Virus record (IMG/VR): IMGVR_UViG_3300032093_000594
Span: 1 to 30,127 of that record
Length of the DNA: 30,127 nucleotides
Reading direction: 5' to 3' (one strand)
Source: a virus
How positions within the stretch are numbered: the stretch's first letter is position 1; each line of letters starts with the position of its first letter. The notes under the pieces are model-generated. The model saw nothing but the letters and a program-made list of their open reading frames with translations. It ran no database searches and had not been told where the DNA came from. A program made the position numbers and the translations under genes. This document shows, in pieces, positions 1-30,127 of this stretch.

Positions 1-2
1 TA

Positions 3-2135
3 AAACAAAAGGATGGGATTTTAAAGTTAGCCAATGAAATGGAACCTTATGTTCAAACACAAATGTGGGGTTACAACATTATAGATATTGCACATGCTGT
101 TCGTAGAGCACAAGCAATCAACTCAGATATTAAAAGTTGGTCATTGAAATACATTACCAAATTTATTGAGGCTGAAAAAGAAAATCGTGTTTATGTTGAA
201 GGGGATAAGATTGGTAAAATATACTTCGATAACGAAGACTATTGGATGAATAAAGAAAACGGTAACTATAAAAAAGTAGGTATTAATGAAAAAATAGATG
301 AGGTTTGTTCAAGAAGAACTGATGTCTATAAGTTAACTTCAGGTTCAAAAATTATTGAAGACTATCTTGACGATGACCTTTATGAAACTATGGTTGTTGA
401 CGAACAGTTCAACCAAGCAAACTTTTTACTTTCTAAACTTGTACCAACAACTTATGAAAGATTATCAACAATGGGTACCGCAACATTATGGAAAATGATT
501 ATGTGTGCATGGTCATACAAAAACAATTTGGCTTTACCTAAGAAAAAAGAAAAAAGAAAGTTTACGGGTGGACTTTCTAGGTTAGTTCAGGTTGGTTATT
601 CAAGAAAGGTATTAAAACTTGACTACTCATCACTATACCCCTCTATTCAATTAGTACATGACGTATTCCCCGCTTGTGATGTAACGGGTGCGATGAAGAG
701 TATGTTAAAGTACTTTAGAGATACCCGTATAAAATATAAAAATTTAGCAAGTGAATTTAAAAAAACGGATCCGAAACTTTCTGTCTCATACGACAGAAAA
801 CAGTTACCAATCAAAATCTTTATCAACGCATTCTTTGGATCATTATCTGCACCACACGTATTCCCGTGGGGTGACATTGACATGGGAGAACAGATTACGT
901 GTACCGGTAGACAGTACCTTAGACAGATGATTATGTATTTTATGAAACGAGGTTATGTTCCTTTGGTAATGGATACCGATGGTGTAAACTTTGAAACTCC
1001 TGTTGATAGAGAAAATTATACATATGTGGGTAAGGGTCTTAATGGGTTAGTAAATGAGGGTGAGGTTTATACAGGTGCAGAAGCTGACGTTGCAGAATAC
1101 AATGACTTATTTATGAGAAACGAAATGGGTCTTGATATTGATGGTGTATGGCCAGCAACAATTAACGTGGCTCGTAAAAACTACGCACTTCTTACAGATA
1201 AAGGTAAAGTTAAACTTACAGGTAATTCAATTAAATCTAAAAAACTTCAAACATACGTTGCTGAATTTTTGGATAAAGGTCTTAGAATGTTACTTGATGG
1301 TAAGGGTGGTGAGTTTTTAGATTTCTATTATGAGTATGTAAGTAAAATCTATAATAGAGAAATTCCATTGGCAAAGATTGCAAACAAGTCTCGTGTTAAA
1401 CAATCAATAGATGATTATAAAGTTCACATAACAAAAACAACAAAGGCGGGAAGTTTAATGTCCCGACAAGCGCATATGGAACTTTTAATGAACGCAGGAA
1501 AAAACCCGGGTTTAGGTGACACCATTTATTATGTTAATAATGGTGAAAAGAAATCACATGGTGATGTTCAGAAAAAAACGACAAAAATGACTAAAAAACA
1601 AATCGAAGATTATACAAAAATTCATGGAGCAATACCACCTGAAATGTTATCAAAAAGTGAGGTTATTTTAAATTGTTATTTGATTGATGAAAAAGAAATT
1701 GAAAATAACCCGGACTTATTAGGTGAGTATAATGTTCCAAGATATTTGGCAGCTTTTAATAAAAGAATTGAACCATTACTTGTTGTTTATAGTCCTGATA
1801 TTAGAAAAGACATTTTAATTGAGGATCCAAAAGACCAACCAATATTTACTAAATCACAAACAGAGTTAGGTAGAGGTTACCCGATGAAAGAAAAAGATCA
1901 GGATAATTTAGATGAGGTATTAACGTTATCTGATATGGAGTTAGAATTTTGGCAATCTGTAGGTATTAACCCTTATTACATGTATATTGATGATACAATT
2001 AATTTAGTTAATACTGATTATGTTAATAGTAATATGGAACTAATGAAAACTAGAGTATCTAAAAGTAAGGTTGATGATGAAGAGATATATGAATTTGATG
2101 AGGATGGTGATTTAATGTCTTTAATTTTTGACTAA
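3..2135 (+). CDS. Family B DNA polymerase, 5'-truncated by window edge (T4 gp43-like)
   Basis: Replicative DNA polymerase. The reading frame is open to the left edge, so the N-terminal part, including most of the 3'-5' exonuclease domain, lies outside the window; the first ATG (base 39) is probably internal. Counting from that Met, YNIID (12-16) fits exonuclease motif III (YxxxD). Polymerase motif A is DYSSLYPS (195-202), motif B is KIFINAFFG (259-267) and motif C is MDTDG (311-315), with the two metal-binding aspartates at 312 and 314. RKNY followed by a Lys-rich stretch downstream resembles the KxY palm region. Only about 64 residues separate motifs A and B, much less than in T4 gp43, so the fingers are compact. 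The stop overlaps the convergent minus-strand gene by 4 bases. Family assignment is firm; gp43 orthology is inferred from the T4-like context. Confidence 0.93.
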   Translation, partial: KQKDGILKLANEMEPYVQTQMWGYNIIDIAHAVRRAQAINSDIKSWSLKYITKFIEAEKENRVYVEGDKIGKIYFDNEDYWMNKENGNYKKVGINEKIDEVCSRRTDVYKLTSGSKIIEDYLDDDLYETMVVDEQFNQANFLLSKLVPTTYERLSTMGTATLWKMIMCAWSYKNNLALPKKKEKRKFTGGLSRLVQVGYSRKVLKLDYSSLYPSIQLVHDVFPACDVTGAMKSMLKYFRDTRIKYKNLASEFKKTDPKLSVSYDRKQLPIKIFINAFFGSLSAPHVFPWGDIDMGEQITCTGRQYLRQMIMYFMKRGYVPLVMDTDGVNFETPVDRENYTYVGKGLNGLVNEGEVYTGAEADVAEYNDLFMRNEMGLDIDGVWPATINVARKNYALLTDKGKVKLTGNSIKSKKLQTYVAEFLDKGLRMLLDGKGGEFLDFYYEYVSKIYNREIPLAKIANKSRVKQSIDDYKVHITKTTKAGSLMSRQAHMELLMNAGKNPGLGDTIYYVNNGEKKSHGDVQKKTTKMTKKQIEDYTKIHGAIPPEMLSKSEVILNCYLIDEKEIENNPDLLGEYNVPRYLAAFNKRIEPLLVVYSPDIRKDILIEDPKDQPIFTKSQTELGRGYPMKEKDQDNLDEVLTLSDMELEFWQSVGINPYYMYIDDTINLVNTDYVNSNMELMKTRVSKSKVDDEEIYEFDEDGDLMSLIFD

Positions 2136-2464
2136 GAATTTTTTAGTCCGTCTGAAGAAAGTATGTACCAAGAATCACCAACAAATTTAAATTCAACACA
2201 AGACCCTTTATCTAATTCAACTTCGTTAAATTCTTCATCTATTAATTTTTCAGACCTAACTAATGTTTGAGTTAAGGGTTTTATTACAATATGATCGGAT
2301 GTTTTATGATTTAAATTGATTACACAATATTCAACACCTTTTGTTATTATCACATATTCACCACTTGTTGTATATTCTTTTTCAGAAACAATAGACGAGT
2401 CGGATGTTTCTATAATAACACCATTTATAATCCTTTTTGATGGGATTGATCTAAAAATAGCCAT
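2132..2464 (-). CDS. Small putative virion protein, unknown
   Basis: A 110-residue protein with no family I can name. It is rich in beta-branched residues and looks all-beta. Its end (GSCVEFKFVGDSWYILSSDG) resembles the C-terminal beta-domains of phage decoration or fibre-like proteins, where a pattern such as 'VEF-x5-WYILSSDG' is common; this is pattern recognition, not a database match. It starts 4 bases after the stop of the neck-like gene upstream on the same strand and is probably co-transcribed with it, which supports a structural role. No promoter or Shine-Dalgarno of its own is visible. It converges on the polymerase gene with a 4-base overlap. Confidence 0.6.
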   Translation of the reverse strand: MAIFRSIPSKRIINGVIIETSDSSIVSEKEYTTSGEYVIITKGVEYCVINLNHKTSDHIVIKPLTQTLVRSEKLIDEEFNEVELDKGSCVEFKFVGDSWYILSSDGLKNS

Positions 2465-2468
2465 AATA

Positions 2469-3587
2469 TTAAATTACGTTTATTGGGTAATTAAATGGTC
2501 TATATTTTAGAGCCTTATTCATATTTTCAGCCATAGCACCCTTTATTTCCCATTGTTTTTCAGGTCTTAACCTTTCAAGTCTTGTTTTGAGTTCTTCCCA
2601 AAGAATTGATTTTTCATCTTTGGCTTCTGATTGTAACGTTGTATATTCAAGAGTTAATTCACTATCAGGTGTTTTTAAATTTCCACTAAACTTACCTCTT
2701 ACTCTTGCAAGTGTTTCTTTACAATATGCTGTAAACCATCTTCTTACCCATGTTTGTGCAGGAGAATTTAATTCGTCCCACCTTGTTTCATCTATAGGTA
2801 TATCGGAAGGTAATCTAACCACATCAGGATTTTTTGCCAAACAATCGTCCCTATCAAATGTATCATAATACCAATACCAAACTCTATAATCGTTTCTTCT
2901 CATATTACCAAAATCAAATTTACCACCAGGAACATTATATAAATGTATTGCCTTTTTTCCTTCGGGTAACGCGGTTATTCTATAAGTTAAATCACCTGTA
3001 ATAATTCTTCTTTTTAATTGTATGTCCGCCATTCTCAAAAGAATATCAAATGCTGGGGTTATAAAATAGTTTCCTGTTGTACCCATCTGAGAAAATCCAG
3101 CACCACCACCTAAACCAATACCGCCGAATCCACCGAATCCACCCATAAATGGATCAAAATATGCTGCGTCCAATTCAGAACGAGCAAACCAAAGTAATTC
3201 ATTAACCTCTCTACCTGCCGGTATCTCATAAATTTGTTGATGCGGAACTAAGTCTATATAATCTTTTTGAAGTACGTAATCACCCCCAGCCTGTAAACCA
3301 ACAATTTTTGAGTATGCGTAAGTGTATTGTGTTTCCCAATCTAAACTTCTAGTTGTAAATGCTTTAGTTAAAGATTGTTCATCAAGGTTTAACCCGTACA
3401 ATGCCGACCATTGGGTCTCAATTAACCAATCATTAACGTGTTGAGAATAATCTTGAATGGATAACTCTAAAAGAGAGTCCATCATTTCATCTTCTAACTC
3501 AACACCTCTTAAAGGTGCACCTAAAAGATTTCTAATTCTTTTATAAAGTTTACTTCTATGCGGTTCTGAAATAATTGATGTTGACAT
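2469..3587 (-). CDS. Putative neck / head-completion structural protein (T4 gp13-like)
   Basis: A 372-residue acidic protein. Visible features are an N-terminal helical segment (RSKLYKRIRNLLGAPLRGVE), a conserved-looking stretch QQIYEIPAGREVNELLWF near residue 115-132, and a glycine-rich loop around 147-170 (GGFGGFGGIGLGGGAG). A Trp/Tyr-rich segment (YRVWYWYYD) follows in the second half, with a conserved-looking end YRPFNYPINVI. I associate this pattern with a neck or head-completion protein of distant T4-like marine phages; T4 gp13 is 309 residues. The two genes I read as the next neck proteins lie on the other strand at 6165-7911, so this one is displaced from them by the dismutase and helicase. 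Start: the ATG is 14 bases after an exact TATTTATA octamer. A virion structural role is fairly safe; gp13 equivalence is tentative. Confidence 0.6.
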   Translation of the reverse strand: MSTSIISEPHRSKLYKRIRNLLGAPLRGVELEDEMMDSLLELSIQDYSQHVNDWLIETQWSALYGLNLDEQSLTKAFTTRSLDWETQYTYAYSKIVGLQAGGDYVLQKDYIDLVPHQQIYEIPAGREVNELLWFARSELDAAYFDPFMGGFGGFGGIGLGGGAGFSQMGTTGNYFITPAFDILLRMADIQLKRRIITGDLTYRITALPEGKKAIHLYNVPGGKFDFGNMRRNDYRVWYWYYDTFDRDDCLAKNPDVVRLPSDIPIDETRWDELNSPAQTWVRRWFTAYCKETLARVRGKFSGNLKTPDSELTLEYTTLQSEAKDEKSILWEELKTRLERLRPEKQWEIKGAMAENMNKALKYRPFNYPINVI

Positions 3588-3601
3588 AAGAATATTTTAT
3601 A

Positions 3602-3609
3602 TATAAATA
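3602..3609 (-). promoter_or_regulatory. Putative late promoter octamer TATTTATA before the neck-like gene
   Basis: Read on the minus strand the octamer is followed by TATAAAAT and lies 14 bases before the ATG at 3587. The same octamer precedes seven other genes in the window. Confidence 0.5.
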
Positions 3610-3614
3610 TCTTA

Positions 3615-4331
3615 TTATTCTGCTTTATTTCTTTCTAATTGAGTTGTGTATAAATCAGTAACAAAATCCCAATTCACTACTTTCCAAAAATTATGAATAT
3701 AACGGTCTCTTTCGTTTTTATATTTTAAATAATATGCGTGTTCCCATAAGTCTAAACCTAACAATGGATATGACTTATTTTTTCCTGTCATCATTAGTGG
3801 ATTATCTTGATTTGGTGTTGTGACAATTTTTAATCTATTTGTTTTTGTTAGTACTAACCATACCCAACCTGATCCAAATCTGGATTTCGCTTCTTCTTCA
3901 AACTTTTCTTTAAATTTTTCAAATGACCCAAATGTGGACTCTAACTTATATAATAAAGGATTTTCTAACTTAGTTTTTTTAGGTGATAACATTTTCCAAA
4001 ATAATGCGTGATTAAACGCACCACCACCATTGTTTCTTACCTTTGTATTGAATTTGGAAATACTCGAAACAATTTCTTCTAAATCTAAATCTTTACCTTT
4101 TATTTTTTCTAATTCTTTATTCAACTTTTCAACGTACGCCTTGTAGTGTTTTGTGTAGTGTGTTTTCATTGTCTCACCATCTATGAAGTCTTCTAAATCG
4201 TCAAACTGATAAGGTAATTTTTCTATTGAAATTTTTTTAATTTCATTAATTAAAGATTCGTTTATTAGTGATTTTACCCCTAACTTATTTTCTATTAAAT
4301 TTATTTTTTCATTTAACTTTCTAAATATCAT
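3615..4331 (-). CDS. Mn-type superoxide dismutase with N-terminal capsid-targeting-like leader
   Basis: Converts superoxide to hydrogen peroxide and oxygen. From the ATG at 4331 it is 238 residues. The Fe/Mn-SOD fold begins near residue 36 (EKLPYQFDDLEDF). Metal ligands are H58 (THYTKHYKAYV), H108 (FNHALFW), D194 and H198 (LDLWEHAYYLKY); H62 and Y66 of the active-site gateway are present. Gly104, four residues before H108, together with Gln175 (PNQDNP) is the Mn-type second-sphere pair; Fe enzymes carry Gln at the first site. All catalytic residues are intact. The first 35 residues are extra: a basic helix with KLNE at 5-8 and LINE twice (22-25, 27-30), like T4 prohead-protease sites. A GTG at 4346 overlapping the helicase stop would add 5 residues; I prefer the ATG because TATTTATT lies just upstream. 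Confidence 0.95.
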   Translation of the reverse strand: MIFRKLNEKINLIENKLGVKSLINESLINEIKKISIEKLPYQFDDLEDFIDGETMKTHYTKHYKAYVEKLNKELEKIKGKDLDLEEIVSSISKFNTKVRNNGGGAFNHALFWKMLSPKKTKLENPLLYKLESTFGSFEKFKEKFEEEAKSRFGSGWVWLVLTKTNRLKIVTTPNQDNPLMMTGKNKSYPLLGLDLWEHAYYLKYKNERDRYIHNFWKVVNWDFVTDLYTTQLERNKAE

Positions 4332-4334
4332 AAT

Positions 4335-4342
4335 AATAAATA
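4335..4342 (-). promoter_or_regulatory. Variant octamer TATTTATT next to the dismutase start
   Basis: One mismatch from TATTTATA and only 3 bases before the ATG at 4331. Such close spacing would imply a leaderless or nearly leaderless message if it is a promoter. AGAGGTGAT, overlapping the helicase stop, is also present about 12 bases before this ATG and might act as a ribosome binding site. Confidence 0.25.
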
Positions 4343-6106
4343 TCACCTCTTATGAGAAATTAAATTTAACATTTCTTCAATTGTCGATGCATCTTCCATA
4401 ATATCATCACCCATGACTGTTGATATGATTTTTTTCTTTCTATTTAAAATATCATAAATCACCCCTTCTATTGTGTTTTCAAATAATGGATAATAAACCG
4501 ATGTTGAGTTTTTTTGACCTATTCTGTGTGATCTATCTTCTGCTTGTGCGTGTTCTGCGGGGACAAAAGATAAATCATTCATGATTACGGCTTCTGCAGA
4601 TGTTAAAGTAATACCAACACCAGCGGCCTTTAAATTACCAACAAAAACTTTTATTTTGTCGTTTTCTTGAAAATCATCCACCGCTTTTTGACGATGTGGT
4701 TTTGAACAAGACCCGTCTAAATAAACTGCCTGTTTTCCAAAATGTTCATAAATGGTTCGTAACGTATCCGTAAAGTTTGTAAATATGATTACTTTTTTTC
4801 CTTGATCAATAATATTTTCAGCCAATTCAATTGTATTTTTAATTTTTTCTTCAGCAATCACTTTTCTAACTTTCATTAATTTACCAAACTGAATGGTTAA
4901 AGATGAAGACTCTTCTGAGTTGTTGTCATACCAATTAAAGTATTCACCCATTAATTCTTCATAGTCTTTTGATTTTAACCTTAAATAAACAGGAGTAATA
5001 ATTTTATCTGGTAAATCTAAAACATCTTCTTTTAATCTTCTTAAAATATGGCTTTGTGTCCTTTCTCTTAACTCATCTAAGTTTGATGCTCCCGTAACGT
5101 TCCATACCTTTCTTTTACCAACACTAAATTGAAATCCATTACAGTATCTTTTTGCGTAAGCCATCCAATTTGCGGCAACAGGACTTTCAACTAAACTTAA
5201 AAGATTGTAGTAGTTCATTGGTCTTGAGGTCATTGGGGTTCCTGTTAATAACCAAACCCTTTCAACTTTATCACATAAATCGTTAACTATTTTTGTTCTT
5301 TGTGCTTGTGGATTTGAAATCATATGTGCCTCATCCATGATAACTAAATCAAAATTAGAATTTAAAATTATGGAGTCGTCTTTCTTTTTTGGGTCGTGAA
5401 AGTTTTTTAATATGTCGTAGTTAATTATAACAAAATCAGATTCAGTTGAAAACTTTTTGCCTTCCGCAATATAAACAGTTCTATCTGAATAATTTTCAAT
5501 TTCGCGTTGCCAATTAATTTTTAAAGATGCGGGACACACAATTAATATTTTTTTTGCACCCGTTTCAAGTGCCGAAATAATTGTTGAGGTTGTTTTACCA
5601 AGACCCATGTCATCGGCCAAAATAAACTTTTTGTTTCTAACAAGTTTTTCAATCGCCTCTTTTTGGTGATCCATCGGAGCCCTGTGGTCATATTTTGAAT
5701 ATTCAATAACAACATTCTTTACCTCATTATCTTTAATAAGTGCAGTTTTTGGAATCCAAAAATCATGTATGGTCTCACCACTAAATATTTTACCCCATAT
5801 ATGGTATGACTTATCCTTCTCCACCAAAAGTTTTTCAACATATATTTCCGTTGGTTCTTTAGTGTACATCTTATCTTCCATCATTTTTTTTCCAAAATAC
5901 GAATCTAACTTGACCCATTTTTTTGCCACCTTTGGTGTTCGTCCGTGAAAGTTAATTATGTATTCCGCTTGAGATCTTGTGGGGGTAAAAGACTTACTAT
6001 TTTGTTTTTTGTTTTTTAATGACAAGATATAGTTATTTGACCCAACATAATCATCTAACATTTGAAGGGCCCTTGTTTCAGGTGTTTTTGAAATTAATTC
6101 TTCCAT
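4343..6106 (-). CDS. SNF2-family DNA helicase/translocase
   Basis: A superfamily 2 ATP-dependent DNA translocase of 587 residues. The N-terminal region (1-140) looks like a substrate-recognition region. Motif I is DDMGLGKT (165-172), motif Ia is IVCPASLKINW (189-199), motif II is DEAH (258-261) and motif III is LLTGTPM (286-292). In the second RecA lobe, motif V lies in the GVGITLTSA stretch (496-504) and motif VI is QAEDRSHRIGQ (521-531). The complete HRIGQ signature identifies the SNF2 class, with an architecture like compact SMARCAL1-type fork-remodelling enzymes; T4 UvsW could be a functional analogue. The frame extends to 6277, but that would overlap the divergent gene at 6165; ATG 6106, just after TATTTATA, is the better start. 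The stop lies 11 bases before the dismutase ATG, so the two are likely co-transcribed. Confidence 0.93.
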   Translation of the reverse strand: MEELISKTPETRALQMLDDYVGSNNYILSLKNKKQNSKSFTPTRSQAEYIINFHGRTPKVAKKWVKLDSYFGKKMMEDKMYTKEPTEIYVEKLLVEKDKSYHIWGKIFSGETIHDFWIPKTALIKDNEVKNVVIEYSKYDHRAPMDHQKEAIEKLVRNKKFILADDMGLGKTTSTIISALETGAKKILIVCPASLKINWQREIENYSDRTVYIAEGKKFSTESDFVIINYDILKNFHDPKKKDDSIILNSNFDLVIMDEAHMISNPQAQRTKIVNDLCDKVERVWLLTGTPMTSRPMNYYNLLSLVESPVAANWMAYAKRYCNGFQFSVGKRKVWNVTGASNLDELRERTQSHILRRLKEDVLDLPDKIITPVYLRLKSKDYEELMGEYFNWYDNNSEESSSLTIQFGKLMKVRKVIAEEKIKNTIELAENIIDQGKKVIIFTNFTDTLRTIYEHFGKQAVYLDGSCSKPHRQKAVDDFQENDKIKVFVGNLKAAGVGITLTSAEAVIMNDLSFVPAEHAQAEDRSHRIGQKNSTSVYYPLFENTIEGVIYDILNRKKKIISTVMGDDIMEDASTIEEMLNLISHKR

Positions 6107-6111
6107 TATAT

Positions 6112-6119
6112 TATAAATA
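6112..6119 (-). promoter_or_regulatory. Putative late promoter octamer TATTTATA before the helicase
   Basis: Read on the minus strand it lies 5 bases before the ATG at 6106. It occupies the 58-base divergent spacer with the variant plus-strand octamer at 6154. Confidence 0.4.
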
Positions 6120-6153
6120 AAAATAGTAAATAATATAAAAAAATCAATCAAAG

Positions 6154-6161
6154 TATTTATT
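6154..6161 (+). promoter_or_regulatory. Variant octamer TATTTATT before the 171-residue virion gene
   Basis: One mismatch from TATTTATA, 3 bases before the ATG at 6165. The same variant and spacing occur before the dismutase. Confidence 0.3.
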
Positions 6162-6164
6162 AAT

Positions 6165-6680
6165 ATGTCACAGAATAAAGTTCCAATTACAAGATTAAAT
6201 AAGTTTTTCTCAGAGGAAGATTTTAATTTAGATATTAATATGGGAATGGAATGGCAAATTGGGGATATGAATTTCACAGTTGTTTTATATCGAGTAGATA
6301 GACAAAAAACAAATAATGATGATGTTTATGGAGAAGCGTTAACAAATGGAATACAATTTTTAGCACCTATCGAATTAAGAGGTTTAGTTAAAATAGATTC
6401 ACCATCAAATTCAGACTATGGTTCGTCTAAATTATCACAAGTAGAACCAGGAAATATGACCTTTAGTGTTTATCAATCACATTTAGATCAATTTGCTGTA
6501 GAAATATCTTTAGGTGATTATTTAGCCTATTATGAAACAGAAGATAGAGTAAGATACTATACGGTAGTAAATGATGGTAGAGTTAATTCAGATTTGAAGC
6601 ACTCTTATGGTGGATATAAAAAATATTATAGAACAATAATCGCAGCACCAACAACACAAGAAACCTTTAACGGAGTATAA
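6165..6680 (+). CDS. Putative neck / head-closure virion protein
   Basis: A 171-residue protein that I do not recognise with certainty. It looks mixed or all-beta, with MEWQIGDMNFTVVLYRVDRQ near the start and a conserved-looking centre and end: FSVYQSHLDQFAVEISLGDYLAYYETEDRVRYYTVVNDG. The end includes KKYYRTIIAAP. This composition and its place, directly before a tail-terminator-like gene and upstream of the sheath, fit a T4 gp14-like neck or head-closure protein. One base separates its stop from the next ATG, so the pair is probably translationally linked. Start: ATG just after TATTTATT. A virion role is likely; the exact neck position is inferred from gene order. Confidence 0.55.
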   Translation: MSQNKVPITRLNKFFSEEDFNLDINMGMEWQIGDMNFTVVLYRVDRQKTNNDDVYGEALTNGIQFLAPIELRGLVKIDSPSNSDYGSSKLSQVEPGNMTFSVYQSHLDQFAVEISLGDYLAYYETEDRVRYYTVVNDGRVNSDLKHSYGGYKKYYRTIIAAPTTQETFNGV

Positions 6681-6681
6681 A

Positions 6682-7911
6682 ATGGCATTACCAAAAAAAA
6701 TAAAAAAGACATTACCACTTGTACCTAAAAAAGTAGGTAAAGAAAGAAGACAAGAAATGTTAGACCAAGTGACTGACGGTGGTACATTTCTACCTAAAGG
6801 GGTTTTACATGCCGATTTAGACAGAGGAGTTTTAGATTTTGTAAAAGAAAAACTTAAATTAGTTATTGATGGCAAAGAAGTACCAACAGTAGATAAAATC
6901 ATAACAAATCAAAGTTGGGCTCAATTTACTGAAACGTGGGAGTTTCAAGATTTAGATAAAAACGTATCATTACCATTTATTATAACAGTAAGGGAACCAA
7001 CTGTAAAATACGGTAAAATTTGGGGGGGTCAGGCAAACATTCCTGACAGATTAAAGTTTTATTATTATTCTGTACCAACTTGGGACGGGGATAGAAAAGG
7101 TGCCGATGTATATAAAATACCACAACCGGTTCCTGTTGATATAACATATTCGGTAAAGATTTTTTGTTCTAGAATGAGGGAGGTGAATGAATTTAATAAA
7201 ATAATGATGCAGACCTTCACATCTAAACAGGGGTATACACAAATCAAAGGTCATTTTATGCCATTAAAAATGGAAGATCCTTCCGATGAATCGGCAAAAG
7301 ATATAGAAAAAAGAAAATATTATATTCAAACCTATAAACTAACACTTATGGGGTTTTTATTAGATGAAGAAGAATTTACAATTGCCCCTGCAATATCTAG
7401 ACAAGTTTCTATGTTTGAAGTAGATACAAGAACTAGAGGTAGAAAAGTAAAGATAGAACCTCCAAGACCCGATAATTTTGATTTAGATTTTTTATTTGTT
7501 TCAGGAAATACAGAATTGGTTGAGGTAATGAGGTACGATGCCGATATCTTAGTTGATAGTGCCACAAATATTATTAACTGTTTTTCTGCAGAATACTCAT
7601 CAATAACAAATAACAATTTAATCTATACTAATTGTTCAGGTACAACCATTACCCTACCAACAGTATCTGGAAATTATGGTACTGTTTGCGTAAAATCATC
7701 AACACAACCATACTTTTCAAACACAAGTGGTGGTACAATTACTGCTATTGATTCTTGTGCTAACGGTTATTCTGTTTTTATTAATAATAATTTTTACGGG
7801 GACAACTTATCACTAATACAAGTAAATAATGGAGACGTTTTAAAAATTGTAGTTTATAAAGAAGATATAACAAAAGAATCTATTATTAAAACAGTTGTAA
7901 AATTATTATAA
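6682..7911 (+). CDS. Putative tail-terminator / tail-completion protein (T4 gp15-like) with C-terminal extension
   Basis: A 409-residue protein. Residues 1-270 form the core: a basic N-terminus (KKIKKTLPLVPKK), then PVDITYSVKIFCSRMREVNEFNKIMMQTF (151-179, split here only for description) and QIKGHFMPLKMED (187-199). YYIQTYKLTLMGFLLDEEEF (213-232) follows. The 'two-strand, helix with N, F and Q, then strand' pattern resembles tail-terminator proteins, and its place before the sheath matches T4 gp15 (272 residues). Residues 271-409 are a separate Ser/Thr/Asn-rich beta-like domain holding cysteines 300, 318, 336 and 359, absent from T4 gp15 and perhaps surface-exposed. GGAG lies 6 bases before the start, inside the preceding gene, one of few Shine-Dalgarno-like sites in the window. 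Structural role likely; terminator role tentative. Confidence 0.55.
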   Translation: MALPKKIKKTLPLVPKKVGKERRQEMLDQVTDGGTFLPKGVLHADLDRGVLDFVKEKLKLVIDGKEVPTVDKIITNQSWAQFTETWEFQDLDKNVSLPFIITVREPTVKYGKIWGGQANIPDRLKFYYYSVPTWDGDRKGADVYKIPQPVPVDITYSVKIFCSRMREVNEFNKIMMQTFTSKQGYTQIKGHFMPLKMEDPSDESAKDIEKRKYYIQTYKLTLMGFLLDEEEFTIAPAISRQVSMFEVDTRTRGRKVKIEPPRPDNFDLDFLFVSGNTELVEVMRYDADILVDSATNIINCFSAEYSSITNNNLIYTNCSGTTITLPTVSGNYGTVCVKSSTQPYFSNTSGGTITAIDSCANGYSVFINNNFYGDNLSLIQVNNGDVLKIVVYKEDITKESIIKTVVKLL

Positions 7912-8061
7912 ATCTTCACCGTAAATGTCTTTTTCTTTTTGGCAATTTTTTATAATTAAGTTTTCTAAAAACTTATATACTTTAAATCCTTTTTTTTCAC
8001 AATACTCTTTTAATAGTTTATGTGATTCTTCTGAAATTTTAATGTTTTTAATTTTTTTCAT
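7906..8061 (-). CDS. Small ribbon-helix-helix-like protein
   Basis: A 51-residue ORF starting MKKIKNIKISEESHKLLKEY and ending YGEDL. A short basic beta-strand (KNIKIS) followed by two predicted helices (EESHKLLKEYCEKKG and KVYKFLENLIIKN) is the arrangement of Arc/CopG/MetJ-type DNA-binding proteins, which act as dimers on operators; phage genomes often carry such short proteins. It converges on the preceding gene with a 6-base overlap and fills most of the spacer before the sheath. A TATTTACT variant octamer lies 5 bases before the ATG. If real it may be a repressor or transcription modulator; assignment rests on the pattern alone. Confidence 0.6.
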   Translation of the reverse strand: MKKIKNIKISEESHKLLKEYCEKKGFKVYKFLENLIIKNCQKEKDIYGEDL

Positions 8062-8079
8062 AATAAAGTAAATAATTAG

Positions 8080-8108
8080 GGCAGAAAAAAGGTAGAATTA
8101 TTTCTGCC
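8080..8108. promoter_or_regulatory. Inverted repeat GGCAGAAA / TTTCTGCC
   Basis: A perfect 8-base inverted repeat (8080-8087 and 8101-8108) with a 13-base loop, between the ribbon-helix-helix-like gene and the sheath promoter. There is no T-run after it on the plus strand, so it is not a clear terminator. It could be an operator for the adjacent small protein or an RNA hairpin. Confidence 0.4.
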
Positions 8109-8157
8109 ACATCTTAAATAATTACATTTTATAAGTGTTTTTTGCTTTAAATGATTG

Positions 8158-8165
8158 TATTTATA
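8158..8165 (+). promoter_or_regulatory. Putative late promoter octamer TATTTATA before the tail sheath
   Basis: Followed by TAAAAAAA, with 32 bases between octamer and ATG 8198. It precedes a gene that must be strongly expressed late. Confidence 0.5.
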
Positions 8166-8197
8166 TAAAAAAATAAATTTAAAAATACAGTAAAATA

Positions 8198-11100
8198 ATG
8201 GCTTCAACTAACAAAGTATTTGTATCTCCAGGTGTTTATACATCAGAAAGAGATTTAACTTTTGTGGCTCAAAGTGTCGGTGTAACAACATTAGGTATTG
8301 TAGGTGAAACACTACAAGGTCCGGCATTTGAACCAATCTTCATTACAAGTTTTGACGAGTATCAAGTTTATTTCGGTGGCACAAGCCCTGAAAAATTTGT
8401 TAATACTCAAATTCCTAAATATGAAACATCTTATATTGCAAAATCTTATTTGCAACAATCTAACCAACTTTTTGTAACAAGAGTTCTTGGTTTATCGGGT
8501 TATGATGCGGGACCATCTTGGTCTATTACAACGATAGGAAACCCCGATACATCAACAATAGCGGCAACAGGTGTTAGCACATCATACACATTAACTTTCA
8601 CAGGTACAACAGGTTCAAGTGCAAATGTTACAGTAACTAACCCGTCATCATTGTTATCATCAATATTTTATAACAACTATACAACATTTAATGGAGGTAC
8701 TTCATCATTAAATCAAGATTTTATAAATTTCTTATCAAATAAAATTAATAATTTTGCAAGTGGTGGTAGTGGAGCAACAGTAGGTAACGCAGTATTTTGG
8801 GGAACAGTAAGTGGAGGAACGTTTAACCAAGTAACCGGTACTACATTATTTGGAGTTCCTGTTTCTGCAACAACTGAAACTTTTGGTGTTGATAATGTAA
8901 TTTTAGCAAATGCAGATTTAAGTTCGGACGTTAACGACCCTTGGTATTACTCATTATTTGATTATACTAAAACTAATAGTGTTGGAAGTTATTATGGTTT
9001 TGGTTTTGGTGCTGCTCTTGATGCTATTGGCACAGGCGCAACTACCTCACAATTTACAGGTACTTGTAAATTATATGCAACATTCTATTCAGGTACACCA
9101 TATTCTGATTATGACGATTTAGTAGTTGCAACTTTAAGATCAAGAGGTATATCAACATATTCAACAGATGATGGTCCTGTTTATGAAGTTAGTGGTACAA
9201 GTGACGCAATTATGGTATGTTCAGGAAATTATTCAGGAATTACTAAAGACCCATACGGTACATTTGTTATTTCAGGTATTACAAAAGATAGTGACACTTT
9301 TAGTTTTGAAACTTCACTCCTTTCAACAGATAGTAGATATATTTCTAAAATATTTGGTAGGTCTAATTTTGCTAAAGATAGAAATGAGGTTCCTTTATTT
9401 GTTGAGGAATCTTACAGTAGTCTATTAACATCAGGTTATAGGGCCGGTAAAGTTAGAGGTTTGTATTGTGACTTTATCGCTATTGATGATGCAAGAAGTG
9501 GAGATAACGACACTTTAGGTTTTTATTTAGAACAATACCAAACACCTGAAACTCCATTTGTTGTTTCTGAATTAAGAGGTAACAAAGTTTATAAATTATT
9601 TAAATTCAAACTTATTTCAGATGGAGATGCCTCTAACAGACTTGTTAAGATTTCTATTGGGAATATTTCATTTAATAATGGAACGTTTGATATTTTTGTA
9701 AGAGACTTTTATGATAATGATCAAAACGTTAGAGTAATTGAAAGTTTCACAAATTGTTCAATGGATCCTAATCTTAATAATTTTGTGGCAAACAAAGTTG
9801 GTACCGCAAATGGAGAATACCAACTAAATTCTAAATACATAATGGTTGAGTTAAGTGAAGAGTACCCAACCGATGCATTACCTTGTGGATTTGAGGGTTA
9901 TATTTCTAGACAATACCAAACTGCAACCCCTCCTTTTGTTATTTATAAAACTAAATACTTAACACCTGGTGAAGTAATATATAACCCACCATTTGGTTCA
10001 TCAGCGGGCGGAGATAATCCAGTAATCTCAAATGGAGAAAATCCAAGAAGGGCTTATTTAGGTATATCTAATATTACAGGAATAGATTATGACTTCTTTA
10101 ATTATAAAGGAAAACAATTACCTTCAAATATTGCGGTAGATACTACAGGATCAGAATGGGGTTACAAGACAAAAGGTTTCCACATGGATAGTGGAGCAAC
10201 TATAGTTACTATGTTTGATGTACTTATGTCTGCTAATACTTCGGCTTTTGAGGTTGGGGTTTCTTCTTTCAACTCTGAACCTACGGATTCAGATAATGCA
10301 TATTTTAGATTAAATACTCGTAAATTTACATTATTAGCCGCTGGCGGTTTTGATGGTTGGGATATATACAGAGAAAGTAGAACCAATACCGATAGATTCC
10401 AATTAGGTCAATCAGGTTATAAAAAAGGTGCTGCGGCGTCTGCCACATACCCAACAGCAACAGGATGGGGGGCATTTAAACAAATTACAGGACCTAACCA
10501 AGAAGTGTGGGCAAATACTGACTATTATGCATATCTATGGGGTCAAACATCATTTGCAAATCCTGAAGCAACTAACATTAACGTTTTTGTTACACCAGGA
10601 ATTGATTATGTTAATAATTCAAATCTTGTTGAAAACGCTATAGATGTTGTTGAAACTGATAGGGCTGACTCAATTTACATTTGTACAACACCTGACTTTA
10701 ATCTTTTCTTACCTTCATACAGTGACTTAACGGAAGGATTAATTTATCCACAAGAAGTGGTAGATAATTTAGAGAATACAGGAATTGATTCAAATTACAC
10801 AGCAACTTACTATCCGTGGATTTTGACAAGAGATTCTGTAAATAATACTCAAATTTATCTTCCACCAACAGGTGAGGTAACTAAAAACTTAGCATTAACC
10901 GATAATATTGCATTCCCTTGGTTCGCATCGGCTGGTTACACAAGAGGTTTGGTTAACTCTATTAAAGCAAGAAAGAAACTAACTCAAGAAGATAGAGATA
11001 CACTATATAAAGGAAGAATTAATCCAATAGCTACTTTCTCTGATGTTGGTACGGTTATTTGGGGTAATAAAACTTTACAAATTAGAGAATCCGCTTTAGA

Positions 11101-11410
11101 TAGAATTAACGTTAGAAGATTGTTACTACAAGCAAGAAAGTTAATTTCAGCGGTTGCGGTTAGATTGTTATTTGAACAAAATGACGACAAAGTGAGACAA
11201 GATTTCTTAGATGCGGTTAACCCAATCTTGGATTCAATCAGAAGAGATAGAGGTTTAATTGACTTTAGAGTTACTGTTTCTAATACTCCTGAAGATTTGG
11301 ATTCAAATACTTTAACGGGTAAAATCTTCTTGAAACCAACAAGAGCGTTAGAATACATAGACATAGAGTTTGTTATCACACCAACAGGAGCATCGTTCGA
11401 TGACGTATAA
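8198..11410 (+). CDS. Contractile tail sheath protein (T4 gp18-like)
   Basis: Forms the contractile outer sheath around the tail tube. The N-terminus carries the sheath signature FVSPGVYTSERDLT (8-21), followed by GVTTLGIVGETLQGPAFEP. The C-terminal core has NPIATFSDVGTVIWGNKTLQ, then RINVRRLLLQARKLISAVAV and LIDFRVTVSNTPEDLDSNTLTG, ending in a strand with RALEYIDIEFVI; this is the conserved sheath interlocking domain. At 1070 residues it is about 400 longer than T4 gp18 (659). The extra length lies in the middle, which is Gly/Ser/Thr-rich and probably forms outward-facing insertion domains. Located between the neck genes and the tube gene, as in T4. A hairpin follows the stop. Confidence 0.95.
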   Translation: MASTNKVFVSPGVYTSERDLTFVAQSVGVTTLGIVGETLQGPAFEPIFITSFDEYQVYFGGTSPEKFVNTQIPKYETSYIAKSYLQQSNQLFVTRVLGLSGYDAGPSWSITTIGNPDTSTIAATGVSTSYTLTFTGTTGSSANVTVTNPSSLLSSIFYNNYTTFNGGTSSLNQDFINFLSNKINNFASGGSGATVGNAVFWGTVSGGTFNQVTGTTLFGVPVSATTETFGVDNVILANADLSSDVNDPWYYSLFDYTKTNSVGSYYGFGFGAALDAIGTGATTSQFTGTCKLYATFYSGTPYSDYDDLVVATLRSRGISTYSTDDGPVYEVSGTSDAIMVCSGNYSGITKDPYGTFVISGITKDSDTFSFETSLLSTDSRYISKIFGRSNFAKDRNEVPLFVEESYSSLLTSGYRAGKVRGLYCDFIAIDDARSGDNDTLGFYLEQYQTPETPFVVSELRGNKVYKLFKFKLISDGDASNRLVKISIGNISFNNGTFDIFVRDFYDNDQNVRVIESFTNCSMDPNLNNFVANKVGTANGEYQLNSKYIMVELSEEYPTDALPCGFEGYISRQYQTATPPFVIYKTKYLTPGEVIYNPPFGSSAGGDNPVISNGENPRRAYLGISNITGIDYDFFNYKGKQLPSNIAVDTTGSEWGYKTKGFHMDSGATIVTMFDVLMSANTSAFEVGVSSFNSEPTDSDNAYFRLNTRKFTLLAAGGFDGWDIYRESRTNTDRFQLGQSGYKKGAAASATYPTATGWGAFKQITGPNQEVWANTDYYAYLWGQTSFANPEATNINVFVTPGIDYVNNSNLVENAIDVVETDRADSIYICTTPDFNLFLPSYSDLTEGLIYPQEVVDNLENTGIDSNYTATYYPWILTRDSVNNTQIYLPPTGEVTKNLALTDNIAFPWFASAGYTRGLVNSIKARKKLTQEDRDTLYKGRINPIATFSDVGTVIWGNKTLQIRESALDRINVRRLLLQARKLISAVAVRLLFEQNDDKVRQDFLDAVNPILDSIRRDRGLIDFRVTVSNTPEDLDSNTLTGKIFLKPTRALEYIDIEFVITPTGASFDDV

Positions 11411-11424
11411 AAGAAAATAAATTT

Positions 11425-11450
11425 AATGGGGGATAGAAATATTCCCCATT
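11425..11450 (+). terminator. Hairpin with GAAA loop after the sheath gene
   Basis: AATGGGGGATA (11425-11435) pairs with TATTCCCCATT (11440-11450) around a GAAA tetraloop: 11 pairs with one G-U. It starts 15 bases after the sheath stop. The downstream tract is TATATATTTA rather than a pure T-run, so it is either a weak terminator or an mRNA 3'-end stabiliser. Confidence 0.5.
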
Positions 11451-11454
11451 TATA

Positions 11455-11462
11455 TATTTATA
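11455..11462 (+). promoter_or_regulatory. Putative late promoter octamer TATTTATA before the 46-residue ORF
   Basis: Followed by AAAAAAAG; 11 bases lie between it and the ATG at 11474. It sits just after the sheath hairpin, so it would restart transcription for the hydrolase pair. Confidence 0.5.
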
Positions 11463-11473
11463 AAAAAAAGTAT

Positions 11474-11611
11474 ATGAAAATAGAAAAGAAAATTATCAAA
11501 GAAACTGTTAATGATTTTTCAAGATCTGAAAAAACTTTTTCATCAAAAAAACAAAATATTATTATAACTGAAGAACAACTTCAGAAACTTCTTTTGATTG
11601 TAAAAAAATAA
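11474..11611 (+). CDS. 46-residue basic peptide upstream of the HAD-like gene, unknown
   Basis: Starts MKIEKKIIKETVNDFSRSEK and ends ITEEQLQKLLLIVKK (45 residues plus stop). It is Lys-rich and likely helical. The frame extends to an ATG at 11426, but that start lies inside the sheath hairpin and before the promoter octamer, so 11474 is preferred. The stop overlaps the next start (TAATG), a sign of translational coupling to the hydrolase. ITE near the end fits the (I/L)xE form of T4-type prohead protease sites, and the basic N-terminus resembles the leaders of three other proteins here. It might therefore be a capsid-internal peptide. Function is unknown. Confidence 0.5.
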   Translation: MKIEKKIIKETVNDFSRSEKTFSSKKQNIIITEEQLQKLLLIVKK

Positions 11612-12564
11612 TGAATATTAGAAAACACATATATAGAGAGATTAATAAACGAAGATTAAATGAAGGTATTACTGAAGAAGGGAGACCAGATTTAAATTAT
11701 TATGCGTTTGATTGGGATGATAATATTGCATTTATGCCAACTAAAATTATTGTTTTAACAGAAAATGAGGATGAGATTGGACTGTCAACCGAAGATTTTG
11801 CTGAACACAGACACCAAATAGGTGTTGAACCTTTTAATTATAAAGGAACTACTGTTGTTGGTTATGCAAATAATCCCTTTAGAAATTTTAGAACAGAAGG
11901 GGATAAAAGATTTATAATCGACTCGATGATTGCAAGTCCAGGACCATCATGGAATGACTTTGTGGAATGTATTAATGGGGGGTCAATTTTTGCAATTATA
12001 ACAGCAAGAGGACATAATCCTGAAACATTAAAAGAGGCGGTTTTAAATTATATTATATCAAATCATTTGGGTATAAATTCTAAAGTTTTAGTGGAGAACC
12101 TAAAAAAATATAGGGGGTTACAAACTCAAGGAATGTTCGAAACTGTAAGAGACTTAAAGTATGATGATAAAGAACTTATTATGGATTACTTAGATATGTG
12201 TAAATTTCATCCAGTTTCTTTTGGTGCCGGCAGCGCAGCATCACCTGAAGAAGAAAAAAATAAAGCACTTCAAAAATTTATAATTTATTGTAAACAACAA
12301 GCAAGAGATTTGGTACAAGACATTTTAAATAAAAACCCAAATAAAAAATTAGAAGACATTTCTCCAAAATTTAAAAATGATGTTAATATGAACGAACCAA
12401 CACAAGACATAGAAGAGTTTGTTTCTAGAAACGTTTCAATTGGTTTTTCAGATGATGATCCAAGAAATATTCAAGCATCTTCTGAATTTTTGAAAAAAGA
12501 ATATGAAAAAAGTCCAGTTAATTTATATTTAACTAAAGGAGGAACTAAAACTAAATATGATTAG
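11611..12564 (+). CDS. HAD-like hydrolase/phosphatase with capsid-targeting-like leader
   Basis: A 317-residue protein of the haloacid dehalogenase type, probably a phosphatase. Motif I is YAFDWDDNI, giving nucleophile D34 and acid/base D36. Motif II is AIITARGH with T131. A motif IV candidate is GFSDDDPRNI (278-287). The motif III lysine is not obvious. Between motifs I and II is a roughly 90-residue insertion that would form the cap, so the substrate cannot be predicted. Residues 1-18, MNIRKHIYREINKRRLNE, are strongly basic and end in LNE before GITEEG, like a T4 capsid-targeting sequence; cleavage after E18 would leave the enzyme intact. It overlaps the preceding peptide gene by one base. 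In T4-like phages HAD domains also occur in polynucleotide kinase-phosphatase, but no kinase part is present. Confidence 0.75.
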   Translation: MNIRKHIYREINKRRLNEGITEEGRPDLNYYAFDWDDNIAFMPTKIIVLTENEDEIGLSTEDFAEHRHQIGVEPFNYKGTTVVGYANNPFRNFRTEGDKRFIIDSMIASPGPSWNDFVECINGGSIFAIITARGHNPETLKEAVLNYIISNHLGINSKVLVENLKKYRGLQTQGMFETVRDLKYDDKELIMDYLDMCKFHPVSFGAGSAASPEEEKNKALQKFIIYCKQQARDLVQDILNKNPNKKLEDISPKFKNDVNMNEPTQDIEEFVSRNVSIGFSDDDPRNIQASSEFLKKEYEKSPVNLYLTKGGTKTKYD

Positions 12565-12630
12565 TAATTCTATATATAGAGAATATTTGAAAAATAATTT
12601 AAAGTAAATAGAAAAAAAATAACGAACTAA

Positions 12631-12638
12631 TATTTATA
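12631..12638 (+). promoter_or_regulatory. Putative late promoter octamer TATTTATA before the tail tube
   Basis: Followed by ATAAAAAA, with 32 bases to ATG 12671, the same spacing as for the sheath gene. The spacer from 12565 to 12670 otherwise holds only an AT palindrome at 12569-12580. Confidence 0.5.
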
Positions 12639-12670
12639 ATAAAAAATAAAAACAATTTAAACTAATAACT

Positions 12671-13159
12671 ATGGCTGATTTATTAATGAGAATGCCTTTT
12701 CAGTATGAACCTAAAAGAGCAAATAGGTTTATATTGACTTTCCCATCTTCTTTGGGGATTAATTCTTGGTATGTTGAAACTACCAATAGACCTCAAATAA
12801 CAATTGGAAAAAAAGAAATAAAATTCTTAAACACACAAACTTACGTTTCAAGTAACTTTTCATGGGGTGAGATTGGTGTTAAATTAAGAGACCCAATCGG
12901 ACCTTCGGCAGCACAAGCGGCAATGGAATGGGTTAGATTACATGCAGAATCAGTAACGGGTCGTATGGGATATGCTGCCGGTTATAAAAAAGATCTTGAC
13001 TTAGAATTGTTAGACCCAACAGGTGTGGCGGTTGAAAAGTGGATTCTACAAGGTTGTTTAATTACAAGCGTAAACTTTGGTTCACTAAACTACGGTGGAG
13101 ATGATATCATGGGAGTTGATATGAAATTACAACCTGACAGATGTATTTTAGTATATTAA
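12671..13159 (+). CDS. Tail tube protein (T4 gp19-like)
   Basis: The 162-residue subunit of the inner tail tube through which DNA passes; T4 gp19 is 163 residues. Recognisable elements are the start with PKRANRFILTFPSSLGI, the central strand region SNFSWGEIGVKLRDPIGPS, the helix AAMEWVRLHAESVTG and RMGYAAGYKKDLDLELLDPTGVAVEKWILQGC (given in part). The C-terminal strand region VNFGSLNYGGDDIMGVDMKLQPDRC completes the tube fold. Its own octamer lies 32 bases upstream and a strong terminator follows, so it is a separately transcribed, highly expressed gene. Placement after the sheath matches T4 order, although two non-tail genes lie between them. Confidence 0.93.
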   Translation: MADLLMRMPFQYEPKRANRFILTFPSSLGINSWYVETTNRPQITIGKKEIKFLNTQTYVSSNFSWGEIGVKLRDPIGPSAAQAAMEWVRLHAESVTGRMGYAAGYKKDLDLELLDPTGVAVEKWILQGCLITSVNFGSLNYGGDDIMGVDMKLQPDRCILVY

Positions 13160-13183
13160 TTAACTTTTAAATATTTTATAATG

Positions 13184-13210
13184 AACCTCACTAACAAAGT
13201 GAGGTTTTTT
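13184..13210 (+). terminator. Rho-independent terminator after the tail tube
   Basis: AACCTCACT (13184-13192) pairs with AGTGAGGTT (13198-13206) around AACAA, followed by six T (13205-13210). Stem and T-run are complete. Confidence 0.9.
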
Positions 13211-13253
13211 ATTTACAAACAGTTTGATTGTTTTATTTTTTTAATAAAAAACT

Positions 13254-14009
13254 ATGGACGACGCTTTAAAATATGGTCAAGAAAATTTTAACTTACCACA
13301 TGACGTAATTAAATTACCATCAAGAGGTATTTTTTACAAACCAAAAAAAGAATCTTTAAAAATTGGTTATCTGACCGCACAAGATGAAAACCTTCTTATG
13401 TCTCAAAACATGACAGGTGCTGAATTAATTAAAACTCTTTTAAGAAATAAAATTTATGAACATGGGTTTGATGTTGAACTATTATTACCTGGAGATGTTC
13501 AAGCAATACTATTATTTTTAAGAAATACCGCTTTCGGTCCCGACTATAGGTTTAAACTAATGGACCCTAAAACTAAAATAGAATTTGAAACTACTATTAT
13601 ATTAGATAGTGTTGATATGCAAGAATTAAAACATATTCCAGATGAAGATGGACTTTTTATATACACATTACCGAAAACACAAAAAAAGGTAAGATTTAAG
13701 GTGTTAAATATGAGAGAAGAAACAGAAATCGACAATCTTACAGCTAAATACCCTAAAGGAATGATTGCACCTGTTGTAACAAAAAAACTTGAAACACAAA
13801 TAGTAGATATTGACGGAAATAAAGATAAGGGGTTTATTGGATCAATTATTATAAATTTACCAATATCTGATTCTAAAAGTTTAAGAAGATTCATGGAAGA
13901 ATGCCAACCTAAATTAAACCTTGTAAGAGAAGTTCAAGCCCCGTCAGGAGAAAACGTTACTGTGAATGTTACGTTTGGGGTGGAGTTTTTTCGGCCTTTC
14001 TTTGAATAA
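13254..14009 (+). CDS. Tail/baseplate assembly chaperone (T4 gp26-like baseplate family)
   Basis: A 251-residue cytoplasmic assembly factor rather than a virion component, by family expectation. Recognisable elements are VIKLPSRGIFY (19-29), the segment GYLTAQDENLLMS and IKTLLRNKIYEHGFDVELLLPGD (given in part). QAILLFLRNTAFGPDYRF follows. This matches the pattern of the T4-type baseplate protein family (gp26), which in many contractile phages sits between tube and tape-measure genes and works as the tail-assembly chaperone. No exact octamer is present; TATTTACA at 13210-13217 is a one-mismatch variant 36 bases upstream. At the end, TTT TTT CGG (13986-13994) could allow a +1 frameshift into the small ORF that follows. 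Confidence 0.75.
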   Translation: MDDALKYGQENFNLPHDVIKLPSRGIFYKPKKESLKIGYLTAQDENLLMSQNMTGAELIKTLLRNKIYEHGFDVELLLPGDVQAILLFLRNTAFGPDYRFKLMDPKTKIEFETTIILDSVDMQELKHIPDEDGLFIYTLPKTQKKVRFKVLNMREETEIDNLTAKYPKGMIAPVVTKKLETQIVDIDGNKDKGFIGSIIINLPISDSKSLRRFMEECQPKLNLVREVQAPSGENVTVNVTFGVEFFRPFFE

Positions 14010-14022
14010 TAAGAAAAATTTA

Positions 14023-14145
14023 ATGGACGAATTTTATTATCTTACTAAATACGGAAATTTTTCGTATTCGGATATTTTAATTATGCCAAGTTTTGAAAGA
14101 AGATATTTCATGGATAAGTTGTATACTGAATACGAAAAAAAATAA
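14023..14145 (+). CDS. Small tail-assembly ORF after the gp26-like gene
   Basis: A 40-residue ORF, MDEFYYLTKYGNFSYSDILI followed by MPSFERRYFMDKL. The 'Y-x-L-x-K-Y-G-x-F-S-Y-S-D-I-x-x-MP-x-x-ER-x-x-x' pattern recurs in the second tail-assembly chaperone ORF of contractile tails, equivalent in position to lambda GT and Mu 42. It begins 13 bases after the preceding stop and 24 bases before the tape-measure gene. Its frame is open upstream through the end of the preceding gene, so it may be made as a 296-residue frameshift fusion, independently by reinitiation, or both. Very short, but the location and motif make it credible. Confidence 0.7.
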   Translation: MDEFYYLTKYGNFSYSDILIMPSFERRYFMDKLYTEYEKK

Positions 14146-14151
14146 TTCCTC

Positions 14152-14159
14152 TATTTATA
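14152..14159 (+). promoter_or_regulatory. Putative late promoter octamer TATTTATA before the tape measure
   Basis: Followed by AAATAAAG and 10 bases before ATG 14170. Confidence 0.45.
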
Positions 14160-14169
14160 AAATAAAGTT

Positions 14170-16089
14170 ATGTTTTTATCAGACACTATACCAACTAATC
14201 TAGGTGCCGGAGCTGCCGGTAAGAGTGTTTTTTCTAGTGCCTCACAGGCAAAAACCGCGCTAGAAGAAGCAACATATTTACAGAACGCATTATCAAATGC
14301 GGTAAAGGGATTAGTTGAAATACAAGACACCACAATAAAAAAACAAAGAGAAATTACAGACGGTGTTGTAATAAACAGTAATGCGTTTCAAAAATATATT
14401 ACTGACGCTTATGTTGGAACAACGCAGTTAGGTGAGGGATTAGATCAGTTAGGTGTCAATATTTCAGAAATAACAACCGCCGCTGGTGAAACAAGTAGTG
14501 CATTAAATAAGGCGGTTGTCCCAACACAGAGACTCTTGATGGATCAAATCGAGTATTCAAAAGCGACGGGTATGGCGACTGCTGACTTAATAAAAACAGA
14601 GGCCACTTTTATGAGAATTTTTAATTCTCAAGAAAATTCATTTAAAGAAATACAAAAAATCACTAATGAAGCTCAAAAATTAGGTTTAGATGTAAAAACA
14701 GTTGTTGATGATGTCTCTAAAAATATACAAAGTCTACAAACATTTAGATTAAGTTCTGAAGGTTTAACTCAAATGGCATCAGAAGCCGCTAGTTTAAGAA
14801 CTAGTATTGATGGTATCGGTGCGCTTAAATTGGCTAAAACATTATGGGACCCTGAACAAGCAGTTAAATTATCTCAGGGTATGCAAATGTATGGTGGGGA
14901 AATAGGAAAGTTAGGGAATTTCTTTGAAGTTATGAGAATGGGACAATATGATGCTCAAGGGTTACAGGATGAAATGTTAAAAGTATATGAATCGGCATTT
15001 AAATTAGACGAACTCGGAAATCCCATACCACCAAGCCCTTCAGAATTAATGAGATTAGAAAAACAAGCAACATTAATGGGTAGTAATTTAGACACCGCAA
15101 TGCAAATAGGTCAAGAAAGAGTAAAACAATCATTTATTGAAGATAAAATTAATAGTTTAACGCCTAACAAATTTGATAAAGACCAATTAGAATTAATAAA
15201 AAGTGTCGGAGAAATAAAAGATGGAAAAATTAGTTTAAACATACCTGGAGTAGGTGAAATTGAAGATGTAACTAACGCTACGGTTGCACAAATGAATAAC
15301 ATAAAGGAGTATCAGGAAAAGGCTAAGTTGGATGAAAGAGGAATTGCGATGTCAAATTTAAGTATATCCGAAAAACAAGCAAAAGATGTTAGAGCAATAC
15401 ATGACTATCTTCTTACTGGTGATAAAGGAGTTTTATCACAGAATGCATCAGAACAAAATAAAATCATGAAGAATTTAGAAAGTAACATGAAAGAATCTAC
15501 TGAATATTATGCTAGAATTCAAGAAAATGTAGGAATGGGTGATTTTATGTCTAAAATTGTTAGTGGTGTAAATATTAAAGATATTTTAGCTGTTTCAGCA
15601 ACAGAAGAAGATAAAATGCAACAGGACATGGCAAACACAAGTTGGTCGGGTACTGCTAAAGATTATATGATAACTGAAACTCCGTTTGAAAGTAACACCT
15701 TAATAAGTGGTGATAAAGGAACCATTTCAAAAATGGTTTTTGATAAAGAAGATGATTTTTTAGCAGCACCAAGATTAAATGAGATTTTAAATAAAGCAAA
15801 ACTAAGTTTTGATACCGCATACGCACTAAATGATATGTCATCAAAACCACTACCTATGCAAACAAAAACACCGGGTGAGACTTTTGCAAAAGTAGAAACT
15901 ACCGTTAATACAAATAACACCACCGAAGTTAAGTTCAGCCCAATAGTAATTGAAGTTAAAGGTGTTGATGGCACATTAAAACAAATGTTAGAAAAAGGAG
16001 ACAACGCAACATTATTAACCGATAAAATTAGAGAAGAGTTTTCTAAGATGCCAAAAATCATGGGAGAAAAAGGTGTCTTCGGTTATTAA
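14170..16089 (+). CDS. Tape-measure / central baseplate hub protein (T4 gp29-like)
   Basis: A 639-residue, largely helical, Gln/Lys/Met-rich protein with long stretches suited to coiled coils (around 20-230 and 290-420). It includes KLSQGMQMYGGEIGKLGNFFEVMRMGQYD near residue 240 (given as a landmark) and a compact C-terminal segment KFSPIVIEVKGVDGTLKQML ending MGEKGVFGY. T4 gp29, the tape measure, is 590 residues. Position after tube and assembly chaperones and before baseplate genes is the classic tape-measure position. On the usual rule of about 0.15 nm per residue the tail would be close to 100 nm. No peptidase or transmembrane region is evident. Confidence 0.75.
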   Translation: MFLSDTIPTNLGAGAAGKSVFSSASQAKTALEEATYLQNALSNAVKGLVEIQDTTIKKQREITDGVVINSNAFQKYITDAYVGTTQLGEGLDQLGVNISEITTAAGETSSALNKAVVPTQRLLMDQIEYSKATGMATADLIKTEATFMRIFNSQENSFKEIQKITNEAQKLGLDVKTVVDDVSKNIQSLQTFRLSSEGLTQMASEAASLRTSIDGIGALKLAKTLWDPEQAVKLSQGMQMYGGEIGKLGNFFEVMRMGQYDAQGLQDEMLKVYESAFKLDELGNPIPPSPSELMRLEKQATLMGSNLDTAMQIGQERVKQSFIEDKINSLTPNKFDKDQLELIKSVGEIKDGKISLNIPGVGEIEDVTNATVAQMNNIKEYQEKAKLDERGIAMSNLSISEKQAKDVRAIHDYLLTGDKGVLSQNASEQNKIMKNLESNMKESTEYYARIQENVGMGDFMSKIVSGVNIKDILAVSATEEDKMQQDMANTSWSGTAKDYMITETPFESNTLISGDKGTISKMVFDKEDDFLAAPRLNEILNKAKLSFDTAYALNDMSSKPLPMQTKTPGETFAKVETTVNTNNTTEVKFSPIVIEVKGVDGTLKQMLEKGDNATLLTDKIREEFSKMPKIMGEKGVFGY

Positions 16090-16105
16090 AAAATTTAAAA
16101 TAATC

Positions 16106-16113
16106 TATTTATA
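16106..16113 (+). promoter_or_regulatory. Putative late promoter octamer TATTTATA before the 1910-residue baseplate gene
   Basis: Followed by TATAAAAT, exactly as before the neck-like gene on the other strand; 16 bases to ATG 16130. Confidence 0.5.
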
Positions 16114-16129
16114 TATAAAATAGATATTA

Positions 16130-19100
16130 ATGGAAAGCCCACTATCATTTAATTCAACAGAAAATTTTAGGAAAAAGTTAATAACAAGAAACCTAAGACC
16201 ATATAAAGTCGAAGGGTATTTTAGTTATAGTGAACAATTACCTATTAGTGAAATACAAATTGTTGATTATTCTATCATTGATAGCCCACCAATTAATTTC
16301 TATCAAGAATTAAAAGAACCTGAGTTAATTGGATTAAATAAGTATTCACAAAAAGGGGGATTTGGAGAAGTGGTAGCAATTAACACTAATTTAAACGCAT
16401 TTTCAAATTTTGGAGAATACGACGCATATAATCAATCAATTGCTAATAATAGTTCATTAGAACAAAAAGGAGACCAACAAGAAAATTTACTTAGAGTATT
16501 AAATAAATTTAATCCTGAAAATGTATCACTCGGATTTGGAGAACCAATTATAATAAATGTTAATAAGGGTACTGAAAGTAATTTTGGAGAATATAGTTTT
16601 ACTGCGTCTGCACCAAACATAACAACAGAACAATCACAAATAATTTCATACCTTGCAAATGAATACGGGCCGGAGGGTAAAGTTAATGGTTTTGGTGAAA
16701 CAATTATTATTAACATTAATAAACAAACTGACGCAAATAAAGGTGAATACGAATACACCGCCTCTGAACGAGAAAGAACAAAAGAACAATCAAGAAGATT
16801 GGCGTATGTTTTAAACCAATATGGTCCTGAAAATTTACCAAATGGATACGGAAATCAAGAAAAATACCCAAATGTAAATCAAAATACAAAAACTAATGAA
16901 GGAGAATATGAATATTTTTCATCTGAACCGAACAAAACAACAGAACAATCACAAAGTTATGCGTATATTAAAAACAAATATAACACAGGTGACGGTGCTT
17001 ATGATGAAATTACAGTTGAAGATTTGGCACAAGAAACAATAAACACCCCATATGTTAGTAGCGAAACTACCTTCTCTTTTATACCATCAGAGTATAACCC
17101 TGTAAATATTATTCAAAATGAAAACCCAACAGGATCTGAAGGAACATTAAGTCAAGATTCACTTTTGGCTCAGTTCGCGGCTAAACAATTACAAAAAGAA
17201 TTTAAAGCAAGAGTTGCTTTTGAATTATTACAACAAACAGTAGGTAGGACAAACCTTTTTACGGGTGAAGTTGATCCTGCAACAAATACAACATCGGTTA
17301 GACCAAATACTGACCCATTTGATGCTTTAGGTATTGTAACAAATAATATACCTATAGTTCAAAAAAATTATAAAATAACAGGAGGACCAAATTCTGTTGC
17401 AAATGCTTTAAGTTTTACAGCAAGACTTGCGGGACTTTATAGTCCATATTCGTTAATACCTGGTGAATATTTCGACTACCCAAATAAAAACTTTTTATCA
17501 CAAGCGGCCCTTAATCCTATTGGTGCGGTTGCTGGTGCCGTAGGTAATTTAGCACAACAAATTAGTTCCTTATTTATTGACCAAGCGTCTGAAAAGTTTT
17601 TATCATATACATCTGATGCAACCAAAAGTTTATTATTTGATCAATTATTTTATAACACATATAGACCATCTTATAGATTTGCGGGTTTAAGTGCCACTAA
17701 TTTATTGGCACCACAATCTAATTTTTATGTTGGAATTACTAAAAATTATATCAGAGATTTAGTTAGTCCTAAAGTGGATTTACCTAAAGGAAGAAACAAT
17801 AGACCACAGGATGGTCCAGTTTATAGTTATGGTGAAGTAGGAAAAGATTTTGAAGGTAGTAGAATAAGTGATTTTCTTTTTGGTTTAAACTCAAGAAATT
17901 TATTTGATAGTGTTGATCCACAAGGGGGTTTTACTTGGATATCGAAAAATAATTACATTGAACCTGGAACATTTGTAGGACCATCGAATAAAAAAAATAT
18001 CTTAGCAAGATTTAACACCGATAGTTTATTTGAGACATCGGCATTTAAACCATTCTTTGATAAAACAAAATCCACAAACGTTACATTTACTGACGGTTCT
18101 ATTTTAGATATTACACAAAAATTAATAGATGCTGGTAATAAATCTACACGTAAATTAGAACACGTAGGTAACGCGATTAATCAAGTTTCTAAAGTCTTTA
18201 ATGATGGATACATAGAATTAACCAAAGGATCTAGAGTTATCAGATATGTAACTCCGACTTCTAAAAAACCAAACGGTGAACCATCCGAAGTAAAGGGTTA
18301 TGAATATTGTAGATTATTTACAAAAGATAGACCTTACTACACATATAATGAGTTACAAAAGGCCGATGGCCTTATAAGAAGTGGAGGTAAATCAACCTAC
18401 TCTGTATTAGATAACACATATAATTTGAACATCGCACCTATGAGAGGTAAGGGATCGACAAATTTGGATAATAAAGGTAAGGTAAAAAAATATATGTTTT
18501 CATTAGAAAACTTAGCTTGGAGAACATCGGATAGAAATGGTTTCAGAGTTGAGGACTTACCTGCTTGTGAAATAGGACCTAATGGTGGTAGAATCATGTG
18601 GTTTCCACCTTATAATTTATCCTTCGATGAAGGGTCCAACGCTAGTTGGCAAGACCACACTTTTTTAGGTAGAGTTGAACCAATAAAAACATATAAAAAT
18701 ACGGTAAGAACAGGTTCTATAAGTTGGTCTATGGTTGTTGACCATTCATCTGTTATGAATTTACTTTTAGATAAAGAACTACAAAATGTAAAAGATAATA
18801 GTGAAGTAACGAGAATAGTTGATTCGTTTATTGCTGGATGCTTAAAATACGACATTTATGACCTATTAAAAAAATATAGAGAGTTCACACTATCTGATGT
18901 TTATGAAGTAATAAACGAATTATCAACAGTAGAACAATATAGGGACTATTTTGAAACAATACAAAAACCTATAGTAACAAAAACAACGGAAATAGATAAA
19001 ACAGGACAAGTAAATAATAATGAAAACCAAGGGCAAGAAGATATTTTACAAAAAGAAGAATTTAAAGAAATAATATTACTTTTTGAACAATCACAACCTA

Positions 19101-21862
19101 AAAAAGACAATTTTAAAGCAGAAGACAGTTATAAAACCTATTATGATAATCTTTATAGTAAAGACACTAAAGATTTATATTTAGGAGACCCATCGGTTGA
19201 CCCCCCATTAATATCACAAGCTCCTGATAAAATAATTAAATATGATAGTAGAAAGGGTTCTGGATCTAGTAATTATAATTTTATAGACACGTTACCCAAT
19301 AATACCGAATCTTTTTCATATACAGAATATGTTGATGCTAGAGTTGATTCATTATCAGGGGTATTTGATTTTGGTGAAAAAGAATTTACAACTTTAGAAA
19401 AAGAATTTTTACCGGCAGTATTATCTACTTTGAAACAAGGTAAAAAAGTTTTTTTTAAAATTGAGGCATCTGCAAATTCAAGCGGAAATGATAATCAATC
19501 ACTTTCAGAAAGAAGACTAAAAACTGTTGAAAATTTTATTAAAAATTTTGAATCTGGTGGAGATAAAATTAAAACTTATTTAGATAACGGTAATTTAACT
19601 TATAAATCAGAAGCTAAAGGAGACGTAGCAACAATAGATGAACCGACATATAAAGATATTGATTGTCAAAAAGATTTTAATGTTGATGGTTTTTATGACG
19701 GTAAATATTCTGTACAGGCTATGTTATGTAGAAGAGTTAAAATAACAGGTTTGAACATTGATACACCTAATGAAGAAAATAAAAAAGACCAAGCAACTAC
19801 TGATAATGTTGCGGAAAGTACAGGAGTAAACGAACAAGCAGGTCAAGATGACCAAAACACAACACCACCTTCTGAACAAATAAAAAAACAACAAGTAGTT
19901 ACTACTCAAATTAAAGATAAAACAAATAAACTAAGGGCTGGTTTAACTAAAAGACTACTAAGAAAGTTGTTAACTGAATGCAACTATTTTGATATGATTC
20001 AAGAACAACAACCAATGGTTTATGATGGTATAAAAAGTAAATTTAAAAATTTTCATCCAGTATTCCATTCAACAACACCTGAAGGTTTAAATGCTAGACT
20101 TACATTTTTACAACAGTGTGTAAGACCAGGAGACACAATACCAACCGCCGTTGATAACGGACAAGGAGGGTTTACCTTACAATATAACGACGCATTTAAT
20201 AGTGCTTTTGGTTCCCCACCAATTCTAGTTTTAAGGATTGGAGATTTTTATCATACTAAAATAGTACCTAGAAGTATTTCATTAAAATACGATGATTTAA
20301 AATATGATTTGAATCCTGAAGGGATTGGAGTTCAGCCAATGATGGCTAATGTCACACTAAGTTTTGACTTTATTGGTGGACATGGAATAGCAGAACCAAT
20401 CGCTAAATTACAAAATGGTTTATCATTTAACTTTTATGCTAATACAGAAATTTATGATGATAGAGCGGATGAAACTGAAAACTTTTTACAAGAAATAGAT
20501 GACGAAATTTTAAAAAGTATACAAGATGAGGTAGGAGACATAGACCCTAATAGGCCAAGACAAAACGATGCTGGAGATACTATCGGAACAATTGAATCAA
20601 GTTTTGCGGACATAAATACAAATTTAATTTCAGGTAGAATTAATTATAAAGAAGTTATGAATCAATTGATTGATAAAACTGCGGACATGGTTAATGGGTT
20701 CAATCAGGCAATACAAAATACAATAATAGTTAAAGGGTGGGGAGGATTAATTATTTTAACAAAAGATAGAAAATATTCTGAAGGTTTATTTGACTATTTA
20801 AGTGGTAATACATCTAATAAGGTTAACATTATTGGAAAACCAGTTAATTACCAAGAAAAAATAGACGACCTTTTTCAAAAAACAAACCAAGATGTTGATG
20901 ATGAAACAATACCAATATTAGGGGGTTTAGAGTTCCAAAAAGATTTTAAAAATCAAGATATAAGGAAAATTAAAAGAAAAATTAAAGAAATACTTGACGA
21001 ACAAAAAAATCTTTATCAGCAACAATTAGATAAATTTGCAAATGACATAGTAAAAAATCAATTAGAATTTATTAAAATAACCGATAAAATTAATTTTGTT
21101 TCAAACAAAATAGACGGTAGAGAAAATAAAAGAGGTGGTGTTAACATTTATAATATATCAGGAACATCAGAAGTTGAAGCATCAAGTGTTGGTGCAACAA
21201 ACACTTACGACGAGTTGAAAAACGATTTTTTAAAAATTAGAACAGACTTAAATGATTTTAATCAAATACTAAAAAATTATCAATTAATCCCTAATGGTGA
21301 TAAAAATGTTTATAATAGCGATTATTTATTCAATTTATATTTAGTTAACAAAATTGAAGATAATGAAGATGCTCCTGATGTTTCGGTTTTTGATAGAAGA
21401 TTTGCAATGACTATGGGAGATTTATTAGTAGGTAACTACGATTTTTTTGTTGATCAAATAATTTCAGTTATTGATGGTTCAGTACAAAAAGAAAATTGGA
21501 AAAACTTCATATTTAAAAATTTAGGGTTCAAAGTTATATTTAGACCTCAAGGAAATCTATATATACCAAATGTTTACAATCCGAATAATCCAGTTAATAC
21601 ATTATACACTAAATTAAAGAATAGTTTTGACAAATTAGTGGTTTCTTACAAAGATAAATACACAAATGATGAGGTGTATAAAAGATTTTTTGGAGAAGAA
21701 AATGCACTTAATTATAAACCGTATAATAGAGATAAGCTTAGAAAATTTACTTACGAATCACAAGTTCCAATTGTACCACCAAATGATGAAAATTTAAGAG
21801 CTATTTGGTCAAATGTTGAATCAACTTGGGATTATTTTAACTTAAAAAGACAAATGAAATAA
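16130..21862 (+). CDS. Giant baseplate protein with tandem repeats and OmpA-like domain
   Basis: A 1910-residue protein, far larger than any T4 baseplate subunit. Residues 70-281 are four repeats of about 52 residues. Around 823-885 is a beta segment of the type WFPPYNLSF..TFLGRVEPIKTY..TGSISWSMVVDHSS, which I associate with baseplate connector proteins near LysM subunits. Residues about 1067-1211 form an OmpA-like domain with NQSLSERRLKTVENF matching its NxxLSxxRAxxV core; the usual GHTD aspartate is replaced (EASANSSG), so diaminopimelate binding is doubtful. A second beta segment near 1376-1449 has PPILVLRIGDFYHTKIVPRS and MANVTLSFDFIGGHG. The C-terminal 400 residues are Lys/Asp/Asn-rich and partly coiled. 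One base separates it from the gp53-like gene. Baseplate role inferred from neighbours and these segments. Confidence 0.7.
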   Translation: MESPLSFNSTENFRKKLITRNLRPYKVEGYFSYSEQLPISEIQIVDYSIIDSPPINFYQELKEPELIGLNKYSQKGGFGEVVAINTNLNAFSNFGEYDAYNQSIANNSSLEQKGDQQENLLRVLNKFNPENVSLGFGEPIIINVNKGTESNFGEYSFTASAPNITTEQSQIISYLANEYGPEGKVNGFGETIIININKQTDANKGEYEYTASERERTKEQSRRLAYVLNQYGPENLPNGYGNQEKYPNVNQNTKTNEGEYEYFSSEPNKTTEQSQSYAYIKNKYNTGDGAYDEITVEDLAQETINTPYVSSETTFSFIPSEYNPVNIIQNENPTGSEGTLSQDSLLAQFAAKQLQKEFKARVAFELLQQTVGRTNLFTGEVDPATNTTSVRPNTDPFDALGIVTNNIPIVQKNYKITGGPNSVANALSFTARLAGLYSPYSLIPGEYFDYPNKNFLSQAALNPIGAVAGAVGNLAQQISSLFIDQASEKFLSYTSDATKSLLFDQLFYNTYRPSYRFAGLSATNLLAPQSNFYVGITKNYIRDLVSPKVDLPKGRNNRPQDGPVYSYGEVGKDFEGSRISDFLFGLNSRNLFDSVDPQGGFTWISKNNYIEPGTFVGPSNKKNILARFNTDSLFETSAFKPFFDKTKSTNVTFTDGSILDITQKLIDAGNKSTRKLEHVGNAINQVSKVFNDGYIELTKGSRVIRYVTPTSKKPNGEPSEVKGYEYCRLFTKDRPYYTYNELQKADGLIRSGGKSTYSVLDNTYNLNIAPMRGKGSTNLDNKGKVKKYMFSLENLAWRTSDRNGFRVEDLPACEIGPNGGRIMWFPPYNLSFDEGSNASWQDHTFLGRVEPIKTYKNTVRTGSISWSMVVDHSSVMNLLLDKELQNVKDNSEVTRIVDSFIAGCLKYDIYDLLKKYREFTLSDVYEVINELSTVEQYRDYFETIQKPIVTKTTEIDKTGQVNNNENQGQEDILQKEEFKEIILLFEQSQPKKDNFKAEDSYKTYYDNLYSKDTKDLYLGDPSVDPPLISQAPDKIIKYDSRKGSGSSNYNFIDTLPNNTESFSYTEYVDARVDSLSGVFDFGEKEFTTLEKEFLPAVLSTLKQGKKVFFKIEASANSSGNDNQSLSERRLKTVENFIKNFESGGDKIKTYLDNGNLTYKSEAKGDVATIDEPTYKDIDCQKDFNVDGFYDGKYSVQAMLCRRVKITGLNIDTPNEENKKDQATTDNVAESTGVNEQAGQDDQNTTPPSEQIKKQQVVTTQIKDKTNKLRAGLTKRLLRKLLTECNYFDMIQEQQPMVYDGIKSKFKNFHPVFHSTTPEGLNARLTFLQQCVRPGDTIPTAVDNGQGGFTLQYNDAFNSAFGSPPILVLRIGDFYHTKIVPRSISLKYDDLKYDLNPEGIGVQPMMANVTLSFDFIGGHGIAEPIAKLQNGLSFNFYANTEIYDDRADETENFLQEIDDEILKSIQDEVGDIDPNRPRQNDAGDTIGTIESSFADINTNLISGRINYKEVMNQLIDKTADMVNGFNQAIQNTIIVKGWGGLIILTKDRKYSEGLFDYLSGNTSNKVNIIGKPVNYQEKIDDLFQKTNQDVDDETIPILGGLEFQKDFKNQDIRKIKRKIKEILDEQKNLYQQQLDKFANDIVKNQLEFIKITDKINFVSNKIDGRENKRGGVNIYNISGTSEVEASSVGATNTYDELKNDFLKIRTDLNDFNQILKNYQLIPNGDKNVYNSDYLFNLYLVNKIEDNEDAPDVSVFDRRFAMTMGDLLVGNYDFFVDQIISVIDGSVQKENWKNFIFKNLGFKVIFRPQGNLYIPNVYNPNNPVNTLYTKLKNSFDKLVVSYKDKYTNDEVYKRFFGEENALNYKPYNRDKLRKFTYESQVPIVPPNDENLRAIWSNVESTWDYFNLKRQMK
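16337..16972 (+). repeat. Four tandem protein-level repeats of about 52 residues
   Basis: Units cover residues 70-124, 125-176, 177-228 and 229-281 of the baseplate protein. Shared skeleton: N-[KEQ]-[YF]..., G-[FY]-G, then N-x-N, N-x-GEY, and TxEQS in the last three. The first unit is most diverged; a fifth partial start (NKYNTGDG) follows. At the DNA level the copies have drifted, so this is an old duplication. Confidence 0.85.
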
Positions 21863-21863
21863 T

Positions 21864-22181
21864 ATGGAGTATTATGATAGATATAGAAGTTTTTTAATAG
21901 ATGGAAGACAGACGGTTGTTCCGTTTGTTACTTTACCACCTAGACCATCAGACCAAAAATTTATATATAGAAAAAATCAATCTAGACTCGATAAGCTTAG
22001 TTTTGAAAAATATGGTACACCATATTTCGGTTGGTTAATTTTACAGGCAAATCCGTCTTTTGGTGGTTTAGAGGAAAACATTCCTGACGGATCGGCAATT
22101 ATTGTACCTTTTCCTTTGATTGCTGCACTACAAGACTACAAAAACGCTGTGGACACATATATATTTTATTATGGCAGATAA
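21864..22181 (+). CDS. Baseplate LysM-like protein (T4 gp53-like)
   Basis: A 105-residue protein. RKNQSRLDKLSFEKYGTPYFGWLILQANP and IPDGSAIIVPFPL (33-85 region, given in part) have the LysM shape: 'D-x-L-S-x-x-x-Y-G', 'W-x-x-L-x-x-N' and an 'I-P-x-G-x-x-I-x-V-P' end. T4 gp53, a baseplate wedge subunit, carries this domain, and small LysM tail proteins in other contractile phages join hub to tube. It starts one base after the giant baseplate stop and its end overlaps the next start by 11 bases, so all three are translated from one message. No Shine-Dalgarno; translational coupling is likely. Confidence 0.75.
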   Translation: MEYYDRYRSFLIDGRQTVVPFVTLPPRPSDQKFIYRKNQSRLDKLSFEKYGTPYFGWLILQANPSFGGLEENIPDGSAIIVPFPLIAALQDYKNAVDTYIFYYGR

Positions 22182-25100
22182 GTTTCAGCAAGAAAAAATT
22201 TATATAGAAACCGATTATGATAATATAATACTAATCGACCCTAATAAAGTATTAATAGGAAATCAAGTTCAAGATAGGTTAGTTAGACACGAAGACTTAG
22301 TTTTTTATGCAAATTTAGAGGCTAGAGTAATACCAAGAACAAAATTGGCGGTTGGGGAAAGTTTTGATAGCCCTGTTGTAAATACTTTAGTTGCTACAAT
22401 ACAAGGACAATCGGATTCGTTTGAAAAATTAAATTTTCTACAACCAAAAGGGAAAAAAGTTTTTGACACAAGTTGGTCAGATCAATTCACAGGAAAAGGG
22501 TCAAGACAAGGTCTAGGTGCAAATCAAACAGGGGAAAGATTTGAAACAAAAGATGGTACAATTAGGGCTTTCAGAAATGTTAGAAATTATGAAGACACGC
22601 AAGCGTTAGGTATTAAATCCATAAGCATTACCGTTAAACCAAATGCGGGACCTGGAGGTTATGTACCTGATGTTAAAATAGCATTAACAGATGTTGGGGG
22701 TAAGACTTTATTTGAGCAAGGAGAAAATTCAATATATTCTACATTTTTTAATTTACCTTATCCACAATTTTATTTAACAGTAAAAGGGTTTTATGGTAAG
22801 GCAATTAGATACACTTTGTTCATGACAGATTTTACGGCTAAATTTAATGATGATACGGCTAGTTTTGATATAGACATAAAACTAACATCAAATTTAGTTT
22901 CACTTTTACAAGACACATCTCTTACATATGCTAAAACAGCACCTAAAATGTTTCCAATAATTGTTGCAAAAGGAGGAACATCTAACAATGCACCTGGAGG
23001 TTCTAATACTTCTATAAAAAATTTAGACGTAGATTATTTAGGTAGACAAATTTTAAATCAAGTATATCAAGAATATGAAAATAAAAAGTTAATTTCACCA
23101 GGATTTCCAAGATTAACAATAGACCAATTTATAAAAAATACTGACGATTTTGTAACTTCAATAAAACAAAGTATTGAAAAAAAAGACTTTATTGCGCTAA
23201 ATGATATTAAATCTTTTAGGGAAGAATTAAATGAAATTAAAGATAGAAATTATACAGTTTTATTAAGTAGGTATTTAGACACTACTAATTATATATCTTA
23301 TGATGATGGTAAGGGACCTCAAATTTACTATGATTTTAAACAAACCATTCCTTTAGAAAAAAGAAATGAGATTGAAACTGCTATAAAAAATGAAATAAAA
23401 AATAGTGTCGAAATACTACAAAAAAATAAAACTTTCGGTATTGGTGGTTTCTACACAATAGGTGGTAAGAGTTTTCCATCTGAAATACCTGTGTCTTTTT
23501 CTGAAGACGAGTTATTTGTAAAAATAACACCAGATAAATTAAGTGATAAAGACTTTATTAACACATATACAATTAGATATGGTAGAACACCCGACCAAGC
23601 GGAACTAACGGATTTTAAAGTACAATTATTTTTGGTTTTACAAAACGCAGAAACAAGACTAGACCCAACAACAAACCAACCAATAAGTACTGAACCGACC
23701 TATATGAAATTTGGAATCACTGACCCAAATAGTCAAACACTTTTTCCTGGTGGATTTTTAGATAGAATTAATAATTACCAACAACAGTTAACCGCAAAAG
23801 AACAAGAAATTGAAACAAAATTTTCTAATGAATTATCAGATAGGGTAACAAAGGTAGACGGAACATTAGGTTTTAAACCAACCATTAGAAATATTATGGC
23901 AATAATAATTGCCGGATGTGATACATTTTATAGATTAATGGATAGAACCCATAGATTGGCTTGGGATAAAAGAAACGATCCTTTAAGAATAAAAAGCGTA
24001 ATACCTGCTGAAAAATCTTCAGGAATTGATTCTAAAAATGTTGTAAACTACTCAACAGGAAAATTAAACGAACAAAATGTTGTATATCCTTGGCCAACAT
24101 ATTATGTTCAAGAAAAACTACAAGATGGAAGGGAAAGTTTTGTTGTTAGATATTTGGGGGATCCTAAATATGCTTCTAAAACATTTGCATTTGATTATGC
24201 AACATGGCCTGAAGTACATTTTACTGAAAACTTTTTAGATGCTACAGTAAGAAGAGCAAGTTCGTCGCAACAAAACGTATATCAAAATTTACAAAATTTA
24301 CAAAATTTTACAACAGTAAACGCTCTTGAATTTCCGTTTAATAACAAACCATATAATAGTACTACCGAATTAAGTGTAATGTATGAGTTATATGAAAGGT
24401 TATACGTTTTATCAAATTATAGTAATATATTGGCAAAACAATTTAACCCACAGAGTCTACAGGCGGATACCTTTGTTTCACATTTAGAGGGACAAAATAT
24501 AATTAATGCAATAACTGAAAACTTTACAGTACAAGAGAAATTAAAAAATACAAATTTTAACTATGAAAACGCTTTTAATTATTTAAAAACATTAGCAAAT
24601 AATGGAACCGCAGATCATTGGTTAAATTTAGAAAGAGGTATTTTTAATACACCTTATTTACAAAATTTAACAGAAAATAGTTTTGGATTATATAGTAAAA
24701 AAAGTATTGATGGGTATACCTTGGCTTTAGAAAATAATGATCCTTTAGCGCCGAAATTTAAACAGTATGTTGAAGAAACAAAACAACTTGATTACGCGCA
24801 AGACGATTTTTTATCTAAATCAACTATTAATGAAAAGTCATTAACATTTTTAGATGATATTAAAGTTTTAGCAAGACTTAAAAAAAATGATTATTATACA
24901 AATATTTTACCATATGATAGAATGGATTATATAGTAAATAACAGTAAAAAAGATATCTTAGTAAACCCAACAACAAATAACCCAATAAATAATTTAATAG
25001 AACTTAAAGATTATCTTTCAAAAGGAGTAGAAAACTTAAATTTTACAGAAAAAACCTATAGAGACATACCAAACTATTCAGGAAATGTTTCAAGTACACA

Positions 25101-28100
25101 AATAAATAGTAATATTAATACACCATATTTTGTAAATGCGTTACAGAAAGGAGTCGAATTAGAAAAATCAGGAAACACTACAACCGCTTATGTTGCGTTA
25201 GGATATATGTACTTAAACTCATATGGTAGTCCTTTATCATATTATTATACTTACGACAAAGATTTTAACTATACTGATGTTATATTTTCCGATAACATTA
25301 TATCTAAATTAGATGAATATGAATACTCACAAATTTTAAAAATTGGATCATTTTATCATAGATATAAAAAATATATAGAGACAGGAGAAGATATTTTAGA
25401 TGGTGTCATTAATGATTTTGATTTTACAAAAAATTATGATCCATTATCACAAAATTTAGAAAAAATATATAAAATAAAAAATTATACAGGAGGGTCACAA
25501 GATTTTATTTGTCAGTATAAAAAAATAGACGCAAATGATAATACTAAATATGTTGATATTATTAATACAGGATTTTATCCAAAACTTATTTCAGATGTAC
25601 ATTACTATTTTACTGGTAAAGATTTATTTACAGGTTATACTGAAAGTGAATTCACAAATGCGTACACTGCTGGTACTTTAAATATTGGAGTAAATAAAGA
25701 TGCATCATACTTTATGCCTTTTGGTGGAGACCCTAATAACTTAAAAAGAAGTATTATTTTAAATCCATATTTTTCATATCTTACATTTGATAAGAAATAC
25801 AATATAGATGCGCAAAATAAGATTCACATTTTAATACCGTCAAACGGAGGTATACCATTAAACCAAGCAAAATTTGAATTTTTTAAAAATGATAAATTAA
25901 CTTATGAAATTTTAAGTAGTAAGGAATTGTTTAATGGTTCTGTTAGAACATTATGGGGACAACCAAACTATGGATATTTTTCAAAAACATCAAACATATT
26001 AGAAAATAATATTTATCTTAGTCCATACCAAGATCTTTTTGAAGGTAATGGTTTATTTTATTATTTTAAATCATTTAGAAAAGAAATATTGGATAAATTT
26101 GAAGAATTATTTTTAGGTTTTTGTAAAAGAAATCCAGAACCAAAAGACGTTTTAATTTTAGAAGATGATGTACAAGACCCATCTTATTTTTCTTCAGGTG
26201 GTATAACTTCATTAAAAAATAGAAAATTATTTGATCAAATGTTATCTATTTTTTCAGTAAATGATGCATCATCACCACTAACAAAAATACAAGAAAATAA
26301 TGATGGACTAAGTTTAGCAACCACACAGAAAAAAAATAATGCGAATACTTTCAGGGAATTTTTGATAGAAAATCCTATTATTTTTAAAAATGGTAATCCA
26401 TTAAATTTTAACAGAAAATTATTTACAAGTTTAACAACTATACCTGAATTAAAAAATTTATCACCTATAACATTTGACCCATATGTACCAGGTACGTTAC
26501 CTGGTGATGGTATTTTAACAGGACCAAATGCTCTTTTAACAAGTAGAACTTTGAGTCAAAAAAATGTAGATGCTTGGAAGTCTTTACAATTACATAATTA
26601 TAATGGTTTTGGTAATGCTGATTATATCTCATATAATAATACTGGCAGTACAATTACAGACTTTTTTATAGATATGAATATTGATTTTACAAAAGAAAAT
26701 GTAGAAACATGTGAGGAATTAATAAAAAGATATTCATTACAAAAGTTTTATGCAATTTCTAATGGTAATAGCTATAACAAAACAAACTTCATTTCATACA
26801 TAGATAACCTGTTACAAGAAAATTTAGACACACAAAAAAATCTCACAAACCAAGTGTTTCAATATATGAGAGATAAAATACCAGGAGTTAGTTTACAAAC
26901 AAATAGTAATCAAGGAAACGTAAATGGAGACATTAATAAACTATCAACATACATACAACTACAAACTTTCAATAATAGATGGACTGCTGGAAGTGATTTA
27001 TTAACAAGACCATTATTTGAAGATTTTCTTTTTATGAACACCGCTAACGCAGATATTGGTGATCAATTACAATTTTTTCTTGAAGATGTTACAAAATATT
27101 TGAAAATGGAAAAAAATATGACCATTTCAGATGTAATAGGTCACATACTAGATGAAGATAGAACTACATTATTTTACGCAACACCATCATTTATAAATTT
27201 TAATGGAGTTTTAGATGCTGAAAACTATAATAAACCAACAGACATTGATATACCAAATAGTCTTTTTGGAACTTTTAGAAACGTTAATTACTTAGATTCA
27301 AGACAAAAATTTATATTTTTATATGTTGGAAAAACATCAGAACATCCACAATTGAATGATAACAGAAATGTTGTTTATGGTGATGATTCATTCGATATAA
27401 GAAATCCAGCAGATTGCCCAATAAGTATACCACAAACACCCGAAACTAATTTTTATAAAACAAATAAAGTTGTTGCTTTTAATGTTGATTTTGGTATAAG
27501 AAATCAAAACATGTTTAAAAAGTTTTCAGTTGGTATGGGTGGAGGTAAACAAACCGCAGTCACATTCAAGGTTAATGAAAGACTTGCTGGCGGATCTTCA
27601 GGAGACAAAGTCGCTCAAGAGACACAATCAATGTACTCTTATTATAAATCATTAAGTTATAATATAGATGTTACTAGTATGGGTAATGCGATGATACAAC
27701 CATTAATGTATTTTAATTTAAGACATATTCCATTATTTTATGGACCATATCAAATTTTAGAAGTAACACACACAATTAATGAATCATCATTTGAAACAAA
27801 ATTTAATGGTGTTAGAATACCTAAATATGCGCTACCCGATGTTGATAGTATATCAACATTTATTAAGAAAAATTACTTAGAAAAATACAAAAAAGAAATT
27901 TTAAAAGAAAATAATGAAAATAGATATCAAGAAGATGTTGAAACAATTTTAGACCCATCAAAACAAAGTAACGAACCAAAAACCTCACCAGAGGAGGAGT
28001 GTGATAAATTAGTAATTAATGATTATAAAACATTACCATATGTTAATAATACAATAACCACAATATCGATAGGTGAATTAGTGTTGAAAATTAAAAATAA

Positions 28101-28644
28101 ACAACCTGAAAAATATGTTGACGCATTAATTTTATTATTATTAATGTCTAGGCCGACAAACTTATTTGATAATAAACCAATAAGTGCTGCTGAAGCAACA
28201 ACACTAACAAATGACGGTATTGTCTCATGTATTAATAATAATTTATTTCTTTTATCTGCAAACAATTTATATGTAACTAACCCGGCATTATCTAAATTAA
28301 CTTGTGTTAGTTTTCCTGAAGGAGCGGTTCCCTTATTTAGTTTTGATGATGTAGATGGAGGGTTAGAAACAATAAATGGTATTTTAGGATCCACAGCGCC
28401 AATAATAGAAGCAATTAAAAATTCAGCAAAAACAACTAACCCATCTTTAAGTGATAAAGATGCGTATTCTACCGCAATCTCCGCACTTTTATTTGCATAT
28501 GACACAAAGTTTTTATTTACAGGGACAAGAACAGGACAAGATATATTTGATTTTTATAGACAAAAAATTGTATCGGCGGAAATAACACCTGAATATGCAA
28601 CCTACTTATTTTCTCTTGCGTCTATATGTATAGATAAATTTTAA
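22171..28644 (+). CDS. Giant baseplate hub/wedge-like protein
   Basis: A 2157-residue protein with start ATGGCAGATAAG inside the end of the gp53-like gene; an upstream in-frame ATG at 22120 would overlap that gene by 62 bases and adds an unlikely leader. Residues about 146-250 hold a beta region (SISITVKPNAGPGG, FNLPYPQFYLTVKGFYGKAIRY, FDIDIKLTSNLVSLL). The middle, about 300-1750, is long, Asn/Lys/Tyr-rich and without recognisable motifs. Near 1830-1890, SMGNAMIQPLMYFNLRHIPLFYG and YQILEVTHTINESSFETKF resemble the closing beta-barrel of gp27/gpD-type hub proteins. The last 200 residues (from a Pro/Glu-rich linker near 1930) form a separate helical domain I cannot name. Baseplate membership is well supported by context; the hub assignment is tentative. 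Confidence 0.65.
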   Translation: MADKFQQEKIYIETDYDNIILIDPNKVLIGNQVQDRLVRHEDLVFYANLEARVIPRTKLAVGESFDSPVVNTLVATIQGQSDSFEKLNFLQPKGKKVFDTSWSDQFTGKGSRQGLGANQTGERFETKDGTIRAFRNVRNYEDTQALGIKSISITVKPNAGPGGYVPDVKIALTDVGGKTLFEQGENSIYSTFFNLPYPQFYLTVKGFYGKAIRYTLFMTDFTAKFNDDTASFDIDIKLTSNLVSLLQDTSLTYAKTAPKMFPIIVAKGGTSNNAPGGSNTSIKNLDVDYLGRQILNQVYQEYENKKLISPGFPRLTIDQFIKNTDDFVTSIKQSIEKKDFIALNDIKSFREELNEIKDRNYTVLLSRYLDTTNYISYDDGKGPQIYYDFKQTIPLEKRNEIETAIKNEIKNSVEILQKNKTFGIGGFYTIGGKSFPSEIPVSFSEDELFVKITPDKLSDKDFINTYTIRYGRTPDQAELTDFKVQLFLVLQNAETRLDPTTNQPISTEPTYMKFGITDPNSQTLFPGGFLDRINNYQQQLTAKEQEIETKFSNELSDRVTKVDGTLGFKPTIRNIMAIIIAGCDTFYRLMDRTHRLAWDKRNDPLRIKSVIPAEKSSGIDSKNVVNYSTGKLNEQNVVYPWPTYYVQEKLQDGRESFVVRYLGDPKYASKTFAFDYATWPEVHFTENFLDATVRRASSSQQNVYQNLQNLQNFTTVNALEFPFNNKPYNSTTELSVMYELYERLYVLSNYSNILAKQFNPQSLQADTFVSHLEGQNIINAITENFTVQEKLKNTNFNYENAFNYLKTLANNGTADHWLNLERGIFNTPYLQNLTENSFGLYSKKSIDGYTLALENNDPLAPKFKQYVEETKQLDYAQDDFLSKSTINEKSLTFLDDIKVLARLKKNDYYTNILPYDRMDYIVNNSKKDILVNPTTNNPINNLIELKDYLSKGVENLNFTEKTYRDIPNYSGNVSSTQINSNINTPYFVNALQKGVELEKSGNTTTAYVALGYMYLNSYGSPLSYYYTYDKDFNYTDVIFSDNIISKLDEYEYSQILKIGSFYHRYKKYIETGEDILDGVINDFDFTKNYDPLSQNLEKIYKIKNYTGGSQDFICQYKKIDANDNTKYVDIINTGFYPKLISDVHYYFTGKDLFTGYTESEFTNAYTAGTLNIGVNKDASYFMPFGGDPNNLKRSIILNPYFSYLTFDKKYNIDAQNKIHILIPSNGGIPLNQAKFEFFKNDKLTYEILSSKELFNGSVRTLWGQPNYGYFSKTSNILENNIYLSPYQDLFEGNGLFYYFKSFRKEILDKFEELFLGFCKRNPEPKDVLILEDDVQDPSYFSSGGITSLKNRKLFDQMLSIFSVNDASSPLTKIQENNDGLSLATTQKKNNANTFREFLIENPIIFKNGNPLNFNRKLFTSLTTIPELKNLSPITFDPYVPGTLPGDGILTGPNALLTSRTLSQKNVDAWKSLQLHNYNGFGNADYISYNNTGSTITDFFIDMNIDFTKENVETCEELIKRYSLQKFYAISNGNSYNKTNFISYIDNLLQENLDTQKNLTNQVFQYMRDKIPGVSLQTNSNQGNVNGDINKLSTYIQLQTFNNRWTAGSDLLTRPLFEDFLFMNTANADIGDQLQFFLEDVTKYLKMEKNMTISDVIGHILDEDRTTLFYATPSFINFNGVLDAENYNKPTDIDIPNSLFGTFRNVNYLDSRQKFIFLYVGKTSEHPQLNDNRNVVYGDDSFDIRNPADCPISIPQTPETNFYKTNKVVAFNVDFGIRNQNMFKKFSVGMGGGKQTAVTFKVNERLAGGSSGDKVAQETQSMYSYYKSLSYNIDVTSMGNAMIQPLMYFNLRHIPLFYGPYQILEVTHTINESSFETKFNGVRIPKYALPDVDSISTFIKKNYLEKYKKEILKENNENRYQEDVETILDPSKQSNEPKTSPEEECDKLVINDYKTLPYVNNTITTISIGELVLKIKNKQPEKYVDALILLLLMSRPTNLFDNKPISAAEATTLTNDGIVSCINNNLFLLSANNLYVTNPALSKLTCVSFPEGAVPLFSFDDVDGGLETINGILGSTAPIIEAIKNSAKTTNPSLSDKDAYSTAISALLFAYDTKFLFTGTRTGQDIFDFYRQKIVSAEITPEYATYLFSLASICIDKF

Positions 28645-28654
28645 AATAACGATA

Positions 28655-28662
28655 TATTTATA
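28655..28662 (+). promoter_or_regulatory. Putative late promoter octamer TATTTATA before the 75-residue gene
   Basis: Followed by ATAAAAAA, the same tail as before the tube gene; 12 bases to ATG 28675. Confidence 0.5.
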
Positions 28663-28674
28663 ATAAAAAAAACT

Positions 28675-28902
28675 ATGAGCAATATTAAAAATTTATTAGA
28701 TGATTATTTGAAAAAAGATACTAGATTATCTGAAAAACAAATAGATGCTGACCACAAACAAGTTTGTGATTTGGATACTGGTGATTGTTATACCATTAGA
28801 ATGAAAGATGGTTTAATAGAGAGGGTAGACAATACTCTTAAAACAAATAGAACATTAAAGGTAGAAACACCAACAGGTGTGAAAACATTATTGAATGGTT
28901 AA
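28675..28902 (+). CDS. 75-residue protein, unknown
   Basis: Starts MSNIKNLLDDYLKKDTRLSE; the remainder is a small beta-like unit with two cysteines (VCDLDTGDCYTIRMKDGLIERVDN) and ends VKTLLNG. I do not recognise it. The CxxxxxxC spacing in a beta hairpin could bind a metal or form a disulfide. The first 20 residues are amphipathic and end in LSE, a loose fit to the (I/L)xE prohead protease form. It lies between the baseplate genes and the Pro/Gly/Ala-rich protein, and the next frame starts either 8 bases inside its end or 11 bases after it. Confidence 0.65.
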   Translation: MSNIKNLLDDYLKKDTRLSEKQIDADHKQVCDLDTGDCYTIRMKDGLIERVDNTLKTNRTLKVETPTGVKTLLNG

Positions 28903-28912
28903 AAATATTAAA

Positions 28913-29605
28913 ATGAGTGTAGATAAAAAGATTTTACAAGAAATACAAAGAATTAAAAATATAAACAGATATATTCTTAATGAACAAGAACCACCGGCTG
29001 AACCACCGGCAGATCCTGCAGCACCTCCAGGTGGAGAAGAGGGTCCTATTGGTGATGTGCCACCACCTGCAGATGCAGGGGCACCGGCACCTGGTGGAGA
29101 CGCAGGTGCACCACCAACAGGAGGGACTGAAGTGCCTGAACCTGTAGATGTTGCAAACGATCCTGATGTTGAAGAAGTAGGTGCTGAAACCGAAGGTGCT
29201 GAAGGGGGTGAAGAGGAATCTGAAGAAATTGACATCACTGATTTAGTTACAACACAACAAGAAATTAAAGATAAACAGGATGGGTTTATGGACGACATGA
29301 TTTCTAAATTGGACGAATTGCAATCTAAATTACAAAGCATGGATCAAATTTTAAGTAAAATTGAAAACTTAGAGAAAAAATTTGATAGATATAGAGATAA
29401 AACACCTGAAGAAAAACTAATGTTAAGATCTTTAGACTCTTACCCATATAATCAAAAACTAACCGATTTTTTTGATGATAAAAAAGTAGATATGGAAAAG
29501 TCAGGAAAAAATGAATATATTTTAACATCTGACGAAGTTGAAAATTTCTCACCAGGAGAAATTAAAAAAACCTTCAATATTTATGATGATGAAGAAGAAA
29601 TGTAA
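28913..29605 (+). CDS. Pro/Gly/Ala-rich acidic protein with capsid-targeting-like leader
   Basis: A 230-residue protein from ATG 28913 (an ATG at 28895 would add six residues and overlap the preceding gene). Residues 1-24, beginning MSVDKKILQEIQ and ending NRYILNE, are a basic amphipathic helix ending in ILNE. Residues 25-105 are a low-complexity Pro/Ala/Gly tract turning strongly acidic, encoded by DNA much richer in G and C than the rest of the window. A coiled-coil region with DGFMDDMISKLDELQSKLQS and SKIENLEKKFDRY follows, and then a folded-looking end TFNIYDDEEEM. Leader, acidity and coiled coil resemble prohead core/scaffold or internal proteins of T4-like phages (gp22, gp67, gp68 class), which are cut by the prohead protease. 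No homologue recognised with certainty. Confidence 0.7.
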   Translation: MSVDKKILQEIQRIKNINRYILNEQEPPAEPPADPAAPPGGEEGPIGDVPPPADAGAPAPGGDAGAPPTGGTEVPEPVDVANDPDVEEVGAETEGAEGGEEESEEIDITDLVTTQQEIKDKQDGFMDDMISKLDELQSKLQSMDQILSKIENLEKKFDRYRDKTPEEKLMLRSLDSYPYNQKLTDFFDDKKVDMEKSGKNEYILTSDEVENFSPGEIKKTFNIYDDEEEM

Positions 29606-29611
29606 AAATAT

Positions 29612-29636
29612 AAGGGACCCAAAAGGTCCCTTTTTT
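29612..29636 (+). terminator. Rho-independent terminator
   Basis: AAGGGACC (29612-29619) pairs perfectly with GGTCCCTT (29625-29632) around CAAAA, followed by a T-run to 29636. It separates the structural operon from the gp32-like gene. Confidence 0.93.
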
Positions 29637-29638
29637 AT

Positions 29639-29666
29639 TTGACATTCTACCAAATTCACTTATAAT
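29639..29666 (+). promoter_or_regulatory. Sigma70-type promoter before the gp32-like gene
   Basis: TTGACA (29639-29644), 16 bases, TATAAT (29661-29666): both hexamers match the consensus exactly. The same sites also read TTG-N19-TATAATTG, one base from the Bacteroidota form TTG-N19-TAnnTTTG. This is unlike the TATTTATA genes and fits early or middle expression by unmodified host polymerase. Confidence 0.75.
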
Positions 29667-29705
29667 TGTTATAGATAAAAGAGTTAAAAATTAAAAACAA
29701 AATCT

Positions 29706-30127
29706 ATGGCAAATTCAATTGATGCAGTACTTGCACAGTACGAAAAGAACTCAACACCGAGTTCACAAAAACAAAACATTTCACAAGAAGACAGATTGAA
29801 AAGGTATTTTTCTGCCGTTCTTCAAAAGAACGAAAAATCTGCACAACGAAGAATTCGTATCCTACCAACAAAAGATGGTTCTTCACCATTCGTAGAAGTT
29901 TGGTATCACGAAATTCAAGTTAATGGACAATGGGTTAAGTTGTATGACCCTGAAAAAAACGACAACGAAAGATCACCACTAACGGAAGTTTATAATGAAC
30001 TTATCTCCACAGGGAAAAAAGAAGATAAAGATTTGGCATCTCAATACCGTTCACGTTTATTCTACATCGTAAAAGTTATTGATCGTGATAACGAACAAGA
30101 CGGAGTTAAGTTTTGGAGATTCAAACA
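29706..30127 (+). CDS. Single-stranded DNA-binding protein, 3'-truncated by window edge (T4 gp32-like)
   Basis: Coats single-stranded DNA during replication and recombination. The 140 residues visible begin with a flexible N-terminus; EKNSTPSS (13-20) loosely resembles the basic Lys/Arg-Ser/Thr cooperativity motif of T4 gp32. The core then follows gp32: RRIRILPTKDGSSPF (48-62), WYHEIQVNGQWVKLYDP (66-82) and SRLFYIVKVIDRD (116-128), parallel to gp32 'IRFLP..PF..GKWY' and 'YWANILVVKDP'. Where gp32 has its zinc-binding Cys/His cluster, this protein has NERSPLTEVYNEL (87-99) with no cysteine in the whole visible part, so a zinc site is apparently lost. The strong terminator and sigma70-like promoter upstream make it an independent transcription unit. 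Confidence 0.85.
   Translation, partial: MANSIDAVLAQYEKNSTPSSQKQNISQEDRLKRYFSAVLQKNEKSAQRRIRILPTKDGSSPFVEVWYHEIQVNGQWVKLYDPEKNDNERSPLTEVYNELISTGKKEDKDLASQYRSRLFYIVKVIDRDNEQDGVKFWRFK

Follow-up and report, generated by a model that had tools for sequence, protein, structure and literature searches.

The window, by which we mean the whole stretch of DNA analysed here (an entire virus record of 30,127 bases), encodes a superoxide dismutase (SOD) that does not start at its catalytic domain, and the question raised by this locus is whether the piece in front is a leader that loads the enzyme into the phage head and is cut off there by a prohead protease. Such a packed and trimmed dismutase had been proposed in the initial annotation of the sequence. 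Neck, helicase, DNA polymerase and gp32-like genes lie in the same window, together with tail genes recognised by eye, and the record is to all appearance a fragment of about 30 kb; its host might be one of the Bacteroidota, although this is a guess.

The SOD reading frame begins MIFRKLNEKINLIENKLGVKSLINESLINEIKKISIEKLPY..., and both Pfam domains of the family exceed their curated cut-offs (Sod_Fe_N from residue 36, 84.7 bits versus 27; Sod_Fe_C from residue 125, 137.3 bits versus 20.9), which places the protein among the Fe/Mn superoxide dismutases. The best solved match by sequence is 5n56, a Mn/Fe SOD (E 3e-59), in which chain residue 5 corresponds to query residue 36. Residues H58, H108, D194, H198 and Q175 are invariant across 59 aligned phage SODs (that of the window and 58 of 72 representatives, 54-87% identity), and we take the first four to be the metal ligands (His, His, Asp, His). 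The SOD had no match in PHROGs at E 0.001. By domain content and motifs the window protein is thus a Mn/Fe-type SOD, with predicted enzyme activity.

The features of the locus are collected in Table 1. All three words named in the initial annotation (KLNE, LINE and LINE) are present ahead of the SOD, along with a further one, LIE. The length of 35 residues given there has to be corrected, as the leader measures 30 residues to its last Glu and 38 to the LPY motif, and its description as basic and helical holds for the helix, predicted at residues 2-17, but overstates the charge, which is +1 net. Four [IL]xE words in 30 residues were reached by 0.7% of leader shuffles and by 0.09% of draws from the composition of the whole protein. 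In the AlphaFold model, residues 24-31 have a pLDDT below 50 and lie between the helix, predicted with middling confidence, and the confident SOD core; this loose stretch includes E25 and E30, the last residues of the two LINE words. With cleavage after E30, the protein would begin IKKISIEKLPY, an N-terminus of approximately the length of a cellular SOD start. A signal peptide was considered and rejected, since the leader carries charges and its mean hydropathy over 11 residues peaks at 0.72, unlike a secretion signal.

Table 1. Coordinates of the SOD gene, its leader and other features of the window.
Feature	Position	Strand	Basis or remark
Neck gene, head-tail adaptor Ad2 match	2469..3587	-	SOD neighbour, kept in distant relative
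Mn/Fe-type superoxide dismutase gene	3615..4331	-	238 aa, start ATG 4331
Predicted mature SOD	3618..4241	-	Cut after Glu30; N-terminus IKKISIEKLPY
Leader, residues 1-30, ending at conserved Glu30 (LINE-S-LINE)	4242..4331	-	Sequence and alignment
LINE (27-30), conserved putative prohead-protease site	4242..4253	-	Alignment, AlphaFold
LINE (22-25), putative cleavage site after Glu25	4257..4268	-	Matched in 8/111 distinct forms
Predicted helix, residues 2-17, presumed targeting element	4281..4328	-	AlphaFold; mean pLDDT 67 (1-10), 74 (11-20)
LIE (12-14), fourth [IL]xE word, not named in the initial annotation	4290..4298	-	Sequence
LNE (6-8), [IL]xE word	4308..4316	-	Outside conserved alignment columns
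Likely ribosome-binding site of SOD gene, AGAGGTGAT	4342..4350	-	Sequence reading, upstream of ATG
SNF2-type helicase ORF	4343..6277	-	SOD neighbour, other side
Second leader of SOD-leader style, ...NKRRLNE/GITEEGRP	11611..11664	+	On 317-aa ORF 11611-12564
Third leader of SOD-leader style, ...KNINRYILNE/QEPP	28895..28984	+	On 236-aa ORF 28895-29605
A slash marks the presumed cut, here and in the text.

Searches with the window SOD separated phage from cellular enzymes at this front piece. The match begins at residue 1-8 in all of the best 80 of 589 viral relatives, and from residue 14 or later in 61/61 cellular loci (from 20-39 in 58/61). A front piece common to phage and cellular SODs was thus not seen in the 61 cellular loci; the proposal that cellular SODs lack such a leader stands to that extent, but several of them have front pieces of another type, such as signal-peptide-like stretches. 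From 160 viral loci we kept 157 SOD reading frames, 111 of them distinct, and cellular frames were obtained from 50 of the 61 loci. Comparison of the leaders of these homologues, which the initial annotation had pointed to, revealed, in 110 of the 111 distinct phage forms, an [IL]xE word at positions -11 to -9 relative to LPY, a motif that a few forms replace by LQY; the remaining one (L220) reads VAE. This matches the (L/I)-x-E cleavage word known from the leader boundary of T4 proteins processed by gp21 (PMC9026906). At the boundary site, P3 is Ile in 66, Leu in 44 and Val in 1, whereas P2 is free, with nine different residues; P1' is Ile, Met or Ala in 110/111. The P1 Glu is encoded by GAA in 92 forms and by GAG in 19, and the use of both codons indicates that it is kept at the protein level. 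Of the two cleavage sites foreseen, after residues 25 and 30, that at residue 30 is therefore conserved family-wide, but the other only has counterparts in the few forms given in Table 1. Together with the shuffle tests, this conservation makes a chance origin of the [IL]xE words unlikely.

A tree built from 65 phage SODs, thinned at 92% identity, and 49 cellular ones groups the phage enzymes as a single clade with 100/99 support, with the bootstrap unsettled, and the leader would thus be old and kept. The gene is also settled and not a recent pick-up, since the window shares the gene order helicase, SOD, neck gene and DNA polymerase (the last by eye) with G035, a 322-kb phage whose SOD carries a second domain.

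The main rival to a trimmed leader is a lasting one. The uncut helix could act as a tether for docking or oligomerisation of the SOD, or for anchoring it to DNA, membrane or a partner within the infected cell. E30 and K32 would then be structural, and the enzyme an ordinary auxiliary product made during infection. E30 is the first invariant column of the 59-SOD alignment, K32 is equally invariant and I10 nearly so; conservation of the three together would suit a tether, and because K32 is as invariant as E30, the E-x-K could serve the enzyme itself. Against the tether, E30 lies in the stretch predicted to be loose, and P2 is free between an Ile or Leu at P3 and a Glu at P1. We regard the tether as unlikely, though worth weighing against the further evidence below.

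The 111 distinct forms come in three builds: SOD alone, as in the window (22); MP-SOD, with a metallopeptidase-like domain bearing HEWxHE in front, so that the leader becomes an internal linker (29); and SOD-C, with a second domain behind the SOD (60). The leader has no domain ahead of it in 82/111 forms and is N-terminal in the window. In the 60/60 SOD-C forms there is no metallopeptidase ahead, the open frame before LPY being at most 80 residues. In the SOD-C linker, aligned for 35 of 38 representatives, E238 is kept in 35/35 and E248 in 34/35, both with a hydrophobic P3, and the other columns of 229-253 are less constant; the predicted structure of a SOD-C protein is loose at 22-43 and at 233-251. 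SOD-C therefore looks like a precursor to be cut into the SOD and a second protein, and the recurrence of the same pattern twice in its linker is a further point against the tether, in whose favour it can be said that the MP-SOD forms preserve the leader region between two domains.

Those MP-SOD forms also speak against head cargo, as in 29/111 the leader lies behind the HEWxHE domain, and the standalone genes for this domain that were read, in G033 and G035, have no leader (2/2). One explanation would be that the leader is a functionless leftover of an earlier metallopeptidase-SOD fusion, in which it was the linker. Two observations favour it: in three loci (L042, L076 and L079) the leader is still preceded by what resembles the beginning of the metallopeptidase frame, and the MP label requires nine changes on the tree, three of them forced by well-supported branches. 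The leftover reading does not account for the SOD-C forms, which have the leader without any metallopeptidase ahead, nor for E30, which is invariant throughout. It also runs against the distribution of additional sites, which are in excess only in the builds with an N-terminal leader: with leaders thinned to 70% identity, the number of extra [IL]xE words beyond the final site was reached by 1/1000 composition shuffles for SOD alone, by 0/1000 for SOD-C and by 250/1000 for MP-SOD, which has no excess and retains the final site, these counts not being probabilities since the sequences are related. We read the leader as full where it is N-terminal and as a bare cut site where it is internal, and consider the leftover very improbable, the least probable of the readings weighed here.

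Neither accessory domain could be placed by family. The HEWxHE (HExxH) domain, of about 125 aa, occurs fused to SOD or alone (L012:7469-7843, L288:1474-1863, L289:1447-1836) and matched no Pfam family over the cut-off, DUF6055 remaining below it. The conserved 260-aa domain after the SOD in L074:7800-9335 and relatives contains GGVD...Q-K, reading like PD-(D/E)XK nucleases; from this motif, seen by eye, it may be nuclease-like. It likewise had no Pfam family over the cut-off, and a Foldseek search with the SOD-C model returned only SODs in the best 50 of 469 matches.

Trimming requires a protease. Peptidase_S77 or a close relative was found in 12/43 distinct SOD-bearing records related to the window, some of them near-copies (e.g. 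G004 and G005); this figure combines 8/22 records over the Pfam cut-off, 1/9 by protein search and 3/12 by family, and T4, used as a control, also exceeded the cut-off. The PHROGs label for the relatives' protease is head maturation protease, and in the five records read out its gene lies between those for portal and capsid, as in T4. The T4-type prohead protease anticipated elsewhere in the genome is thus present in relatives, but none was found in the 30-kb window fragment, among whose ORFs no capsid gene was seen. Neither a protease nor a capsid gene was found in the closest long relatives of the window (G001, G002, G003 and G023), all of them fragments; G003 seems to be cut short, because the counterparts of its last genes in G022 are situated about 7 kb away from the capsid gene there. 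The G022 capsid protein is Gp23 by Pfam, and in 5/5 records read whole the capsid protein has LINE/A, by eye at the place where T4 has FLTE/A; this reading is independent, which a capsid count made with a pattern demanding [IL]xEA is not. Since the capsid proteins of five relatives read LINE/A, LINE is probably a true cut word of these phages. Counting against head cargo, the P1' residue of the SOD differs from the Ala of the capsid protein, and from the Thr, Asn or Asp found in 27/47 other leaders. Separately, the ORF that occupies the portal position in G015 (L116:3630-6401) has 923 aa as opposed to 603-606 in four others, and holds CLAGDTKIATPSGFVTIK, likely an intein.

Dismutases of other phages give a divided picture. 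Cultured Pseudomonas phage Callisto, of the PA5oct group, has a SOD (L298:556-1104) that is about 27% identical to that of the window and begins MNDSIKKYISIAE/AASSVKKIPIPY, and thus has a front piece of the IAE/A kind (MNDSIKKYISIAE/AASSVKK), close to the FIAE/A style of T4. As in the relatives of the window, a Fe/Mn SOD is here combined with a Peptidase_S77 protease in a large phage; the front piece is shorter than that of the window and of other sequence, and it was read in Callisto, one of the 11 listed records of the PA5oct group. We take the start of this SOD as an independent hint, and it overturned the view, drawn from coordinates alone, that other phage SODs all lack leaders. Vibrio phage 2.275 has the protease and a SOD without such a leader, so that one of these two protease-bearing phages has it, which is a lead and not a test; the SOD of MW462191 has none either. 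These two leaderless enzymes favour the tether, as they imply that a phage SOD needs no packaging. The main text of the paper on phage MIJ3, also of the PA5oct group, in which the major virion bands were analysed, contains neither 'superoxide' nor 'dismutase' (PMC6892783).

The nearest known system is that of T4. Its gp21 is reported to cleave after (L/I)-x-E, and ten N-terminal residues of IPIII are enough to have a protein packaged (PMC9026906); Alt is processed at its two ends, and proteins foreign to T4 enter the head when supplied with the leader (PMC9026906, PMC3012670). IPI, IPII, IPIII and Alt, like the SOD, have a short N-terminal leader with (L/I)-x-E before the cut and are diverse cargo with only the leader in common, as these papers describe (PMC3012670, PMC9026906), and relatives of the SOD phage share with T4 the gp21-type protease and the Gp23 capsid protein. 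The SOD differs from them in being a dismutase, in having a leader of 30 residues where IPIII needs 10, in that its packaging is putative, and in that relatives carry the leader module also between domains. By eye its leader bears no likeness to the IPIII targeting peptide (MKTYQEFIAE), likeness not being a defining feature; T4 Alt begins MELITE. In phiKZ-like giant phages and SPN3US, head proteins have N-terminal propeptides with several protease motifs, but these phages belong to another lineage, the SPN3US propeptides are mostly longer, and no SOD is named in the parts of the two papers available (PMC10052503, PMC5694885).

On the head-cargo model the SOD would be made as a precursor and directed by its 30-residue leader to the core of the prohead, where the N-terminal helix would presumably bind the scaffold. 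A T4-type prohead protease would then cut after Glu30, and probably also after other (I/L)xE words of the leader, leaving within the head what should be a Mn/Fe SOD of normal size. Conceivably the enzyme is ejected with the DNA and removes superoxide from the first moment, or it guards the packaged DNA. In related phages the precursor would be a polyprotein in which the SOD is followed by a linker bearing two further (I/L)xE sites and then by the second domain. Since T4 offers precedents, in the two-ended processing of Alt and in the packing of foreign proteins by means of the leader, the model calls for no unknown packaging mechanism.

A precursor cut and packed in the same way could also serve solely within the particle, shielding packaged DNA or proteins from superoxide, with no role in the next host. 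This variant shares all the packaging evidence, and nothing is specific to the use it proposes. We find it very improbable, given that many T4 internal proteins as well as Alt are ejected, according to the portion of PMC9026906 available. For a virus-coded SOD in a virion there is one comparable case, from outside the phages. Chlorovirus PBCV-1 is a eukaryotic virus whose Cu/Zn SOD is unrelated to the Fe/Mn enzyme, and we know of no prohead-protease leader on it. That SOD, A245R, is the product of a late gene and is packaged in the virion, and in the part of the report available its authors predict that it helps to lower superoxide in infected cells (PMC7019647); packaging is known there and putative for the phage SOD.

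Leaders of this general kind extend well beyond the SOD. The word [IVL][IL]xE is concentrated at N-termini, with frequencies per 1000 residues, at residues 1-10 and 11-20 versus beyond residue 110, of 12.9 and 9.9 vs 2.1 in G022, 13.4 and 12.6 vs 1.9 in G003, 5.5 and 6.8 vs 2.5 in G004, 3.7 and 3.7 (two words each) vs 1.8 in G001, 5.1 and 3.6 vs 2.2 in T4, and 6.6 and 6.1 vs 1.8 in Flavobacterium phage immuto. Five leader patterns (e.g. IRLTESDLxRIVRRVIxE and MNLQExIRRVLxE) were written after viewing the genomes, internal Met being the fair control. They matched ORF starts in 36/303 cases in G022, 35/238 in G003, 3/146 in G004, 2/54 in G001 and 0/195 in T4, compared with 1/1193, 1/801, 0/740, 0/284 and 0/631 at internal Met; one match each in G003, G004 and G001 is by eye a DNA polymerase and so false. 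The SOD leader matches none of the five, another point against head cargo. Beyond residue 45 the leader proteins are unrelated within a genome (36/36 clusters in G022, 33/33 in G003, at E 1e-4), and to judge from these comparisons the leaders are portable between unrelated proteins. In five phages, a gene beside or near the capsid gene has different leaders with the same cut word (MIERTIKNILKE/ATS, MNQQEKFFLLNE/VTS, MDRKINE/ATS, MIENIIQKVIKE/ITS and MIEKIIKKVLNE/TTS). Conservation in general adds little: over 345 pooled ortholog pairs, the Glu of N-terminal [IL]xE words was kept in 161/248 cases and other N-terminal Glu in 545/926, a small gap and a weak one, the interior values being 670/1110 and 3081/5176. 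The P3 count over the other leaders was mixed, and the end of a pattern is not always the cut site.

ORFs with a leader pattern often stand in runs of neighbouring genes (L091-L105 in G022, L128-L138 in G003). Leaders of similar style also occur on proteins resembling wall hydrolases (Hydrolase_2, PG_binding_1, Glyco_hydro_19; L129:8393-9253, L132:2774-3577, L289:582-1400). Phage immuto (L301-L308), a cultured T4-like phage, combines a head of the T4 type with N-termini that resemble leaders, for example MKKQILSEQFRRMQKLAGIITE and MENFDLKKFLVEN...LINE, and the leader system may be testable in culture through it; no match to the SOD was found in immuto, and the phage is not named in the portion of PMC7077304 available.

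From sequence and predicted structure, we therefore think it reasonably probable that the SOD is head cargo whose leader is trimmed by the prohead protease, because the site is conserved, the structure predicted there is loose and the cut coincides with the enzyme boundary. The proposal of a packed and trimmed dismutase is further supported by the protease and the LINE/A capsid protein of relatives and by the other leader proteins in two of them, the internal leaders of the MP-SOD forms and the weak outcome of the pooled ortholog comparison being points against it. More tentatively, and with somewhat less than an even chance of being right, these phages would be a giant T4-like lineage in which interchangeable leaders load dozens of unrelated proteins (about 35 per genome by strict patterns, in two long records), which the prohead protease frees before injection; the SOD would be a long-kept cargo and, in one group, part of a polyprotein in which a linker with two protease sites joins it to a second domain.

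Targeting leaders as such are known from T4. Among the open-licence matches listed, no printed account was found of a dismutase as cargo, of the polyprotein arrangement or of a leader system on this scale, and no phage-virion SOD appeared in title, abstract start or term counts, and the leader words LTESDLA, RMQELAG, RMQKLAG and LAGIITE were not found in open-licence papers. If the cargo reading is true, the literature searches point to no earlier example of a phage carrying an antioxidant enzyme in its head. The (I/L)xE leaders would then be a readable code, making it possible to list from sequence what uncultured giant phages carry. Dozens of unknown proteins that reach the host ahead of phage gene expression would figure in such lists, a likely place for counter-defence functions.
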